Assembly: GCA_905234565.1 (NCBI GenBank)
Contig: CAJOHW010000006.1
Span: forward strand, 43,074 to 106,024
DNA: 62,951 nucleotides
Reading direction: 5' to 3'
From: an uncultured Oscillibacter sp.
Lineage (GTDB): Bacteria > Bacillota > Clostridia > Oscillospirales > Oscillospiraceae
The notes below the pieces were generated by a model. That model made no database searches. It was not told the DNA's origin and saw only the letters and a program-made list of their open reading frames with translations. This document shows positions 1 to 62,951 of this stretch, one piece after another (positions within the stretch are counted from its first letter, which is position 1; every line of letters starts with the position of its first letter). Both the position numbers and the translations under genes were made by a program.

Positions 1-38
1 ACGGGGATCTGGTATAGCGGATATTATCAAAATCAAAT

Positions 39-67
39 CCCTTCCTGTATCTGCGGGAAGGGTTTTT
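39..67. terminator. Hairpin terminator beside mnmE end
   Basis: Arms CCCTTCC (39-45) and GGGAAGG (55-61) form a hairpin with a T-run on the plus side at 63-67. It lies just past the mnmE stop codon, so it probably ends mnmE and any convergent transcript entering from the left. Confidence 0.5.
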
Positions 68-1433
68 ACTTTCCCACGCAGAACCGGGAGAAGATCCGCT
101 CCACAATTTCCTCTTTGGCGGACCGTCCCGTCAGTTCCCCCAGGGCGTCCAAGGCGTCCTCCACGTCGGTGAGGACGGCGTCGGGGGTGAACCCATCCTG
201 AAACGCCTCCTGGGCACGCAAAACCGCTTCCCGGGCACGGCGGGCGGCGTCCTCCTGGCGGAGATCCGTCAAAAGGGACCCATCCCCCTCTCCGGCGGGG
301 AACCGTTCCGCCACGGCAGACCCTAATGCGTCCAGTCCCGCCCCGGTTTTGGCGCTGCACGGCACACAGGCCGCCGGGTGCCCCTCTTGGCCGTGGAATC
401 CGGCGCTGCGGGGCAGGTCCGCCTTGTTCTCCACCCGGATCCAGGGCTTTCCGGACCCCTCCGCCAGTTGGATTGCCGCCCCTCCCTCCGCCGACGCCGG
501 GGCGCTGGCGTCCAGCACCACAAGGACCACTTCCGCCTCTCCCACGGCCCGCCGGGACCGCTCCACTCCCAACTGTTCCACCGGATCCGCCGTGTCCCGC
601 AGGCCCGCCGTGTCGGTGAGCCGCAGAAGCACCCCGCCGCACAGCACCGCCTCCTCTACCGTGTCCCGGGTGGTGCCGGGGATGTCCGTGACAATGGCCC
701 GGTCAAACCCCGCTAAGGCGTTGAGCAGGGAGGATTTCCCCGCGTTGGGAGGGCCGATGATGGCGGCCCGGACACCGTTTTTCAGCACTTTCCCCCGGGT
801 ACAGCCGGAGAGCAGGTTCTCCAAAGCCGCCCCGGCGGATTGGAGGGCGGCGCGAATGTCCGCGGGGCCAATGTCCTCAATGTCCTCGTCGGGATAGTCC
901 ACCACGGCGTAAAACCGGGAGGCCATGTCCAGCAGGGCGTCCTGGATGGGTTCCAGCACCCGGCGCAGCCCCCCGTCCAGCTGGGCGGCGGCGTTTCGGG
1001 CGGCGGCGGCAGTCCGGGCGTCGATGAGGTCCACCACCGCCTCCGCCTGGGTGAGGTCCAGCTGCCCGTTCAGAAAGGCCCGCTTCGTAAACTCTCCGGC
1101 TCTGGCCTGACGGGCCCCCGCCGCAAACAGTGCCCGCAGCACTTCCCCCAGCACCACCGGGGAGCCGTGGCAGTGGAACTCCGCGCAGTCCTCCCCCGTA
1201 TAGCTGTGGGGCCCGGGAAACCGGACCCCCAGTCCCCGGTCCAGGACCCGGCTCTGGCAGTCCAGAATCTCCCCCAGGACCATTTTCCGGGGCTCCAAGG
1301 CGGAGAAGGGCGTTCCAGAGGAACTGCGGAAAACCTGATCACATAGGGAAAAACACCGGTCCCCGGAGATGCGGACAATGCCAATGGCGCAGGGGTTCAG
1401 TCCCGTTGCGATGGCGGCGATGGGTTCGGACAC
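66..1433 (-). CDS. mnmE: tRNA uridine-5-carboxymethylaminomethyl modification GTPase MnmE
   Basis: MnmE, with MnmG, modifies the wobble uridine (cmnm5U) of several tRNAs in the cytoplasm. The 455-residue product has the N-terminal folate-binding domain (residues 1 to about 118), a helical part, an inserted G domain with P-loop GPPNAGKS (about 227-234), DIPGTTRD, DTAGLRDT and NKAD, and the diagnostic C-terminal CVGK tetrapeptide that carries the catalytic cysteine. The start is the GTG at 1433, because AAAGGAGG lies 7 nt upstream and the conserved family N-terminus begins there. The open frame continues upstream to 1667 but has no support. No mnmG is visible in the window. The gene diverges from the hydrogenase gene. 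Confidence 0.96.
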   Translation of the reverse strand: MSEPIAAIATGLNPCAIGIVRISGDRCFSLCDQVFRSSSGTPFSALEPRKMVLGEILDCQSRVLDRGLGVRFPGPHSYTGEDCAEFHCHGSPVVLGEVLRALFAAGARQARAGEFTKRAFLNGQLDLTQAEAVVDLIDARTAAAARNAAAQLDGGLRRVLEPIQDALLDMASRFYAVVDYPDEDIEDIGPADIRAALQSAGAALENLLSGCTRGKVLKNGVRAAIIGPPNAGKSSLLNALAGFDRAIVTDIPGTTRDTVEEAVLCGGVLLRLTDTAGLRDTADPVEQLGVERSRRAVGEAEVVLVVLDASAPASAEGGAAIQLAEGSGKPWIRVENKADLPRSAGFHGQEGHPAACVPCSAKTGAGLDALGSAVAERFPAGEGDGSLLTDLRQEDAARRAREAVLRAQEAFQDGFTPDAVLTDVEDALDALGELTGRSAKEEIVERIFSRFCVGK

Positions 1434-1485
1434 GGCGGATGCCTCCTTTGTCAAAACAGTTCTTGCATAGGATTGCTTATGGAGA

Positions 1486-1514
1486 ATTATACCGCCTCCG
1501 GCTGGGATTGGCAA
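1486..1514 (-). promoter_or_regulatory. mnmE promoter
   Basis: On the minus strand TTGCCA (1509-1514) and TATAAT (1486-1491) are 17 nt apart, about 50 nt before the mnmE start. Confidence 0.6.
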
Positions 1515-1550
1515 GGAAAAACCCTCACAGACTTTTCCGCCAACTATGCC

Positions 1551-1579
1551 TTGCAAATACCCGGGAGTTCCGGTATAAT
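1551..1579 (+). promoter_or_regulatory. hydrogenase promoter
   Basis: TTGCAA (1551-1556), a 17-nt spacer and a perfect TATAAT (1574-1579) precede the hydrogenase start by about 75 nt. The mnmE promoter lies back to back on the other strand. Confidence 0.65.
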
Positions 1580-1652
1580 AGAAGCACCATCGAGGGGAAT
1601 GCGGTGGAGTACGGCTGCTGGGAACACGGCGGCAAAAGGAGATGAATGGATT

Positions 1653-3275
1653 ATGAGAGGCGTACATAGCGCGGTAGACGACATCCGGCGGGGCGTATTC
1701 AAAGAGGTGGCCTTACTTGCCTATGAGGGCGGGGACCTGAGCAGGGTGAACATGATCCCCTATCAGATGATCAAAGGCGAGGTGGCCCATCACCGTTCGG
1801 ACGTGTTTCTGGAACGGGCCATTATCAAAGAGCGTCTCCGTTTGGCCCTGGGCATGAATATGCAGCCCCCGGAGGACCAGCTGCCTATCAGTGCCACCAT
1901 CCACGAGATGGAGGAAATGGGGGAATCCGGCTCCAAGAAGCACTTTGAAAAACCTCTGGTCAACATTATCCCCTTCGCCTGTAACGCCTGTCCCCCAAAA
2001 CAGATCCGCATTACGGACAGCTGCCAGGGCTGTATCTCCCACCCCTGCATGAACGTGTGCCCCAAGAACGCCATCTATTTAGACGAGCGCAAACACTGCC
2101 ACATCGACCAGTCCAAGTGCATCAAGTGCGGCAAGTGCTTCAACCAGTGCCCCTACCGGGCCATCTCCAAGATTGAGCGTCCCTGTGCCGCCGCCTGTGG
2201 CATGGACGCCATCGGCTCCGATGAACTGGGCCGGGCGAAAATCAACTATGACAAGTGCGTCAACTGCGGCATGTGTCTGGTCAACTGCCCCTTCGGCGCT
2301 ATTGCCGACAAGAGCCAGATCTATCAGACTGTCCGGGCCATTGCCCGGGGGGAGGAAGTCATCGCCATTGTGGCCCCGGCCTTTGTGGGTCAGTTCGGCA
2401 AGGAGGCGACCCCGGGAAAAATCCAGGCGGCCATGAAGGTTCTGGGTTTCGCCGACGTGGTGGAAGTGGCCATCGGCGCGGACCTCTGCACCGTACAGGA
2501 GGCCCACGCCTTCTTAGAGGAGGTTCCGGCCAAAATGCCCTGGATGGGCACCAGCTGCTGCCCCGCGTGGAGCAAAATGGCAAAGACCCTGTTCCCCCAG
2601 CAGGCGGAGTACGTGTCCATGGCCCTTACACCCATGGTCATCACTGCCCGTATGGTGAAACTCCTTTACCCCGATTCCAAGGTGGTCTTTGTAGGCCCCT
2701 GCGCCGCCAAGAAGGCGGAGGCCAACCGCCGGACCATCCGGTCCGATGTGGACTTTGTGCTGACCTTTGAGGAAATGCAGGGCATTTTCGACGCCAAGGA
2801 GATTGACTTTACAAAGATCCAGGAGGACCCGGAGGAGAAGATGGAAAACGGCACCGGGTTCGGCCGGGGCTTCGCCGTCAGCGGCGGCGTGGCGGCGGCG
2901 GTGGCGGAGACCATCTCCCATTTGGACCCGGGCCGGGAAGTGAAAATCGAAAAGGCCGAGGGTCTGCGGGACTGCCGGAAGATGCTGCTCATGGCCAAGA
3001 CCGGCAAACGGGACGGCTATCTGCTGGAAGGCATGGCCTGTCCCGGAGGCTGCGTGGCGGGAGCCGGCACCATCCAGCCGGTCAGCGTGGGGGCTATGAA
3101 CGTGGAGAAGTTCAAGAACGCCGCGGCGGTCCAGAGCTGCACCCAGACGCCCTATCTCACCAGCCTGAACGACGTGGAGATGGCCCACCTGATCACGCCT
3201 CCCGAAGGGGACGCCGTGTCCTATCCCGTGACCCGCCTGTCTCAAGAGGAGCTGTCCGGCACTCCGGAGGCGTAA
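1653..3275 (+). CDS. Monomeric [FeFe] hydrogenase, group-B-like
   Basis: The 540-residue protein should catalyse H2 formation or oxidation at an H-cluster in the cytoplasm. Two 2[4Fe-4S] ferredoxin motifs are visible, CIKCGKCFNQCP (156-167) and CVNCGMCLVNCP (202-213), preceded by extra cysteines near 110-136. All three H-cluster signatures are present: TSCCPAW (300-306), PCAAKKAE (349-356) and EGMACPGGCVAGAG (459-472). The first has Ala where the usual group A motif TSCCPGW has Gly. The N-terminal region lacks the [2Fe-2S] and His-ligated domains of CpI-type enzymes and resembles group B enzymes. The start is the ATG at 1653 with AAGGAG 11 nt upstream. No partner subunits or hydE/F/G maturases lie nearby. 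The physiological donor, probably ferredoxin, is inferred. Confidence 0.9.
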   Translation: MRGVHSAVDDIRRGVFKEVALLAYEGGDLSRVNMIPYQMIKGEVAHHRSDVFLERAIIKERLRLALGMNMQPPEDQLPISATIHEMEEMGESGSKKHFEKPLVNIIPFACNACPPKQIRITDSCQGCISHPCMNVCPKNAIYLDERKHCHIDQSKCIKCGKCFNQCPYRAISKIERPCAAACGMDAIGSDELGRAKINYDKCVNCGMCLVNCPFGAIADKSQIYQTVRAIARGEEVIAIVAPAFVGQFGKEATPGKIQAAMKVLGFADVVEVAIGADLCTVQEAHAFLEEVPAKMPWMGTSCCPAWSKMAKTLFPQQAEYVSMALTPMVITARMVKLLYPDSKVVFVGPCAAKKAEANRRTIRSDVDFVLTFEEMQGIFDAKEIDFTKIQEDPEEKMENGTGFGRGFAVSGGVAAAVAETISHLDPGREVKIEKAEGLRDCRKMLLMAKTGKRDGYLLEGMACPGGCVAGAGTIQPVSVGAMNVEKFKNAAAVQSCTQTPYLTSLNDVEMAHLITPPEGDAVSYPVTRLSQEELSGTPEA

Positions 3276-3304
3276 AACAGGCAGAAGATCCCAAATTCAG
3301 CCCC

Positions 3305-3343
3305 AAAACCAGCCGTCCCCCATGGGGGACGGCTGGTTTTTTT
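3305..3343 (+). terminator. Intrinsic terminator of the hydrogenase gene
   Basis: A perfect 16-bp stem (3305-3320 with 3325-3340) closes a CATG loop and runs into seven T residues. Confidence 0.85.
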
Positions 3344-3355
3344 GCAAAAACCCGG

Positions 3356-3384
3356 TTGCAAGGCGCCTTATAATGTGGTAAACT
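3356..3384 (+). promoter_or_regulatory. Promoter for the two small unknown genes
   Basis: TTGCAA (3356-3361) and TAAACT (3379-3384) are 17 nt apart. A transcript from here would carry repeat copy 1 in its leader. Confidence 0.45.
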
Positions 3385-3389
3385 ATATG

Positions 3390-3464
3390 CGCGTGAGCGT
3401 TTCGATTTGCCGTTAGTTGCCGTGCCAATGGCCTAAAATGCAGCAAATCTGAAAGAGCGCGGAT
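3390..3464 (+). repeat. Dispersed ~70-nt intergenic repeat, copy 1
   Basis: The sequence shares the blocks GTTGCCGTG, GGCCT, GCAAATCTGA and AGAGC with copies at 34031-34099 (reverse strand) and 52834-52904. GATTTGC near the 5' side can pair with GCAAATC near the 3' side, so the unit can fold into a hairpin. It lies between a terminator and the small gene at 3549. Confidence 0.7.
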
Positions 3465-3548
3465 AAAAGCAGATTCTTCCCCCTGCCTTTGGAAACCTAT
3501 GGGAAACGGTACGACAGATGGGGATTGATGGGAAGGCGGTGTCATTCC

Positions 3549-3821
3549 ATGGCTGAAGATAAAGAGATTGCCCAGGCCCTTGCGAAAAGCGCGCCGGGGG
3601 CCAATGTGCCGGAGGAAAACGTGTTGGACAGCGCACGGCGCCGGGCGGCCCGCCGGGCCCGGGACGAGGAGCTGGCCGCCCTTGCCAGCCTTGCGCTGAT
3701 TCGCAGCGGCATGGAGAGCCGCCATAAGATCCGGGAGGAGCGCAGCAAGGACGCGAAACCCACCCCAGAGGAACTGGAAGAACGTCTGCGCAGCATCATC
3801 AACGACGCCGACAAACATTGA
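3549..3821 (+). CDS. Small charged hypothetical protein (90 aa)
   Basis: The function is not recognised. The 90-residue product is highly charged, with an Arg-rich stretch (RRRAARRARDEE, near residues 31-42) and a predicted mostly helical, soluble character. It has no signal peptide or membrane segment. The ATG at 3549 is preceded by a weak GGGAAGG. An in-frame ATG at 3528 is an alternative start. It is followed after 19 nt by the 46-codon gene at 3841, and the pair probably share the promoter at 3356. A terminator separates the pair from the HPr-kinase-like operon. Confidence 0.6.
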   Translation: MAEDKEIAQALAKSAPGANVPEENVLDSARRRAARRARDEELAALASLALIRSGMESRHKIREERSKDAKPTPEELEERLRSIINDADKH

Positions 3822-3840
3822 ACAAAGGAGGCGCGGGAAA

Positions 3841-3981
3841 ATGACGCAGGAGGAAATGCAGCGGTTTCTGGACCGGGAATCCCGGAAGGGATCCAGCGAG
3901 TATGACGCGCTGAAAGCCTTGGCGGAAATCATCGGGATCGTGTTTCATCCGGCGGACGATGTCGAACAGAACAAAGCGTAA
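3841..3981 (+). CDS. Small hypothetical protein (46 aa)
   Basis: This short gene has a strong ribosome binding site, AAAGGAGG at 3824-3831, 9 nt before the ATG. The product begins MTQEEMQRFLDRES and ends in VEQNKA. It is acidic and probably helical, has no cysteine and has no Gly-Gly leader motif. The function is unknown. Its place just ahead of a peptide-tailoring-like operon makes it a possible precursor, but nothing in its sequence proves this and an intrinsic terminator follows it. Confidence 0.6.
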   Translation: MTQEEMQRFLDRESRKGSSEYDALKALAEIIGIVFHPADDVEQNKA

Positions 3982-4054
3982 CCCCCCGTGCTGTGGCCTA
4001 CGGCCAGATGCGGTGGATTTTCGGAAGAGGCCAAAAATCCATAACCACCAGAAT

Positions 4055-4085
4055 AAAGGCAGGCGGCCCCGGCTGCCTGCCTTTT
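4055..4085 (+). terminator. Terminator before the HPr-kinase-like operon
   Basis: AAAGGCAGGC and GCCTGCCTTT pair around an inner GCC/GGC stem and end in TTTT. It sits only 20 nt before the HPr-kinase-like start, so read-through would link the two small genes to the operon. Confidence 0.7.
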
Positions 4086-4104
4086 CCGCGTCGGAGAATA
4101 CACC

Positions 4105-4839
4105 ATGACACATACATACCGCTTTGCGGAGCAAATCGTGGAAATCCACGCCATGTATCCGGATGTGTACGCCCTGTGCGCGGATTACCGCACGGAGGGC
4201 AGGGCGGATTTCAGCGTCTCCACCACACCGCGCCATATCGCGTTTGAGCGGGAGAAATCCGCCCGGGAGGACGCCGCCGCCCACCGGGCTGTGCGGGAAT
4301 ACGGGGACGGGTACTTGGAAACCCTGGCGGTCTACCGCATGATCGCGGAGAAGATGCCCGATTACGACACCTTCCTGTTCCACGGCTCCTGTATCGCCGT
4401 GGACGGCGCGGGGTATCTCTTCACGGCGAAAAGCGGCATCGGCAAGAGCACCCACGCCCGGTTGTGGCGGGAACTGCTGGGAGACCGGGCCGTGATGGTC
4501 AACGACGACAAACCGTTGATCCGCGTCAGCGGCGGGAGCGTCCTCGTCTATGGCACCCCCTGGGATGGCAAGCACAACCTGAGTAATAATGTTGCCGTCC
4601 CGCTGCGCGCCGTCTGCGTGCTGGAACAGGCGGCGGAGAACCGTATCCGGGAGACTGCCCCGGGGGAGGCCCTGCCGACGCTGATCCAGCAGGCCTACCG
4701 TCCCATGGACCCGGCGGCACTGTCCAAAACCCTGCCCCTGATCGACCGCCTGGCCGGGAGCGTAAAGCTCTACCGCCTCGCCTGCAATATGGATCTCAGC
4801 GCCGCGGAACTGTCCTATCACACAATGAGCGGAGGATAA
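4105..4839 (+). CDS. HPr kinase/phosphorylase-like protein
   Basis: The 244-residue protein has a HprK-type P-loop, AKSGIGKST (about 108-116), an acidic motif VNDDKPLI (about 132-139) and GTPWDGK (150-156). It lacks the N-terminal domain of true HprK (about 310 residues). Proteins of this class occur in lasso-peptide and other RiPP clusters, where a few phosphorylate the peptide. Here the adjacent PqqD-like, peptidase, exporter and nucleotidyltransferase genes support a peptide-modifying role, which is an inference. The ATG at 4105 has GGAG 8 nt upstream. Its stop is 2 nt from the next start, so it leads a translationally coupled operon. Confidence 0.75.
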   Translation: MTHTYRFAEQIVEIHAMYPDVYALCADYRTEGRADFSVSTTPRHIAFEREKSAREDAAAHRAVREYGDGYLETLAVYRMIAEKMPDYDTFLFHGSCIAVDGAGYLFTAKSGIGKSTHARLWRELLGDRAVMVNDDKPLIRVSGGSVLVYGTPWDGKHNLSNNVAVPLRAVCVLEQAAENRIRETAPGEALPTLIQQAYRPMDPAALSKTLPLIDRLAGSVKLYRLACNMDLSAAELSYHTMSGG

Positions 4840-4841
4840 GT

Positions 4842-5102
4842 TTGAAACTGAAAAAAACCTTTATTGTCCACAACACGGGGTCCGAGTCCCTGCTGGTGCC
4901 GACAGGCGGCGCGGGGTTCTCCGGGCTGGTGAGAGGGAATGAAACCATGGGGGCGATTCTCTCCCTGCTGAAAGAGGATATCACAGAGGAAGCGGTGGTC
5001 TCCGCAATGGCGGCAAAGTATGACGCCCCGGAGGAGAGGATCGCCCGGGACGTGAAAAAAGTCCTGTCCGAACTGCGGAACATCGGAGCGCTGGATGAGT
5101 AA
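4842..5102 (+). CDS. PqqD-family peptide-recognition protein
   Basis: The 86-residue product resembles the PqqD/RRE winged-helix domain, which binds leader peptides and presents them to modifying enzymes. Visible features are the short beta-rich N-terminal half (FIVHNTGSESLLV), the segment MGAILSLLKED and a helical C-terminal half ending in LSELRNIGALDE. The start is TTG at 4842, chosen because GGAGG at 4831-4835 is correctly spaced and no ATG or GTG fits. It overlaps the next gene by 8 nt. A leader peptide to bind has not been identified. Confidence 0.7.
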   Translation: MKLKKTFIVHNTGSESLLVPTGGAGFSGLVRGNETMGAILSLLKEDITEEAVVSAMAAKYDAPEERIARDVKKVLSELRNIGALDE

Positions 5103-5529
5103 GTCCACGTTCGAGGAGATTCTTGCCCGTGACGGCAGGCTGGTCTATTCTCAAGTGGGCGACAGTATGTCTCCTCTGATTTGCCAGGGACGGGACCTTC
5201 TGGTGATTGAGAAACCGAAGGGACGTTTGAAACGGCTGGACATTCCTCTGTACAAACGGGACAGCGGCCAGTACGTTCTGCATCGGATTTTGAAGGTACG
5301 GAAGGATGACTATGTCATCTGCGGAGATCATCGGTGGTGCCGTGAATACGGGATCACCGATAAGCATATTATAGGAGTTCTGACCGCTGTGATCCGGGAC
5401 GGCAGGGAAATCCCGATGTCTGACTGGCGTCTCAGCCTGTACGCCCATCTGTGGTGCGATCTCTTTCCGCTCCGGGCCTTGATTCTTCGCTGCCGCGGAG
5501 TCGTGAAGCGTCTGAGGAGGCGGCTATGA
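5095..5529 (+). CDS. S24/S26-family peptidase, S26B-like
   Basis: The 144-residue protein carries GDSMSPLI (22-29) with the nucleophile Ser24, then VLHRILKV with His63, and CGDH (76-79). A Ser-His pair of this kind is the pattern of S26B signal peptidases such as SipW, while bacterial type I enzymes use Ser-Lys. There is no clear N-terminal membrane anchor. The C-terminal part is hydrophobic and basic. In this operon it could cleave a leader from an exported peptide, which is an inference. It overlaps the genes on both sides, by 8 nt upstream and 4 nt downstream. Confidence 0.7.
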   Translation: MSKSTFEEILARDGRLVYSQVGDSMSPLICQGRDLLVIEKPKGRLKRLDIPLYKRDSGQYVLHRILKVRKDDYVICGDHRWCREYGITDKHIIGVLTAVIRDGREIPMSDWRLSLYAHLWCDLFPLRALILRCRGVVKRLRRRL

Positions 5530-7235
5530 AGAAGGGAACGGAACGGTGGCTTTTTGAGGTTCCCGGCGGCAAAAAAAGCTATATTCTGGCGCTGGCCCTG
5601 GTGCAGGCGCTCCACGGGGCCTCCGGCGTCCTCTACGCGCTGTTTCTCCGGAACATCGTGGATGCCGCCACGGCGGGCAGCAGGGAGCGCTTTTGGCGGG
5701 GAATCGTCCTCATCGTGCTCCTGGTGGCGGCCCAGCTGGGCCTTCGCGCCCTGATCCGCTGGCTGACAGAACTCTCAAAGGCGTCCTTTGAAAACCTCTT
5801 TAAGCGCCGCCTGACGCGGGCCCTGCTCCACAGCGACTACCTGTCCATCAGCGCCGTCCACTCCGGCGAATGGCTCAACCGTCTGACCAGCGACACCGTG
5901 GTGGTGGCCAACGCCTATACAGAGATCGTCCCGGGCCTGGCGGGAATGGTGGTCAAACTCCTCAGCGCCCTGGTCATGATCGTGGTCCTGGAACCCCGCT
6001 TCGCCGCTGTCCTGCTCCCCGGCGGCGCGGCGCTGATGGTTTTCACCTGGCTGTTCCGCCGGGTGTTAAAGCGCCTTCACAAGCAGATGCAGGAGGCCAG
6101 CGGCCGCGTCAGAATTTTTTTGCAGGAGCGGATCATCAGTATGCTCATGATCCGCTCCTTTGCCGCGGAGGAACAGACACTGAAAGAACTGAATGAGAAA
6201 CTGGAAGAACATCAGTCCGCCCGGATGCGGAAGAACCGGTTCTCCAACCTGTGCAACATTGGCTTCGGCACGGCCATGAATGGGATGTACCTGCTGGGCG
6301 TGGGCTGGTGCGGCTATGGCATTTTGACGGGGGCCATTTCCTTTGGCACCCTGACCGCCATTACACAGCTCATCTCCCAGATCCAGTCCCCCTTCGCCAA
6401 CATCACCGGGTATCTGCCGAGGTACTATGCCATGCTGGCCAGCGCTGAGCGGCTGATGGAGGCCGAGAGCTTTCCGGCGGAGGGGAAAACTGTCCTGTCC
6501 CTGCCCGAGACAGAGGCCTTGTATCGGACCGGCTTTGCGTCGTTCGGCCTCTCCGACGTCACCTTTACTTACTATCCCGCCACAGACCGCATGGAGGCCC
6601 TGTCAAAAGAGGCCATGCCCACGGTGCTGGAACGGATCTGTCTGGAAATCCGCAGGGGGGAGTATGTGGCCTTTACGGGGCAGAGCGGCTGCGGAAAATC
6701 CACCGTGCTGAGGCTGCTGATGTGTGTCTACCAGCCCGACGGGGGCCAGCGGTATTACCGCACCCCTGCCGGAGGCGTGCGGGAACTGACCTCCGCCCAC
6801 AGGAGGCTCTTTGCCTATGTTCCCCAGGGGAACATCCTGATGAACGGGTGCATCCGGGAGGTTGTGAGTTTCGCGGACCCGGAGGCGGCGGGGGATGAGG
6901 ATCGGCTCTGGCAAGCGCTGTCGATTGCCTGCGCGGACACGTTTGTGCGGGAACTGGACGCCGGTCTGGACACCCTCCTGGGGGAGCGGGGAACCGGCCT
7001 GTCCGAGGGACAGATGCAGCGTCTGGCCATTGCCCGGGCGGTGTTTTCCCAATCGCCTGTGCTCCTGTTAGATGAAGCCACCAGCGCCCTGGACGAGGCC
7101 ACGGAGAAACGGCTGCTGACAAATCTGCGCCGGCTCACGGACAAGACGGTGATCACTGTGACCCACCGTCCGGCGGTGCTCTCCATCTGTGACCGGGTGC
7201 TGCGATTCACGGAAAGCGGGGTAGAGGAAGTATGA
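5526..7235 (+). CDS. ABC exporter, fused membrane and ATPase domains
   Basis: This is a 569-residue half-transporter. About 330 residues of six-helix membrane domain are followed by a nucleotide-binding domain with Walker A GQSGCGKST, Q-loop VPQGN, signature LSEGQMQR, Walker B VLLLDEATSALD and switch VTHRP. It lacks an N-terminal C39 peptidase domain, so any leader removal would need another enzyme such as the S26B-like neighbour. It should work as a homodimer in the membrane. Its ATG overlaps the previous stop (ATGA), and its own stop overlaps the next ATG. The exported substrate is unknown and is inferred to be a modified peptide. Confidence 0.85.
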   Translation: MKKGTERWLFEVPGGKKSYILALALVQALHGASGVLYALFLRNIVDAATAGSRERFWRGIVLIVLLVAAQLGLRALIRWLTELSKASFENLFKRRLTRALLHSDYLSISAVHSGEWLNRLTSDTVVVANAYTEIVPGLAGMVVKLLSALVMIVVLEPRFAAVLLPGGAALMVFTWLFRRVLKRLHKQMQEASGRVRIFLQERIISMLMIRSFAAEEQTLKELNEKLEEHQSARMRKNRFSNLCNIGFGTAMNGMYLLGVGWCGYGILTGAISFGTLTAITQLISQIQSPFANITGYLPRYYAMLASAERLMEAESFPAEGKTVLSLPETEALYRTGFASFGLSDVTFTYYPATDRMEALSKEAMPTVLERICLEIRRGEYVAFTGQSGCGKSTVLRLLMCVYQPDGGQRYYRTPAGGVRELTSAHRRLFAYVPQGNILMNGCIREVVSFADPEAAGDEDRLWQALSIACADTFVRELDAGLDTLLGERGTGLSEGQMQRLAIARAVFSQSPVLLLDEATSALDEATEKRLLTNLRRLTDKTVITVTHRPAVLSICDRVLRFTESGVEEV

Positions 7236-8335
7236 CACAGGAAGAATACAAAAAGGCAGCGGCCGACGTGGTCTATCTTGCCTCCTGTATGGTGAACGGA
7301 CAGACCCCGGACGCAGAGCGCGTAGAGGGGATGGACCTGGGACAGCTCTATGGGGCCGCAGACCGGCATTTGCTCACCGGCATCGTGGGATACGCCCTGG
7401 AAGCGGCAGGCGTCACGGACTACGCGTTTACCCAGGCAAAAGGGAAAGCCATCCGCAAGATCGTACTCTTTGACGTGGAGCGGGGGGCTGTCCTTGCGGA
7501 ACTGGAAAAGGCGGGGATTTGGTATATGCCCTTAAAGGGATGCGTGCTGAAGGACTATTACCCAAAGATCGGAATGCGGCAGATGTCAGACAACGACATC
7601 CTCTACGACGTAACCCGGAGAGAAGAGATGTGTTCCATTATGGAGGGTCTGGGCTTCACATCCACGGGCCGTGGTAATTGCGACGATCATTATGCGAAGG
7701 CTCCCGTGTGCAACTTTGAGATGCACCATTCCCTCTTTTCTCCTTACACCGACGAAGCTGTCTTTGCGTATTACCGGCATATCCGTGATAAGATGAGAAA
7801 GGATGAGGGCAGCGTTTGGGGCTTTCACCTGCCGCCGGAAGACTTCTATATTTACATGATCACCCATGAGTACAAGCACTATTCCGGCGGAGGCACGGGA
7901 CTGAGGTCCCTGCTGGATACGTATGTGTATCTCCATAAGGCGTCTCTGGATATGGCCTATGTGAACGGTGAGATGGAGAAACTGGGAATCGCGGATTTTG
8001 AAGAGGCGAACCGTTCCCTTGCGCTCCATCTGTTTGACGGAGAAGCACTGACGGAGAGCGAACAGGAGATGTTAGAAGAGATCCTCTCGTCCGGCACTTA
8101 TGGCACCATGCGCAACCGGATCCAAAATCAGATCAAAAAGAAGGGACGCTGGGGATATTTCCTCTCCCGCCTGACACTTCCCGGTTCCCTGATGCACATA
8201 AGCTACCCCATTTTGGACAGGGTTCCGGCCCTCTACCCTCTTTGCTGGACCCACCGCCTGGTACACGCCTTCTTTTTCAAGCACAAGATCTTTCTGTATC
8301 AGCTGAAAGCCGCGCTGCCATGGAACAGCATATAG
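7232..8335 (+). CDS. Nucleotidyltransferase family protein (NTP_transf_5-like)
   Basis: The 367-residue protein has the pattern LKGCVLKDYYP followed by GMRQMSDNDILYD, which matches the acidic active-site motif of uncharacterised NTP_transf_5-type nucleotidyltransferases, and later EMHHSLFSPYTD. Members of this family occur beside HprK-like kinases in some lasso-peptide clusters, where one is reported to decorate the phosphorylated peptide. The same pairing here suggests a two-step tailoring reaction, which is an inference. The GC content of this gene is a little lower than that of its neighbours. The ATG overlaps the exporter stop by 4 nt, and it is the last gene of the operon. Confidence 0.7.
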   Translation: MTQEEYKKAAADVVYLASCMVNGQTPDAERVEGMDLGQLYGAADRHLLTGIVGYALEAAGVTDYAFTQAKGKAIRKIVLFDVERGAVLAELEKAGIWYMPLKGCVLKDYYPKIGMRQMSDNDILYDVTRREEMCSIMEGLGFTSTGRGNCDDHYAKAPVCNFEMHHSLFSPYTDEAVFAYYRHIRDKMRKDEGSVWGFHLPPEDFYIYMITHEYKHYSGGGTGLRSLLDTYVYLHKASLDMAYVNGEMEKLGIADFEEANRSLALHLFDGEALTESEQEMLEEILSSGTYGTMRNRIQNQIKKKGRWGYFLSRLTLPGSLMHISYPILDRVPALYPLCWTHRLVHAFFFKHKIFLYQLKAALPWNSI

Positions 8336-8362
8336 AAAATCGCAAAAAATTCCGCAGGATCC

Positions 8363-8390
8363 TTGACAAATCCCGGTAAACCGGTATAAT
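8363..8390 (+). promoter_or_regulatory. rpsF operon promoter
   Basis: Consensus TTGACA (8363-8368) and TATAAT (8385-8390) are separated by 16 nt. Confidence 0.8.
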
Positions 8391-8417
8391 GATAAGGCTT
8401 GCGTATCGCAGGCGTAT

Positions 8418-8468
8418 CCTTGCCCCCATCTGATGGTGGGGGCCGTCTGTCCAAAAGGAGGTGCAGCA
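8418..8468 (+). promoter_or_regulatory. rpsF leader hairpin, possible S6:S18 autoregulatory site
   Basis: GCCCCCATC and GGTGGGGGC form a strong hairpin in the leader, followed directly by CCGTCTG and then the rpsF ribosome binding site AAGGAGG. Known S6:S18 leaders use a hairpin with a flanking CCG. The match is by eye only. Confidence 0.35.
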
Positions 8469-8765
8469 ATGGCAAAGGTTTCCGCCAATTATGAGGTCGT
8501 GTATATCATCGACCCCGCCCAGGGGGAAGAGGGCATCGCCGCTATGGTGGCGAAGTTCCGCGCCCTGGCCGAGCAGAACGGATCCGCCGTGGAGGTGGAG
8601 GAGTGGGGCAGCCGCCGTTTGGCCTATCCCATCCAGTTCAAGAACGAGGGCTACTATGTGCTCATGACGTTCACCAGCGGCCCGGAGTTCCCCAAGGAAC
8701 TGGACCGCGTGTTCGGCATTACCGAGGGCATCATGCGTTCCCTGATCGTCTGCAAGGACGCGTAA
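8469..8765 (+). CDS. rpsF: 30S ribosomal protein S6
   Basis: The 98-residue protein binds 16S rRNA together with S18 in the platform of the small subunit. It has the S6 features YEVVYIIDPAQGEE, the GSRRLAYPI strand and YYVLMTF. The ATG at 8469 follows AAGGAGG by 7 nt. The open frame extends to 8433 but without a ribosome binding site. It heads the conserved rpsF-ssb-rpsR operon. Confidence 0.97.
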   Translation: MAKVSANYEVVYIIDPAQGEEGIAAMVAKFRALAEQNGSAVEVEEWGSRRLAYPIQFKNEGYYVLMTFTSGPEFPKELDRVFGITEGIMRSLIVCKDA

Positions 8766-8775
8766 GGAGGCCGCA

Positions 8776-9336
8776 ATGCTCAACAAAGTCAGCATGATGG
8801 GACGGCTGGTCCGGGATCCGGAGCTGCGCCGTACCCAGTCGGGGATCCCCGTCACCACCATCCGCATCGCGGTGGACCGGGATTTCAAAAACGCGGACGG
8901 TTCCAAACAGGCGGATTTTTTTGATATCGTGGCCTGGCGGGAGCGGGCGGAGTTCATCAGCAAGTACTTCACCAAGGGCCGCATGATCGTGGTGGACGGC
9001 CGCCTCCAGACCAGAGACTGGGAGGACCGGGACGGCAACAAGCGGGTGTCCATTGAGGTAGTGGCGGACAACGTGTATTTCGGAGATTCCAAGCGGGAGA
9101 ACTCCGGGGAATACGGCGGCGCCTCCGCCTACGGCTCCACCCCCGGCTACGGCAGCGCCCCAGGCTATGGCTCCGGCGGCTCCGGGTATGGCAGCGCTCC
9201 TGGCTATGGCTCCGGCGGTTCCGGGTACGGCAGTGCCCCCGCCTATGGCAGCGCCCCGGGCTATGGCAGCGCTCCCCCCGCGCCCCAGTCTGATTTTTCC
9301 GAAATCGCCGAAGAAGACGGCGATCTGCCGTTCTAA
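8776..9336 (+). CDS. ssb: Single-stranded DNA-binding protein
   Basis: The 186-residue protein has an OB fold in residues 1 to about 105 (LNKVSMMGRLVRDPELR, DFFDIVAWRERAEF, GRLQTRDWEDRDG). Next comes a low-complexity Gly/Tyr/Ser linker of GYGSAP and GYGSGGS repeats (about 112-168), then the acidic tip EEDGDLPF that recruits replication and repair partners. It coats single-stranded DNA as a tetramer. AAGGAGG precedes the ATG, 10 nt after rpsF. The encoding DNA of the linker (9109-9279) is a tandem repeat likely to vary in length between strains. Confidence 0.96.
   Translation: MLNKVSMMGRLVRDPELRRTQSGIPVTTIRIAVDRDFKNADGSKQADFFDIVAWRERAEFISKYFTKGRMIVVDGRLQTRDWEDRDGNKRVSIEVVADNVYFGDSKRENSGEYGGASAYGSTPGYGSAPGYGSGGSGYGSAPGYGSGGSGYGSAPAYGSAPGYGSAPPAPQSDFSEIAEEDGDLPF
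9109..9279 (+). repeat. Tandem repeat coding the SSB linker
   Basis: Near-identical units of GGCTATGGCAGCGCCCC type repeat about ten times inside ssb, encoding GYGSAP/GYGSGG. Confidence 0.8.
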
Positions 9337-9369
9337 CGCCTAAGAACCTACGAAGAAGGAGGAATTCTC

Positions 9370-9621
9370 ATGCCGTTTGACCGCGAAGGAAGGCCCCCCC
9401 GTGCTGGACGGGGCCGGCGCCGGAAGGTTTGCCAGTTCTGCGCCGAACGCACGGAGCATATTGACTATAAGGACAGCGCGAAACTGCGCCGCTTCCTCTC
9501 GGAGCGTTCTAAGATCCTGCCCCGCAGGACCACCGGAACCTGTGCCATGCACCAGCGCCAGCTGACCGAGGCCATTAAGCGCGCCCGCCAGATCGCCCTG
9601 CTCCCCTACGTCACCGACTGA
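9370..9621 (+). CDS. rpsR: 30S ribosomal protein S18
   Basis: The 83-residue product contains the S18 core [22 protein letters not shown] and ends in [10 protein letters not shown]. It also has VCQFC and GTCAMHQ, so it keeps the cysteines of the zinc-binding (C+) S18 type. It pairs with S6 on 16S rRNA. AAGGAGG lies 9 nt before the ATG at 9370. It closes the rpsF-ssb-rpsR operon and is followed by a long inverted repeat. Confidence 0.96.
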
Positions 9622-9639
9622 CAACCACCCCAAACAGCG

Positions 9640-9679
9640 AAACTTTTGGCACGGAAACCCGTTTCCGTGCCAAAAGTTT
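9640..9679 (+). terminator. Hairpin after rpsR
   Basis: A perfect 19-bp inverted repeat (9640-9658 with 9661-9679) has only a 2-nt loop and no T-run after it. It may stop transcription or protect the 3' end of the message. Confidence 0.55.
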
Positions 9680-9700
9680 GTCAATCCCCCAAATCCGGGA

Positions 9701-9729
9701 TTGCTTTTCCCCGGAAATGGGCCTATAAT
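9701..9729 (+). promoter_or_regulatory. pncB promoter
   Basis: TTGCTT (9701-9706) and TATAAT (9724-9729) are separated by 17 nt. Confidence 0.65.
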
Positions 9730-9796
9730 GAGGGACAGTCTGTGTCCGTGTTGGCGCGAATACGCCGGGAAATGCGGACAGAACGCGAGGTGCGCC

Positions 9797-11242
9797 ATGA
9801 ATACAGAAAAGCCCCGGAATCTGACCATGCTCTGCGACTTCTATGAACTGACCATGGGCAACGGCTACTTCCTCTCCGGGAGACGGAACCGGATCACCTA
9901 TTTTGACCTGTTCTTCCGGGATGTGCCGGACCGGGGAGGCTTTGCCATCTGCGCCGGACTGGAACAGGTGGTCCGGTACCTCCAATCCCTGCACTTTGAG
10001 GAGGAGGATCTGGCGTATCTCCGGGGGAAGGGCCTGTTTTCCGAGGAGTTTTTGGACTATCTGCGGCATTTCCGCTTTTCCGGGGACGTGTGGGCCATTC
10101 CGGAGGGAACCCCGGTGTTCCCCCGGGAACCCCTGATCACGGTCCGGGCCCCCGCCATTGAAGCCCAGCTCATCGAGACCTTCCTGCTCCTGACCGTGAA
10201 CCACCAGAGCATGATCGCCACGAAAGCCAACCGCATTACCCGGGCGGCGGAGGGCCGGACCGTGCTGGAATTCGGCTCCCGCCGGGCCCAGGGCATCGAC
10301 GCCGCTGTGGTGGGAGCCCGGTCCGCCTACATCGGCGGCTGTAAGGGCACCGCCTGCGCCCTGTCCGACCAGGTCTACGGCGTCCCAGCCGGAGGCACCA
10401 TGGCCCACGCCTGGGTGCAGATGTTCGACAGCCAGTTCGAGGCCTTCAAAACCTACTGCGAGATCTACCCCCACAACGCCACCTTGCTGGTGGACACCTA
10501 CAACACCCTGAAATCCGGGGTGCCCGACGCCATCCGGGCCTTTGACGCCGTGCTCAAGCCCCGGGGCATCACGAAATGCGGCATCCGCCTGGACTCCGGG
10601 GACATCGCCTACCTCTCCCGGGAGGCCCGGAAAATGCTGGACGCCGCTGGCTGGACGGAGTGCCAGATCTCCGCCTCCAACTCCTTAGACGAGTATATCA
10701 TCCGGGACCTGTTCCGCCAGGGGGCGAAACTGGACCTCTTCGGCGTGGGCGAACGGCTCATTACGTCCAGCACCAGCCCGGTGTTCGGCGGCGTCTATAA
10801 GCTGGTGGCCGTGGAGGACGAGAAGGGGCGGGTTCTCCCCAAGATCAAGATCAGCGAAAACGTGGGGAAGATCACAAACCCCCACTTCAAAGTCCCCTAC
10901 CGCCTCTTTAACCGGAAAACCGGCAAGGCGGAGGCGGATTACCTGTGCCTGTACGACGAGAGCATCGACGAGAGCAAGCCCCTGGAACTGTTCGACCCCG
11001 AGGCCACCTGGAAGCGAAAGACCTTCCGGGACTTCCGGGCGGTGCCCCTGCAAGAGCGGATCTTCCGGAAAGGAGAACTGGTTTACAACCTGCCCACCCT
11101 GCCGGAAATCCAGGCCCGCTGCGCCCAGCAGGTGGATACCCTCTGGGACGAGGTAAAGCGGTTCGACAACCCCCACAACTACTATGTGGACCTGTCCCAG
11201 AAGCTGTGGGATATTAAGAACAGTTTGTTAAATAAAAGGTGA
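9797..11242 (+). CDS. pncB: Nicotinate phosphoribosyltransferase
   Basis: The 481-residue enzyme converts nicotinate and PRPP to nicotinate mononucleotide in the NAD salvage pathway. Typical family segments are LCDFYELTMGNGYF near the N-terminus, VLEFGSRRAQG, GGTMAHAWVQ and IRLDSGD. The length fits the Gram-positive form. The start at 9797 begins MNTEKPRNLTML and has GAGG 6 nt upstream. The open frame upstream to 9701 overlaps the promoter and was discarded. The gene appears monocistronic. Confidence 0.94.
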   Translation: MNTEKPRNLTMLCDFYELTMGNGYFLSGRRNRITYFDLFFRDVPDRGGFAICAGLEQVVRYLQSLHFEEEDLAYLRGKGLFSEEFLDYLRHFRFSGDVWAIPEGTPVFPREPLITVRAPAIEAQLIETFLLLTVNHQSMIATKANRITRAAEGRTVLEFGSRRAQGIDAAVVGARSAYIGGCKGTACALSDQVYGVPAGGTMAHAWVQMFDSQFEAFKTYCEIYPHNATLLVDTYNTLKSGVPDAIRAFDAVLKPRGITKCGIRLDSGDIAYLSREARKMLDAAGWTECQISASNSLDEYIIRDLFRQGAKLDLFGVGERLITSSTSPVFGGVYKLVAVEDEKGRVLPKIKISENVGKITNPHFKVPYRLFNRKTGKAEADYLCLYDESIDESKPLELFDPEATWKRKTFRDFRAVPLQERIFRKGELVYNLPTLPEIQARCAQQVDTLWDEVKRFDNPHNYYVDLSQKLWDIKNSLLNKR

Positions 11243-11254
11243 ATCCCGCTCAGG

Positions 11255-11288
11255 CAAAAAATTTCCTCTCCCGTTTGGGAGAGGAAAT
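11255..11288 (-). terminator. Terminator of the amino-acid ABC operon
   Basis: ATTTCCTCTCCC and GGGAGAGGAAAT (11261-11272 with 11277-11288) form a hairpin. On the minus strand it is followed by a T-run (11255-11260). It may also end pncB from the other side. Confidence 0.75.
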
Positions 11289-11325
11289 CTGCGTAGGTTC
11301 GATTCCTTATCATTTCAGGGCGTTT

Positions 11326-12048
11326 TCACAGCACTTTGCTCAAAAAGTCCCGGAGCCTGGGGTGCCTGGGGGCGGAGAATACGGCGTCCGGCGGGCCTTC
11401 TTCCAGGACCTTCCCCTCCGCCATGAACAGGACCCGGCTGCCCACTTCCCGGGCAAAGCCCATCTCGTGGGTGACCACCACCATGGTCATGCCCTCCTCC
11501 GCCAGCTGCTTCATGACATCCAGCACTTCCCCCACCATCTCCGGGTCCAGGGCGGAGGTGGGCTCGTCAAAGAGCATGAGCTTGGGCCGCATGGCTAAGG
11601 CCCGAACAATGGCCACCCGCTGTTTCTGTCCGCCGGAGAGCTGGGCGGGATAGGCCTCCGCCCGGTCCCGCAGGCCCACCCGTTCCAGGAGGCGGTCCGC
11701 CTCCGCGTCAGCCTCCGCCTGCTTCATAAGCCCGGTCCGCAGGGGGGCCAGGGTGATGTTCCGCCGCACCGTCATGTTGGGAAACAGGTTGAAGTGCTGG
11801 AACACCATGCCCATACGGCGGCGGATGGCGTCGATGTCCGTCTTAGGATCGTTGATGACCGTGCCCTCAAAGGTGATGGTTCCGGCGGTGGGGTCCTCCA
11901 ACAGGTTCAGGCACCGCAGGAAGGTGGACTTTCCGGAACCGGAGGGGCCGATGATCACCACTTTTTCCCCCGGGTGGATGTGCTGGGAGATGTCGTCCAG
12001 CACCAGGTGGTCCCCAAAGGACTTGGAGAGATGATTAACGTCGATCAC
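11326..12048 (-). CDS. Polar amino-acid ABC transporter, ATP-binding protein
   Basis: The 240-residue ATPase has Walker [11 protein letters not shown]-loop FQHFNLFPN, signature LSGGQKQR, Walker [13 protein letters not shown] and VVTHEMGFA, the pattern of GlnQ/HisP-type importers. It powers uptake through the permease encoded just upstream, whose frame it overlaps by 14 nt. The substrate cannot be read from the sequence. Glutamine, cystine or another polar amino acid is likely. Confidence 0.93.
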
Positions 12049-12811
12049 TTTGCCGAAGCCTCCTTTCCAGGATTCCTTGCAGCCGGGTCAGCACCAGGAC
12101 GATGACAAGGTACACCAGGGCAATGCCAAAGAAGGGCATCAGGGCCTGATAGGTCCGGCCTTGGATCTGCATGGCGACTTTCGTCAGGTCCACCAGGCCA
12201 ATCACCGTCACCAGGGAAGTCTCCTTGAACAGGGTGATCAGCTCGTTGCCCAGGGAAGGGAGAATGGTTTTCACTGCCTGAGGAATCACGATCTCCCGCA
12301 TGACGGGGATGTAGCCCAGTCCCAAGGATCGCCCCGCCTCCATCTGCCCCGGGTCCACGGACATGATGCCGCCCCGGACGATTTCGCACACGTAGGCCCC
12401 GGAGTTGATGCCAAAGGCCAGCATAGCCACGCCGATCTGATTCCGGGTGCCGGAGAAGATCACGAAGTACATGATCAAAAGCTGGACCATCATGGGCGTC
12501 CCCCGGATCACGGTGGTGTAGAGGACCCCCAGAAGGTTTAGGACCTCCAGCAGAAGATTCCGGTGTCCCACCCGCTGCTGGTCGTGGAGCGTCCGCACCA
12601 CCGCCACCAGAACGCCCAGGATCACGCCCACGCACAGCGCCGCCAAAGTCACCTGGAACGTGACGCCTAAGCCCTTTAGATAGAGCTGCCACCGGTTGGC
12701 CTCCACGAAGCTCTGGTAGAAGTCATGGAGCATTTTCAGCCCGAAGGGTACGGCCTCCCGGGCCTCCCGCAGGGCGTTGTAGGACGCCATGGCGTTTTCC
12801 CAAAAACCCAT
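12035..12811 (-). CDS. Polar amino-acid ABC transporter, permease
   Basis: The 258-residue protein belongs to the His/Glu/Gln/Arg permease family. It has several membrane helices (for example [20 protein letters not shown] and [17 protein letters not shown]), the segment [14 protein letters not shown] as [14 protein letters not shown], and the coupling motif [20 protein letters not shown]. The start at 12811 gives an N-terminal extension of about 35 residues before the first helix. A hairpin with a short T-run separates it from the binding-protein gene, so it is probably made at a lower level. Confidence 0.93.
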
Positions 12812-12826
12812 TTTCTCACCTCTCGA

Positions 12827-12852
12827 AAAGAGGGCGGCACAGCGCCGCCCTC
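12827..12852 (-). terminator. Intercistronic attenuator in the amino-acid ABC operon
   Basis: GAGGGCGGC (12830-12838) pairs with GCCGCCCTC (12844-12852), and TTTT follows on the minus strand. It sits between the binding protein and the permease and should lower downstream expression. Confidence 0.6.
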
Positions 12853-12867
12853 CAATTTTTCACGGGC

Positions 12868-13719
12868 TCAGCCCGCGTTGATATACTTGTCGATGATGGT
12901 CTGCACCGTACCATCGGCGATCAGCTCTTCCAGAGCGGTATTCACCGCGTCCAGCAGGGCGGGGTTCTCCTTGGAGACGCCAATGGCGTAGTCCTCCACG
13001 GCAAACTCCGTGTCCAGGATTTTCAGCCCCTCATTGGCCGCCACAAATGCCTTGGCAGGCTCGTTGTCGATGACCACCGCGTCCACACTGCCGGACAGCA
13101 GGGCCTGTACGGCGGTCGCGCCGTTGGTATAGGCGTTGACGTGATCCTCGCCGTAGCCGCCCTCCTCCACGGGCGCGGAGCAGTACATCCAGCCCGTGGT
13201 GGCCTCCTGGCAGCCGATGAGCTTGTCATTGGCCAGATCATCCACCGTGGTGATGTCAGAGTCCTCCGTCACGATGACCACCTGAATGCCCGTGGCATAG
13301 GTGCTGGTGAAGTCCACGTTCTCCTGCCGGTCCGGACGCACGGTCAGGCCCGCCATGGCGATGTCGCTCTTGCGCTGCTGCACAGCGGTGATGACGGAGT
13401 TGAAGTCCATGTCATCCACCACCAGTTCCAGTCCCAGCTTTTCCGCAATGGCCGTGGCGATCTCCACGTCAATGCCCGTATAGCCGCCGTCATCGGTGAC
13501 CATCTCATAGGGCGGGAACTGGGCGTTGGTAGCCATAGCCAGCTTGCCGGGCACCACAGTCGTCACTTCCGCCGCCGTCTCGCCGCCGGCTTCGCTCTCC
13601 GTCTGCTGGGCATCCTGGGCTTCGCTCTGGGCGTCGCCGTTTCCGGACGTGCCGCCGCAGCCCGTCAGGCACAGGGCCAGAACCATCAGCAGCGCCAGCA
13701 GGCTTTTCCTCATCTTCAT
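12868..13719 (-). CDS. Amino-acid ABC transporter, substrate-binding lipoprotein
   Basis: The 283-residue product starts with a lipoprotein signal (MRKSLLALLMVLALCLTGC) whose lipobox LTGC anchors it outside the membrane. A Ser/Glu/Gln-rich linker follows, then a family 3 binding domain (MATNAQFPPYEM, GIDVEIATAIAEKLG, GLTVRPDRQENVDFT). It delivers a polar amino acid to the permease. The ATG at 13719 was preferred over 13758 because GGGGAAG lies upstream and the signal peptide begins there. Confidence 0.93.
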   Translation of the reverse strand: MKMRKSLLALLMVLALCLTGCGGTSGNGDAQSEAQDAQQTESEAGGETAAEVTTVVPGKLAMATNAQFPPYEMVTDDGGYTGIDVEIATAIAEKLGLELVVDDMDFNSVITAVQQRKSDIAMAGLTVRPDRQENVDFTSTYATGIQVVIVTEDSDITTVDDLANDKLIGCQEATTGWMYCSAPVEEGGYGEDHVNAYTNGATAVQALLSGSVDAVVIDNEPAKAFVAANEGLKILDTEFAVEDYAIGVSKENPALLDAVNTALEELIADGTVQTIIDKYINAG

Positions 13720-13777
13720 CGCAATCTTCCCCTTTTTCCTTTTGGATAGTATCCACATTCTGGGTTCCGAGTAGAAT

Positions 13778-14860
13778 TCAGAACGGAATCCTCATATACC
13801 ACGCCGGGGCCGGATCCGGCAGGGTTCGCAGTTCCGGCACAAACCGCACCACGCCGCCCTGGACCGCATTCACCGCGTCCGCGCAGCGCTGGATCTCTCC
13901 CGGCTCCACAGCGGCGTAAATCCGGTCCACATGGGGGGCCGCCGCCTCTAAGGTCATGCCGCCTACATCCTGGCCCCCGTCCAGGAGAATCTCCTTGGGA
14001 ACCTCTACGGAGAGCTTCACCCCATAGGTCTGAAGGGCGGCCCGGACCTCGCCTAAGAAGGCGGAGAGGTTCTGGTCAATGGGGGTATCCCCATAGGCGA
14101 TCTTGTCCAGCTTCCCCACTCTGGGATAGCTGACGGCGGTGAGCAGAATCTCGTCAAAACCCAGTTCCGCCGCGTCCTGGGCAAGGCCGCACAGATAGGC
14201 CCTTGTCATCTCCTTGGCGGGGTCCAGCCAGTTGCTGCTGTTGCCGTCATAGAACAGATAGGTCCCCGTATTTTTCAGGGCGTAGCGCTCCAGACTGCTC
14301 TCCTTGCTGGCCACGATGGGGTCGTGGAAGCAGGCGATCCGGGCGATGCTGTACGTGCTGGACGCCGTCAGCTGGGCCAGGGCCTCATTCGTCTCCCCGT
14401 TCACCCGGGTGGAACCGCTGAGGGCGGCGCCGCTGGTGAAGTAGATCCAGCCCTCCTCGTCTTTCAGCAGGGCGGATACGGCGTTACAGCCCTCCCGCTG
14501 GGCGATGCCCGCCACGTCCCAGTACACCGCCTTGTTCCAGGGGGCGGCCTGGACCGCGTAGGCCCGCAGGGCGGGGCTGGACGGCGTCTCCTCCTCCGGC
14601 GGCGGCGTCTCCGGAACCGTTTCCTCCGGCGGCGTCTCCGGCTGGGTCTCCGCGGAGGGGTCCTGCCCCGGCTCCCGGGCCTCCTGTCCGCTCTCGTCCG
14701 CAGATGGCACAGGGGGCCTGGGCATCTCCGCCTCCATGCTCCGCTGCACCACCAGAACCCCAAAGGACGCCAAAATCACCGCCGCCAGGGCTGTGGCTGC
14801 CAAAATCTTCCACAGCGGGCCCCGGCCCCGGTAACTGCTGTATCCCCGTATCTTTGCCAT
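13778..14860 (-). CDS. Membrane-anchored putative glycoside hydrolase (DUF4015-like)
   Basis: The 360-residue protein has one N-terminal membrane helix (LWKILAATALAAVILASFGV), a Pro/Glu/Thr-rich spacer (about 45-95) and an extracellular domain of TIM-barrel type with VYWDVAGIAQREGCNAV, ARIACFHDP, WLDPAKEM and GFDEILLTAVSYP. These patterns resemble the putative glycosyl hydrolase family PF13200. The substrate is unknown, and a wall or surface polysaccharide is a guess. AGAGGGCG precedes the ATG. It lies 54 nt after rpiB on the same strand and is probably co-transcribed with it. Confidence 0.65.
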   Translation of the reverse strand: MAKIRGYSSYRGRGPLWKILAATALAAVILASFGVLVVQRSMEAEMPRPPVPSADESGQEAREPGQDPSAETQPETPPEETVPETPPPEEETPSSPALRAYAVQAAPWNKAVYWDVAGIAQREGCNAVSALLKDEEGWIYFTSGAALSGSTRVNGETNEALAQLTASSTYSIARIACFHDPIVASKESSLERYALKNTGTYLFYDGNSSNWLDPAKEMTRAYLCGLAQDAAELGFDEILLTAVSYPRVGKLDKIAYGDTPIDQNLSAFLGEVRAALQTYGVKLSVEVPKEILLDGGQDVGGMTLEAAAPHVDRIYAAVEPGEIQRCADAVNAVQGGVVRFVPELRTLPDPAPAWYMRIPF

Positions 14861-14914
14861 GCTGACGCCCTCTTTCTTTGATCCCTTGGATACTGCCGCG
14901 ATACAGGTTCCATC

Positions 14915-15355
14915 TCAGTCCTGTTCCAGGGCCATGATCTTGTCCACCCGGCGCTGGTGCCGTCCGCCCTCGAACTCCGTGGAGAGGAAGGTCTCCACCA
15001 GACGCTCCGCCAGATACTCCCCGGTGAAGCCCGCGCCAATGGCCATCATGTTGGCGTTGTTGTGCTTCCGGGTCAGTTCCGCCTGGACCACGTCGGCGCA
15101 GTGGGCGCAGCGGATGCCCTTGACCTTGTTGCAGGCGATGGAGATGCCGATGCCCGTGGTGCAAAAGACGATGCCCCGGTCACACGCCCCGGACGCCACC
15201 GCCTTTGCGGCGGGAACGCCAAAGTCCGGATAGTCACAGCTCTCCAGGCCGTGACAGCCGAAGTCCTCATAGGTATGCCCCTGCTTTTCCAGCACAGTTT
15301 TGATGAATTCTTTCAGGGCGTATCCTCCGTGATCCGAACCCAGGGCGATTTTCAT
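14915..15355 (-). CDS. rpiB: Ribose-5-phosphate isomerase B
   Basis: The 146-residue enzyme interconverts ribose 5-phosphate and ribulose 5-phosphate in the pentose phosphate pathway. It shows the RpiB/LacAB patterns ALGSDHGGYALKE, DYPDFGVPAAKAV, GIVFCTTGIGISIACNKV and RKHNNANMMAIGA. The start is the ATG at 15355, 8 nt after AGGAGG, and is preferred over the upstream in-frame start at 15379. Confidence 0.95.
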   Translation of the reverse strand: MKIALGSDHGGYALKEFIKTVLEKQGHTYEDFGCHGLESCDYPDFGVPAAKAVASGACDRGIVFCTTGIGISIACNKVKGIRCAHCADVVQAELTRKHNNANMMAIGAGFTGEYLAERLVETFLSTEFEGGRHQRRVDKIMALEQD

Positions 15356-15418
15356 GAAAACACTCCTCCTGTCTGTCAAGATCGAGCCCTATCAAGCGTT
15401 TAAGAAGCCGTACAGCGT

Positions 15419-15447
15419 ATTATATACGCACCCAGGGAAAAAATCAA
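15419..15447 (-). promoter_or_regulatory. rpiB promoter
   Basis: On the minus strand TTGATT (15442-15447) and TATAAT (15419-15424) are 17 nt apart. Confidence 0.6.
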
Positions 15448-15469
15448 TCACAAATCCCGGAACAACGCC

Positions 15470-15488
15470 AAAAAAGGGAAAAATTCCC
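15470..15488 (-). terminator. Terminator of the dnaK-dnaJ transcript
   Basis: On the minus strand GGGAA-TTT-TTCCC is followed by a run of six T, just past the dnaJ stop. The stem is short. Confidence 0.5.
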
Positions 15489-15498
15489 GGAGAAGCCC

Positions 15499-16680
15499 TC
15501 AGCGTTTCCGCTTTTTCCAGAAAGGCTGCTTCTCTTCCCCGCTTCCTCCGCCTCCGCCGCCTCCGCCGCCTCCGCCGCCTCCGGCGGTGCCCTCCACCTC
15601 ACCCATGGCCTCGGCGAACCTGCGCAGGGCCTCTTTCTGCTCCCGGGTCAGGTTCCGGGGGGTCTCAATGGTGACGGTGAAGTACTGATCCCCCCGTCCC
15701 CGGCCGTTCAGCAAGGGAATCCCCTTGCCTTTGAGCTGGAAGCGGGTACCGCTCTGGGTCCCGGCGGGCAGGTCGTAGCGGGTAGTGCCGTCCAGGGTGG
15801 GGACTTCCAGTTCCGCGCCTAAGGCCGCCTGGGCGAAGGTGACGGGAATCTGGCAAAAGACGCTGCTGCCCTCCCGCTGGAACAGTTCATGGGGCCGCAC
15901 GGCGATGACGATCTCCAAATCCCCGGCGGGACCGCCGTTTTTCCCGGCGTTGCCCTGGCCCCGGAGGACGATCTTCTGTCCATGGTCGATGCCCGCGGGG
16001 ATGGACACCTGGATGGTCCGGCGGCGGCGGATGGTGCCCGCCCCCCGGCACTCCTTGCAGGGCTGGTGGATGATCCGGCCCTTGCCGCCGCAGCGGGTAC
16101 AGGGGGCGGAGGACGCCATGGCCCCGAAGGGGGTCTGGCGGCGGATCTGGACCTGTCCGGTGCCCCGGCACTCCGGGCAGGTCTCCGGCGTGGTGCCCGG
16201 GGCGCAGCCGCTGCCGCCGCAGACGGTGCAGTTCTCCGCCCGCTCAATGGACACGTCCTTCCGGCACCCAAAGGCCGCCTCCTCGAACCGGACGGTCTGG
16301 GAGATGCGGATGCCGCCGCCCCGCTGGGGGGCGTTGGGATTGGCCCGCCGGGTGGAACCGAAGCCGCCGCCGAAGAAACTGCCGAAGATATCCCCCAGGT
16401 CCCCAAAGTCGAAGTCCCCAGTGAAGCCGCCGCCGGCTCCAAAGTTGGGATCCACCCCGGCGTGGCCGTACTGGTCATAGCGGGACTTCTTCTCCGGATC
16501 GGACAGCACGGCGTAAGCCTCTCCCACTTCTTTGAACTTCTCCTCCGCCGTCTTGTCGCCGGGGTTCAGGTCCGGGTGGTACTGCCGGGCCAGTTTTTTG
16601 TAGGCCTTCTTGATCTCCTCTTCCGACGCGCCCTTGCCGATGCCCAGGACCTCGTAATAGTCCCGTTTTTGTTCTGCCAT
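15499..16680 (-). CDS. dnaJ: Chaperone protein DnaJ
   Basis: The 393-residue Hsp40 stimulates DnaK ATPase and holds unfolded proteins. It has the J domain (1-70) with HPD in [10 protein letters not shown], a Gly/Phe region, four zinc-finger repeats ([32 protein letters not shown]) and the C-terminal substrate domains. Unusually it ends with a run of about a dozen glycines and then [14 protein letters not shown]. The glycine run comes from a (CCGCCT)n-type repeat at about 15550-15585. The start at 16680 follows GAGGTGG. It lies downstream of dnaK in the heat-shock operon. Confidence 0.97.
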
Positions 16681-16713
16681 TCTGAAAACCACCTCACGCG
16701 TTCAAACGCCGCA

Positions 16714-16740
16714 ATCAGCGGCAGGGTTCCTGCCGCTGAT
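16714..16740 (-). promoter_or_regulatory. Intercistronic hairpin between dnaK and dnaJ
   Basis: ATCAGCGGCAGG pairs perfectly with CCTGCCGCTGAT around a GTT loop. No T-run follows, so it is more likely an mRNA-stability or processing element than a terminator. Confidence 0.5.
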
Positions 16741-16758
16741 GTGCGTATCAAGGGTTGG

Positions 16759-18591
16759 TTACTTATTCTGATCGTCGTCGTCTACAACCTTGTAGTCGGC
16801 GTCATAGTACTGGGCGCCGCCGTCGCTCTGGACATTGGGGTCCCCCTGCTGCTGGGGGGCGGCCTGCTGATAGAGCTTCTCGCTGACGGCGAAGAAGGAC
16901 TGCTTCAACTCCTCCGTGGCGGCCTTAATGGCGGCGGAATCCGTGCCCTTCAGGGCCTCTTTCAGCTTGTCGATGCCCCCCTGGACCTTGCCCTTGTCAT
17001 CGGCAGGGATCTTGTCGCCCATCTCGGACAGGGTCTTCTCGCTCTGGTACACCATCTGGTCCGCCTCGTTGCGCACTTCCACTTCCTCTTTCAGCCGCTT
17101 ATCCTCGGCGGCATACTGCTCCGCCTCCTTGACGGCCCGGTCAATGTCGTCCTTGCTCATGTTGGAGGAGGAGGTGATGGTAATGTGCTGTTCCTTGCCG
17201 GTGCCCAGATCCTTGGCGGAGACGTTGACAATGCCGTTGGCGTCGATGTCGAAGGTCACCTCAATCTGGGGCACTCCCCGGCGGGCGGGGGCGATGCCGT
17301 CCAGGTGGAAGCGGCCCAGGGACTTGTTGGCCGCCGCCATCTCCCGCTCGCCCTGGAGGACGTTGACTTCCACGCTGGTCTGGTTGTCCGCCGCCGTGGA
17401 GAAAATCTGGCTCTTTTTCACGGGGATGGTGGTGTTGCGGTCAATGAGCTTCGTGCATACGCCGCCCATGGTCTCAATGCCCAGGGACAGCGGGGTCACG
17501 TCCAGCAGGAGAAGGCCCTTTACATCCCCTTTCAGCACGCCCGCCTGCAGCGCCGCGCCCATGGCCACGCACTCGTCCGGGTTGATGCCCTTGAAGGGCT
17601 CGCTGCCCGTGTAGTTCTTCACGGCCTCCTGGACCGCCGGGATCCGGCTGGAACCGCCTACCAGCAGAACTTTGGCAAGGTCAGAGGGTTTCAGCCCCGC
17701 GTCGGACATGGCCTGGCGCACGGGTCCCATGGTGGCCTCTACCAGGTGTCCGGTCAGCTCGTTGAACTTGGCCCGGGTCAGAGTCATATCCAGGTGCTTG
17801 GGGCCGGAGGCATCGGCGGTGATATAGGGCAGGTTGATGTTGGAGGTGGTGACGCCGGAGAGCTCAATCTTGGCCTTCTCCGCCGCCTCTTTCAGCCGCT
17901 GCATGGCCACCTTGTCCCCGGAGAGGTCCACGCCCTCCGCCTTCTTAAACTCCGCCACCAGCCACTTCATGACGCACTCGTCAAAGTCGTCGCCGCCCAG
18001 ACGGTTGTTGCCCGCCGTGGCCAGCACCTCGATGACGCCGTCGTCGATTTCCAGGATGGACACGTCGAAGGTGCCGCCGCCCAGGTCATAGACCATGATC
18101 TTCTGGGACTGCTCCTTGTCCACGCCATAAGCCAGGGCCGCGGCGGTGGGCTCGTTGATGATGCGCAGCACGTTCAGTCCCGCGATCTTGCCCGCGTCTT
18201 TCGTGGCCTGGCGCTGGGAGTCCGTGAAGTAGGCGGGGACGGTGATGACGGCCTCCGTGACGGGCGAACCCAGATAGCTCTCCGCGTCGGATTTCAGCTT
18301 TTGGAGAATCATGGCGCTGATCTCCTGGGGAGTGGACTTCTTGCCGTCGATGTTCACCTTGTAGTCGCTGCCCATCTCCCGCTTGATGGAGGAGATGGTC
18401 CGCTCCGGGTTGGTAATGGCCTGGCGTTTTGCCACCTGGCCCACCATACGCTCTCCGGTCTTGGAGAAGGCCACCACGGACGGGGTGGTGCGGTTACCCT
18501 CCGCGTTGGGGATGACCACCGCCTCGCCGCCTTCCATGACGGCTACGCAGGAGTTGGTGGTACCAAGGTCAATGCCGATGACTTTAGACAT
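16759..18591 (-). CDS. dnaK: Chaperone protein DnaK
   Basis: The 610-residue Hsp70 binds and releases unfolded proteins in the cytoplasm using ATP. Signatures are [18 protein letters not shown] at the N-terminus, the phosphate-binding [25 protein letters not shown], the linker before [19 protein letters not shown], and an acidic tail ending [15 protein letters not shown] precedes the ATG. It is separated from grpE by the inserted ATPase/nuclease cassette. A weak TTGACA-19-CATAAT lies at 18661-18691 and might give separate transcription. Confidence 0.98.
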
Positions 18592-18660
18592 TTTGAATTC
18601 CTCCTAAATTTTTACATCTACGTCAGCTGAGGCGCTTTTCACCTGTGCTGTCGCTGTCAT

Positions 18661-18691
18661 ATTATGCCGAGTATTGCTATTCCAGTGTCAA
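18661..18691 (-). promoter_or_regulatory. Possible weak dnaK promoter
   Basis: On the minus strand TTGACA (18686-18691, inside the 3' end of the nuclease-like gene) and CATAAT (18661-18666) have a poor 19-nt spacer. No CIRCE copy lies here. Confidence 0.25.
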
Positions 18692-19174
18692 ATCATTTTC
18701 ATCTTCCAATATACTGGAAAGTGTGTTGTCTATTTGATTCATATCTTCTTGCGAATAATAGCGGCATGGGGCAGATGCTTTGTCCAGCGCCTGTTTCGCC
18801 GGAGCAGTCAACCCGCTACCTCCTGTCAGCCAGTGTTCACTGACGTTTGGATTCTTCTCAATATCGCTTACAAATTTTTCCGCTACTGGTTTTCCAATTT
18901 TGCGATTGTAGTTCTTGTTATCCACCCTAACTTTAATTGCAGTGTCTGAAGAAGGCGGCGGTTCCTCATTCCCATTTTTCAAACTTTCCATTATATCTCC
19001 TATATTGTGAGGAGCCTTCAACTCCAAATCTAAGCCGTCATCAGGTTCATTTGTATAGGTTGGCCTTATGATATCTTCAATTATTCCGGCTTCTACCGCT
19101 TTGATAAAGGTTTTAATAGTGTTCAGTTCCCCAGTCTTTCCTTTATCTGGTTTTCTCCTTTCTCTTTTCCCCAT
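18677..19174 (-). CDS. Mrr-like PD-(D/E)xK nuclease-fold protein
   Basis: The product is about 165 residues. A GELNTIKTFIKAV helix is followed by DDGLDLEL, then IKVRVDNKNYNRKIGKPVAEKF, and HWLTGGSGLTAPAKQAL. This order matches the restriction-endonuclease fold of Mrr-type enzymes: an acidic residue in GxDL, then D-x-K on the next strand (here DNK), then a strand ending in a Thr/Ser-rich turn before a helix. The assignment is by motif reading only. The start may be ATG 19174 or the upstream TTG 19189, which would overlap the previous gene. It is the last gene of an AT-rich cassette lying between grpE and dnaK. Confidence 0.55.
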   Translation of the reverse strand: MGKRERRKPDKGKTGELNTIKTFIKAVEAGIIEDIIRPTYTNEPDDGLDLELKAPHNIGDIMESLKNGNEEPPPSSDTAIKVRVDNKNYNRKIGKPVAEKFVSDIEKNPNVSEHWLTGGSGLTAPAKQALDKASAPCRYYSQEDMNQIDNTLSSILEDENDLTLE

Positions 19175-19178
19175 GATA

Positions 19179-19574
19179 CTACCCCACAATCACAAAGATG
19201 TTGTCTTGGTCCGCATACTTGGTTATCTTCTTTCTCAGAAGCTTTCTTGCGTTGAGAATCATAGTAATCCTGTCAAAACAGATATCTCTCTGTTTTGCGG
19301 AAATATCATTCTTTGTGATTTCTGTCATTAAATTCCTGGCAGTTTCTTCACACCCCCCTACAATCTGGCGAATTTCAGTAGTCTTAACCGCTTTCTGCTG
19401 ATAAGGAGGACCCTCCTGTGTATCCCAAATATCAATATCAGCTACATGACTATCGACATCCCTCGAAAGGAAATCATCCGTCAACTCTACCGATTCCAAA
19501 TTTTTGCTATTGCAGTCACTGTATTTCCCCTGTCCCAGATCAGAATAACTGGTTAAGATTAAATTCATGCTCAT
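19179..19574 (-). CDS. Unknown protein of the AAA/nuclease cassette
   Basis: The 131-residue product is not recognised. It begins MSMNLILTSYSDLG, has a polar, Asp-rich first half (DVDSHVADIDIWD) and a helical C-terminal half (ETARNLMTEITKNDISAKQR, ILNARKLLRKKITKYADQ). It has no signal peptide or membrane helix. Its ATG overlaps the ATPase stop (ATGA), and its stop lies at the start of the nuclease-like gene, so the three genes are translationally coupled and probably act together. It could be an adaptor or sensor, but no sequence motif supports a specific role. Confidence 0.7.
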   Translation of the reverse strand: MSMNLILTSYSDLGQGKYSDCNSKNLESVELTDDFLSRDVDSHVADIDIWDTQEGPPYQQKAVKTTEIRQIVGGCEETARNLMTEITKNDISAKQRDICFDRITMILNARKLLRKKITKYADQDNIFVIVG

Positions 19575-20368
19575 TTTGTTTCCCCCTTCACCAGTTTGAG
19601 AAGCGTTTTTCCGTTTACCTGTGCGGAATCACCATGATTTGCAAGATACAGATTTTTCATTTTATCCTTGATTACCGAGAAAGACAAGCATTGTTCAAAC
19701 GCAGCTCTGGCGATTTCCGCATTCTCCTGCCTGTCAGAAAAATATTCAGAAAATGGATTCTCCTTGTGTGTCAGGAATCGGATAATATCTTCTTCACTAC
19801 CGTTTTTTATCTCCGCTTGATACCCAAACCGCCTGATAATAGCAGGATCAAGGTTTTTCTTGAAATTGGTTGTGCATAAAATCATCAGATTTGGATTGTA
19901 GCAGTCCAAATATTCCATCATAACTGTAAGTGCTCGCTTCATGTCTGGCAAATCACGCGATGTCTGCCTGTCTGGAAAGAAAGCTTCTATCTCCTCGATT
20001 AACAGAAATGTCGGATATTCTACAGATTCTTGAAGAATATAATTAAAAGCTTTGCTTAGATTCTTGGAAGTCTCCCCCAGCTTTTCGGAAATAATCTCAG
20101 GCAGTTTGAGTTGATAATAAGTTGCATCGGAACAAGAGAGCATACAATCATAACAGATGGAGGTTTTTCCTGTTCCCGGCTTCCCATAGAGCAGCACGTT
20201 TCCATTTAGGTTAAGAAATTTAAGATACGAGGAATTCAATTCTGCCGTATCAAATTTAATCCGTGCAAGGGCTTTGATTTCCTGACGTTCCTGTTCATAA
20301 CCTGTCAGCGCGGCTACTCTGCATCTCATTTCATCCCGGTCAATCTCTCTTAGAAATTCAACATCCAT
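19571..20368 (-). CDS. AAA+ ATPase of the cassette inserted in the heat-shock operon
   Basis: The 265-residue protein has one AAA+ domain: Walker A GKPGTGKT (62-69), Walker B FLLIEE (121-126, with Glu-Glu where Asp-Glu is usual), sensor 1 CTTN (165-168) and an arginine finger in IIRRF (177-181). The order and spacing resemble FtsH/Cdc48-type AAA domains rather than McrB. A short N-terminal region (1-45) precedes the domain, and no protease or membrane part is present. The ATG at 20368 has GGAG upstream and lies 36 nt after the grpE remnant. The codons are AT-rich compared with the neighbours, which suggests acquisition by transfer. Confidence 0.8.
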   Translation of the reverse strand: MDVEFLREIDRDEMRCRVAALTGYEQERQEIKALARIKFDTAELNSSYLKFLNLNGNVLLYGKPGTGKTSICYDCMLSCSDATYYQLKLPEIISEKLGETSKNLSKAFNYILQESVEYPTFLLIEEIEAFFPDRQTSRDLPDMKRALTVMMEYLDCYNPNLMILCTTNFKKNLDPAIIRRFGYQAEIKNGSEEDIIRFLTHKENPFSEYFSDRQENAEIARAAFEQCLSFSVIKDKMKNLYLANHGDSAQVNGKTLLKLVKGETK

Positions 20369-20403
20369 ATAAAATCTCCGTAGGATTTCCCCGCAGTGTC
20401 AGT

Positions 20404-20962
20404 CTAATTCGCCACCGCCACCGCCGCGTGGCGGATGACCTTGCCGCCCAGGAGAAAGCCCGCCTGAAACACCTGGGACACCTCGTTCTCTCCGAACTTC
20501 TCGTCCTCAATGTGCATGCGGGTCAAAAGGTTTGCCCAGGGCCTCAATCTCCGTGACGCCTAAGTTTTTCAGAATCTCCCGGTACTTCTGGAAGATCATC
20601 TCCAACCCCTTCTTGTGGGGGGAGTCCTCTCCGCCCTCCTGGGCGGCGGCCCGCTCCAAATCGTCGTACACCGCCAAAAACGCCTTGACGGTATCCGCCT
20701 TGGCGTCCTGATACAGGGCGTCCTTTTCCCGGACGGTGCGCTTGCGGTAGTTCTCATACTCCGCCGCTAAGCGCACAAACTGGTCCTTGGTGGTTTCCAG
20801 CTGTTTGGCGGCCTCCTCCATGCGCTCCACCTGTTCCCGGGTGAAGGTAAAGGTTTCTCCGCCGCCCTCCGGCTTCGTCTCTTCGGGCTGCTTCTCTGTC
20901 TCCGGTTCCGTGGGCGGGACCTCCCCGCCGTCCTGTACCGGTTCCCGGTCCTCTGGTGTCAT
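20404..20962 (-). pseudogene. grpE: grpE with a frameshifting deletion in the C-terminal domain
   Basis: GrpE is the nucleotide-exchange factor for DnaK. The first 151 codons read normally: an acidic N-terminus, the long dimer helix (FTREQVERMEEAAKQLE, KDQFVRLAAEYENYRKR) and GKPFDP. The frame then stops at HAH-TGA (20507). The expected continuation NAVMHIEDEKFGENEV...VIRHAAVAVAN is present in another frame down to TAG at 20404. Compared with the family pattern DPxxHxAVM, 17 nt are missing at about 20512-20522. The beta domain that contacts DnaK would therefore be lost. The ATG overlaps the hrcA stop by 4 nt. A sequencing or assembly error remains possible. Confidence 0.8.
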
Positions 20963-22002
20963 GACTGTGATTCCTCCTTCGGGGGTAAAGGTTTCGCGCC
21001 GAACAGCCGGGCCATGCCCTCGGCAAAGCCTGTGAGCCGTGCGGCGACTTGGGCGTAATCCATGCGGGTGGGTCCCACCACGCCGATGAGGCCCCGCATC
21101 TCGTCGCCGATATCGTAACTGGCCACCACCACGCTGGCGTCCCGCAGGGCGTTGGACACGTTCTCCGGGCCGATGAGGATTTTCACCGGGGCGTCCTCCT
21201 CCGGCACCGGCAGGGCCTCCTTTCCATCGGAGAGGAAGCTCATGAGGGCATGGGCCTTTCCCGCGTCCCGGAACTCCGGCAGTTTCAGCAGCTCCCGGGC
21301 CCCGGCGGTGACGATGCTGCGCTGCTGCTCTTCCAGAACGTCCCCTGCGTAGGCGGCGATCTGGGACAACAGCAGAAACACGTTGGGGGGCAGCTGTCCG
21401 GTCAGATCCATGACCCGCTCCTCAATGCTGTCTCCCGCAAGGCCCGTAAAGTGGGCGTTCAGGAGATTGGCCAGCGCCGGCAGCTGCTCCGGCTCCACAG
21501 GAAGCTGCAGGCGCAGAAGCTGGCTTTTCACCCGGCTGCTGGACAGCATCAGCACGGCAATGCACTGTCCCGGGTCCACGCCGATGAGGTCAAACCGCCG
21601 CACGGACAGCTTCTTCTTTCCCGCCGCCGCCGCGTAGGTGGGGTAGTTCAAAAACGCCGACGCCGCCCGGCCCGCCTGGGCGATGATCCGGTCCATCTCC
21701 TCCAATCGGGTCCGGAGCGCCGCGTTGATGGCCTCCGTCTCCCGGAGGGACAGGCGCTGGTGTTCCATCAGGGAGTCCACGTACAGCCGGTAGCCCCGGT
21801 GGGTGGGGGCGCGTCCGGCGGAGGTGTGGGGCTGTTCCAGATACCCCAACTCCGTCAGGGCGTTCAACTCACTGCGGATGGTGGCAGAGCTGACGCCGCC
21901 CATTTTCGCGGCGATGGTCCGGGACCCCACCGGTTCGGCGGTGCGCACGTACTCCTCCACCACGATTTTCAGCACTTGCTTTTTTCGTTCTGTCAGTTCC
22001 AC
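20959..22002 (-). CDS. hrcA: Heat-inducible transcription repressor HrcA
   Basis: The 347-residue repressor binds CIRCE elements and is kept active by GroEL. The N-terminal winged helix is visible (RKKQVLKIVVEEYVRTAEPV, GSRTIAAKMGGVSSATIR, LEQPHTSAGRAPTHRGYR), followed by the GAF-like and insert domains and NRMDYA-type motif GPTRMDYAQV. The start is GTG at 22002, matching the family N-terminus MELTERKKQ. A perfect CIRCE lies 25 nt upstream, so the gene represses its own operon. Confidence 0.96.
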   Translation of the reverse strand: MELTERKKQVLKIVVEEYVRTAEPVGSRTIAAKMGGVSSATIRSELNALTELGYLEQPHTSAGRAPTHRGYRLYVDSLMEHQRLSLRETEAINAALRTRLEEMDRIIAQAGRAASAFLNYPTYAAAAGKKKLSVRRFDLIGVDPGQCIAVLMLSSSRVKSQLLRLQLPVEPEQLPALANLLNAHFTGLAGDSIEERVMDLTGQLPPNVFLLLSQIAAYAGDVLEEQQRSIVTAGARELLKLPEFRDAGKAHALMSFLSDGKEALPVPEEDAPVKILIGPENVSNALRDASVVVASYDIGDEMRGLIGVVGPTRMDYAQVAARLTGFAEGMARLFGAKPLPPKEESQS

Positions 22003-22026
22003 GCCCCTGCGCCGCCTTCCAAGGGT

Positions 22027-22053
22027 TTAGCACTCGTTTCCTTCGAGTGCTAA
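22027..22053 (-). promoter_or_regulatory. CIRCE operator
   Basis: The sequence TTAGCACTC-N9-GAGTGCTAA is a perfect HrcA-binding CIRCE element, placed just downstream of the -10 box of the hrcA promoter. Confidence 0.97.
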
Positions 22054-22057
22054 CGTG

Positions 22058-22086
22058 AGTGTACCACCCAAACCCGGCCTTGTCAA
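22058..22086 (-). promoter_or_regulatory. hrcA heat-shock operon promoter
   Basis: On the minus strand TTGACA (22081-22086) and TACACT (22058-22063) are 17 nt apart, immediately before CIRCE. Confidence 0.85.
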
Positions 22087-22132
22087 CGGCAGAACATAAA
22101 CAATTTGTAAACATCTTCAAAAATCTGCCTCC

Positions 22133-22160
22133 GCTCCCGGCCTTTCCACAGGCCGGGAGC
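22133..22160 (-). terminator. Terminator of the LCP gene
   Basis: GCTCCCGGCCT pairs with AGGCCGGGAGC around a 6-nt loop. On the minus strand a T-run (ATTTTTG) follows after about 8 nt. It isolates hrcA from the upstream gene. Confidence 0.65.
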
Positions 22161-22176
22161 GGGCAGGACGCCTCTC

Positions 22177-23580
22177 TCACCCCGGAAGGTTCAGGTCCTC
22201 CATCCAGCGGTCCTCCTCATAGGGGTTGAAGTGGGCGTTGATCAGTCTCAGCGTCTCTTTGGGATCGGCGTACATATAGGGATTCCGCCAGGAGCTGGGC
22301 AGGGTGAAGAACTCCACCCCCTCGGGGCCGATGTCGATGGCCTTCTGCCCCAGCCACATTAAATTCGGAAGGGTCAGATCCGTGTCCACGTACTGCCGGA
22401 AGATCTTCACAAACCGGGTCAGTTTCGGGATGCTGGCAGGGGACAGCATCTTCTTCGCCACTGCCTTCAAGAACTTCTGCTGGGTGCCCATGCGGCCAAC
22501 GTCCTGGCTTCCGTAGCCGGAGCCGTCGTTGTTGTGGCGGAAACGCACCACTTTCAGGGCCGTCTCCCCGTCCAGGTGCTGCATTCCGGCGGAGACGTGG
22601 ATGTAAAGGTCCTGAAGTTCATCGTCATAGTCCATATCTAAGGGCACGTCAAAGTCCACGCCGTCAATGGCGTCCACCAGGGCGGCAAAGCCCGTCAGGT
22701 CGATCTCCATGGTGTAGTCAATGGGAATTCCCAACTGATTGGACACCGTAGCGGCCAGGAGGTCAATGCCCCCTTGGTTGTAGGCGTTGTTGATTTTGTG
22801 GAACCTCCCCTTCACCACGGCCTTGGTGTCCCGGGGGATGCTGACGGCGGCAATGGCCTTGTTCCGCACGTCCAGAGACGCCAGAATGATGGTGTCGCTG
22901 CCGCCGTTGCCGTCGTCCACCCCCGCCAGCAGGATGGTGAAGAAGTCCTCCTTGCGGAGCTGGTGGAAGGTAATATCGGCGAAGCGGGGGGAGTCCAGTT
23001 CCGGAGCGGCGGCGGCCAGTTCCTCCTCAGAGGGCAGGACGATGGGAGGCTGGAAAATGACCGTCTGCGTGGGTTCCTTGGCCTCCAATTCCTGAAAAGC
23101 GAAATGCCCTGCCAGGCGGATCAGGGCAAAGGCCAGCACCGCCGCCAGGACCATCCGGGGCAGGAGAAGGCGCGGCAGGGAACGCCTCCGCCGCCGGGAG
23201 GGGACCCGCCGCGTCCTTGCGGGAGCGCCGCTTCTCCGGATGGAAAGCTGTTCCCCCGTCGCCTGTGCGGGACTGGCTGTCCGGGCAGGACTGGCCCTCC
23301 GGGCGGGACTGGTCCTCCGGGCGGGACTGGCCGTCCGGGCAGGACTTGCCGTCCGGGCAGGACTTGCCGTCCGGGCAGGACTGGCCGTCCGGGCGGGACT
23401 TACCCTCCGCCGGGACCGCCGGGGCTGGGGGGGATATTCCGCCCCGGGGACGCCGCGGCGGGTTTTGACCGTACCGGCGGCGGGGACTGGCTTGTCCCTC
23501 CGGCCGGAACGGGGCTGGGGCATATAAGGCCGGGTCCGGCGGACCTGGCGCCGCTTGCGCGGTTCGTCATGAGCGGGCAT
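22177..23580 (-). CDS. LytR-CpsA-Psr family wall-polymer ligase with SPARTA repeats
   Basis: LCP proteins attach teichoic acids or polysaccharides to peptidoglycan outside the membrane. The 467-residue protein has a basic cytoplasmic N-terminus, eight hexapeptide repeats of SPARTA type (61-108), one membrane helix (about 137-157) and the LCP domain with ILLAGVDD, GGSDTIILASLD, AVSIPRDTKAVV, HKINNAYNQGG and RFRHNNDGSGYGSQDVGR. The conserved Asp and Arg residues for polyprenyl-phosphate binding are present. AAAGGAG precedes the ATG at 23580. The repeat region is unusual in the family and is likely variable in length. Confidence 0.92.
   Translation of the reverse strand: MPAHDEPRKRRQVRRTRPYMPQPRSGRRDKPVPAAGTVKTRRGVPGAEYPPQPRRSRRRVSPARTASPARTASPARTASPARTASPARRTSPARRASPARTASPAQATGEQLSIRRSGAPARTRRVPSRRRRRSLPRLLLPRMVLAAVLAFALIRLAGHFAFQELEAKEPTQTVIFQPPIVLPSEEELAAAAPELDSPRFADITFHQLRKEDFFTILLAGVDDGNGGSDTIILASLDVRNKAIAAVSIPRDTKAVVKGRFHKINNAYNQGGIDLLAATVSNQLGIPIDYTMEIDLTGFAALVDAIDGVDFDVPLDMDYDDELQDLYIHVSAGMQHLDGETALKVVRFRHNNDGSGYGSQDVGRMGTQQKFLKAVAKKMLSPASIPKLTRFVKIFRQYVDTDLTLPNLMWLGQKAIDIGPEGVEFFTLPSSWRNPYMYADPKETLRLINAHFNPYEEDRWMEDLNLPG
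23257..23400 (-). repeat. 18-nt tandem repeat encoding SPARTA hexapeptides
   Basis: Eight 18-nt units (about 144 nt) encode SPARTA and close variants (SPARRT, SPARRA, SPAQAT) in the cytoplasmic tail of the LCP protein. Confidence 0.9.
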
Positions 23581-23664
23581 AGGCGGCTCCTTTATCTGTC
23601 TGTCTCCCTGTCTGGGGTTTCGGTTTACAGCGTCTCACAGCCGCCCCACAGGGGCGTATTTTCT

Positions 23665-23693
23665 ATTATAGCCGTCCTTCCGACAAAATACAA
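23665..23693 (-). promoter_or_regulatory. LCP gene promoter
   Basis: On the minus strand TTGTAT (23688-23693) and TATAAT (23665-23670) are 17 nt apart. Confidence 0.6.
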
Positions 23694-23710
23694 GCGGAAA
23701 TTCGTTTCCC

Positions 23711-23965
23711 TTACCCGTTTCCCCGGTATTTCCGCCGGGTGGCGATGCCGCCCCGGATGTGCCGCTGGGCCTTGTTGACTTCCAGCACCTCCTTCACCCG
23801 CAGATACAGGGTCCGATTGAACTGGGGCAGCCGCTCGGAGATGTCCTTATGTACGGTGGATTTGCTGATGGAGAATTTTTTCGCGGCGGCCCGGACCGTG
23901 GTCCGGTTCTCTATGATGTAAAGGGCCAGACTTTCCGCCCGTTCCTCTATATTTCCCTTCAACAC
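23711..23965 (-). CDS. spoIIID: Sporulation transcriptional regulator SpoIIID
   Basis: SpoIIID is a small DNA-binding protein that controls mother-cell genes during sporulation. The 84-residue product has the typical helix-turn-helix TVRAAAKKFSISKSTVHKDI followed by RLPQFNRTLYLRVKEVLEVN and AQRHIRGGIATRRKY. The start is GTG at 23965, with GGGGAG 7 nt upstream. Its presence shows that the organism has a sporulation programme. Confidence 0.96.
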   Translation of the reverse strand: MLKGNIEERAESLALYIIENRTTVRAAAKKFSISKSTVHKDISERLPQFNRTLYLRVKEVLEVNKAQRHIRGGIATRRKYRGNG

Positions 23966-24013
23966 GCAACACTCCCCGCCTTTTTTGCTGTCCTCAGCTT
24001 ATGCGCCGGCGGG

Positions 24014-24050
24014 AAAAAGTATGCCGAAGGCCCTGCGGGGCCTTCGGCAT
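24014..24050 (-). terminator. Terminator of the opp operon
   Basis: ATGCCGAAGGCCC and GGGCCTTCGGCAT pair perfectly around TGCG. On the minus strand a T-run (24014-24018) follows. Confidence 0.85.
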
Positions 24051-24069
24051 TGAGACGTTTGGCGCTCTA

Positions 24070-25950
24070 TCAGTCAATCGTGCAGTACATGAAGTACTTG
24101 AAGCCCAGGGGGTTGGAGTAGAAGCCGTGGACGCTGCTGGAAATCATATAGATGTCCGTGTAGAAGTACAGGGGGGCGATGCAGCCGGTGGACATGAGCA
24201 TATCTTCCGCCGCGTGCATGAGCTTGTAGCGGATGTCACTGTCCGTGCATTTTTTAATGGCGTCAATCAGCACATCGTAAGTCTCCGCCCAGGTGCCGTG
24301 ATCATAGGTGTTGTCCGGCCAGGCCGCAACCGGGTGTACGTCCTCGGGAATATCATAGTTGCGCAGATCAATCCCGTAGGCAATCACGGAGGCGTGGTCC
24401 CCCTTGCCGAACTGCACGTCGTTGTTGCCGGAAGCCGTGGTCCACATATCCAGGAAGCAGATGGGGTCGTTGTAGTCCGCCAGCCACCCATTCCGGGCAA
24501 TGGAGAAGTCGCCGCTTTTCCGGGTGTTCAGGAAGGTGGCCCACTCCTGATTCTCCAGATTCATGGTGATGCCGATGCCCGCCAGGGCGGACTGCAGATA
24601 TTCGGCAATGGCCTTGTGGCCCTCATTGGTGTTGTAGAGATAGGTGAGGGTGGGGAAGTCCGTGAACATCTGGGCGGCCTCATCGAAGGTGTAGTACTTC
24701 TTCAGGGTTTCCAGGGCTGTATTGTAGTTACTCTCCATGGCGTCGGCGGACACGTCATAATAGCCCACGTAGCTGTCGCTGTGTCCGGCGGTCTGATAGA
24801 ACTGGGTGCCATCGGGGTTGGTCATGCCCATGGCCACGAAGGAGGAGGCGGGCACCTGTCCGCCCTGGGAGATCTGGTCCACAATATAGTTCCGGTCAAA
24901 CAGCAGGGCAATGGCCGTGCGGATCTCCGCCCGGGCGTCCTCCGCCTCCGCGCCGACGAGGTCACTGGACGCCGGAAGAATATCCTCGTTGACGTTCCAG
25001 CAGACGTAGTAGGTGCCGATCTGGCCCGTGATGACGAACTCGTCGGGATACTGGGCTTTCAGGTTGGGGATCTCGTTGGTGGGCACGCTGTCGATGAGCT
25101 GCCAGCTGCCGTTTTGGAAGTTGGAGAGCATATTGTTGTCATCGTCGGAGAGGTAGAACTCGATCTTCTCCATGGTGATCTCATCGGCGTCGATGTAGTT
25201 GGGGTTCTTCTCCATGGTGATGAGGCTGTTGTGGGTCCAGCCGGTGATGGTGTAGGGGCCGTTGCACACGTAAGTCTCCGGATTGGTGGCCCAGGTGTCG
25301 TCAGACACCACGTCCTCCCGGACCGGCAGATAGGCGGGGAAGGCCAGGAGCTCATTCCAGTAGGGGATATAGTTGTACAGGGTCACTTCCAGGGTCCGGT
25401 CGTCCAGGGCCTCTACCGCCAGTTTCGCGTCCGGGTTCACGGGATTGCCGTCCTCGTCCGCCTCCCACACGTCCTCATAGCCCTTGACGACGGAGAACAT
25501 GGTGTTGTAGTCGGCGGCCAGGGCCACAGAGGCGGCCCGGTTCCAGGCAAAGGCGAAGTCGGCGGCGGTGACGGGCTGTCCGTCGGACCACTTCATGCCC
25601 TCCCGGAGGGTATAGGTATAGGTGACGGTGCCGTCCTCATTCACCACGCCCTCCGGCAGGGACTCGGCGGCGTCCGGAGCGATTTGCAGGGAGCCGTCGT
25701 CGGTCTGGGCCCACTTGGCAAGGCCGGAGAACAGATGGATCACCAGCGTAGCGCCGTCTACGGCGGAGTTCAGGGCGGGGTCGATGGTGTCCGGCTCGGA
25801 GGCCAGGCACACGGCGATGGAGGACGCGCCGCCGTTGTCCGATGCCGCGCCGTTTCCGCCGTCGCCGCCGCTGGGAGTAGTACCGCCGCCGCAGGCTGCC
25901 AATGACAGCGCCATGGCAAGGGTCAGGAGCAGGGCAAATGCTTTTTTCAT
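24070..25950 (-). CDS. oppA: Oligopeptide ABC transporter, substrate-binding lipoprotein
   Basis: The 626-residue protein has a lipoprotein signal peptide (MKKAFALLLTLAMALSLAAC) and the family 5 binding fold, with SEPDTIDPALNS, YTYTLREGMKWSDGQPVTAADF, GPYTITGWTHNS and YLYNTNEGHKAIAEYLQ. It captures oligopeptides outside the cell for the OppBCDF importer. The ATG at 25950 follows GGAAGGAATGG. The frame upstream to 26013 was discarded. It is the last gene of an OppBCDFA operon. Confidence 0.94.
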   Translation of the reverse strand: MKKAFALLLTLAMALSLAACGGGTTPSGGDGGNGAASDNGGASSIAVCLASEPDTIDPALNSAVDGATLVIHLFSGLAKWAQTDDGSLQIAPDAAESLPEGVVNEDGTVTYTYTLREGMKWSDGQPVTAADFAFAWNRAASVALAADYNTMFSVVKGYEDVWEADEDGNPVNPDAKLAVEALDDRTLEVTLYNYIPYWNELLAFPAYLPVREDVVSDDTWATNPETYVCNGPYTITGWTHNSLITMEKNPNYIDADEITMEKIEFYLSDDDNNMLSNFQNGSWQLIDSVPTNEIPNLKAQYPDEFVITGQIGTYYVCWNVNEDILPASSDLVGAEAEDARAEIRTAIALLFDRNYIVDQISQGGQVPASSFVAMGMTNPDGTQFYQTAGHSDSYVGYYDVSADAMESNYNTALETLKKYYTFDEAAQMFTDFPTLTYLYNTNEGHKAIAEYLQSALAGIGITMNLENQEWATFLNTRKSGDFSIARNGWLADYNDPICFLDMWTTASGNNDVQFGKGDHASVIAYGIDLRNYDIPEDVHPVAAWPDNTYDHGTWAETYDVLIDAIKKCTDSDIRYKLMHAAEDMLMSTGCIAPLYFYTDIYMISSSVHGFYSNPLGFKYFMYCTID

Positions 25951-26022
25951 GATTCCATTCCTTCCAAAGAGATATTTTTCAAACCGTGAAGCCACGGATT
26001 TGAAGCAAAACAAGGGGAAATT

Positions 26023-27000
26023 TTAATTGACCTCCGCAATCCGGTGGCAGGCGGCGAAGTGTCCCGGGGACACCTCCTGGAACGCCGGCATGGCGGCGGC
26101 GCAGCCCTCCTGGGCGTGGGGACACCGGGTCCGGAAGGGACAGCCGGAGGGGGCGTTCAGGGGACTGGGGATGTCCCCGGTCAGGACGATCCGCTGGTTG
26201 GCCCGGGCGGTCTTGGGGTCCGGCTGGGGCACGGCGGACATAAGGGATTTGGTGTAGGGGTGCAGGGGCCGTTCGTACAGCTCCGCCGCGTCCGCCAGTT
26301 CCACCATGCGCCCCAGGTACATGACGGCGATCCGGTCACTGATGTGCCGCACCACCAGAATGTCGTGGGCGATAAAGAGATAGGTCAGGCCCAGCTGGTC
26401 CTGTAACTCGTCAAACATATTGATGACCTGGGCCTGGATGGACACGTCCAGGGCGGACACCGGCTCGTCGCAGACGATGAAGTCCGGATTCAAAGCCAGG
26501 GCCCGGGCAATGCCGATGCGCTGGCGCTGGCCCCCGGAGAACTCGTGGGCGTACCGGGCGGCGTGTTCGCTGTTGAGGCCCACCCGGTTCATGAGCTCCA
26601 AAATCCGCTCCTGGCGCTCTTTCGGGTTGGCGTACGTCTTATGGATGTCCAACGGCTCTCCGATGATGTCGGAGACAGTCATGCGGGGGTTCAGGGAGGA
26701 GTAGGGGTCCTGAAAGACCATGGTGGCCTTTTTCCGGAAAGCACTGATCTCCGCCTTCCGGCTGACCGGCTGGCCGTTGTACAGGATCTCCCCGCCGGTA
26801 GGCTTGTAAAGGTGCAGAAGCGTACGGCCCACGGTGGTCTTGCCGCAGCCGGACTCGCCTACCAGTCCTAACGTCTCCCCCTTGCGGATGGAGAAGGACA
26901 CGCCGTCCACGGCCTTCAAAGGCCGGGACCGGAAAAGGCCCTCGGCAATCTGGAAATACTGTTTCAGGTTCCGGACCTCAATCAGGGGAGTTTCGCTCAT
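26023..27000 (-). CDS. oppF: Oligopeptide ABC transporter, ATP-binding protein OppF
   Basis: The 325-residue ATPase has Walker [11 protein letters not shown]-loop [15 protein letters not shown], signature [15 protein letters not shown], Walker [17 protein letters not shown] and the C-terminal oligopeptide-transporter extension with [14 protein letters not shown], whose cysteines bind an Fe-S cluster in this family. The ATG at 27000 overlaps the oppD stop. The longer frame to 27111 lies inside oppD and was rejected. Confidence 0.95.
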
Positions 27001-27980
27001 TGGGAGACGCCTCCTTCCTTCACATTCATCCAGCAGGCGGCCTGGTGGTCCGCGTTGATCCGGCTTCGGGCGCAGCGCTCCCGCAGACAGATCTTCATGG
27101 CGTTGTCGCACCGGGGGGCAAAGGGACAGCCCTTGGGCATATTCAGCAGGTCAATGGGGGTGCCGCTGATGGGCCGGAGCCGGGTTCCGGCGGTGGCGGC
27201 GGTGGGAATGGACCGCAGCAGGCCCTTGGTGTACTCGTGCTTGGGATTGTAGAAAATCTCGTCCGCCGTGCCCTGTTCACAGATGGATCCGGCGTACATG
27301 ACGATGACCTCGTCGCACAGCTGGGCCACCACCCCCAAATCGTGGGTGATCATGATGATGGCCATGCCCAGTTCCTCTTGCAGGGACTTCATGAGTTCCA
27401 GAATCTGGGCCTGGATGGTCACGTCCAGGGCGGTGGTGGGCTCGTCCGCAATGAGGATGTCCGGCTCACAGGCCAGGGCCATGGCAATCATGATCCGCTG
27501 GCGCATTCCGCCGGAGAACTCGAAGGGATACTGGTGCATACGCTTTTCCGGCTCGTTGATGTTCACCAGCCGCAGCATCTCCACCGCCCGCTCCCGGGCC
27601 TGTTTCCGGTCCCGGTCCGTGTGAAGGAGAATGGCCTCCATGAGCTGGCGGCCGATGGTATAGGTGGGGTTCAGAGAGGTCATGGGGTCCTGGAAGATGA
27701 TGGAGATCCGGTTGCCCCGGACGGCCTTCATCACCTTCTCCCCGGCGTTCACCAGTTCCTGTCCGTCAAACCGGATGGAGCCGGAGACAATCTTCCCGGT
27801 CCGTTCCAGAATCTGCATGACGGAATAGGCGGTGACGGATTTTCCGGAGCCGGATTCCCCCACGATGCCCAGCACCTTCCGGCGGTCCAGGTTGAAGGAC
27901 ACGCCGTTGACGGCCTTCACCTCCCCGGCCGGGGTGAAAAATGAGGTGTGCAAATCTTTGACTTCCAATAACGCCGCCAT
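26997..27980 (-). CDS. oppD: Oligopeptide ABC transporter, ATP-binding protein OppD
   Basis: The 327-residue ATPase has Walker [27 protein letters not shown], signature [15 protein letters not shown], Walker [17 protein letters not shown] and the C-terminal [14 protein letters not shown] extension. It pairs with OppF to power peptide import. AGGAGG precedes the ATG at 27980. The frame upstream to 28040 overlaps oppC and was not used. Confidence 0.95.
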
Positions 27981-27993
27981 GGATTGCCTCCTG

Positions 27994-29061
27994 TCAGTTC
28001 CGCAGTTTGGGATCGAACGCGTCCCGCAGGCCGTCGCCAAACAGGTTCAGGGACAGGACGATAAGGGAGATCACCACCGCCGGAATAATCAGCCGGTGGG
28101 GGAAGGACGTGATGCCGTTGAGGGCATCGGAGGCCAGGGACCCCAGGGACGGCATGGGGGCGTTGACCCCCAGTCCCAGGAAGGACAGGTAGCTCTCCGT
28201 GAAAATGGCGCTGGGGATTTGCAGGGCGGTGGAGATGATCACCACGCTGATGCAGTTGGGCAGGAGGTGTTTACGGATGATCCAGCCGCCTTTCGCGCCC
28301 GCGGCCCGGGAGGCCAGCACATACTCCTGCTCCCGCAGGGACAAAATCTGTCCCCGGATCAGCCGGGCCATGGACACCCAGTACAGCACTCCAAAGACGA
28401 TGAAGAGGCTTATGATGTTGCTGCCAATGCGCTCCAGCACCGTGCCCTCCACCAGAGGGGCCAGGGTCTGTTTCAGCACGGAGGCCAGCAGAATCACCAT
28501 GAGCATATCCGGCAAAGAGTAGATGATGTCCACAATCCGCATGATGATCAGGTCCGTCTTTCCGCCGCAGTACCCGGCGATGGACCCGATGGTCATGCCG
28601 ATGACCAGCACGATGATGCTGGCGAAGAAGCCCACCGCCAGGGAAATGCGGGTTCCGTACACTACCCGGATAAAGTAGTCCCGCCCGGAGGAGTCCGTGC
28701 CGAAGATGTGGGGGAACACCGCCTCCCCCGCCTCCATCTGCCGCTGCTCCGTGGTGCCGTAGGCGAAGGGGGCCAGGTTGTTGTAAGATGCGTCCACCGG
28801 CCGCCCGGGGGCTACGCCCAGCATATTGTCATAGGCGTAGGGCCAGAACATGGGGATCACAATCGAGGATAAGGTGATGAGGACAATCACAATAAAGCTC
28901 ACCAGAGCCACTTTGTTTTTTACCAGCCGCTTCACGCCGTCCCGGAAGAAGGTGGACGCCGGGCGCATCTGCACCATGTACGCCTTTTCCTCCGCCGAAG
29001 CGGGGAGAAACGCATCCTCTGGCAGGGGGGCGGCATTGACCGCCGCTTTTTCCGCTTCCAT
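27994..29061 (-). CDS. oppC: Oligopeptide ABC transporter, permease OppC
   Basis: The 355-residue permease has a cytoplasmic N-terminus and about six membrane helices (for example LVSFIVIVLITLSSIVIPMF and LAVGFFASIIVLVIGMTIGS), GTDSSGRDYFIRV, and the EAA-type coupling motif ASRAAGAKGGWIIRKHLLPN. It forms the channel with OppB. The ATG at 29061 is 10 nt from AAAGGAGGG, and an in-frame GTG lies 6 nt earlier. Confidence 0.94.
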   Translation of the reverse strand: MEAEKAAVNAAPLPEDAFLPASAEEKAYMVQMRPASTFFRDGVKRLVKNKVALVSFIVIVLITLSSIVIPMFWPYAYDNMLGVAPGRPVDASYNNLAPFAYGTTEQRQMEAGEAVFPHIFGTDSSGRDYFIRVVYGTRISLAVGFFASIIVLVIGMTIGSIAGYCGGKTDLIIMRIVDIIYSLPDMLMVILLASVLKQTLAPLVEGTVLERIGSNIISLFIVFGVLYWVSMARLIRGQILSLREQEYVLASRAAGAKGGWIIRKHLLPNCISVVIISTALQIPSAIFTESYLSFLGLGVNAPMPSLGSLASDALNGITSFPHRLIIPAVVISLIVLSLNLFGDGLRDAFDPKLRN

Positions 29062-29076
29062 CTCCACGTCCCTCCT

Positions 29077-30006
29077 TTATTCCAGATTGATACGGGGGTC
29101 CACGACTTTATAGAGAATGTCGCTGACCAGGTTCATGACCACAATCAAGGTGGCCAGTACAATGGTGGTGCCCATGACCATGGGGTAGTCCCGGTTTGTG
29201 ATACTGGTGACGAAGGCCCGCCCGATGCCGGGTACGGAGAAGATCCGCTCTACCACCAGAGAGCCGGTGACGATGTAGGCCAGCATGGGGCCAAAGTACG
29301 TGATCACCGGGATCATGGCGTTTTTCAAGGCGTGGCCGAAGATGATCTTCACGCCGGAGACGCCCTTGGCCCGGGCGGTACGAATGTAGTCCTGCCCCAG
29401 CACGTCCAGCATAGAGGACCGGGTGAGACGGGTGATGTAGGCCGCGGGATAGAGGGCCAGGGTGATGATAGGCAGAATCAGTCCCTGAGCTGTGGTGCCG
29501 TTGGCGGGGAGAATCCGCAGACGCACCGCAAACAGGGCCAGCAGCAGCGTCCCCATAATGAAGGAGGGCATGGAGACGAAGGCCGTGGTAATCACCATCA
29601 CCGCCCGGTCCAGCACCGTGTTGCGCCGCAAGGCGGCTACCGCCCCCAGTACCACTCCCACCGCTAAGGCGCTGAAGGCGGCCACGGCTCCCAGTTTAAT
29701 GGAAGTCCGCATCCCCTCGGCGATGATGTCCGTCACCGTCCGGCCCCGCTGTTTCAGAGACGGCCCGAAGTCTAACCGCGTGACGATGTCAGAGAGATAC
29801 GTGAGATACTGCTGGGAGGTGGGCTTGTCCAGGCCGTATTTTGCCTCCAAGGCGGCCTGTGCCGCCGGGGACACGGCTTTCTCCCCTACGAAGGGCCCGC
29901 CGGGGACCGCGTGCATGACGAAGAACGTCACCGTGATCACGACCCACACCGTCAGCACCGCCAGAACCATCCGCTTGAGGATATACAGCAGGGTTTTGGA
30001 GCTCAT
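29077..30006 (-). CDS. oppB: Oligopeptide ABC transporter, permease OppB
   Basis: The 309-residue permease has an N-terminal helix typical of OppB/DppB (LLYILKRMVLAVLTVWVVIT), FFVMHAVPGGPF, five further helices and the coupling motif YIRTARAKGVSGVKIIFGHAL. It is the first gene of the opp operon, behind a good promoter at 30078-30106. Confidence 0.95.
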   Translation of the reverse strand: MSSKTLLYILKRMVLAVLTVWVVITVTFFVMHAVPGGPFVGEKAVSPAAQAALEAKYGLDKPTSQQYLTYLSDIVTRLDFGPSLKQRGRTVTDIIAEGMRTSIKLGAVAAFSALAVGVVLGAVAALRRNTVLDRAVMVITTAFVSMPSFIMGTLLLALFAVRLRILPANGTTAQGLILPIITLALYPAAYITRLTRSSMLDVLGQDYIRTARAKGVSGVKIIFGHALKNAMIPVITYFGPMLAYIVTGSLVVERIFSVPGIGRAFVTSITNRDYPMVMGTTIVLATLIVVMNLVSDILYKVVDPRINLE

Positions 30007-30077
30007 GAGTGTAACCGCCTTCTTCCTGATGAATAGAGTGTTCGCCCCGGAGAAACCCTGATTCCCGGGCCGCGCCT

Positions 30078-30106
30078 ATTATAAAGGATTGTCCCCGTTT
30101 TTTCAA
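30078..30106 (-). promoter_or_regulatory. opp operon promoter
   Basis: On the minus strand TTGAAA (30101-30106) and TATAAT (30078-30083) are 17 nt apart. Confidence 0.7.
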
Positions 30107-30229
30107 ATGGCCTGTCGGGACGAAAACGGGCAGAATTCACAAGATCGTCCCCGCTATACGCACACTTTCGCCGGATTTGTGTTTCTCTGAGAAAAGAACC
30201 GGGGATGTTTTGTGCGAATGATCGAATTT

Positions 30230-32716
30230 TTATCGTTTTGCCTCCGGGCCTTTCCCGTGGAGAATCTCCTCAAAGCCGTCCCGGAGAATGTGGTACAGCC
30301 CCGGGGACGATTTTTGCATGGAGGGAGTTTCCACGGCTTCCAGGCCCCGCTTAGCGTACTCTCGGCGCTGTTCTAAGGTTCCGGCGCACAGGGCCAGGTA
30401 GTAGCAGATATAGCCCAGCACCTCATAGTCCCACAGCACCCCCCGCTGCTGCACCAGTTTCTCCGCCTGGGTCAGGGCGTCCTTGTAGCGGGAAAACGCG
30501 CTGCCGGTGCCGCCGGACTGCTCTAAAAGACGCCCAATCTTCTGATGCAGGGTTGCCAGGTTCAGAACGGACCGGGGATCTTTCTGGGCATTTACCAGTT
30601 TTCTCTGGATCGCGGAGCGCTTTTGCGCGGCGGCGGAGGGCTGGTCCTTCCTCCCGGCGGCGGGGCTGGAAGGCCCGGCCTTTGCTTTTTTCACCAGATC
30701 CGCGAAATTGGGGTCGTTCTGAATCCTGGGATCCTTGAGCAGTTTCCCCATGGCGGCCAGGTTTCTCCGGTAGGCGTCCAGGGCACCGTCCTTGTCCTTG
30801 ATGAGCCAGCGGATCTCCCCGATCCGCTCATAGCAGGCGGACACGTTCCAGAAATCCTCCGGCTCTCCCCGGCGTTTCTCCGCCAGGGACGCCATCTGAG
30901 AGGCCCGGAGAAAGAACCGCTGCGCCGCCGCCAGTCTGCCATGGGTCCGCAGAGAATCCCCCTCCTCCAGCAGTTTCCACAGCAGGTTCTCGTCCATCAT
31001 CACCGCGTCCCAGGCGTCTTTCTCCCCCATGGCGTAGAGCAGCCCCGCCACATGGAAGGCCTCATAGGCGCTCAGTTCCCGGACATCCGCCCGGAGCTGG
31101 GCGGAGAATGCCTCTCCCATGGCCCTCACGCCCTCCCGGCGGCTGGCAAACCAGGGCCCCGCCTGCTCCCGGTCCCGCAGCCACAGGGGCAGCAGCTCTG
31201 TGGCCAGGGCCACCGTGTTCCGCCCCAGGGGATCCGTTTCCAGACGTAAAAAAGGCTTCATGCGGCGGAGAAAGGCATCGTATTCCTCCGCCTCCCAGTC
31301 GCAAAGCCATTGCAGTTCATCGTCAGGCAGGGGTTCCGGGGCAGCGGAGAGCAGGCTCAAAGCGTGCTGGCAGGTATCCTCATATTCCCGTGGGTCGGAA
31401 AAGGTCCACTCAAACCAGTGGCGGAAGGCCCCATCCAGCCCCTGCGGAAAGGCGTCCGGGTTGCGCAGGGGCAGTTTTCCCGCCCCGATTTTCGCCGCCG
31501 TCAGTTCCGCGTACCAGAATACGCCGCCGCTGCGCCGGACCAGGTGTTCCAGAGCCGGGCCCCACAGGGGATCCCCCTGATACCGCCGCCCTAAGCGCTG
31601 GACGAAGCAGGCGCGGAGATCGTCCATATGCTCCCGGCCCTCCAAGGCCAGTGAGACATGGGGAACGTCCGTAAGGGGTTTGCGCACAGCGTCCACCGGC
31701 CGGGACGCGGCCAAAATTCGGATCCAGGGGGGCAGGCGGGGGGCAGACTGGGCCAGGGTTTCCGCCAGTTCCCTGTTCCCCTTCCGGGCGCTCTCGTCTA
31801 TGCCGTCCAGCATAATACACATGGTTCCAGCGTCCCGGACCGGCATGGCGCTCAGGGGCCGGAGCACCAGGGCCTCAAACAATTCCCCGGCGTTCTTCCG
31901 GTCCAGCCGGCTCTCCGCGTCCAAATCGGCGTCCAGGGCCTCCCGGTAATCCGGCAGGCGGCGGGCAAGCTGGTAAACCAACGCCGTTACCACCGCCCGG
32001 GCCCCGCTGTCCGCCATGGGGCCCCGCTCACAGAAAACAGCGGCGGCCACCCGGGGGTTGTACTGGGAGAAACGGGCGGCAAAGGCGCTTTTCCCGGTGC
32101 CCGGTTCGCCGTAGAGGACGCAGAGGCTGGGCCCGCTGGGATTGTCCAGCCACTGACGCACCGCCTTGGTCAGCCACTCCCGGCCCGCAAAGGGCTTGCG
32201 GAGAAGAGAATCCGGTTTTGTCCCGTCAAGGTACAGCAGCAGGCGGTTTCGCAGGGTATCGGAACGCGAGGCGAACTTGACGGAGGCGGAAGCGTTGAGA
32301 CTGCCCAGCAGTTCCTCCATCTTCTCGTCAAACCAGACCTGAAAGACCCGGGAACTCTCCGGCAGCAGATTCCGCCATGTCCGCATATCTACCGGATGCC
32401 GCCGGGGCAGAGGAAGGGGAATGTCCCTCTCGTCCACCGTCTCCAGCAGCACCGTGTGCAGATTGCCGCCGACCACATCCAAGGCAATGCCCAGTTCCTC
32501 CCGGCACACGCTGTCCCGGCGGAGGGAGTGCCGGGAGACGCAAAAGACAACCGCGTCGGTATCCCGGAGTTTTTCGGCCACGCGGCCCCGCCAGCCCCCT
32601 CCGGCATCGCTCCAGTCCTGTTCAAACCAGGGGTCGTGGCCGGCGGCCCGGAGGGCGTCGCACAGATGCTGGCAGATCTCCCGTTCGGGACTGCCAAAGG
32701 TGAGGAAGATACGCAT
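30230..32716 (-). CDS. TIR-NACHT STAND protein with C-terminal helical repeats
   Basis: The 828-residue protein begins with a TIR-like domain (1 to about 140; MRIFLTFGSPEREICQHLCDAL, DAVVFCVSRHS, CREELGIAL with candidate catalytic Glu74). Next is a P-loop NTPase of NACHT/STAND type with Walker A GEPGTGKS (203-210), Walker B CIMLDGIDES (300-309) and LAASRP, then a winged-helix region. The C-terminal half is TPR-like (RFFLRASQMASLAEK, NVSACYERIGEIRWL, DGALDAYRRNLAAMG, ALTQAEKLVQQRG). Such proteins sense a trigger through their repeats and activate the TIR effector, often NADase in antiphage defence. That role is inferred here. The gene is monocistronic with its own promoter, and its GC content is like its neighbours. 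Confidence 0.85.
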   Translation of the reverse strand: MRIFLTFGSPEREICQHLCDALRAAGHDPWFEQDWSDAGGGWRGRVAEKLRDTDAVVFCVSRHSLRRDSVCREELGIALDVVGGNLHTVLLETVDERDIPLPLPRRHPVDMRTWRNLLPESSRVFQVWFDEKMEELLGSLNASASVKFASRSDTLRNRLLLYLDGTKPDSLLRKPFAGREWLTKAVRQWLDNPSGPSLCVLYGEPGTGKSAFAARFSQYNPRVAAAVFCERGPMADSGARAVVTALVYQLARRLPDYREALDADLDAESRLDRKNAGELFEALVLRPLSAMPVRDAGTMCIMLDGIDESARKGNRELAETLAQSAPRLPPWIRILAASRPVDAVRKPLTDVPHVSLALEGREHMDDLRACFVQRLGRRYQGDPLWGPALEHLVRRSGGVFWYAELTAAKIGAGKLPLRNPDAFPQGLDGAFRHWFEWTFSDPREYEDTCQHALSLLSAAPEPLPDDELQWLCDWEAEEYDAFLRRMKPFLRLETDPLGRNTVALATELLPLWLRDREQAGPWFASRREGVRAMGEAFSAQLRADVRELSAYEAFHVAGLLYAMGEKDAWDAVMMDENLLWKLLEEGDSLRTHGRLAAAQRFFLRASQMASLAEKRRGEPEDFWNVSACYERIGEIRWLIKDKDGALDAYRRNLAAMGKLLKDPRIQNDPNFADLVKKAKAGPSSPAAGRKDQPSAAAQKRSAIQRKLVNAQKDPRSVLNLATLHQKIGRLLEQSGGTGSAFSRYKDALTQAEKLVQQRGVLWDYEVLGYICYYLALCAGTLEQRREYAKRGLEAVETPSMQKSSPGLYHILRDGFEEILHGKGPEAKR

Positions 32717-32800
32717 GAGGGAATCACACTCCTTCGGGGCGGCGGATACATATCCTGTCTTTTTGCAGCGGGATGCAATGTGGCATCAGAGTTTGCACAG

Positions 32801-32829
32801 ATTGTACCCCCAAACGGCCCCGGCGTCAA
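32801..32829 (-). promoter_or_regulatory. TIR-NACHT gene promoter
   Basis: On the minus strand TTGACG (32824-32829) and TACAAT (32801-32806) are 17 nt apart. Confidence 0.6.
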
Positions 32830-32839
32830 TCCTGCGGAC

Positions 32840-32868
32840 GCATAAGACCGGGGGTTTTGTCATACACT
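32840..32868 (+). promoter_or_regulatory. Possible sigma-E/sigma-K type sporulation promoter
   Basis: GCATAAG (32840-32846), a 14-nt spacer and CATACACT (32861-32868) resemble the sigma-E pattern ATATT-N14-CATACAnT. It lies 46 nt before the D,D-carboxypeptidase gene. Confidence 0.4.
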
Positions 32869-32914
32869 CTCTCCGAGAGCTATCTACGCGAGTAAAAAAC
32901 AGGAGGGACGAAAC

Positions 32915-34030
32915 GTGAAAAGACTGACAGCCGTCCTGTGGGCCGTGGTGCTCCTGTGGACCGGGGCCCAGGCCGTGGAGGTGTCGGCCCCCTCGGCGGT
33001 GCTCATGGAGAAGGAGACCGGGGCGGTCCTCTACGCCAAGGACGAGCATACCCCCCGGGAACCCGCCAGCGTCACAAAAATTATGACGCTGCTGCTGACG
33101 ATGGAGGCCATTGACAGCGGACAGCTGTCCTATGACACGGCGATCACCACCTCCACCCACGCAAGCTCCATGGGCGGCAGCCAGATCTGGCTCCGGGAGA
33201 ACGAGCAGATGACGGCGGAGGAGATGATCAAGGCGGTGTGCGTGGTGTCCGCCAACGACTGCGCTGTGGCCTTGGCGGAGCATTTGGCGGGCAGCGAGGA
33301 GGCCTTTGTGGACCGGATGAACCGCCGGGCGGCGGAACTGGGCATGGCCGACACGGTGTTCAAAAACGCCACAGGGCTTCCGGCGGTGGGGCACGTCACA
33401 TCGGCCTATGACATCGCCCTCATGAGCCGGGAACTGATTCTCCGCCACCCGGACATCCGGCGGTTTACCACGGTGTGGATGGACTCCCTGCGCAACGGCA
33501 CCTCCCTGCTGGTGAACACCAACAAGCTGCTGCGGACCTTCCAGGGGGCCACGGGGCTGAAAACCGGATCCACCGGGGCGGCGAAGTACTGTCTCTCGGC
33601 CACGGCAGAGCGGGACGGCATGGAACTCATTGCGGTGATTTTGAAGGGGGACACCTCCGCCCAGCGCTTTGAGGATGCCCGGACCCTGCTGGGCTACGGC
33701 TTCTCCAACTACGCCCTGTACACTCCCCAGCCGGAGGAGCCCCTGCCCACGGTTCCGGTCACCTTGGGGACGGCGGAGGAGGTGTCCCTGGTGCCGGAGG
33801 GCGGAGGAGCGCTTCTGCTGGACCGGTCCCGGATTTCGGAACTGCGCCAGGAAATAGAAGTGGACGAGGCGGCGGAGGCCCCTGTGATAGAAGGACAGCA
33901 TCTGGGCACCCTGCGCCTCTACGCCGGAGAGGATCTGCTCTCGGAGATTCCCTTGACGGCGGCGGAGGCGGTGCCCCGGGTGACTTACGGGCAGATCCTC
34001 TCCCGTCTGCTGCGCACAGCGTTTTTATAA
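32915..34030 (+). CDS. D-alanyl-D-alanine carboxypeptidase (S11 family)
   Basis: The 371-residue secreted or membrane-attached penicillin-binding protein trims the terminal D-Ala from peptidoglycan stems. It has a signal peptide ending near AQA (20), the active-site motifs SVTK (52-55), SAN in VVSANDCAVAL and KTGST, and the C-terminal beta domain. The start is GTG at 32915, with AGGAGGG 7 nt upstream. A sigma-E-like promoter suggests a DacB-like role in spore cortex formation, but the protein could equally be vegetative DacF/DacA. Confidence 0.93.
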   Translation: MKRLTAVLWAVVLLWTGAQAVEVSAPSAVLMEKETGAVLYAKDEHTPREPASVTKIMTLLLTMEAIDSGQLSYDTAITTSTHASSMGGSQIWLRENEQMTAEEMIKAVCVVSANDCAVALAEHLAGSEEAFVDRMNRRAAELGMADTVFKNATGLPAVGHVTSAYDIALMSRELILRHPDIRRFTTVWMDSLRNGTSLLVNTNKLLRTFQGATGLKTGSTGAAKYCLSATAERDGMELIAVILKGDTSAQRFEDARTLLGYGFSNYALYTPQPEEPLPTVPVTLGTAEEVSLVPEGGGALLLDRSRISELRQEIEVDEAAEAPVIEGQHLGTLRLYAGEDLLSEIPLTAAEAVPRVTYGQILSRLLRTAFL

Positions 34031-34099
34031 CGCGCTCTATCAGATTTGCCACATTTGAGGCTGCTGGCACGGCAACCAGCGGCAAAGCGAATCGCGCAC
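34031..34099 (-). repeat. Dispersed ~70-nt intergenic repeat, copy 3 (reverse)
   Basis: Read on the minus strand, this copy has GGTTGCCGTGCCAGCAGCCT, then TGTGGCAAATCTGA and AGAGCGCG. TTTGCC/GGCAAA and GCTGG/CCAGC can form a two-part hairpin. It begins directly after the carboxypeptidase stop. Confidence 0.75.
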
Positions 34100-34119
34100 A
34101 AGCATAGAGTGATATGGCC

Positions 34120-34151
34120 GCAAAGCGCGTCCCACCGGGGACGCGCTTTGC
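34120..34151. terminator. Strong hairpin between convergent genes
   Basis: GCAAAGCGCGTCCC pairs perfectly with GGGACGCGCTTTGC around ACCG. No clear T-run is present. It can serve the carboxypeptidase and LtaS-like transcripts from both sides. Confidence 0.6.
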
Positions 34152-34155
34152 CGCA

Positions 34156-36048
34156 TTAGGAAAGCGTTTTCTGCGTCAGCTTGTAGTAGCTCCACTGCCG
34201 CCATTTCAGGATCTCACCGGACAGAGGGCTGTCCGGTTCCGCCGCCTGCACCGTGCCGTCCGGCAGCATCCACACCTCCCCCTGCACCACCGGAACCTGA
34301 CGGCGCAGGTCATTCAAAAAGGCGGTCCAGGGATTGGCGTCCCGGCGGCGGGTCAGTTCCAGCAGAGCCGGCCCCAGAAAGGCGGCGGAGAGCCGTCCGT
34401 TCTCCGGAAGGTCCAAGTTTCGGACCGCTGTCGCCCAGTCCAGGACCGCCGCCGCCGCGTCGTTGGCCCAGAGGACGCAGGGGGTCTCGTAGATGGAGAA
34501 GTAGTTCTCCCGCAAGGCGTCGTCCTTGGCAATATCCATGCCCAGGGCGGCATAGGCAAGGCGGTTGTCCCCCAGATAGGGCAGGTGGTCCCCGTAGAAC
34601 ACCAGCACCACCGGTTCCTCCCGGGCGGCAAAATAGTCTTGCAGTTCCCCCAGCATGGCGTCCGCGTCCCGGATCCCTTCCAAATACACTTCCAGCATCC
34701 TTCTCACGGCGTCGTCCACGGTCACGGACAGGGAGACCGGGGGATATTCATATCCCTCCCCGTACTTGTTCCGGGGATAGCCCATGTGGTTCTGGATGGT
34801 GGTGGTGCAGTGGAACAGCAGTTCCCCCCGCTCCACGGCGTCCGTAAAGGCGGATTCGATGACCCCCGCCAGATAGCGGTCCGTCACCCAGCCCCCCTTC
34901 CGCTCCGGGCTCTCCATCTGATCCACGAACACCGTCTCCTCCGCCCCCAGCCAACGGTACACGTTCTCCCGGTTGTAGAACCAGTCGTCCCCGGGGTGGC
35001 AGAAGGCGGTGTGATAGTCCTCAGCGCCGAACACCCGGAACAGGCTGTCCAAGTTCCGGTTCACCGTCCGCATGGCGGAGGAGGCCCCCAGGGAGTTGGT
35101 CTGAATGCCCGTGAACACGTCAAACTCCGTGTTGGCGGTGCCTCCGGCAAACCCCGGCACCACCAGGCGCAGAGACAGGGCGTGGGGGTCCTGACGCAGG
35201 GCGTGGAGCCGGGGCAGGGGATCGTCCTCCGTGGAAAACGCGAAGGCGGGATCGTCGGAGATGTCGGAGAAGGCCTCGTCCATGACCAGCACCACATGGA
35301 CAGGCGCACCGGAAGATCCCGCGGCACCGGCGGTCTGGTCCTCGTCCCACTCCCTGGCCTGGGCCCGGCTGTATCCGGCGGGCTTTTCCACCAGATATTT
35401 GGTGAACTGGTGGCAGAAGTTATAGGGGAAGCCGTTTTCGTTGAACACCACCGACAATCGGTAGGGACTGGAGGCCCCCAAACTGTCATAGACGGCCGTG
35501 GAGGACAGCACCGTCAGAACCAGCGTTGTCAGGAAAGCGAAACCCCCTGCCGCCCCCGCAAGCCGGACCGTCCAGCGGCGTCTCCGGCTGGAAAAGTCCG
35601 GCATGGTCACAAAAATCCGCCCCAGCAGGGCCAATAAGAGGCTGACGCCCAGCACCACGGCGATGACAAAAACCGGGAACTGGATGCCATAGCTCTCCGC
35701 CGCGCTGCCCGCCTCTTTCAACAGGGCGAAGTCCCGGGGAAAGAGGGGCTCGTCCCGGACCTGGATCTTGATCCGGTTGACCACGGACAGCAGTCCCCAG
35801 ATCAGGCTGGCCGCCGCCGCGCCGTCAAAGAGGTTTCCAAAGAGAAACCCCAAAACCAGCAGGGACAGGCCCACCGGCAGGGCGTTCAGCAGGATCAAAA
35901 CAGGCTTTTCAAAGAGAAAAATGGCCGCCACGTCCCGCAGACGGTTGGGCTGGCACCACAGGGCCAAAACGGTCACAAATCCCCCCAGTATCAGGGCCAG
36001 CAGGGCCGTAAACGGCAGGGGCAGGGTGCGTTTGGGGATGCGCTTCAA
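34156..36048 (-). CDS. LTA synthase family sulfatase-fold protein
   Basis: The 630-residue protein has about five N-terminal membrane helices (PFTALLALILGGFVTVLALW, FVIAVVLGVSLLLALLG and others) and an extracellular alkaline-phosphatase/sulfatase domain. VVLVMDEAFSD supplies the metal-binding Glu, GGTANTEFDVFTG the nucleophile Thr region, and VFYGDHLPYLG the Asp-His pair. LtaS-type enzymes transfer glycerol phosphate from phosphatidylglycerol to a growing polymer. The exact polymer here is not known. The start is TTG at 36048, chosen because GGAGGGATCCC precedes it and the membrane topology begins there. Confidence 0.85.
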   Translation of the reverse strand: MKRIPKRTLPLPFTALLALILGGFVTVLALWCQPNRLRDVAAIFLFEKPVLILLNALPVGLSLLVLGFLFGNLFDGAAAASLIWGLLSVVNRIKIQVRDEPLFPRDFALLKEAGSAAESYGIQFPVFVIAVVLGVSLLLALLGRIFVTMPDFSSRRRRWTVRLAGAAGGFAFLTTLVLTVLSSTAVYDSLGASSPYRLSVVFNENGFPYNFCHQFTKYLVEKPAGYSRAQAREWDEDQTAGAAGSSGAPVHVVLVMDEAFSDISDDPAFAFSTEDDPLPRLHALRQDPHALSLRLVVPGFAGGTANTEFDVFTGIQTNSLGASSAMRTVNRNLDSLFRVFGAEDYHTAFCHPGDDWFYNRENVYRWLGAEETVFVDQMESPERKGGWVTDRYLAGVIESAFTDAVERGELLFHCTTTIQNHMGYPRNKYGEGYEYPPVSLSVTVDDAVRRMLEVYLEGIRDADAMLGELQDYFAAREEPVVLVFYGDHLPYLGDNRLAYAALGMDIAKDDALRENYFSIYETPCVLWANDAAAAVLDWATAVRNLDLPENGRLSAAFLGPALLELTRRRDANPWTAFLNDLRRQVPVVQGEVWMLPDGTVQAAEPDSPLSGEILKWRQWSYYKLTQKTLS

Positions 36049-36085
36049 GGGATCCCTCCTTCCTGAGAAAACAAAAACCTCCCCC

Positions 36086-36113
36086 ATTATAAGGGATTCC
36101 CGGGAAAACGCAA
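36086..36113 (-). promoter_or_regulatory. LtaS-like gene promoter
   Basis: On the minus strand TTGCGT (36108-36113) and TATAAT (36086-36091) are 16 nt apart. Confidence 0.6.
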
Positions 36114-36164
36114 GGGCAAATCCCGATTTCGGCGGCGTTTTCACGGATTCCTGCGCCCTTTGGC

Positions 36165-36193
36165 TTGCAAGGCGGACCGGGGTTTGCTATAAT
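36165..36193 (+). promoter_or_regulatory. DUF4317 gene promoter
   Basis: TTGCAA (36165-36170) and TATAAT (36188-36193) are 17 nt apart. Confidence 0.7.
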
Positions 36194-36246
36194 AGCCCCT
36201 GCAAAAAGCGCCAGATTACCGAAACGTCACCGAAACGAGGGATACC

Positions 36247-37479
36247 ATGAACCAAAAAGAAGTCAACGAACTGCGCCGCCGGTTCCGGCCGGAGAAAAGC
36301 GCCATCAGCAAGATTTACGGCTGCTACGTCAACAACAGCCGGGAGATCGTGTCCTATTTAGATACGCCGTTGGGCCTTTTGCCGGAGGAAGAGGTGGAGA
36401 TGTACCTGGGACGGCTGAAAAAGTCCCTCAGCGGCGCTTTAGGGAAAAATCTCATCGACGTGGTGTTCTCCACCCGGCAGGTCATGGACAGCGAGGAACA
36501 CCGCCTGCTCTCCACCTTGCGGGAGTCCCAGCTCCAAAACGGAGAGGCCCGGGAGGCCTTCTACCGGAAAGTCATCGACAGCCTTGACATGGGGGACCAG
36601 GGCTATCTCATCCTCTTAGCCCATGACAGCTACGACGTGCCCCGGCGGGGGAAGGACGGCGAAAACCGCCGGGAGGAATCCGAGGAGGTCTTTTCCTACA
36701 TCGTCTGCGCCATCTGTCCTGTCAAGGAGGCGGCCTACGCCCTGCGCTACTTCCACGATGCCAACGAGTTCCACGGCAGTTCCCCCGGACAGGTGGTTAC
36801 CACCACCGCCTTAGGGTTCCTGTTCCCTGCCTTCGACAACCGGGCCGCCAACATCTACAACGCCCTGTACTATGCCCAGAAGCCCGGAGAACTGCACCAG
36901 GAGCTTATCGACGCCCTCTTTTGCACCGATGCCCCCCTCATGTCGGCGGCGGAGCAGCGGGAGGCCTTCCACAACGTCTTGCAGGAGACCTTGGAGGGAG
37001 AGTGCGGCTATGAGGTGCTGCAAACCGTCCACGAGCAGCTGCGGGAGCGCATTGAGGGCCACCGGGAGGCCCGGGATCCGGAGCCTCTGGGCCTGACCCC
37101 CCGGGAGATGTGCGATATTTTGGAGAGCGGCGGCGTCCCGGCGGAACGGCTGGAGGCCTTTGAGCGCTCCTGTGAGGACCACTTCGGCGGCAGCGCCCTG
37201 TTAAGCCCCATCAATTTGATTGACGCGAAAAAGTTTGAGATCGTCACCCCGGAGGCCAAGATCCTGGTGGACCCCTCCTGCAGTTACATGGTGGAGACCC
37301 GGGTGATTGACGGGCGGAAATACTTCCTGATTCCGGCGGACCACGACGTGGAGGTCAACGGCGTGCCGGTCCGGGCGGCGGCGTCCGTATCGGAGAAGTC
37401 CACGGAGGCGGTGGTGGAGGCGGGAGATTCTGCCGACGATCCGGCGGAAGCGGACAGCGATACCCCGCCCTGGGAGTGA
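36247..37479 (+). CDS. DUF4317-like conserved protein
   Basis: The 410-residue cytosolic protein begins MNQKEVNELRRRFRPEKSAISKIYGCYVNN, which resembles the N-terminus of the DUF4317 family found mainly in Clostridia. There are no membrane helices or enzyme motifs. The middle part FDNRAANIYNALYYAQ is typical of the family, and the C-terminal 40 residues are acidic. The function is unknown. It is transcribed alone from a clear promoter, and a hairpin shared with the convergent thioesterase gene follows. Confidence 0.7.
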   Translation: MNQKEVNELRRRFRPEKSAISKIYGCYVNNSREIVSYLDTPLGLLPEEEVEMYLGRLKKSLSGALGKNLIDVVFSTRQVMDSEEHRLLSTLRESQLQNGEAREAFYRKVIDSLDMGDQGYLILLAHDSYDVPRRGKDGENRREESEEVFSYIVCAICPVKEAAYALRYFHDANEFHGSSPGQVVTTTALGFLFPAFDNRAANIYNALYYAQKPGELHQELIDALFCTDAPLMSAAEQREAFHNVLQETLEGECGYEVLQTVHEQLRERIEGHREARDPEPLGLTPREMCDILESGGVPAERLEAFERSCEDHFGGSALLSPINLIDAKKFEIVTPEAKILVDPSCSYMVETRVIDGRKYFLIPADHDVEVNGVPVRAAASVSEKSTEAVVEAGDSADDPAEADSDTPPWE

Positions 37480-37505
37480 TAGAAACGATTTCCCCTTTAC
37501 ATTTC

Positions 37506-37540
37506 CGCGCCCTGTCCGGCAAACCGCCGGACAGGGCGCG
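37506..37540. terminator. Bidirectional hairpin between convergent genes
   Basis: CGCGCCCTGTCCGGC and GCCGGACAGGGCGCG form a 15-bp stem with a 5-nt loop between the DUF4317 and thioesterase genes. Confidence 0.65.
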
Positions 37541-37549
37541 TGTCTCCGT

Positions 37550-37957
37550 TTATCCTTCCAGCTCCGGCACTTTCCGCACCGTGGCGTCTACGCAAAAGTA
37601 CAGAAACGATCCGGCGGCCAGGAGTGCTCCGTCCTCCGCCGTGACAGACACTTCCACCAGACACGAGTGCCGCCCCCGGTGGCGCACTTCCCCCACGCCA
37701 GTCAAAAGCCCCTCCGTCCGGTTGGCTAAAAAGTGCATGGTGCTGTCCTGAGTGACGTAAGATCTGCCGTCCGTATGGGCCGCCAAGCCCGCCACATCGT
37801 CGGCAATGGTGTAAATCGCCCCGCCGTGGGCCAGACCGTAGGGATTCCGGCTCTCCGGCCGGATCCGCAGAACGCACACCGCCCGGTCCGGACGGATCTC
37901 CTTCAGTTCCACAAAATTGTGCTCCATAAACGCATTGGGCTGTTTCCGCTCCCACAT
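37550..37957 (-). CDS. PaaI-like hotdog thioesterase
   Basis: The 135-residue protein has the hotdog-fold pattern of PaaI-type acyl-CoA thioesterases: NPYGLAHGGAIYTIADDVAG, with the His-Gly-Gly motif and an acidic residue on the central helix, and TQDSTMHFLANRTEG. It probably hydrolyses an acyl- or aryl-CoA ester, substrate unknown. AGGAGGG lies 6 nt before the ATG at 37957, while the ATG at 37963 is too close to it. Confidence 0.85.
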   Translation of the reverse strand: MWERKQPNAFMEHNFVELKEIRPDRAVCVLRIRPESRNPYGLAHGGAIYTIADDVAGLAAHTDGRSYVTQDSTMHFLANRTEGLLTGVGEVRHRGRHSCLVEVSVTAEDGALLAAGSFLYFCVDATVRKVPELEG

Positions 37958-38092
37958 CGTCATCCCTCCTGACAGTATTTTAGAGTATCACATTTCCGGC
38001 GGGATTTCCACATTTTTTCCGCAACCACGCCGCAAAGATCCGGAAAAACCGGGCAAAATAGGAGGAAAAGACGCAAAGGGGATGGAGATCCC

Positions 38093-38815
38093 ATGGGAAA
38101 ACGAGAACTGCCGGCTCTGCTGGCCCTGGGGGCAGTGATTCTGATCGGGGCGCTTTGGGGGCATGGGACCGGAATTCCGGCGGACGCCCCCGCGGCGATT
38201 CCGGACCAGACGAAGCGCTATGTGGCGCTGACCTTTGACGACGGCCCCCATCCGGGCACCACGGACAAGCTCTTAGACGGGCTGTTGGAGCGGAATGTGA
38301 AGGCCACCTTCTTTCTGGTCGGGGAGGAGGCGGCGTCCAACCGGGAACTGGTCCAGCGCATGGGCCGGGAGGGGCATCAGGTGGGGAACCACACCTGGAG
38401 CCACCGGCGTCTGGACGCCCTGCCGGAGGAGGAGATCGTCCAGGAAGTGGGCAAGACAGACGCCCTCTTCCGCTCCCTCCTGGGAGACGGAGACTACTGG
38501 CTCCGTCCCCCCTATGGGGCCGTCCGCCCCGGCACGGAGGGGCTTTTTCATGTGCCCCTGGTAAAGTGGTCCGTAGACCCCCGGGACTGGGAGAGCCGGA
38601 ACACCCAAAATGTGGTCCGGGCGGTCCGGGAGGCCGTAGAGCCCAACAGTATCATTCTCCTTCACGACATCTATCCCACCTCCGTGGAGGCGGCCCTGCT
38701 TCTCATTGACGCCCTGCACGGGGAGGGGTACGAATTCCTGACGGTGGAGGAGATGTTCCGCCGCAACGGCATTACGCCGGAACAGGGTGTGCTGTACCGG
38801 AACGGGAACCCGTGA
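38093..38815 (+). CDS. Polysaccharide deacetylase (NodB domain)
   Basis: The 240-residue protein has an N-terminal signal or anchor helix (LPALLALGAVILIGALWGHG) and a carbohydrate esterase 4 domain with TFDDGPHPG, the metal-binding HTWSH, RPPYGAVR and LLHDIYPTS. It removes acetyl groups from N-acetylglucosamine or muramic acid in a polymer outside the membrane. Peptidoglycan is the likely target, possibly in spore cortex as for PdaA/PdaB. GGAG lies just before the ATG. Confidence 0.9.
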   Translation: MGKRELPALLALGAVILIGALWGHGTGIPADAPAAIPDQTKRYVALTFDDGPHPGTTDKLLDGLLERNVKATFFLVGEEAASNRELVQRMGREGHQVGNHTWSHRRLDALPEEEIVQEVGKTDALFRSLLGDGDYWLRPPYGAVRPGTEGLFHVPLVKWSVDPRDWESRNTQNVVRAVREAVEPNSIILLHDIYPTSVEAALLLIDALHGEGYEFLTVEEMFRRNGITPEQGVLYRNGNP

Positions 38816-38824
38816 GAAAAAAAC

Positions 38825-38858
38825 AAACACCCCTCCGGCGTTTGCCGGAGGGGTGTTT
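38825..38858. terminator. Bidirectional terminator, deacetylase/secG
   Basis: AAACACCCCTCCGGC pairs perfectly with GCCGGAGGGGTGTTT around GTTT. An A-run on one side and T residues on the other serve both convergent genes. Confidence 0.85.
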
Positions 38859-38869
38859 CTGTTGGATCA

Positions 38870-39100
38870 TCAGCCCAGGATCAGCAGCAGCAGGGTCAGA
38901 ATCAGAAAGACCGCGCCGATCCACTTGGTGGCCCGGGCCAGCTTGGCGTCCCAGGTACGGGCCTTGTTCTTGGCCAGGAAGGAGTCCGCCACGCCGCCAA
39001 TGGCTCCGGACAGCCCTGCGCTCTTGCCGGATTGAAGCAGCACCACCGCGATGACCGCTAAGCCGCACAGAAGCTGCAAAATCGTGATAAACAGTGTCAT
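38870..39100 (-). CDS. secG: Preprotein translocase subunit SecG
   Basis: The 76-residue membrane protein is the small third subunit of the SecYEG channel. It has two hydrophobic helices (FITILQLLCGLAVIAVVLLQ and WIGAVFLILTLLLLILG) and the conserved LLQSGKSAGLSGAIGG between them. It is monocistronic, with a promoter at 39174-39202. Confidence 0.93.
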   Translation of the reverse strand: MTLFITILQLLCGLAVIAVVLLQSGKSAGLSGAIGGVADSFLAKNKARTWDAKLARATKWIGAVFLILTLLLLILG

Positions 39101-39173
39101 GAAACCAAACCTCCGTCTTTTGTCCGCCGAAGGGCGGAACCCTTACGGCGCTTGTCGTTTTCCGTATTTTCGG

Positions 39174-39202
39174 AGTATACCACACTCCATGGCCCATTGC
39201 AA
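39174..39202 (-). promoter_or_regulatory. secG promoter
   Basis: On the minus strand TTGCAA (39197-39202) and TATACT (39174-39179) are 17 nt apart. Confidence 0.65.
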
Positions 39203-39233
39203 GGGCGGGATTGGATTTTTCTCTCCGAAAGCC

Positions 39234-42107
39234 TTACTCTCCGTCCTCACCCCAGAGGCTGTTCCACCAGTCGGTGTCACCGCCGCTGGTTTCGCCGCCG
39301 GAACTGGTGCCTCCGCCGGATTCCCCGCCGGTACTACCGCCGCTGGATTCTCCGCCGGAACTGGTACCCCCGCCGGATTCTCCGTTGGAAGTTCCGCCGC
39401 TGGATTCGCCGCCAGTACCGCCTCCAGTAGAGGGCGGCGTCACAGGTTCCGCGGTGTGCTCCTGGGGCGGTTCCGCAGGCGTGGAAGTGGAGCCGCCGCC
39501 GGAGGGCGTGTTGTCCCGGGGAACCGTGGGATCGTTGATCTCCGGGTCATAGTTGGGATCCCAGGTACTGGGGGTGGTAGGCGTGGTGGGGGTCGTAGGC
39601 GTAGTCGGCTGGGGCGTCACCGGCGTGACGGGCGTGGTGGGCGTTGTGGGCTCCGTAGGCGTGGTGGGCTGCTCGGGTTCCGTGACAGCGGGGGTGGGGG
39701 GCTCAGAATTGCCGGAGCCTCCGCCGTGGACCGGACAGCGCCCGCTGAGGGCCGACACCCGGTAGCCGCCGTCCGCGGCGTAAATGCCGGATCCATAGCT
39801 CTCCCGTTTGAAGCTCAAAAGTCCCACAGAAGTGGTCCGGGAGGAGGGACAGCTCTTGGTGGCAATGACGTGGCCGCTGCTGCAATACTTCCGCCAGACG
39901 TGGAGATCGCATTTTTCCTCCGGTCCCGTGCCGGCCTCTACCTCCACGCTGATGACCCGGCTGCCCCGCAGGTCCGCCCGGCAGGCGTCGGACACCCGCT
40001 TGCCGCTGTCCTGACAGACGTAGATCGTCTCTAAGCCCGCCTCCGGTTTATAAAACTCCTTATCCGGCAAATCCCTGTGGATCTCCTCCATGACCTTCTT
40101 CCACATGGTAATGGCGGGGTTGCCGGAGTAATTGATCCGGGCGTTGTACTTGTATCCGGTCCACACCGCCGCCACATAGTAAGGGGTGTAGCCCACGAAG
40201 TAGCGGTCGTAGTTGTCGCTGGTGGTGCCGGTCTTTCCGGCGATGTGCATTCCGCTGAACTTGGCGGAGGTTCCAGTGCCGGACTCCACCACACTTTCCA
40301 GCATATCCGTCATCAGATAGGCGGTGGTCTCCTTCATCGCCACGTTGCTGTTGCCCGTGTTTTCCAGAACGGAACTGCCCGACGCATCCAGTACCCGGAT
40401 ATAGGTCCGGGGCCGGTTATAGATGCCGTTGTTGGCAATGGCCCCGTAGGCCCCCGCCATCTCCACGGTGGTCAGGCCGTAGCTCAGCCCCCCCATGCCC
40501 AGGGAGGACAGGTTCAGGTCGTTGACGGCCCCAGTTTTCACCAAGTTCAAGTGGAGTTTATTGGTGGCGAACTCAAAGGAGTTCTCTACCCCCAGGGCTT
40601 GCAGGGTCTGCACGGCGATGGTATTGATGGACCTCCGGACGCCGGTTTTGATGTTGGTCCAGCCCCCATAGCCCGCCGGGGAGTTTTTGGGCCAGGCGTT
40701 GCCGTTGAGCTTCATGACGGGGTAGTCGTCAAAGCTGGTGGCGGGGGTAACGGCCCCGGCGTCCAGGGCGGGGGAGTACACCGTCAGAGGCTTAATGGCG
40801 GAGCCCACCTGCCGGGGGACGGTGGCGAAACTGAGAACCCGATCCCCGTCCTTCTCCCCCATGTCCCCCACAATGGCTACAATATCGCCGTTAGCAGGAT
40901 CTAAAATCGTAATGGCGGAGCGGATCAACTGGCCGTCCCGGCTCTTGAGGTCTAAGTTTTTCCGGTTTTTGTAGACGTTCTCCGCAATCGTCTGGATCTT
41001 GGGATCCAGGGTGGTGTAGATCCGGTAGCCCTTGTTGTAGATCCAGAGGTCCGCCGTCTCCTTGGGGATGCCGTAGTGGCTGACGAGATCGTTGGCCACG
41101 TCTTCAAATACCTGATCCATGAACCAGGAGTTGTACTCCTGCTTCCCGTTCTCCTCCTCTTCCATGTCGCTGGCGGTGCCGGTACGCTCGATGAAGTGGA
41201 GTTCCTCCGCCTTCGCCGCCAGATACTCCGACTGGGTCAGGTATTCCAGCCCCACCTCCGGGTCCCACATCCGGCGCAGAATCATCTCCTGTCGCTCTTT
41301 GTTCAGCTCCCGGGGAGTTTTCACCGTGACGGTGCCGTCGTCATTTTTCACGTTGATTTTGATGTCGTACATGGGGCCGTACATGGAGGGGTTGTTGGTA
41401 ATGGCCACAATGGAGGCGCACTCCGCCACGGACAGCTCCGACACGTCCTTGCCGAAATAATACTGCGCCGCCGTCTGGACGCCGTAGCAGCCCATGCCGA
41501 AATAGATGGTGTTCAGGTACAGCTCCAGGATCTCCTGTTTGCTGTGCTCCTTCTCGAATTCCATGGCCCGGAAGATCTCCCGGACCTTCCGGCTGACGTA
41601 GGGCTTGTTGTCCTGCGTCATATTCTTCAAGAGCTGCTGGGTGATGGTGGAGCCGCCAAAGGTGTCCCGCATACTGATGAGCATATTCAGTACCGCGCCG
41701 CCGGTGCGGAACCAGTCCACGCCCTCGTGCTCAAAGAACCGGTGGTCCTCAATGGCCACGGTGGCCTCCCACAGGGCGTCGGGAATCTGGTTGTAGTCCA
41801 CCAGAATCCGGTTGTACCTGCCGTGGAGGACCTTGTACTCCACCCAGCCGTCATTCTCCGCCACGTCATCATCGTGGTAGTAGATGATGGAGCTCTGGTC
41901 CAGGGTGTAGTCATCCGGGTCCACGTGCAGGGTGGGCGTCAGGGTGGTCTGGACCCATGTCATGAAGATGGCACCGAAAATCGCCGCCGAGCAGACGCCT
42001 ACCAGCGCCAGCGTGCCGATCACAAAGAAAATCCTGCCCAGGACCCAGCCAATGGCCCGCAGGGGTCCCAGCCCTTTCTCCGGACGGGATGTGTTCTGTT
42101 CCTCCAC
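39234..42107 (-). CDS. Class A penicillin-binding protein (PBP1a type)
   Basis: The 957-residue bifunctional enzyme polymerises and cross-links peptidoglycan. After a short cytoplasmic part and one membrane helix come the transglycosylase domain (EDHRFFEHEGVDW, GGSTITQQLLKN, KEHSKQEILELYLNTIYFG) and the transpeptidase domain with SAIK, SIN and KTGTT. The C-terminal 200 residues are a Thr/Pro-rich stretch followed by Gly/Ser/Glu repeats, ending WWNSLWGEDGE. The start is GTG at 42107, 8 nt after GGAGG. The open frame to 42218 lacks support. Confidence 0.95.
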   Translation of the reverse strand: MEEQNTSRPEKGLGPLRAIGWVLGRIFFVIGTLALVGVCSAAIFGAIFMTWVQTTLTPTLHVDPDDYTLDQSSIIYYHDDDVAENDGWVEYKVLHGRYNRILVDYNQIPDALWEATVAIEDHRFFEHEGVDWFRTGGAVLNMLISMRDTFGGSTITQQLLKNMTQDNKPYVSRKVREIFRAMEFEKEHSKQEILELYLNTIYFGMGCYGVQTAAQYYFGKDVSELSVAECASIVAITNNPSMYGPMYDIKINVKNDDGTVTVKTPRELNKERQEMILRRMWDPEVGLEYLTQSEYLAAKAEELHFIERTGTASDMEEEENGKQEYNSWFMDQVFEDVANDLVSHYGIPKETADLWIYNKGYRIYTTLDPKIQTIAENVYKNRKNLDLKSRDGQLIRSAITILDPANGDIVAIVGDMGEKDGDRVLSFATVPRQVGSAIKPLTVYSPALDAGAVTPATSFDDYPVMKLNGNAWPKNSPAGYGGWTNIKTGVRRSINTIAVQTLQALGVENSFEFATNKLHLNLVKTGAVNDLNLSSLGMGGLSYGLTTVEMAGAYGAIANNGIYNRPRTYIRVLDASGSSVLENTGNSNVAMKETTAYLMTDMLESVVESGTGTSAKFSGMHIAGKTGTTSDNYDRYFVGYTPYYVAAVWTGYKYNARINYSGNPAITMWKKVMEEIHRDLPDKEFYKPEAGLETIYVCQDSGKRVSDACRADLRGSRVISVEVEAGTGPEEKCDLHVWRKYCSSGHVIATKSCPSSRTTSVGLLSFKRESYGSGIYAADGGYRVSALSGRCPVHGGGSGNSEPPTPAVTEPEQPTTPTEPTTPTTPVTPVTPQPTTPTTPTTPTTPSTWDPNYDPEINDPTVPRDNTPSGGGSTSTPAEPPQEHTAEPVTPPSTGGGTGGESSGGTSNGESGGGTSSGGESSGGSTGGESGGGTSSGGETSGGDTDWWNSLWGEDGE
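39265..39670 (-). repeat. Low-complexity repeats coding the PBP C-terminal tail
   Basis: Two repeat tracts lie inside the PBP gene. One encodes Gly/Ser/Glu units (GGESGGGTSS type, about 39265-39440), the other Thr-Pro units (TTPT type, about 39560-39670). Confidence 0.8.
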
Positions 42108-42229
42108 AGGGAGCACCTCCTTTTCCCTTCCCGCCTGACCGCGTACTTTTCGCGGAAGCCGGAAAGGGGAACCGCCGGCACAACGGCCGGAAACCATGCG
42201 AAACCGTTTGATTTGCAACCAATTTTTAT

Positions 42230-42258
42230 ATTGTATCGAATTTTCTTCCGGCTGTCAA
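42230..42258 (-). promoter_or_regulatory. PBP gene promoter
   Basis: On the minus strand TTGACA (42253-42258) and TACAAT (42230-42235) are 17 nt apart. The 354-nt gap 42108-42461 otherwise holds only this promoter, the DUF1292 promoter and AT-rich spacer. Confidence 0.75.
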
Positions 42259-42377
42259 GGCAAAAAAAGTGAAAAACACGGCCTGAAAGTGCGGAAATTT
42301 CCGGTTTTTCCAGGGATCCCCCGGGGATTTCCCGCCCGAAACAGACAAGATTTTTGTCTTTTTTACATATTTTGCCC

Positions 42378-42406
42378 TTGCAATTCCAAAAGCTTTCTGG
42401 TAATAT
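42378..42406 (+). promoter_or_regulatory. DUF1292 gene promoter
   Basis: TTGCAA (42378-42383) and TAATAT (42401-42406) are 17 nt apart. Confidence 0.55.
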
Positions 42407-42461
42407 AGCATAACAAATCTACAGGCCGCCCGGTTGGGGGCAGCGGAAGGGAGCGCCGCCC

Positions 42462-42746
42462 ATGGGGGAGGAATTTGGCCCGACTTTTATTACGGTGACG
42501 GATGAGGACGGGCAGGAGATTGTTCTGGAATTTATTGACACTTTGGAATATGAGGGCGCGGTATATCAGGCGTTTTTCCCAGCGGAAGTGGAGGGCGAGG
42601 AAGAGGACCCGGACACGGGACTGGTGATTTTGAAGGTGATCCATGAGGACGGAGAGGACCTGCTCTCCACGCCGGACTCCGATGAGGAACTGGAAGCCGT
42701 GTATGACCGCTTTATGGAGCAGATCTTAGAGGGTGACGAGGAATAG
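42462..42746 (+). CDS. DUF1292 family protein
   Basis: The 94-residue acidic protein has the DUF1292 pattern, FITVTDEDGQEIVLEFIDTLEYEG, YQAFFPAE and LVILKVIHEDGEDLL, as in YrzB of Bacillus. The function of the family is unknown. GGAAGGGAG lies 8 nt before the ATG. The usual neighbours alaS and the YqgF resolvase gene are not beside it here. Confidence 0.85.
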   Translation: MGEEFGPTFITVTDEDGQEIVLEFIDTLEYEGAVYQAFFPAEVEGEEEDPDTGLVILKVIHEDGEDLLSTPDSDEELEAVYDRFMEQILEGDEE

Positions 42747-42756
42747 AATCTGGAAA

Positions 42757-42892
42757 CCAAAAGTTGCCGAGACGCCAGCTTATAAGGATAGCAGAACTTT
42801 TAGAATGCGCTTTTATCCAGCGTAAGCCAGGATAACGCCAAAAGCTGCCGAGACGCCAGCTTAATGTTTAGCAGTCACTTATAGAACGCGCT
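42757..42892 (+). repeat. Two-unit direct repeat, 81-nt period
   Basis: Units 42757-42811 and 42838-42892 share CCAAAAG-TGCCGAGACGCCAGCTTA, then AGCAG and TAGAA-GCGCT. Their order of blocks (TGCCG, CCAGC, AGCA, TAGA, GCGC) resembles a diverged form of the 70-nt dispersed repeat. Confidence 0.65.
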
Positions 42893-42931
42893 AAAAAATT
42901 GCCCTGCGGGGTGCGTGACGGGCCTTTTTTT
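42893..42931. terminator. Terminator after the DUF1292 gene and repeats
   Basis: A six-A run and GCCC pair with GGGC and a seven-T run across a 15-nt loop. The element could work in both directions. Confidence 0.55.
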
Positions 42932-42942
42932 AACCCACATTT

Positions 42943-43096
42943 CGTTATACGGGATGCCCTTACTCGGGGCGTGGATCGCAGGCCTCCCGGCGAAAGCCGG
43001 ATGTTGGAAGCGGCGAAGCGCACCGGAAGCAACCCACCTGTCCTTGAATGGTGCAGGTTATAACGAGGTCCGCACGGCTTCTGCGGGGCAGTTTTT
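42943..43096 (+). ncRNA. Candidate structured noncoding RNA
   Basis: CGTTATA (42943-42949) pairs with TATAACG (43059-43065) and closes a multi-hairpin domain. Inside are GCCC/GGGC, CCGGC-GAAA-GCCGG, GTTG/CAAC and ACCTG/CAGGT stems. A CCGCA/TGCGG hairpin with a TTTTT run follows at 43070-43096 like a terminator. No open frame with a ribosome binding site covers it. 6S RNA is one possibility but no signature was confirmed, and SRP RNA is excluded. No promoter was found and the strand is judged only from the T-run. Confidence 0.35.
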
Positions 43097-43121
43097 CTCT
43101 TAAATTTTTCTCTATAAATGG

Positions 43122-43163
43122 CGAACCGCGCTTTCCTTTTCGGAAGGCGCGGTTCGTATTTTT
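43122..43163. terminator. Terminator between the RNA candidate and purB
   Basis: CGAACCGCGCTTTCC pairs with GGAAGGCGCGGTTCG (one G-U pair) around a 5-nt loop, and TATTTTTT follows on the plus strand. Confidence 0.7.
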
Positions 43164-43176
43164 TACAGGCCGTTTT

Positions 43177-44589
43177 TTACAGATTGATCTCCACCGTCTC
43201 CCCGCTGGCGTCTTGCAGCAGAGGCTCCACGGACCGCAAAAAGGCGTCCACCTGCTCCGGACAGCGGCCAATGTACCGGGCCGGATCCATAAGGGCTTCC
43301 AGTTCCGAACGCTCCATGCCAAACTCCGGGGCCAGACGTTCCAAAAGATCGCAGGGTTCCCCCCGGCGCATCCGGGCCGTGGCCTCCATGGACTGGGTAC
43401 GGATGATCTCATGGAGTTTCTGTCGGTCCCCGCCCCGCTTGACCCCCTCCATCATCAGATTCTCCGTGGCGATGAAGGGCAGATAGTCCCGGCAGGCCCG
43501 GTCCACCATGGCCTCGTTTACCCGCAGGCCGTCGGTGACGTTGCGGCACAGCCGCAGCACCGCGTCCGCGCAGAGAAAGCCCTCAGGGAGAGAGATCCGG
43601 CGGTTGGCGGAGTCGTCCAGGGTCCGCTCCAGCCACTGGACCGCGGCGGTCAAGGGTGCGTTCATGGCGTCCGCCATGAGATACCGGGACAGGGAACAGA
43701 TCCGCTCACAGCGCATGGGATTGCGCTTGTAGGCCATGGCGGAGGAGCCGATCTGGTGCTTTTCAAAGGGTTCTTCCAGCTGCCGGTCGTGCTGTAAGAG
43801 CCGGATATCCCCCGCCATCCGGTAGGCGCTCTGGGCAATGGCGGACAGGGCGTTGAGAATCCGGCTGTCCAGCTTCCGGGGATAGGTCTGGCCGCACACG
43901 GGGACACACTCCGAAAACCCGAAGGCATCCGCCAGACGGCGGTTCATTGCGTCGATCTTCTCCCCGTCCCCCTGGAACAGTTCCATGAAACTGGCCTCCG
44001 TGCCCGTGGTGCCCCGGCAGCCCAGGAACTTCATGTGATCGACAACGAAGTCCAGTTCTTCCAGGTCACTTAAAAAGTCCTGCATCCACAGCGTGGCCCG
44101 CTTCCCCACGGTCACCAGCTGGGCGGGCTGGTAATGGGTATAGCCCAGGGTGGGAGTGGCCCGGTAGGTCCGGGCAAACTCTGACAGGTTCTTCACCACC
44201 GCCAGCAGTTCCCCCCGGAGATACCGCAGTCCCTCCCGGTAGAGGATCAGGTCCGCGTTGTCCGTCACATAGCAGCTGGTGGCCCCTAAGTGGAGGATCC
44301 CGGCGGCGGAGGGGGCCGCCAAACCGTAGGCGTACACATGGGCCATGACATCGTGGCGGACCTCCCGCTCCCGGGCGGCGGCCAGGTCAAAGTCGATGTC
44401 CTCCACCCGGTCCTCCAAATCCGCCACCTGCTGGGGCGTGATGGGCAGGCCCAGTTCCATCTCCGCCCGGGCCAACTCCACCCACAGCTTCCGCCATGTC
44501 AGGATCCGGCGGCGGTGGGAGAACAGTTCCAGCATAAACTCCGAGGCGTACCGGGAGGACAGGGGGGATTCATAGCGGTTCATAGACAT
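43177..44589 (-). CDS. purB: Adenylosuccinate lyase
   Basis: The 470-residue enzyme cleaves SAICAR and adenylosuccinate in purine synthesis. It has the lyase signature GSSAMAYKRNPMRCERI with the catalytic serine, HLGATSCYVTDNADLI with the conserved His, and LGYTHYQPAQLVTVGKR. GGGAG lies 8 nt before the ATG at 44589. It follows purA after 35 nt, so the two enzymes of AMP formation form one operon. Confidence 0.96.
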   Translation of the reverse strand: MSMNRYESPLSSRYASEFMLELFSHRRRILTWRKLWVELARAEMELGLPITPQQVADLEDRVEDIDFDLAAAREREVRHDVMAHVYAYGLAAPSAAGILHLGATSCYVTDNADLILYREGLRYLRGELLAVVKNLSEFARTYRATPTLGYTHYQPAQLVTVGKRATLWMQDFLSDLEELDFVVDHMKFLGCRGTTGTEASFMELFQGDGEKIDAMNRRLADAFGFSECVPVCGQTYPRKLDSRILNALSAIAQSAYRMAGDIRLLQHDRQLEEPFEKHQIGSSAMAYKRNPMRCERICSLSRYLMADAMNAPLTAAVQWLERTLDDSANRRISLPEGFLCADAVLRLCRNVTDGLRVNEAMVDRACRDYLPFIATENLMMEGVKRGGDRQKLHEIIRTQSMEATARMRRGEPCDLLERLAPEFGMERSELEALMDPARYIGRCPEQVDAFLRSVEPLLQDASGETVEINL

Positions 44590-44624
44590 GGAAAGCGCTC
44601 CCTTCTCTCTGACTGGAATTCACG

Positions 44625-45899
44625 TTACCGCAGAATAATGGCGTCCCGCTCCGGGCCTACGGACACGTAGCCGATGGGACAGCCCAGAGCGGTTTCCAGA
44701 TACTCCACGTACTTCCGGGCCGCCTGGGGCAGGTCCTTCCACGTCCGTACCCCGGAGACATCGCACTGCCAGCCCTCCAATACTTCTTCCACCGGCTCCG
44801 CCTCATCCAGCAGGGCCGGGAAGGGGAACTCCTCCGTCTCCCGCCCCCGGATCCGGTAGCGGGCACACACGGGGATCTCCTCCATGTATCCCAGCACGTC
44901 CAGTTTCGTCAGGGCAAGAGTGGTGGCTCCCTGGACCCGGACGCCGTAGCGGGTAGCGGGCAGGTCAATAGGCCCCACCCGCCGGGGACGCCCGGTCTTG
45001 GCCCCGTACTCTGCCCCGGCGGACCGGAGACGCTCCGCCCGCTCCCCGAACCATTCGCACACAAAGGGCCCCTCCCCCACGCAGGTGGAGTAGGCCTTCA
45101 CCACCCCCACCACGGTGTCGATTTTCGCCGACGGCAGACCGGACCCCACCGGCGCGTAGGACGCCAGGGCGTTGGAGGAGGTGGTGTAGGGATGGATGCC
45201 GTAGTCCAAATCCCGCAGAGCCCCCAGCTGGGCCTCAAAGAGAATCCGTTTGCCCTTCTCCGCCGCGTCCCGCAGAAACGCGGCGGCGTCGCACACGTAA
45301 GGCTTGATCTTCTCCCCATAGGTGCCGAACCAGTCCAGCAGTTCCTCTATGGAGTATCCTTTCGCTCCGTAGACCTGCCGGAGGGTCAGGTTTTTCCACT
45401 CCAAAAGGTCTGTTAGATGGACTTTCAGCCGGTCCGGATAAAATAGTTCCCCCGCCAAGATGGTCTTTTTCTGGTACTTGTCGGCGTAAAAGGGGGCGAT
45501 GCCCTGACGGGTGGAGCCGAACTTCTTATCTTTCAGCCGGGTTTCCTCTAAGGCGTCCAGTTCCCGGTGCCAGGGCAGCAGCAGCGACGCCCGTTCGCTG
45601 ATTTTCAGGGCCTCCGGCGTCACCTCTACCCCTTTGGACCTTACATCTTTCAGCTCGGTCCAAAGGTTCTCGCAGTCCAGGGCCACGCCGTTGCCCAGCA
45701 CGTTGACCACGCCTTCCCGGAAGATGCCGGAGGGCAGCAGGTGCAATGCGAACTTGCCCCGGTCGTTGACCACGGTGTGTCCCGCGTTGCCGCCGCCCTG
45801 GTAGCGCACTACCACGTCATACTTTTCCGTCAGCAGGTCCACCATGCGGCCCTTGCCCTCGTCGCCCCAGTTGATGCCCACAATCGCGCAGTTTGCCAT
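44625..45899 (-). CDS. purA: Adenylosuccinate synthetase
   Basis: The 424-residue enzyme makes adenylosuccinate from IMP, aspartate and GTP. The N-terminal GTP-binding motif GINWGDEGKGRMVDLL, QGGGNAGHTV and IDTVVGVVKAYSTCVGEGPF are typical. The ATG at 45899 has GGAGG 8 nt upstream. The frame upstream to 45977 was discarded. It is followed by purB on the same strand. Confidence 0.97.
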   Translation of the reverse strand: MANCAIVGINWGDEGKGRMVDLLTEKYDVVVRYQGGGNAGHTVVNDRGKFALHLLPSGIFREGVVNVLGNGVALDCENLWTELKDVRSKGVEVTPEALKISERASLLLPWHRELDALEETRLKDKKFGSTRQGIAPFYADKYQKKTILAGELFYPDRLKVHLTDLLEWKNLTLRQVYGAKGYSIEELLDWFGTYGEKIKPYVCDAAAFLRDAAEKGKRILFEAQLGALRDLDYGIHPYTTSSNALASYAPVGSGLPSAKIDTVVGVVKAYSTCVGEGPFVCEWFGERAERLRSAGAEYGAKTGRPRRVGPIDLPATRYGVRVQGATTLALTKLDVLGYMEEIPVCARYRIRGRETEEFPFPALLDEAEPVEEVLEGWQCDVSGVRTWKDLPQAARKYVEYLETALGCPIGYVSVGPERDAIILR

Positions 45900-45971
45900 A
45901 CTGAAAGCCTCCATGTCTTTTCCGCCCCCGTCAGGGAGCCGGTGTACAGAAATCCATGAGAAAATCCCGCT

Positions 45972-45999
45972 TTCCAAACGGGAGAGAATGTGCTATAAT
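45972..45999 (+). promoter_or_regulatory. DUF1846 gene promoter
   Basis: TATAAT (45994-45999) lies 16 nt after a weak TTCCAA (45972-45977), 33 nt before the start codon. Confidence 0.5.
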
Positions 46000-46032
46000 G
46001 CGGTATCTTTTTGCAATCGGAGGGAGAAACCG

Positions 46033-47520
46033 ATGGAAACGGGAAGAATCGGGTTCGACAACGAGGGGTATATCGCCGCGCAGTCGGAACAGATCCGCAA
46101 GCGGATCGAACAGTTCGGGGGAAAACTGTACTTGGAAGTGGGCGGCAAGCTCTTTGACGATTACCACGCCGCCCGGGTGCTGCCGGGCTTCCAGCCGGAC
46201 AGCAAGCTCCGCCTTCTGCGCCAGCTCCGGGAGGACGCGGAGATCATCGTGGCCATCAACGCGGCGGACATCGAGAAGAACAAGGTCCGGGGGGACCTGG
46301 GCATCACCTATGACGACGACGTACTGCGGCTCATCGACCAGTTCCGCTCCCAGGACCTGTATGTCAGCAGCGTGGTGGTGACCCGCTATCAGGGCCAGAG
46401 CGCGGCGGGGGCCTTTCTGCGCCGCCTGTCGGCCCTGGGGATCCGGTGCTACCGCCACTACCCCATCGCGGGCTACCCCTCCGACGTGGCCCACGTGGTC
46501 AGCGACGAGGGGCTGGGCCGCAACGAGTACATCGAGACTTCCCGCTCTCTGGTGGTGGTCACCGCCCCGGGGCCCGGCAGCGGCAAAATGGCCACTTGTA
46601 TCTCTCAGCTCTACCATGACTACCGCCGGGGCATTACCGCCGGATACGCCAAGTTTGAGACTTTCCCCATCTGGGACCTGCCTCTGAAACACCCGGTCAA
46701 TCTGGCCTATGAGGCCGCCACGGCGGATTTGGACGACGTGAATATGATCGATCCCTTCCACCTGGAAGCCTATGGGAAGACGGCGGTGAACTATAACCGG
46801 GATGTGGAGACCTTCCCGGTCCTCAGCGCCATCTTCCAGCGCATCCAGGGGGAGTCCCCCTACAAGTCCCCCACGGACATGGGGGTGAACCTGGTGGGAC
46901 GGTACATCACCGATGACGCCGTGTGCCGGGACGCGGCGCGGCGGGAGATCCTCCGGCGGTACTACGCCGCCTGTGTGGACCGGGCCCAGGGCGGTCCGGA
47001 GGAACCGGTGCGCCGTCTGGAACTCATCATGGGCCGGGGAGAGGTGACGGCGGAGGTCAACCCCGCCGTGTCCGCCGCCCTGCTGAAAGCGGAGACCACC
47101 GGCGCTCCCGCCGGGGCCATGGTCCTGCCGGACGGCCGGGTGGTGACGGGCAAGACCTCAGACAACCTGGGAGCCGCCTCCGCCCTCCTTCTCAACGCCC
47201 TGAAAGCCGTGGGGGGCATCAACGACGAGTTGGAGCTCATTACCGTCCAGGTGCTGGAACCGGTGTGCCGTCTGAAAACCCGGTACATGGGCCACCGGAA
47301 CCCCCGGCTCCATACGGACGAGGTGCTGCTGGCCCTGGCCATCTCCGCCCTGACCAACCCTCTGGCGGACCTGGCTCAGAGGCAGCTTCCCAAACTCCTG
47401 GGGGCCGACGCCCACTTTACCGTGATTCTCAGCGGAGAGGATGTCCATCTCCTGCGGAGTTTGGGCGTCAACGTCACCTGTGAGCCGGTGTATGAGACGA
47501 AGCGGCTGTACCACAAATAA
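46033..47520 (+). CDS. DUF1846 family protein
   Basis: The 495-residue protein has the full DUF1846 length and pattern, starting with GFDNEGYIAAQSEQIRKRIE, with GGKLFDDYHAARVLPGF, TAPGPGSGKMATCISQLYHD and ADLDDVNMIDPFHLEAYG. Members are widespread in Firmicutes and have unknown function. The GPGSGKMATC segment looks like a nucleotide-binding loop. The ATG at 46033 follows CGGAGGGAG. The gene is divergent from purA and is followed by a strong terminator. Confidence 0.88.
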   Translation: METGRIGFDNEGYIAAQSEQIRKRIEQFGGKLYLEVGGKLFDDYHAARVLPGFQPDSKLRLLRQLREDAEIIVAINAADIEKNKVRGDLGITYDDDVLRLIDQFRSQDLYVSSVVVTRYQGQSAAGAFLRRLSALGIRCYRHYPIAGYPSDVAHVVSDEGLGRNEYIETSRSLVVVTAPGPGSGKMATCISQLYHDYRRGITAGYAKFETFPIWDLPLKHPVNLAYEAATADLDDVNMIDPFHLEAYGKTAVNYNRDVETFPVLSAIFQRIQGESPYKSPTDMGVNLVGRYITDDAVCRDAARREILRRYYAACVDRAQGGPEEPVRRLELIMGRGEVTAEVNPAVSAALLKAETTGAPAGAMVLPDGRVVTGKTSDNLGAASALLLNALKAVGGINDELELITVQVLEPVCRLKTRYMGHRNPRLHTDEVLLALAISALTNPLADLAQRQLPKLLGADAHFTVILSGEDVHLLRSLGVNVTCEPVYETKRLYHK

Positions 47521-47557
47521 TCCCCGCAAGTCCGATTTGCGCACGCCCGCGCACACC

Positions 47558-47595
47558 AAAGTTCCGGACCGCCCCGGCGGTCCGGAACTTTTTTA
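47558..47595 (+). terminator. Terminator of the DUF1846 gene
   Basis: AAAGTTCCGGACCGCC pairs with GGCGGTCCGGAACTTT around a 2-nt loop and continues in T residues. Confidence 0.85.
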
Positions 47596-47608
47596 GCTGA
47601 GCGGTTGG

Positions 47609-47683
47609 CCCCCTCATCCACCGCTTCCGGCGGTCCCCCTTCCCCCTGCGGGGGAAGGGGGCGCGAAGCGCCGGATGAGGGGG
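47609..47683. repeat. Palindromic intergenic element with CCCCTCATCC ends
   Basis: CCCCCTCATCC (47609-47619) and GGATGAGGGGG (47673-47683) are inverted ends. Inside, CCCCCTTCCCCC and GGGGGAAGGGGG form a second hairpin. Elements of this pattern are common between genes in gut Clostridia. No transposase is present. Confidence 0.7.
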
Positions 47684-47748
47684 GATCTTACGCCAACCGT
47701 TCAAGTAGAACTTTTTTAGCGCCTAATGCGTGGGTTAGTTGAATCGCC

Positions 47749-48471
47749 TTAAAGCGTCCGCAATGCGTCCACCAGGGCGGTTTTCCCCTCGGTCCTGGCG
47801 TCCTTCCTCTTAATCACTTTCGCGGGACTGCCCGCCACTACGGCGTTGGGGGGCACATCCTCAATCACCACGGCTCCGGCGGCCACCACAGCCCCCGCGC
47901 CTACCCGGACGCCCTCAATCACCACGGCGTTGGCTCCAATGAGAACCCCGTCCTCAATCACCACGGGGACGGCGGAGGCAGGCTCTACCACTCCCGCCAG
48001 CACCGCTCCGGCCCCTACGTGGCACCGCTCTCCCACCGTGGCCCGGCCGCCCAGCACCGCGCCCATGTCGATCATGGTGCCCGCGCCGACAGACGCGCCA
48101 ATGTTGATCACCGCGCCCATCATAATCACCGCCCCCTGGCCGATGTGGACCTTCTCCCGGATCACGGCTCCCGGCTCAATGCGGGCGGGGATCTCCTTCC
48201 AGTCCAGCAGGGGAACGCCGGAGTTGCGGCGGTCGTTCTCCACCACGCAGTCCCGGATACGGTCCCGGCTGGCCTCCAAAATGGGCCCCAGTTCGGTCCA
48301 GTCCCCAAACACCGTGCAGCTGCGCACACCGTCCTGTTCCCCGCCGAAAAAGACCTTGGCGCTCCCAAAGTCCACCGGACCCGTCAGGTTCAGCCACACC
48401 CGCACCGGCGTCTTCTTCTCCGAGTTGGCGATATAGTCGATAATCGCCTGGGCGTTCATCTCCCCATCCAT
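47749..48471 (-). CDS. dapH: Tetrahydrodipicolinate N-acetyltransferase
   Basis: The 240-residue enzyme acetylates tetrahydrodipicolinate in the acetyl branch of diaminopimelate and lysine synthesis. It has an N-terminal DapH domain ([21 protein letters not shown]) and a left-handed beta-helix of hexapeptide repeats ([20 protein letters not shown] and following), ending [23 protein letters not shown] lies 9 nt before the ATG. It is the third gene of the dapA-dapB-dapH operon. Confidence 0.94.
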
Positions 48472-48486
48472 ACGCGCATTCCTCCG

Positions 48487-49206
48487 TCACGCTCCAAAGA
48501 GTATCGTCTGCAAATCGTAAAGCCCCTTGGGCTTTCCCGGCAGCAGCCGGGCCATATGCAAAGCGCCGTTGACAAAGATCCGGCGGCTGGCCGCCCGGTG
48601 GGTGAACGCGATCTCCTCGTCCGGGCCAAAGAAGTGGACGCTGTGGGTGCCCGCCTCCGTGCCGCCCCGCAGAGAGTGGACGCCTACCTCCCGGGGCGTC
48701 CGCTTCCCCACCATGCCCTGGCGTCCGTACACCGGCGTCAGGGTTCCGGCGGGATCCACCGCCTGTAAAAGCAGGTTCGCCGTGCCGCTGGGGGCGTCCT
48801 CCTTCTGGTTGTGATGGGTCTCCGTGATCTCCACGTCGTAGTCCTCCCCCAGCACCGGGGCAATCTCCCGCAGAGCCCGGTACAGCACGGCAATGCCCAG
48901 GGAGTAGTTGGCGCTCCACAGCACCGGGGCGTAGGCTCCTAAACTCTCCAAGGTCCGCCGCTCCGCCTCCCCTAAGCCTGTGGTGCCGGAGAGCAGGGGA
49001 GTTCCGGTCCGGCGCACATAGTCCGCGATGTGGGACATAGCCGCGGGACGGGAGAAGTCCATGATCACGTCTCCAACCCTGCCCAGGCGGGACAGGCCGT
49101 CGATGTCCAATCCGTCAAAGGACGCGGCGATCCGGTCCCCCGCCGCCTCCGCCGTCTCCTGAATGCTTTGGCCCATGCGGCCCCGGCCGATTAAGAGAAT
49201 GTTCAT
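48487..49206 (-). CDS. dapB: 4-hydroxy-tetrahydrodipicolinate reductase
   Basis: The 239-residue NAD(P)H-dependent enzyme follows DapA in lysine synthesis. It has the N-terminal dinucleotide fold (MNILLIGRGRMGQSIQ), SGTTGLGEAE, SANYSLGIAVL and the active-site motif ETHHNQKEDAPSGTA. Its ATG overlaps the dapA stop by 4 nt. Confidence 0.95.
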   Translation of the reverse strand: MNILLIGRGRMGQSIQETAEAAGDRIAASFDGLDIDGLSRLGRVGDVIMDFSRPAAMSHIADYVRRTGTPLLSGTTGLGEAERRTLESLGAYAPVLWSANYSLGIAVLYRALREIAPVLGEDYDVEITETHHNQKEDAPSGTANLLLQAVDPAGTLTPVYGRQGMVGKRTPREVGVHSLRGGTEAGTHSVHFFGPDEEIAFTHRAASRRIFVNGALHMARLLPGKPKGLYDLQTILFGA

Positions 49207-50090
49207 ACCAGTCCCTCATCCCGCAGGGTGGTCCAAAGGTCAATGCGGTGTTCCTCGCTCATGCCGCACAGGGGCAGGCGCAGAGTGCCCGTGTCCAGGC
49301 CCATCATGGCCAGGGCGCTCTTGACAGGAATCGGATTCACCTCCATAAAGAGATCGTTCATCAGCCCCAGGTACTTCAAATGTTTTTGCAGGGCCTGTTC
49401 CCGCCGCCCCTCCAGCCAGTCCGCCACGATCTCGTGGCATACCCGGGGGCAGACGTTGGCAAAGACGGAGATGACGCCGCTGCCGCCGATGGAGAGCAGG
49501 GGAATCGTAATATCGTCATTGCCAGACCACAGGGCGAAGTCCGGACCGATGCAGTGGGCAATCTTCATGGCGTAGCCCATGTCCCCGGAGGCCTCCTTGA
49601 TTCCGGCGATCCGGGGGTGGCGGCTGAGCTGCTCCACCACGGACACGGGAATGGAACAGCCCGTCCGGCCCGGCACATTGTAGAGGATGCAGGGGATCTC
49701 CACCGCGTCCGCCGCCTCCACAAAGTGGCGGTACATCCCCTCGGGATTGGCCTTGTTATAGTAGGGCGTAATGAGCAGCAGGGCGTCGGCCCCCATGTCC
49801 TGGTAGCGCAGGCTCATCTCCTTCTGGGTGGCGGTGCAGTTGGACCCGCTGCCCACGATCACCGGCACCCGGCCGTTCACCACTTTGATGGTGTGGGCCA
49901 CCACGGAGGCGTCCTCCTCGTGGGTCATGGTGGGATACTCTCCCGTAGTGCCCAGAACCAGGATGCCGTCGGTCCCTTCGGCGATCTGGCGCTCTAACTG
50001 GGCGGTAAGGTTGTCAAAGTGGACGCTCCCGTCCTCCCGGAAGGGCGTCACCATGGCCACAACGGAACCCTTTAAGCCGTCAAATTTCAT
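49203..50090 (-). CDS. dapA: 4-hydroxy-tetrahydrodipicolinate synthase
   Basis: The 295-residue aldolase condenses pyruvate with aspartate semialdehyde. Visible are GTTGEYPTM, the catalytic Tyr in LYNVPGRTG, the Schiff-base Lys in IAGIKEASGD and GNDDITIPLLSIGG. It heads the dap operon, and a lysine riboswitch with a terminator lies in its leader, so high lysine should switch the operon off. Confidence 0.97.
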   Translation of the reverse strand: MKFDGLKGSVVAMVTPFREDGSVHFDNLTAQLERQIAEGTDGILVLGTTGEYPTMTHEEDASVVAHTIKVVNGRVPVIVGSGSNCTATQKEMSLRYQDMGADALLLITPYYNKANPEGMYRHFVEAADAVEIPCILYNVPGRTGCSIPVSVVEQLSRHPRIAGIKEASGDMGYAMKIAHCIGPDFALWSGNDDITIPLLSIGGSGVISVFANVCPRVCHEIVADWLEGRREQALQKHLKYLGLMNDLFMEVNPIPVKSALAMMGLDTGTLRLPLCGMSEEHRIDLWTTLRDEGLV

Positions 50091-50156
50091 ACGGATTTCC
50101 CCTCTTTCGTTTCTCAGCCTGTCTCCGGCCTCATATCATCCAATCAAAAGAGCGCG

Positions 50157-50187
50157 AAAAAAGCCGACGGAGCGGCGTCCCCCGGCT
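50157..50187 (-). terminator. Riboswitch-controlled terminator before dapA
   Basis: On the minus strand AGCCG...CGGCT with an inner CG-rich stem is followed by TTTTTT. It is the likely expression platform of the lysine riboswitch. A second hairpin (CCGGGC/GCCCGG, 50191-50211) lies between aptamer and terminator. Confidence 0.75.
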
Positions 50188-50217
50188 GCGTCCGGGCGCA
50201 CTGCCCGGCGGCAAACG

Positions 50218-50374
50218 GATAGCGCCCCCGCGGTCCTCTCCCGCGGACAGTCCCCCGGGTGTTCCCCGGAGGCCCATCCCATGCCCGCGCCCGGACATGA
50301 AATTCGGCGGAATTGCCCCGCCTCCGTTTCCCGCCCGCCGGCTCCCGGAGGTTCATCGCTTCCGCGCCTCTATC
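50218..50374 (-). promoter_or_regulatory. Lysine riboswitch (L box)
   Basis: Read on the minus strand, the leader has GATAGAGGCGCG, then GCGATGAAC, GCCGAA, ACTGTCCGCGG and finally GGCGCTATC. These are the conserved blocks of the lysine aptamer in the right order, and GATAG pairs with CTATC as helix P1. It precedes dapA, the usual target. Confidence 0.88.
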
Positions 50375-50385
50375 GCATTGCCCAC

Positions 50386-50414
50386 ATCATAACACGTTCC
50401 GTCCCGCCGCGCAA
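50386..50414 (-). promoter_or_regulatory. dap operon promoter
   Basis: On the minus strand TTGCGC (50409-50414) and TATGAT (50386-50391) are 17 nt apart, 12 nt before the riboswitch. Confidence 0.65.
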
Positions 50415-50548
50415 GGCTTTTTTCCCTTCCTACGGGGGGAAAGGCGAAAAAAATTTTCTCCCGCTGTGGACTTGCCGGGGAAACTGTGGTAAAATGATTG
50501 TTACACTTTTGTGAATCCGTGAAAACGCGTGAGAGAGGGGGAACGCCT

Positions 50549-51799
50549 GTGGCAGCGGAGCGGATGTATGAGCTGGCGTTTCAGTACAAGAAAACGAAGC
50601 TGTGGAAGAAACTGTATGACAGCCAGGTGTTTGCGGTCCGGCTTCCGGACGGGGAGATGGGCTATTGCAGCGTCATGGGAATGCTGGGAGAGCATTTGGC
50701 CTTAGCGGTCTATATCGGGGACCGGGGATACCAGAGCTACCGGAAGATCGCGTTTTCCGGGATGGAGCCGATGGATCCGGAGGACGCCGCCGGGTATCCG
50801 GAGTGGCTCATGGCCCAGGACTGTCTCCAATGCACCTTTGAGAGCCGGGAGTTTATGCGGGAAGAGGATTTAGAGGAGGTCCGGCGCTATGCCAAGGCCC
50901 ACAAGCTCACCCTGCGGGGCCCCAACGCCTTCCCCCAGTTCAGCAAGTTTGTGCCCAACCGGTACCCCTGGACCTTTGAGACGGAACTGGACGAAAACCG
51001 GATTTGTGAGGCCCTGGAAGCCGCCATTTTCCTCTCCGAGGCCCTGAAAAACCGCACCCCCTATGCCCTGGGCCTCTATGAAGTGGAGGAGGACACGGAG
51101 ACCGTGCCGCTTTTGGAGCGCTCCGGAGACACCTTCCGCCTGGACACCACCCCCCTGCCGCCGGAAGACGAGATCCCCTGTCCCGCGCCGGATCCCGTGG
51201 AGCCGGAGATGGCGGAACGGGTGCGGGCATTGAAAAAGAAGGGCATTCTGGAATGCGGCATCGTGCGGATCCCGGAACCGGTGCAGAGTTCCCCGGATTC
51301 TCCGCCCTGGTTCCCGCTGCTGCTGCTGTGCGTCAACAGCCGCTCCGGTATGGCCACGCCGGTGCCCCCGGCGAACCATTTTGAGGAGCGGCCCACCACC
51401 CTGCGGAATAACTTCCTGGAAATGCTGCTGGAAACCAAGTCCTGCCCCAAGGCGGTGAAAGTGGCGGATCAGGAGACCCGGGCGCTGTTGGAGGACTTTT
51501 GCACCCAGTGCGGGGTGCTGCTCAGCGTCAGCGCCAATCTGCCGGGGTTTCAGTCCGCCCGGGACATCCTGCTGGACAATGTCATGAACCGCGGTGACGA
51601 CGAGGATGACGAGGACGATCTGGACGACGAGTTGGATGAGGAGGATCAGATCGCCCAGATACTGGACAATCTCATGGACCTGCCGGATTACGCCCTCAAG
51701 TCCCTGCCCCGGGAGATGGTGGGCTTTCTGCTCCACGCCCCCGGAGTGGAGGTACCGGAGGAACTGGCCCGCAGGCTCCGGCGGCTCTTTAAGATGTAA
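50549..51799 (+). CDS. Unknown protein with acidic stretch (416 aa)
   Basis: The function is not recognised. The product starts MAAERMYELAFQYKKTKLWKKLYDS. An N-terminal half rich in aromatic residues (GYCSVMGMLGEHLALAVYIG, NRYPWTFETELDENRICEAL) suggests a folded domain. The second half repeats a similar theme (WFPLLLLCVNSRSGMA, CPKAVKVADQETRALLEDFC). A strongly acidic run of about 25 residues, mostly Asp and Glu, comes before a helical end. There is no signal peptide. The start is GTG at 50549, with ATG 50564 as an alternative. It ends 3 nt before apbE. Confidence 0.7.
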   Translation: MAAERMYELAFQYKKTKLWKKLYDSQVFAVRLPDGEMGYCSVMGMLGEHLALAVYIGDRGYQSYRKIAFSGMEPMDPEDAAGYPEWLMAQDCLQCTFESREFMREEDLEEVRRYAKAHKLTLRGPNAFPQFSKFVPNRYPWTFETELDENRICEALEAAIFLSEALKNRTPYALGLYEVEEDTETVPLLERSGDTFRLDTTPLPPEDEIPCPAPDPVEPEMAERVRALKKKGILECGIVRIPEPVQSSPDSPPWFPLLLLCVNSRSGMATPVPPANHFEERPTTLRNNFLEMLLETKSCPKAVKVADQETRALLEDFCTQCGVLLSVSANLPGFQSARDILLDNVMNRGDDEDDEDDLDDELDEEDQIAQILDNLMDLPDYALKSLPREMVGFLLHAPGVEVPEELARRLRRLFKM

Positions 51800-51802
51800 G
51801 CC

Positions 51803-52825
51803 ATGAGAGACGGAACACGCGGCGTCATCAGGCGCTTCGCCCTGGCCTGTACCCTGATTTTAATTCTGTCCGGCTGCGGCGGCAGCGGCTCCCAGCCCCA
51901 GACGGACGACTTCTTCTCCATGGACACCTTCATGCGCTTCCAGGTCTACGGCTCCAAGTCCGCTCTGGACGGAGCCCGGGCGGTGGTGGAGGATCTGGCC
52001 TCCCGGGCCTCCGCCACGGACCCGGACAGCGAGGTTTACCGGCTGAACCGGGACGGGGAGGCGGAACTGAGCGGGGAGACCGCCGCCCTGTTGTCCCGGG
52101 CTATAGAACTGTGCCGCCTGACGGAGGGCGCGGTGGATATCTCCATCTATCCGGCGGTGCGGGCCTGGGGGTTCCCGACGGATGAGTACCGGATCCCCAG
52201 TTTCGACGAGACGGATCAGCTCTCAGATCTGGTGGACTATACGAAAGTCCGTTTAGACGGCCTGTCCGCCTCCCTGCCCCGGGACATGAGCATCGACCTG
52301 GGGGCCATAGCCAAGGGCTACGCCGGACGGGAAGCGGCGGCGAATCTGCGAAACCATGGGGTCCAGTCCGCCCTGCTGGATATGGGGGGCAACATCCAGA
52401 CCGTGGGGGCAAAGCCCGACGGCTCCCCCTGGCGGGTGGCGGTGCAGGACCCCTCCTCCGAGGGATACGCCGGGATTTTGGAGATCCGGGATCTGGCGGC
52501 GGTGACCTCCGGGGGCTACCAGCGCTATTTCACCGGTGAGGACGGCCGGATCTACTGGCACATCTTAGACCCGGAGACCTGCCGTCCCGCCCGGGCGGGG
52601 CTGCTGTCCGTGACCATCGTGGCGGAGGACGGGAGCCTGTGCGACGCCCTGTCCACGGCCCTGTTCGTCATGGGGCCGGACCGGGCGGAGAAGTTCTGGC
52701 GGCGGCACGGGGGCTTTGGCATGGTGCTGGTGACGGAGGAGGGAGAGGTCCTGTCCACGCCGGATCTGGCCTTTGAACCCATGGAGGGCACTTCCTACCA
52801 GTACCGGGTATTGGACCAGCGGTAA
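51803..52825 (+). CDS. apbE: FAD:protein FMN transferase (ApbE lipoprotein)
   Basis: The 340-residue lipoprotein has a signal ending in LSGC and attaches FMN covalently to Thr/Ser of target flavoproteins such as Rnf or Nqr subunits. The family motifs are SMDTFMRFQVYG, IDLGAIAKGYAGREA, ALLDMGGNIQTVG, VTSGGYQRYF and HILDPETCRPA. No Rnf genes lie in the window. The ATG at 51803 lies 3 nt after the previous stop and has no clear ribosome binding site, so it is probably translated by coupling. Confidence 0.93.
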   Translation: MRDGTRGVIRRFALACTLILILSGCGGSGSQPQTDDFFSMDTFMRFQVYGSKSALDGARAVVEDLASRASATDPDSEVYRLNRDGEAELSGETAALLSRAIELCRLTEGAVDISIYPAVRAWGFPTDEYRIPSFDETDQLSDLVDYTKVRLDGLSASLPRDMSIDLGAIAKGYAGREAAANLRNHGVQSALLDMGGNIQTVGAKPDGSPWRVAVQDPSSEGYAGILEIRDLAAVTSGGYQRYFTGEDGRIYWHILDPETCRPARAGLLSVTIVAEDGSLCDALSTALFVMGPDRAEKFWRRHGGFGMVLVTEEGEVLSTPDLAFEPMEGTSYQYRVLDQR

Positions 52826-52833
52826 CAATCCTT

Positions 52834-52904
52834 GTGAACGATCAGATTTCCCGTCGGTTGCCGTGTCAGCGGCCTGCAATGTGGCAAATCTGAAAGAGCA
52901 CGAG
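52834..52904 (+). repeat. Dispersed ~70-nt intergenic repeat, copy 2
   Basis: This copy has CAGATTT, GTCGGTTGCCGTGTCAGCGG, TGTGGCAAATCTG and AAGAGC, nearly matching copies 1 and 3. CAGATTT pairs with AAATCTG. It begins 8 nt after the apbE stop. Confidence 0.75.
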
Positions 52905-52905
52905 T

Positions 52906-52943
52906 AAAAATTCCCCGGGCTTTCGTGCGTCGAAAGCCCGGGG
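52906..52943. terminator. Terminator between apbE and sleL-like gene
   Basis: CCCCGGGCTTTCG pairs with CGAAAGCCCGGGG around TGCGT. On the minus strand a T-run (52906-52910) follows, ending the SleL-like gene. Confidence 0.8.
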
Positions 52944-52955
52944 ATTGCTTCTTTC

Positions 52956-54233
52956 TTAGAGGATGTCATACAAAGAATCCGTCACCAGCCAGGTCTGAGG
53001 GAAGGGGCGCATAAGGTTCCAGAAGCCGCCGCCCTGCAACCCATAGGCCGCGATGAGCCGCAGTTTCGCCTCCATGCTCCGGGCGTCCTCAAACCACACC
53101 ACATGGGTGAGGCCGGACCGGTCCGTGTAGTAAAAGTAGGGTGCCTGGGCGGACTCGTCAAACTGGATGGCGATGCGGTACTCCGCCGCAATCTGAATGG
53201 CCCGCTGGTTGGAGATGGACCGGGCCCGGGTCACGCCCCGGACATAGGGAAGCGTCCAGTCATAGCCGTAGTTGGAGAGTCCTAAGAAGATCTGCCCCGG
53301 GTTCATCTCCGTGAGCGCGTAGTCCAGCACGGTACGGACGCTGGGCAGGGGGGATACCGCCATAGGCGGGCCGTAGGTATAGCCCCACTCGTAGGTCATC
53401 AGCAGCACCGCGTCCGTGGCCCGGCTGACGGCGGCATAGTCGTGGCCCTCATAGAGAAGCCCCGGCTGATCGGACCGGGTTTTCGGGGCCAGGGCCGCCC
53501 AGAGAAACTTCCGCCGCATCCGCAGCTGCCCCCGGAGACGGGACAGGAAGTCCGCGTAAGCCTGGGCCAGGTCCCCCGGGAGATACTCAAAGTCCACGTC
53601 TACCCCCGCGTACCCCAGATCATCCACGGTTTCCAGGGTCTCCGCCACGATCCGGTCCTGGGCCGCCGGGTCCGTCAATACCAAAGCCCCCCGGGCGGTG
53701 TCGAACCCGCCGTCCTCCGTCAGGGTGGACAGGTGCATCACCGGCTGGGTCCCCCGCAGCCGCGCCGCCTCCAACATCCCCTCCACGCGCAGGGGCAGCA
53801 GGCCGCCGTCGGCGCTGATGCCGTAGGTGAAGGGGGCCATGTAGGTGAGATAGGGCAGCTGGGACGCCAGGAGGCCGCTGTCGATGAAGGGGTAGGCGTA
53901 GCCGTTGAAGGCGGCGGAGCGTAAGGGGGCCTCGTCCCCGTAGGAGATCACCAGCACCTGTCCCGGACGCAGACGCTCCCCGCCCCCCAGGGGCCAGTTC
54001 CGCCGCCACAGCTGCCGCACCGTCACCCCATAGGCCCCCGCAATGGAGGTCAGGGTGTCCCCGGGCCGCACCAGGCGGGTCTGAAGGGGAAAGCGCACCA
54101 CCAGGGTCTGCCCCACCGCCAGGGTGCCGTCCTCCGGCACGGCGTTGTTGGCCCCCAGCCACGCCGCGTCCACCCCGTACGCCGCCGCGATACCGCCCAC
54201 CGTCTCCCCGGACCGGACCACATGAATCACCAT
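52956..54233 (-). CDS. LysM/GH18 spore-type hydrolase (SleL/YaaH-like)
   Basis: The 425-residue protein starts with two LysM domains (VIHVVRSGETVGGIAAAYGV and LVRPGDTLTSIAGAYGV) that bind peptidoglycan, and continues with a glycoside hydrolase 18 barrel containing the catalytic motif YAGVDVDFEYL, then VLLMTYEWGY and QIFLGLSNYGYDW. It has no signal peptide, as usual for SleL/YaaH, which is packaged on the spore and cleaves cortex during germination. The ATG at 54233 is 7 nt after GGAGG. Confidence 0.9.
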   Translation of the reverse strand: MVIHVVRSGETVGGIAAAYGVDAAWLGANNAVPEDGTLAVGQTLVVRFPLQTRLVRPGDTLTSIAGAYGVTVRQLWRRNWPLGGGERLRPGQVLVISYGDEAPLRSAAFNGYAYPFIDSGLLASQLPYLTYMAPFTYGISADGGLLPLRVEGMLEAARLRGTQPVMHLSTLTEDGGFDTARGALVLTDPAAQDRIVAETLETVDDLGYAGVDVDFEYLPGDLAQAYADFLSRLRGQLRMRRKFLWAALAPKTRSDQPGLLYEGHDYAAVSRATDAVLLMTYEWGYTYGPPMAVSPLPSVRTVLDYALTEMNPGQIFLGLSNYGYDWTLPYVRGVTRARSISNQRAIQIAAEYRIAIQFDESAQAPYFYYTDRSGLTHVVWFEDARSMEAKLRLIAAYGLQGGGFWNLMRPFPQTWLVTDSLYDIL

Positions 54234-54367
54234 TTCGCCACCTCCCCCCTCATTCTATGCGCCCCGCCGCCGGATTTGCGCACGAAAAGCGCGGCGTCGG
54301 GAGTGCGCTGGGGAGACATAGACGCATTGCACAAGGGAACGGCAAAATGTTTATGGAATTTGCGGCC

Positions 54368-54396
54368 TTTACAAAAATGACCAAAATGTCTATAAT
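54368..54396 (+). promoter_or_regulatory. PTS operon promoter with flanking inverted repeat
   Basis: TTTACA (54368-54373) and TATAAT (54391-54396) are 17 nt apart. ACAAAAAT (54371-54378) and ATTTTTGT (54397-54404) form an inverted repeat around the -10 region that may be an operator. Confidence 0.65.
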
Positions 54397-54415
54397 ATTT
54401 TTGTTCAAGGTGTTC

Positions 54416-54429
54416 TGAAAACGGTTTCA
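54416..54429 (+). promoter_or_regulatory. Catabolite-responsive element (cre)
   Basis: TGAAAACGGTTTCA matches the cre consensus TGWAANCGNTNWCA at every position. It lies about 20 nt after the -10 box, where bound CcpA would block transcription. Confidence 0.75.
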
Positions 54430-54490
54430 GTCAGGAAACCACTTCCGGACGCCCAAATTGCCACGGACTTATGGAAAGGGAGAGTGAGAC

Positions 54491-56362
54491 ATGGCACTGG
54501 ACTACCGTAAATGCGCAGAGGAAATTTTCAGCCATCTGGGAGGGCGTGAAAATGTCGTCAGCGCGGCCCACTGCGCGACCCGGCTCCGCCTGGTCATCGC
54601 CGACAACAGCAAAATGGACATGAAGGCCCTGGAAGAGGTGGAGGGCGTCAAGGGCGTCTTCACCAATGCCGGCCAGCTCCAGCTCATCATCGGCACCGGT
54701 ACCGTCAACAAGGTCTATGACGAGTTCCTGGCCATCACCGGCCTGACCGCCGCCTCCAAGGAGGACGTCAAGGCCGCCGCCGCCGCCCAGCAGCCCCTGC
54801 CCAAGCGCATGGTGAAGGCTCTCGGCGACGTGTTCGTCCCCATCCTCCCCGCCATCGTGGCCTCTGGCCTGATGATGGGCCTGGTGGAAGCCCTGGGCAA
54901 AATCCCCGGACTGGGCTTCGACGGCACCGACTGGTACGGCTTCCTGGACATGGTGGCCAACACCGCGTTTGCCTACTTACCCGTGATCGTGGCCATCTCC
55001 GCCGCCCGGGTCTTTGGCGGCAACATCTTTCTGGGTGCCGTCGTGGGCCTTTTGATGATCCACTCCGCCCTGACCAACGGCTGGAACGCCGCCAACGGTT
55101 ATGATGTGTGGTACCTCTTCGGCCACATTGAGATCGGCAATTACACCCTGGGCCAGATCAACCAGCTGGGCTATCAGGGCCACGTCATTCCCGTGGTGAT
55201 TGCCGTGTGGTTCATGTGCCAGTGGGAGAAATGGCTCCACAAACACGTGCCTGAGATGCTGGACCTGTTCATCACCCCGCTTTGCACCGTGTTTGTCACG
55301 GCCCTTTTGACCTTCACCATCATTGGGCCCATCTTCTCCGCTCTGGAGACCTTTGTGCTGAGTTTCGCCACGGTGCTGGTGGCCAATCCCATCGGCGCGG
55401 GCATTATGGGTGCAGTCTATCCCGCCACGGTGGTTATGGGCCTGCATCATATGTACAATGTCATTGAGGCCGGTATGCTGTCAGCGGAAGGCGGCTTGAA
55501 CACCTGGATGCCCATCGCCTCCGCCGCCAACTTCGCTCAGTTCGGCGCGTGTTTGGCTGTCGGCCTGAAAGCCCGCAACAATAAGACCAAGGTTGTGGCC
55601 ATTCCCTCCTCCGCCTCCGCCGCTCTGGGCATTACGGAGCCCGCCATCTTCGGCGTGAATATGCGCTTCTTTAAGCCCTTCGTCTGCGGCATGGTGGGCG
55701 GCGCTATCGGTGCCCTGTTCGGCGCTTTCACCGGCATCGGTGCCAAGGCCTACGGCGTCACCGGCATCCCCGGCTACCTGACCATCGACAAACCCGCTGT
55801 GTACACCCTTCTGCTGGCCATCTCCGGCGGCATCGCCTTCGCGGCTACCTGGTTCGTGTGGAAAGAGGACGAGCCGGCCAAGGCCGCCGCTCCCGCCGCC
55901 TCCATCCCCGAAACCCCCGCCCAGCCCCAGAAGCCCGTCATCACCTGCGAGGCCGGTTCCGTGCTGAACCCCGTCCCGGGCAAGGTCATCTCCTACACCG
56001 AGATCCCCGATCCCACCTTCGCCGCCGGCGTTCTGGGCACGGGCGTTGGCATCTGGCCGGAGGACGGCGTGGTCCGCGCTCCTTATGACGGCGAGATCTC
56101 CTCTGTGGCCGAGACCCAGCACGCTGTGGGCATCAGCGGCCCCGGCGACATGGAAGTGCTGATCCACGTGGGCGTGGATACGGTGGCCATGAACGGCGAC
56201 GGCTTCACCGCCCTGGTGAAAGAGGGCGACAAGGTCAAGGCCGGACAGCCCCTGATCCAGTTCAGCCGCGACAAGATCAAGGCCGCCAACCACCCCGACG
56301 TGGTGGTGGTGCTCCTCACCAACAGCGACGATTTCAACAACGTCTCCTATCCCGGCGTGTAA
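54491..56362 (+). CDS. PTS sugar transporter, fused EIIBCA
   Basis: The 623-residue permease imports and phosphorylates a sugar. The EIIB domain has the active Cys28 in AAHCATRLRL. The EIIC domain is of the Glc superfamily, sucrose/beta-glucoside type (MIHSALTNGWNAANG, LHHMYNVIEAGML, GITEPAIFGVNMRFFKPF). The EIIA domain ends the protein with His544 (TQHAVGI) and the phosphorylated His559 (LIHVGVDTV), joined by an Ala/Pro linker. The sugar is probably sucrose or a glucoside but cannot be fixed from sequence. The cre site before it and the HPr and EI genes after it make a self-contained PTS operon. Confidence 0.9.
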   Translation: MALDYRKCAEEIFSHLGGRENVVSAAHCATRLRLVIADNSKMDMKALEEVEGVKGVFTNAGQLQLIIGTGTVNKVYDEFLAITGLTAASKEDVKAAAAAQQPLPKRMVKALGDVFVPILPAIVASGLMMGLVEALGKIPGLGFDGTDWYGFLDMVANTAFAYLPVIVAISAARVFGGNIFLGAVVGLLMIHSALTNGWNAANGYDVWYLFGHIEIGNYTLGQINQLGYQGHVIPVVIAVWFMCQWEKWLHKHVPEMLDLFITPLCTVFVTALLTFTIIGPIFSALETFVLSFATVLVANPIGAGIMGAVYPATVVMGLHHMYNVIEAGMLSAEGGLNTWMPIASAANFAQFGACLAVGLKARNNKTKVVAIPSSASAALGITEPAIFGVNMRFFKPFVCGMVGGAIGALFGAFTGIGAKAYGVTGIPGYLTIDKPAVYTLLLAISGGIAFAATWFVWKEDEPAKAAAPAASIPETPAQPQKPVITCEAGSVLNPVPGKVISYTEIPDPTFAAGVLGTGVGIWPEDGVVRAPYDGEISSVAETQHAVGISGPGDMEVLIHVGVDTVAMNGDGFTALVKEGDKVKAGQPLIQFSRDKIKAANHPDVVVVLLTNSDDFNNVSYPGV

Positions 56363-56425
56363 GACGCGAACACCGTCAACGGGCGGGCAAAACCGCTTGC
56401 TATATCAAAACAGGAGGAATCAAAC

Positions 56426-56698
56426 ATGAAGGAATTCAAGTGCGTCATTCAGGATGAACTGGGCATTCACGCCCGTCCCGCTGGAATGCTGGCGAAAGAG
56501 GCCAAGGCTCTGGGCGACACCGTTATCTCCGTCACCAAGGGCGACAAGACCGTCAAGGCTTCCCAGCTGATGAAGCTCATGGGCCTGGGCGTCAAGAAGG
56601 GCGACGAGGTCACCGTCAGTGCCGAAGGCGGCGACGAGGATGCCGCCATCGAGGCGATGAAGGCGTTCTTCAAGAACAACTTCGCAGCTGAGGTCTAA
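56426..56698 (+). CDS. ptsH: Phosphocarrier protein HPr
   Basis: The 90-residue protein carries phosphate from EI to EIIA at His15 in GIHARPAG. The regulatory region reads KASQLMKLMGLGV. A serine is at position 46 by count, but aligned on the GLG end the position equal to Ser46 of Bacillus HPr holds Gln47. AGGAGG precedes the ATG. It lies between the EIIBCA and EI genes. Confidence 0.94.
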   Translation: MKEFKCVIQDELGIHARPAGMLAKEAKALGDTVISVTKGDKTVKASQLMKLMGLGVKKGDEVTVSAEGGDEDAAIEAMKAFFKNNFAAEV

Positions 56699-56773
56699 GA
56701 CGTAACCACCATGCGGCGAGCGCCCGCCCGGAACAGGGCGGCGCTCCCGCATTCTTTTCTAAGGAGGACTACC

Positions 56774-58429
56774 ATGATTCTGATTCAGGGCAAAGGCGTC
56801 TCCCGCGGTGTCGTGAAAGGCCCGCTGTATTTCTTCCAGCGTCCCGATACCAACATCCAGAAAATCACCGTCACCGATGTGAAGGCGGAAAAGGCCCGTG
56901 CGAAAGCCGCCCGGGAGAAATCCGCCGAACAGCTCAACGCCCTTGCGGAAAAGTGCAAGGAGGAGGCCGGTGAGGAAACCGCCATCCTGTTTGAGACCCA
57001 CGCCATGTTCTGCGATGACGATGACTACGTGGAAGCCATTGAGGATATGCTGGCGGAGGAGAAGTGCAACGCCGAGTACGCCGTCAAGGCCGCCGGAGAG
57101 CAGTTCGCCACCATGTTCGCCAATATGGACGACGCCTATATGAAGTCCCGTTCCGCCGATGTGAAGGACGTGACCCAGCGGATTCTGAACAACCTCATGG
57201 GCGTGGCCCAGGGCGGCATCGAGTCCGATGTCCCCGTCATCCTCTGCTCCGACGACCTGGCCCCCTCCGAGACCCTCCAGCTGGACAAGAGCAAGATCCT
57301 GGGCTTCGCCCTGACCGCCGGATCCAGCAACGGCCACACCGCCATTCTGGCCCGGACCATGGGCATCCCCGCCATCTGCAACATCGGCGCGGATCTGAAA
57401 GTGGACTATCAGGGCCGCACCGCCTATCTGGACGGCGAGACCGGCAAAGTGGTGCTGGATCCCGACAGCATCACCATCCAGGCCTTCAAGGACAAAGAGG
57501 AAAAGCAGAAGAAGTTCAAGGAACTCATGGAGACCATGAAGGGCCAGGAGGACGTGACCCTGGACGGCAAGCACATTAACGTCTACTGCAACATCGGCAA
57601 TCCCGACGATGTTGCCGCCGTCCTTAACAACGACGGCCAGGGCATCGGCCTCTTCCGCTCGGAGTTCATCTATCTGGCTGCCAGCGACTATCCCACAGAG
57701 GAAGAGCAGTTCCAGGCCTACAAGAAGGTCGCCGCCGACATGAAGGGCAAGCGGGTCATCATCCGCACCCTGGACATCGGCGCGGACAAGCAGGTGGAGT
57801 ACTTCCACATGAAGAAGGAAGAGAACCCCGCCATGGGCGTCCGGGCCATCCGGATCTGCCTGAACAACCCCGAGGTGTTCCGTACCCAGCTGCGGGCCCT
57901 GTACCGGGCCTCCGCCTACGGCAAAGTGGCCATTATGTTCCCCATGATCACCTCTGTGTGGGAGGTCAAGGAGTGCAAGCGGGCCTGCGCCCGGGTCATG
58001 GAAGAGCTCCACAACGAGGGCATCCCCTTCAATCCCGAGACCGAGATCGGCATCATGATCGAGACGCCGTCCTCCATCTTCGTGGCTCCGGAGCTGGCGG
58101 AACAGGTGGACTTCTTCTCCGTAGGCACCAACGACCTGACCCAGTACACCCTGGCCTGTGACCGTCAGGCCAACGACCTGGGCAAGTTCTTCGACGCCCA
58201 TCACCCCGCCGTGCTGCGGGCATTGAAGATGGCCGCCGACGCCGCCCACGAGAAGGGCAAGTGGATCGGCATCTGCGGCGAGCTGGGCGCGGACCTGAGC
58301 CTGCTGCCCACCTTCCTGGCCATCGGCATCGACGAACTCAGCGTGTCCCCGTCCTCCGTGCTGCCTCTGCGGGCGGAAATCCGCAAGAGCATTGCGCGGC
58401 TGTGTACCCTGGACGCCCTGAACTGCTAA
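56774..58429 (+). CDS. ptsI: Phosphoenolpyruvate-protein phosphotransferase (EI)
   Basis: The 551-residue enzyme takes phosphate from PEP and passes it to HPr. The phosphorylated His188 lies in GSSNGHTAILARTMG, while most EI proteins have SHTAI here. The PEP-binding barrel shows GIGLFRSEFIYL, RTLDIGADKQ, NPAMGVRAIR, IGIMIETPSS and FFSVGTNDLTQYTLACDR. AAGGAGG precedes the ATG at 56774. The frame upstream to 56711 was rejected. The operon ends with a terminator at 58456. Confidence 0.96.
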   Translation: MILIQGKGVSRGVVKGPLYFFQRPDTNIQKITVTDVKAEKARAKAAREKSAEQLNALAEKCKEEAGEETAILFETHAMFCDDDDYVEAIEDMLAEEKCNAEYAVKAAGEQFATMFANMDDAYMKSRSADVKDVTQRILNNLMGVAQGGIESDVPVILCSDDLAPSETLQLDKSKILGFALTAGSSNGHTAILARTMGIPAICNIGADLKVDYQGRTAYLDGETGKVVLDPDSITIQAFKDKEEKQKKFKELMETMKGQEDVTLDGKHINVYCNIGNPDDVAAVLNNDGQGIGLFRSEFIYLAASDYPTEEEQFQAYKKVAADMKGKRVIIRTLDIGADKQVEYFHMKKEENPAMGVRAIRICLNNPEVFRTQLRALYRASAYGKVAIMFPMITSVWEVKECKRACARVMEELHNEGIPFNPETEIGIMIETPSSIFVAPELAEQVDFFSVGTNDLTQYTLACDRQANDLGKFFDAHHPAVLRALKMAADAAHEKGKWIGICGELGADLSLLPTFLAIGIDELSVSPSSVLPLRAEIRKSIARLCTLDALNC

Positions 58430-58455
58430 TCGAACTGCTACCCGCCTTCATCAAA

Positions 58456-58486
58456 GCGCCTGCCCCGAAAGGGGCAGGTGCTTTTT
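58456..58486 (+). terminator. PTS operon terminator
   Basis: GCGCCTGCCCC pairs with GGGGCAGGTGC around GAAA, followed by TTTTT. Confidence 0.9.
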
Positions 58487-58520
58487 ACAGTTCCCGCCGC
58501 AAAAAATGCCAGGGGAACGC

Positions 58521-58549
58521 TTGCGATCCGGCGTAGATTGTGCCATAAT
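58521..58549 (+). promoter_or_regulatory. degV promoter
   Basis: TTGCGA (58521-58526) and CATAAT (58544-58549) are 17 nt apart. Confidence 0.6.
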
Positions 58550-58584
58550 GGGGACCATATCCAACAGTTAGGAGGGTTTCCCCT

Positions 58585-59451
58585 ATGGTTCCACGGAAAA
58601 TTGCCCTGTTGACCGATTCCTGCGCGGATCTGACGCCGGAGATCCGCCGGGAACAGCATATCTACTGCGTTCCCCTGCGCATTCTCTGTACGGACGGGGA
58701 GTACCTGGACGGAGAAACCATCCACAGCGCCGACATCTACCAGCGGCTCCGGGCCGGGGAACTGCCCCATACCTCCCTGCCCCGGACAGAGGACCTGGAA
58801 CAGGTACTGCGGCAGATCCTGTCGGACGGCTGTGACGGCATTGTGGCTGTGATGCTCTCCAGCGGCCTGTCCGGCACCTACAACCTGACGCGCCTCGCGG
58901 CGGAGGAACTGGAATCCCAGATCCCAATGCGGGTGTACGACTCCCTCAGCGCCTCCATCGGGGAGTCCATGGTCCTGCTCCAAATCGCGGAAGATTTACG
59001 CTCCGGCATAGAGTGGACGGAACTGACCCAGCATCGGATCCCCGCCCTGATCCAGGGGACCCAGCCCTACTTCTCCGTGGATACCTTGGAATATCTGCGC
59101 CGGGGGGGACGCATCGGCACCGTCACCGCCGCCGCCGGCACCCTGCTGCAAATCAAGCCTATCCTGACCTTCGCCCCGGACGGACAGCTCACCTCCACCG
59201 CCAAGGCCCGGGGACGCCATCAGGTGGCGGACAAGCTGGTGGAACTGGCGGTGAAACGGTGCGGGGAGCACAGGCGGTACAACATCGCCATCGCCAACGG
59301 CGGGGACCCGGAGGGCATGGAACTATTGCGGCAAAAAATGACAGCGGCCCTGCCCCATTACGATCACCTCTGGCAGGGGGAGATCGACGCCACCCTCAGC
59401 GTCTATATCGGCGATGGCATCCTGGGCGTGGGTGTCCAGACCCTGGATTGA
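58585..59451 (+). CDS. DegV family fatty-acid-binding protein
   Basis: The 288-residue protein has the DegV fold pattern: ALLTDSCADLTPE, SLPRTEDLEQVL, the SSGLSGTYN lipid-carboxylate motif, YDSLSASIGESM, and YLRRGGRIG with KPILTF. DegV/FakB proteins bind one fatty acid and present it to a kinase. No fakA-like kinase gene is visible here. AGGAGGG precedes the ATG. Confidence 0.92.
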   Translation: MVPRKIALLTDSCADLTPEIRREQHIYCVPLRILCTDGEYLDGETIHSADIYQRLRAGELPHTSLPRTEDLEQVLRQILSDGCDGIVAVMLSSGLSGTYNLTRLAAEELESQIPMRVYDSLSASIGESMVLLQIAEDLRSGIEWTELTQHRIPALIQGTQPYFSVDTLEYLRRGGRIGTVTAAAGTLLQIKPILTFAPDGQLTSTAKARGRHQVADKLVELAVKRCGEHRRYNIAIANGGDPEGMELLRQKMTAALPHYDHLWQGEIDATLSVYIGDGILGVGVQTLD

Positions 59452-59536
59452 ACTTTCACATTTTCATATTTTTCACGAAACCCGTATAAAAAACAGCCGG
59501 CCTGTCCATACTCCCACAAAAGGGGGCGGACAGGCT

Positions 59537-60157
59537 GTGTTTGTTTTGAGAACTCATAGGCAGAAACTCCGGGATTACGCCTTTGCGGCGGCGCTGGTTC
59601 TGCTGGCAGCGGCACTGCAATCCGGCGCTGTGGCTCTGCGGACCCAGGAACATTTCGCGGAACCCATCCTCCGGCTCCATGTAGTGGCCAACTCCGACAG
59701 CCCCGGCGATCAGGCGGTGAAGCTGGCGGTCCGGGACAGGGTGCTGGCCCAGACGGAGGCCCTGCTGGAAGGCCAGTCGGACCGGACCGGGGCGGAGGCG
59801 GTACTGCGGCGGCATCTGTCAGAGATCCGGCGCTGTGCCGGGGAGATTCTGGCGGCGGAGGGATTCTCCTATGGGGCCACGGCGGAACTGGGCACGGAGG
59901 AATTCCCCACCCGGTCCTATGAGAGCTTCTCCCTTCCGGCGGGAGAGTACATGGCTTTGCGGGTGGTGCTGGGGGACGGACAGGGAAAAAACTGGTGGTG
60001 CGTGGTGTTCCCACCTCTGTGTACCGGCGGCGCTTCCTTGGAGGACGCCGGGTTCTCTCCCCGGCAGATCCGCCTTCTGACAAAGGACAGCCCCCGCTAT
60101 GTGATCAAGTTCCGGACCATAGAGCTGTGGGAAACCCTGCGGCAGAAACTCTCCTAA
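59537..60157 (+). CDS. spoIIR: Stage II sporulation protein R
   Basis: SpoIIR is secreted from the forespore and triggers SpoIIGA to process pro-sigma-E in the mother cell. The 206-residue product has an N-terminal hydrophobic signal (YAFAAALVLLAAALQSGAVA), then ILRLHVVANSDSPGDQAVKL, VRDRVL, RSYESFSLPAGEYMALRVVLG and NWWCVVFPPLC, all typical of the family. The start is GTG at 59537, 7 nt after GGGGGCGG. A hairpin (CCTGTCC/GGACAGG) overlaps this ribosome binding site region. Confidence 0.92.
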   Translation: MFVLRTHRQKLRDYAFAAALVLLAAALQSGAVALRTQEHFAEPILRLHVVANSDSPGDQAVKLAVRDRVLAQTEALLEGQSDRTGAEAVLRRHLSEIRRCAGEILAAEGFSYGATAELGTEEFPTRSYESFSLPAGEYMALRVVLGDGQGKNWWCVVFPPLCTGGASLEDAGFSPRQIRLLTKDSPRYVIKFRTIELWETLRQKLS

Positions 60158-60187
60158 ATTTCCATGTAAAGGATCTGTGAACACCTC

Positions 60188-60243
60188 TTGACAGACAACA
60201 TCATATCATGTAATATAGTTTTATAAATCATATTATGTGATAT
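60188..60243 (+). promoter_or_regulatory. Promoter with AT-rich repeated operator, hemolysin-III gene
   Basis: TTGACA (60188-60193) and TAATAT (60211-60216) are 17 nt apart. CATATCATGTAATAT (60202-60216) and CATATTATGTGATAT (60229-60243) are direct repeats 27 nt apart, and together make an imperfect palindrome over and after the -10 box. Confidence 0.65.
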
Positions 60244-60273
60244 GACTTGTTCGACTGAGAGGAGGCGGCTTTC

Positions 60274-60978
60274 ATGGAAGCGGCATTGTTGGGAACGGCG
60301 GGCGTGTTGGAACAGGAGCGCAGACGGCGTCAGGAGCGGGTCCGGGCCAGGAATGAACCGCCCCGGCTCAGCGCGGAGGAGGAACGGTTCAACACCCTGA
60401 GCCACGGCGCGGGGGTGCTTCTGGGCGCGGTCTGCACCGCGTTGCTGCTGGCAAAGTCCGATACGGCTTGGAAACTGGCGGCCTCCCTGGTGTACGGCGG
60501 CAGTATGACCCTCATGATGCTCATGAGCAGCATCTACCACGCCATGCCCACAGGCTCCGGGGCGAAACGGTTCTGCCGCCGCCTGGACTATACCTCCATC
60601 TTCCTCCTCATCGGCGGTACCTTCGCCCCGATTCTGCTGGTGTATCTGGGGGGTACGGCGGGACTGCTCCTGTTCTGCGGCCAGTGGGCCGTGATTCTGG
60701 CGGGAGCGGGCCTGGTGCTGGCCTTCGGACCGGGACAGTGGCGGGCCGCCATGTTCACCCTGTATTTCGTGCTGGGCTGGAGCGGCCTGGCCTTTCTGCC
60801 GGAGTTCTTCCGCAACGCCCCTACCCTTCTGTGGTTCATCCTCATGGGCGGCATCGTCTACACCACGGGCATGATCCCCTTCGCCCGGAAGCGGAAATAT
60901 GACCACTGCGTCTGGCACCTCTTTGTGCTGGCGGCGGCCCTTCTCCACTTCCTCGGCATCTATACGCAGATCTATTGA
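60274..60978 (+). CDS. Hemolysin III family membrane protein
   Basis: The 234-residue protein belongs to the PAQR/HlyIII family. About seven membrane helices are visible, with the conserved SSIYHAMP, RRLDYTSIFLLIGGTFAP and YDHCVWHLFVLAAALLHF, whose Ser, Asp and His residues bind zinc in this superfamily. The role in bacteria is uncertain, and hydrolase activity on lipids is suggested. An extra charged N-terminus of about 38 residues precedes the first helix. AGGAGG precedes the ATG at 60274. Confidence 0.9.
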   Translation: MEAALLGTAGVLEQERRRRQERVRARNEPPRLSAEEERFNTLSHGAGVLLGAVCTALLLAKSDTAWKLAASLVYGGSMTLMMLMSSIYHAMPTGSGAKRFCRRLDYTSIFLLIGGTFAPILLVYLGGTAGLLLFCGQWAVILAGAGLVLAFGPGQWRAAMFTLYFVLGWSGLAFLPEFFRNAPTLLWFILMGGIVYTTGMIPFARKRKYDHCVWHLFVLAAALLHFLGIYTQIY

Positions 60979-60995
60979 ATCGTCCTTCTGTGCAT

Positions 60996-61038
60996 CGAAC
61001 CGCCCTGTCCGGCCTGGACAAGGCGGTTCGAGGATTTT
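60996..61038 (+). terminator. Terminator after the hemolysin-III gene
   Basis: CGAACCGCC pairs with GGCGGTTCG, with an inner TGTCC/GGACA stem, followed by AGGATTTTCC. Confidence 0.65.
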
Positions 61039-61074
61039 CCCCCAGATCCGGCAGGGTTCCCCCGGGCCGGACGG

Positions 61075-61103
61075 TTGCAAATCCGCAGCGGTTCCGGTAT
61101 AAT
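61075..61103 (+). promoter_or_regulatory. Hsp70-like gene promoter
   Basis: TTGCAA (61075-61080) and TATAAT (61098-61103) are 17 nt apart. No CIRCE is present. Confidence 0.7.
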
Positions 61104-61151
61104 AGGCCTGTTACATCCTCTATGAACCAGCGGAGGGAACGGGGGCAGGTT

Positions 61152-62879
61152 ATGGCGATCATCGGAATTGATTTGGGCACCACCAACTCTCTGGCGGCGG
61201 TATGGCGGAGGGGACGCAGCGAACTGATCCCCAACGCGGCGGGAGAGTTTTTGACCCCCAGCGTGGTCAGCGTGGACGACGACGGGACAATCCTGGTGGG
61301 CAGGGCGGCGGCGGACCGCCTGGTCTCCCATCCGGACCGCACTGCCGCCGGCTTCAAACGGGATCTGGGCACCGATCAGCGCCGCCGTCTGGGCAGCCTC
61401 TCCTTCTCCCCGGAAGAACTGGCCTCCTTTGTCCTCCGCTCCCTGCGTCAGGACGCAGAACAGTTCCTGGGAGAGCCAGTGGAGGAAGCCGTCCTCAGCG
61501 TCCCCGCCTACTTCGCTGAGGACCAGCGCGCCGCCGCAAAACGGGCCGCCGCCCTGGCGGGACTGCGGGTGGATCGGCTCATCAACGAGCCCTCCGCCGC
61601 CGCTGTGGCCGGGGCAGATGGAAAGGAGTCCCTGTCCCTGGTATTTGACTTCGGCGGAGGCACTCTGGACGTGTCCCTGGTGGAGCGGTTTGAGAACGTC
61701 ATCAGCGTCACGGCGGTCAGCGGCGACAACCGTTTGGGCGGCCGGGACTTCGACGAGGCCATTGCCCGGGCCTTCTGCCGGGAGACGGGCCTGGTGTACG
61801 GGAACCTGTCCCCCCGGCAGAGGGGCATTCTGCTGCGGCAGGCGGAGAGCTGTAAGATCGCTTTGAGCTTCCGGGAACCGGTACTCATGGCGGTGAATGA
61901 CGGGGAGATGGCGGCGTCCCTGCTCTTGACCGGGGAGTGGGTCATCCGCAAGTGCGGGAACCTGTTCCGCCGCATGGCTGCCCCGGTGCGGAAGGTGTTT
62001 TTGGACGCCGGCATCGCCCCCGCCGAACTGGACAGCCTGGTCCTGGTGGGCGGTTCCAGCCAAATGCCGGTGGTGCGGGGGTATATCGCCGGAATCTTAG
62101 GTTTGGAACCCGCCAGGATTCCCCGTCCCGACACGGCGGTGGCCCTGGGTCTGGGATACTGCGCCGGCATGAAGGGCGGTGCGGCGGATCTGCGGGAACT
62201 GGTGCTGACAGACGTGTGCCCCTTTACCCTGGGCATCGACGTGCTGAACCGGGGGGAACCGGGACGGCCCCTCATGTCCCCTATCATTGAGCGGAACAGC
62301 GTCCTGCCCGCCAGCAAAGAGGCCTTCTACCGTACGTCCCACGACAACCAGGACCGGGTGGAAATCCGGATCTATCAGGGGGAACACCGCTACTGCGGCG
62401 ACAACCTGTATCTGGGCAAGCTGTCTTTGGACGTGGCCCCGGCCCCCAGAGGGGAACAGTCCGTGCGGGTGCGGTTTACCTATGACATCAACGGCCTCTT
62501 AGAGGTAGAAGCCATCGGCGGAAACGGCCAGCACTCCCGGCTGATCCTCCGCAAGGGCGGCATGGAGGAGACAGAGGCCCTGCGGCGGCTGGAAGAACTG
62601 AAAAACCTAAAACTCCATCCCCGAAACCAGGAGACCAACCGGGCCGTCACCGCCCGGGGAGAGCGGCTGTACGCCATGACCGTAGGAGATCTCCGCAACC
62701 GGGTGGGACAGACCTTAGACTGGTTTCAGCATCAGCTGTCCAGCCAGGAGCCTCTGCGTATCGCCCGGGCAAGGCGGCAGACGGACCGCTTCTTCGATCA
62801 GGTGGAGGCCTATCTGGGGGACACCGCCTTTCCCTACGCCGCCACAGAGGAGCCCCCGGAAGGAGAGGAGGACCTTTGA
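61152..62879 (+). CDS. Hsp70 family chaperone, HscC-like
   Basis: The 575-residue protein is a second Hsp70, distinct from DnaK. It has [49 protein letters not shown] and TDVCPFTLGIDVLNRG. The substrate domain is shorter than in DnaK and the usual acidic tail is reduced to EEPPEGEEDL, which fits HscC. The start at 61152 fits the family. A J-domain protein gene overlaps its stop, as hscC and its J partner are neighbours in Escherichia coli, so the pair is likely to work together on special clients. Confidence 0.9.
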   Translation: MAIIGIDLGTTNSLAAVWRRGRSELIPNAAGEFLTPSVVSVDDDGTILVGRAAADRLVSHPDRTAAGFKRDLGTDQRRRLGSLSFSPEELASFVLRSLRQDAEQFLGEPVEEAVLSVPAYFAEDQRAAAKRAAALAGLRVDRLINEPSAAAVAGADGKESLSLVFDFGGGTLDVSLVERFENVISVTAVSGDNRLGGRDFDEAIARAFCRETGLVYGNLSPRQRGILLRQAESCKIALSFREPVLMAVNDGEMAASLLLTGEWVIRKCGNLFRRMAAPVRKVFLDAGIAPAELDSLVLVGGSSQMPVVRGYIAGILGLEPARIPRPDTAVALGLGYCAGMKGGAADLRELVLTDVCPFTLGIDVLNRGEPGRPLMSPIIERNSVLPASKEAFYRTSHDNQDRVEIRIYQGEHRYCGDNLYLGKLSLDVAPAPRGEQSVRVRFTYDINGLLEVEAIGGNGQHSRLILRKGGMEETEALRRLEELKNLKLHPRNQETNRAVTARGERLYAMTVGDLRNRVGQTLDWFQHQLSSQEPLRIARARRQTDRFFDQVEAYLGDTAFPYAATEEPPEGEEDL

Positions 62880-62951
62880 ACTGGCCCTGGCAGGAATTGG
62901 GCCTCTCCGGCCCCTGCTCCCTGTCCGAAATCCGCCGGGCCTATGCCGCAC
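62876..62951 (+). CDS. J-domain protein, N-terminal fragment cut by window end
   Basis: The first 25 residues read MNWPWQELGLSGPCSLSEIRRAYAA. The Trp, LGL and EIRRAYA pattern is that of the start of divergent J domains. The start is TTG at 62876, overlapping the Hsp70 stop (TTGA), with GGAGG upstream. The rest, including the HPD motif, lies outside the window. It is the probable co-chaperone of the HscC-like Hsp70. Confidence 0.65.
   Translation, partial: MNWPWQELGLSGPCSLSEIRRAYAA

What the first reader, a model, noticed from the sequence alone, without database searches (positions are those of the whole stretch)
18677..20368. AT-rich AAA+ ATPase / unknown / Mrr-like nuclease cassette inserted inside the heat-shock operon
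hrcA and grpE are normally followed directly by dnaK. Here three overlapping genes on the same strand sit between grpE and dnaK. Their base composition is clearly more AT-rich than the flanks. One has a complete AAA+ core with an EE Walker B, and one carries a GxDL...DxK nuclease pattern. ATPase plus nuclease is the plan of many antiphage systems, and placement under CIRCE/HrcA control would make it stress-inducible. I do not know a described system with these three proteins.
Basis: partly seen in the sequence, partly recalled or inferred. Interest (0 to 1): 0.82.

Follow-up and report, generated by a model that had tools for sequence, protein, structure and literature searches.

The report
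Foreign ATPase-nuclease cassette in heat-shock operon
A bacterium carries a foreign-looking three-gene set (a molecular motor, an unknown small protein and a DNA-cutting-type enzyme) lodged inside its heat-shock operon; rare relatives in unrelated bacteria sit beside anti-virus or toxin genes, so it is probably an undescribed conflict system.

Summary
Three co-directional genes lie between grpE and dnaK: a 265-aa AAA ATPase, a 131-aa acidic protein (p2) and a 165-aa protein (p3). GC is 0.41 against 0.62 outside. Congeners examined lack them: grpE-dnaK gaps are 44-370 nt in 24 of 29 loci, 5 not parsed. p3 has no confident family match, but its model (pLDDT 75, pTM 0.70) is a PD-(D/E)xK core; the best solved matches are AspBHI and MspJI, Mrr-type restriction enzymes. 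The catalytic-type residues are invariant in four distant p3 proteins. I found p2-p3 pairs in Treponema, Providencia and Pantoea; an AAA-p2-p3 set, p3 split, in a second spirochaete-side genome; and a decayed AAA/p3 remnant in a third. Four of four intact outside loci sit beside defence or toxin-antitoxin genes. The AAA is IetA-like, but the subtilase partner IetS is absent. Best reading: a rare, horizontally moving conflict module in which an IetA-like ATPase controls a nuclease effector, here a passenger of the HrcA/CIRCE operon. Anti-phage activity is inferred, not shown. It is a new variant of a known kind.

The parts
19571..20368 (-). AAA ATPase, 265 aa, IetA-like core without the IetA N-terminal region
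   Evidence: Pfam AAA 1.1e-20; PADLOC IetA 2.2e-27, profile positions 119-296 of 374; relative in spirochaete-side locus L063, 33% identity
19179..19574 (-). p2, 131 aa acidic protein of unknown fold; ATG overlaps AAA stop
   Evidence: no family; p2 genes upstream of p3 in L014, L015, L030; leave-one-out E 0.005 for the window member, best shuffled 0.053; model unusable, pLDDT 44
18677..19174 (-). p3, 165 aa PD-(D/E)xK-fold protein (GKxGE, TNxxDxGxD, RxDxK); alternative TTG start at 19189
   Evidence: leave-one-out E 7e-25 for the window member
22027..22053 (.). perfect CIRCE (HrcA operator) at the head of the operon
   Evidence: promoter-like site 22086-22058 on the minus strand
20959..22002 (-). 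hrcA
   Evidence: named from sequence, recalled
20507..20962 (-). grpE, N-terminal reading frame (ends ...FDPHAH)
   Evidence: single match in the assembly
20404..20517 (-). grpE, C-terminal part in another frame (37 aa from an overlapping ATG)
16759..18591 (-). dnaK, directly downstream of the cassette
   Evidence: named from sequence, recalled
15499..16692 (-). dnaJ
   Evidence: named from sequence, recalled
20394..20401 (.). 8-bp direct repeat CAGTGTCA, copy near the grpE end (possible target duplication)
   Evidence: 3 copies in 63 kb, two of them at the cassette ends
18683..18690 (.). 8-bp direct repeat CAGTGTCA, copy inside the last codons of p3

Best explanation
A rare, horizontally moving three-gene conflict module. 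p3 is the effector, a PD-(D/E)xK DNase of the Mrr/MspJI type without its own recognition domain. p2 is its regular partner (tether, specificity or restraint). The IetA-like AAA ATPase, present in a subset of loci, controls the pair: it holds or remodels it, and releases or loads p3 on DNA when the cell is invaded or the ATPase is disturbed. In this genome the module has landed between grpE and dnaK and is probably transcribed from the CIRCE/HrcA promoter, so stress, including that of phage infection, would raise its level. Shown: foreign composition, absence from the congeners examined, gene order, predicted fold and conserved active-site-type residues of p3, the two- and three-gene sets elsewhere, and defence or toxin-antitoxin neighbours. 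Inferred: DNA cleavage, p2's role, the ATPase as controller, co-transcription, and defence as the benefit.
For: p3 family: 23 invariant columns among four rows with 24-27% identity to the window member, covering G11-K12-G14-E15, D44/D48 and R82-D84-K86 (numbering without the first Met). The AlphaFold2 model runs helix-strand-strand-(helix)-strand-helix-strand, with these residues on the first helix, at the second strand and at the end of the third strand. Foldseek's best are AspBHI (1.6e-4), MspJI (8e-4) and EndoMS (1.3e-3) in the PDB, and phage 'restriction endonuclease' entries among the best viral models. The Treponema p3 has a sub-threshold Pfam PDDEXK_15 match (E 0.014). The L063 p3 has QNK in place of DNK; Mrr and MspJI are described as PD-QxK (passages of PMC12707154). 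Linkage: p2-p3 in L030, L014 and L015; AAA-p2-p3 in L063; decayed AAA/p3 remnant in L067 between gltX and trpE-like genes. Both AAAs hit the same IetA model best (2.2e-27 and 4.3e-27). Neighbours: RT-Toprim retron I-C 1.3e-202, PDC-M09A/B 1.1e-25 and 7.2e-13, PD-T4-5/AbiD-like 2.7e-13, HigB-like (Gp49) and HTH pair 1.2e-19 and 1.3e-13. Module GC is below the rest of the fetched stretch in five of five loci.
Against: No activity was tested. p2 of L063 has no detectable sequence similarity to window p2, and window p2 is only weakly tied to the others (E 0.005; best shuffles in the five p2 tests were 0.008-0.09). p3 of L063 is split into two coupled frames and L067 is decayed, so some copies may be dead. 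The window AAA core scores better against two IetA proteins (80 and 72 bits) than against the L063 AAA (68 bits), and the tree left an unresolved fork, so the AAA could have been recruited twice. Only one of five p3 models was good (pLDDT 75; the others 49 or less) and Foldseek rmsd is 6-7 A for the top three. No background rate of defence genes near random loci was measured. In L063 the whole right-hand stretch is as AT-rich as the module. The module was found in no phage or viral record, within the reach of those searches. Internal promoter-like sites exist.
Confidence: 0.55

Rival explanations
1. It is a toxin-antitoxin or addiction module: p3 is a DNase toxin, the acidic p2 encoded just upstream (and/or the IetA-like AAA) is the antitoxin, and the benefit is maintenance of the element rather than phage defence.
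For: p2 is acidic in all five members (pI 4.5-5.1) and encoded upstream of p3. An IetA-type AAA is the antitoxin and a subtilase the toxin in SGI1 S026/S025 and pTiC58 IetAS (passages of PMC5006074). Two of the outside loci are on plasmids.
Against: Chromosomal copies sit among housekeeping genes (window; L067), where plasmid-type addiction gives little. p3 itself is acidic in the window and Pantoea (pI 5.0, 5.7), so a simple charge pairing does not hold. Three of the four outside neighbours are defence genes; one is a toxin-antitoxin pair. Many defence systems also look like toxin-antitoxin pairs (recalled), so this overlaps with the best explanation.
Confidence: 0.25
2. It is a modification-dependent (type IV-like) restriction system analogous to McrBC: the AAA is a DNA motor or loader, p2 reads the mark, p3 cuts.
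For: Closest solved folds of p3 are modification-dependent enzymes AspBHI and MspJI; McrBC joins an AAA NTPase to a separate PD-(D/E)xK nuclease (passage in PMC12707154).
Against: No methyltransferase or recognition-domain family was found in the cassette. Three of the loci lack an intact AAA at the module. The AAA resembles Cdc48/IetA; no McrB family was hit. Nuclease-domain similarity does not set the modification preference (passage of PMC3874153).
Confidence: 0.12
3. The genes are decaying selfish passengers with no present function in this host, kept only because the insertion is recent.
For: A decayed copy in L067 and a split p3 in L063; the adjacent grpE is frameshifted; very patchy distribution.
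Against: All three window frames are open, tightly packed and keep the AAA and p3 active-site motifs.
Confidence: 0.08

Closest known systems
IetAS (AAA ATPase IetA plus S8 subtilase IetS)
   Same: The AAA core hits PADLOC IetA at 2.2e-27 and the NCBIfam anti-phage ATPase model NF042959 at 1.5e-23, but far below its cutoff (83.6 against 510 bits). Small mobile conflict module with an AAA partner.
   Different: No subtilase; the partners are p2 and a PD-(D/E)xK protein. The AAA is 265 aa and its match starts at profile position 119. Of the 8 AAA relatives whose loci I fetched, 7 have a subtilase gene next to the AAA (annotated; Pfam Peptidase_S8 for the loci); Butyrivibrio does not.
Mrr / MspJI / AspBHI type IV and IIM restriction endonucleases
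   Same: Fold and D...(D/Q)xK active-site layout of p3.
   Different: No winged-helix or SRA domain on p3; no Pfam Mrr hit; partner proteins instead.
McrBC
   Same: Separate AAA+ and PD-(D/E)xK subunits (PMC12707154 passage).
   Different: Neither protein hits McrB or McrC families; extra p2; the AAA is Cdc48/IetA-like.

Membership tests
IetAS | IetA-type AAA ATPase | tested here: inconclusive
   Core matches IetA models (2.2e-27), N-terminal part missing, far below the NCBIfam cutoff; tree unresolved
IetAS | adjacent S8 subtilase IetS | tested here: not met
   Downstream genes are p2, p3, dnaK; p2 and p3 have no Pfam hit at E up to 10
Mrr/MspJI-type restriction endonuclease | PD-(D/E)xK (Mrr_cat) fold with D...(D/E/Q)xK | tested here: met
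   (fold level; one good model of five, query TM-scores 0.45-0.51 to AspBHI and MspJI)
Mrr/MspJI-type restriction endonuclease | sequence membership in Mrr_cat or a related Pfam/NCBIfam family | tested here: not met
   no family for window p3; only a sub-threshold PDDEXK_15 match for the Treponema p3
Mrr/MspJI-type restriction endonuclease | fused recognition domain (winged helix or SRA) | tested here: not met
   p3 is 165 aa, nuclease core only
McrBC | McrB GTPase and McrC nuclease families | tested here: not met
   no McrB/McrC family
PADLOC candidate PDC-M02 | PDC-M02A protein | tested here: inconclusive
   weak hit E 0.009 for window p3 only; none for its relatives at E 1 or 0.1; 0 of 197 order genomes, but the control genomes were silent too
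Toxin-antitoxin system | toxicity of one product neutralised by another | not testable with these tools
   needs expression in a laboratory strain
Anti-phage defence system | reduced phage propagation | not testable with these tools
   only neighbourhood evidence: 4 of 4 intact outside loci beside defence or toxin-antitoxin genes

The most novel reading that the evidence does not exclude
An undescribed family of conflict systems whose core is p2 plus a stand-alone PD-(D/E)xK nuclease, which has recruited an IetA-type AAA controller (the effector slot filled by a DNase instead of the IetS protease) and in this host has been wired by position into the chaperone operon. The ATPase would sense protein-folding or phage-induced chaperone stress and unleash the nuclease, so that the DnaK/GrpE machinery that phages exploit is guarded by the system lodged inside it.
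Probability: 0.2. Interest if true: 0.75.

Novelty: new variant of a known kind. Interest (0 to 1): 0.52.

Why it matters
It adds a candidate conflict module with two protein families (p2, p3) that have no confident match in Pfam, NCBIfam, PHROGs or PADLOC as searched here. It also hints that IetA-type ATPases can go with effectors other than subtilase. A defence-like cassette as a passenger in an HrcA/CIRCE operon, if expressed, would be a simple way to make immunity stress-inducible, and is directly testable by heat shock and phage challenge.

Tried and rejected
Rejected: (1) the cassette as a fixed part of the operon in relatives: 36 congeners gave AAA matches of E 7e-11 or worse (3 of 36 none), nearly all inside frames of over 600 aa, 24 of 29 congener loci have short gaps; the five unparsed (L039, L041, L043, L049, L055) belong to genomes whose AAA matches all lie in frames over 600 aa. 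(2) Four weak class-level profile hits (E 4e-4 to 7e-3) lie inside what I recognise as ParB, aminopeptidase, formate-THF ligase and elongation-factor-G-like frames; dropped as chance. (3) PDC-M02A as the family of p3: weak and not reproduced in relatives. (4) Transposon origin: no transposase-like ORF in the cassette, and no inverted repeat joins the two ends; only an 8-bp direct repeat, roughly a 2% coincidence by my estimate. (5) Structure of p2: unusable model. (6) AAA tree: unresolved. (7) Sub-threshold Pfam matches of relatives not relied on: DUF5663 (E 0.003) for Treponema p2 and PDDEXK_15 (0.014) for its p3; CENPU (0.0055) for L063 p2. (8) Paper searches: PDC-M02, 0 papers; HrcA with CIRCE and anti-phage, 0; grpE, dnaK, hrcA, inserted between and defense, 3, off topic by title; three of the terms AAA+ ATPase, Mrr-like nuclease, three-gene and anti-phage, 2, not this system by listing. 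The library lacks most subscription papers.

Scans without a relative: p3 in phages and viral contigs; AAA and p2 in viral contigs by short peptides; Providencia pair in E. coli genomes; window p3 in genome contigs; L063 p3 piece in plasmids. The genome-contig scan with A3 gave 1 locus. p3 in PDB sequences: only chance-level matches.

Full report
WHAT IS THERE. They lie between grpE and dnaK. The AAA stop and p2 start overlap. Their GC is 0.407, against 0.620 (sd 0.022, minimum 0.543) in 1158 same-length windows elsewhere in the 63 kb, and their third-position GC (0.39-0.46) is about half that of the neighbouring chaperone genes (0.78-0.87). A perfect CIRCE stands at the head of the operon (22027-22053) beside a promoter-like site (22086-22058). 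No terminator-like site was found between grpE and dnaK; the single one in the scanned region lies inside hrcA, where 4.7 are expected by chance over the region. Three weak promoter-like sites lie inside the cassette on the coding strand (8 in all in the region, 2.9 expected). Co-transcription under HrcA is therefore likely but unproven.

NOT A NORMAL PART OF THE OPERON. Of 61 genomes of the genus (own included), 55 gave a DnaK N-terminal match. I received 30 loci, 29 of them congeners; in 24 the grpE-dnaK gap could be read and was 44-370 nt, 5 were not parsed by my pattern. A search for the AAA in 36 congeners gave only matches of E 7e-11 or worse, nearly all within frames of more than 600 aa. 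p3 was found only in the own genome among 394 order genomes, 17 genus genomes and 388 phylum genomes, own genome counted in each. In 391 class genomes the own match was joined by four weak ones that I judged chance.

THE NUCLEASE. Window p3 has no match in Pfam or NCBIfam, a weak PADLOC hit (PDC-M02A, E 0.009) that its relatives do not share, and one chance-level PHROGs hit. tblastn found relatives on a Providencia rettgeri plasmid (9e-9) and on three Pantoea agglomerans plasmids (4e-5; counted as one locus). A profile scan of genome contigs found one in a Treponema MAG, L030. A profile search found 2 of 344 genomes in that genome's phylum and 3 of 146 in the genus of the second hit, the sets sharing two genomes. 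Leave-one-out profiles recover every one of five members at 3e-12 or better, against best shuffled values of 0.03-0.1. Invariant in four rows: GKxGE, TNxxDxGxD, RxDxK, KFV, HxLxGG. The predicted model (window plus L030 rows only) has mean pLDDT 74.9 and pTM 0.70; the other four models were poor (49 or less). Its order of elements fits the PD-(D/E)xK core, with one extra helix before the third strand. Foldseek's best solved chains are AspBHI, MspJI and EndoMS; nucleases of this fold and RNA polymerase subunit RPB5, which I recall shares it, fill most of the next ranks. Viral models named restriction endonuclease also rank high. TM-scores are modest (0.45-0.51 by query for AspBHI and MspJI) and rmsd is 6-7 A, as expected from a moderate model.

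THE PARTNERS. In Providencia (L014:73-492), Pantoea (L015:6586-6990) and Treponema (L030:4576-4983) a p2-like gene of 134-139 aa lies immediately upstream of p3. Among these three p2 homology is clear (leave-one-out E 1.3e-6 or better); the window p2 is weakly tied (0.005 against 0.053 for its best shuffle). None of these three has an intact AAA at the module: the Treponema contig has a stop-containing C-terminal AAA piece downstream that looks like a different AAA. A second spirochaete-side genome, G1017 (L063), has the window's order AAA (250 aa), p2-sized ORF (122 aa), p3, with p3 split into two coupled frames, TAATG. The two AAAs are 33% identical (pairwise E 3e-23) and hit the same IetA model best. 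Against a shared origin, the window AAA core scores 80 and 72 bits with two IetA proteins and 68 with the L063 AAA, and a tree left their relation unresolved. The L063 p2 shows no sequence similarity to window p2, so there the link is position only. A third genome, G1205 (L067), holds an AAA piece followed by the p3 C-terminus between gltX and trpE-like genes: a decayed copy in another housekeeping setting.

THE ATPASE'S OTHER RELATIVES. Of 166 plasmid and 13 phage records with an AAA match at 1e-8, I fetched 8 loci. In 7 the AAA is followed by a subtilase gene, the IetAS plan; the Butyrivibrio one is not. Profiles of p3 (A1) and p2 (A2) found no convincing p3 or p2 in those 8 loci.

NEIGHBOURS. 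The four intact outside loci lie beside: RT-Toprim retron I-C (Providencia); PDC-M09A and B (Treponema); a PD-T4-5/AbiD-like gene (Pantoea); a HigB-like/HTH pair (L063). I did not measure how often random loci of this sort have such neighbours. Module GC is below the rest of the fetched stretch in five of five loci, though in L063 the whole right-hand stretch is equally AT-rich.

HOW IT PROBABLY WORKS. p3 is a bare nuclease core, so recognition and restraint must come from its partners. A p2-sized gene precedes p3 in all five intact loci (window included), so p2-p3 is the basic unit. The AAA is the optional controller. In IetAS the AAA is the antitoxin of a protease toxin (passages of PMC5006074), and McrBC joins an AAA NTPase to a separate nuclease subunit (passage of PMC12707154). 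I favour control of a DNase effector by an IetA-like ATPase, giving abortive or restrictive defence. Toxin-antitoxin maintenance is the main rival and may be the same machine with a different benefit.

WHAT IT IS NOT. It is not IetAS (no subtilase), not McrBC, and not a sequence member of Mrr. p2 and p3 have no confident match in PADLOC-DB 2.0.0 (2023); later defence catalogues could not be searched.

LIMITS. The genome is a 74-contig assembly. grpE is a single match and frameshifted by a 17-nt deletion, which could be real or an assembly error. The 8-bp direct repeat at the cassette ends suggests, but does not prove, an insertion event. Papers: PMC5006074, PMC12707154, PMC3874153 and PMC12629846 were seen as passages only; others as listings.

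Noticed in passing
20404-20962: The only grpE match of the assembly carries a 17-nt deletion relative to 17 congeners; it reads as a 151-aa N-terminal frame and an overlapping 37-aa C-terminal frame. Either a truly split GrpE next to the cassette or an assembly error.
   Followed up: partly
60975-62879: A second Hsp70/DnaK-like protein (HSP70 E 1e-104; N-terminal part 39% identical to DnaK's) on the plus strand near the window's end.
   Followed up: partly
18683-18690 and 20394-20401: 8-bp direct repeat CAGTGTCA at both ends of the cassette; only three copies in the 63 kb.
   Followed up: partly
15499-16692: The dnaJ product has an unusual glycine run near its C-terminus.
   Followed up: no
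22177-23580: Protein with repeated TASPAR-like units near its N-terminus (looks like a LytR-CpsA-Psr family protein, recalled).
   Followed up: no
L014:1106-2851: A 6.9-kb Providencia plasmid carries an RT-Toprim retron next to the p2-p3 pair: two candidate defence units on a tiny plasmid.
   Followed up: partly
L030:928-4092: PDC-M09A/B candidate defence genes upstream of the p2-p3 pair in Treponema, with a stop-containing AAA remnant downstream.
   Followed up: partly
L063:5500-12501: The AAA-p2-p3 set lies near one edge of an AT-rich island (GC about 0.3 against 0.5-0.6 to its left).
   Followed up: no
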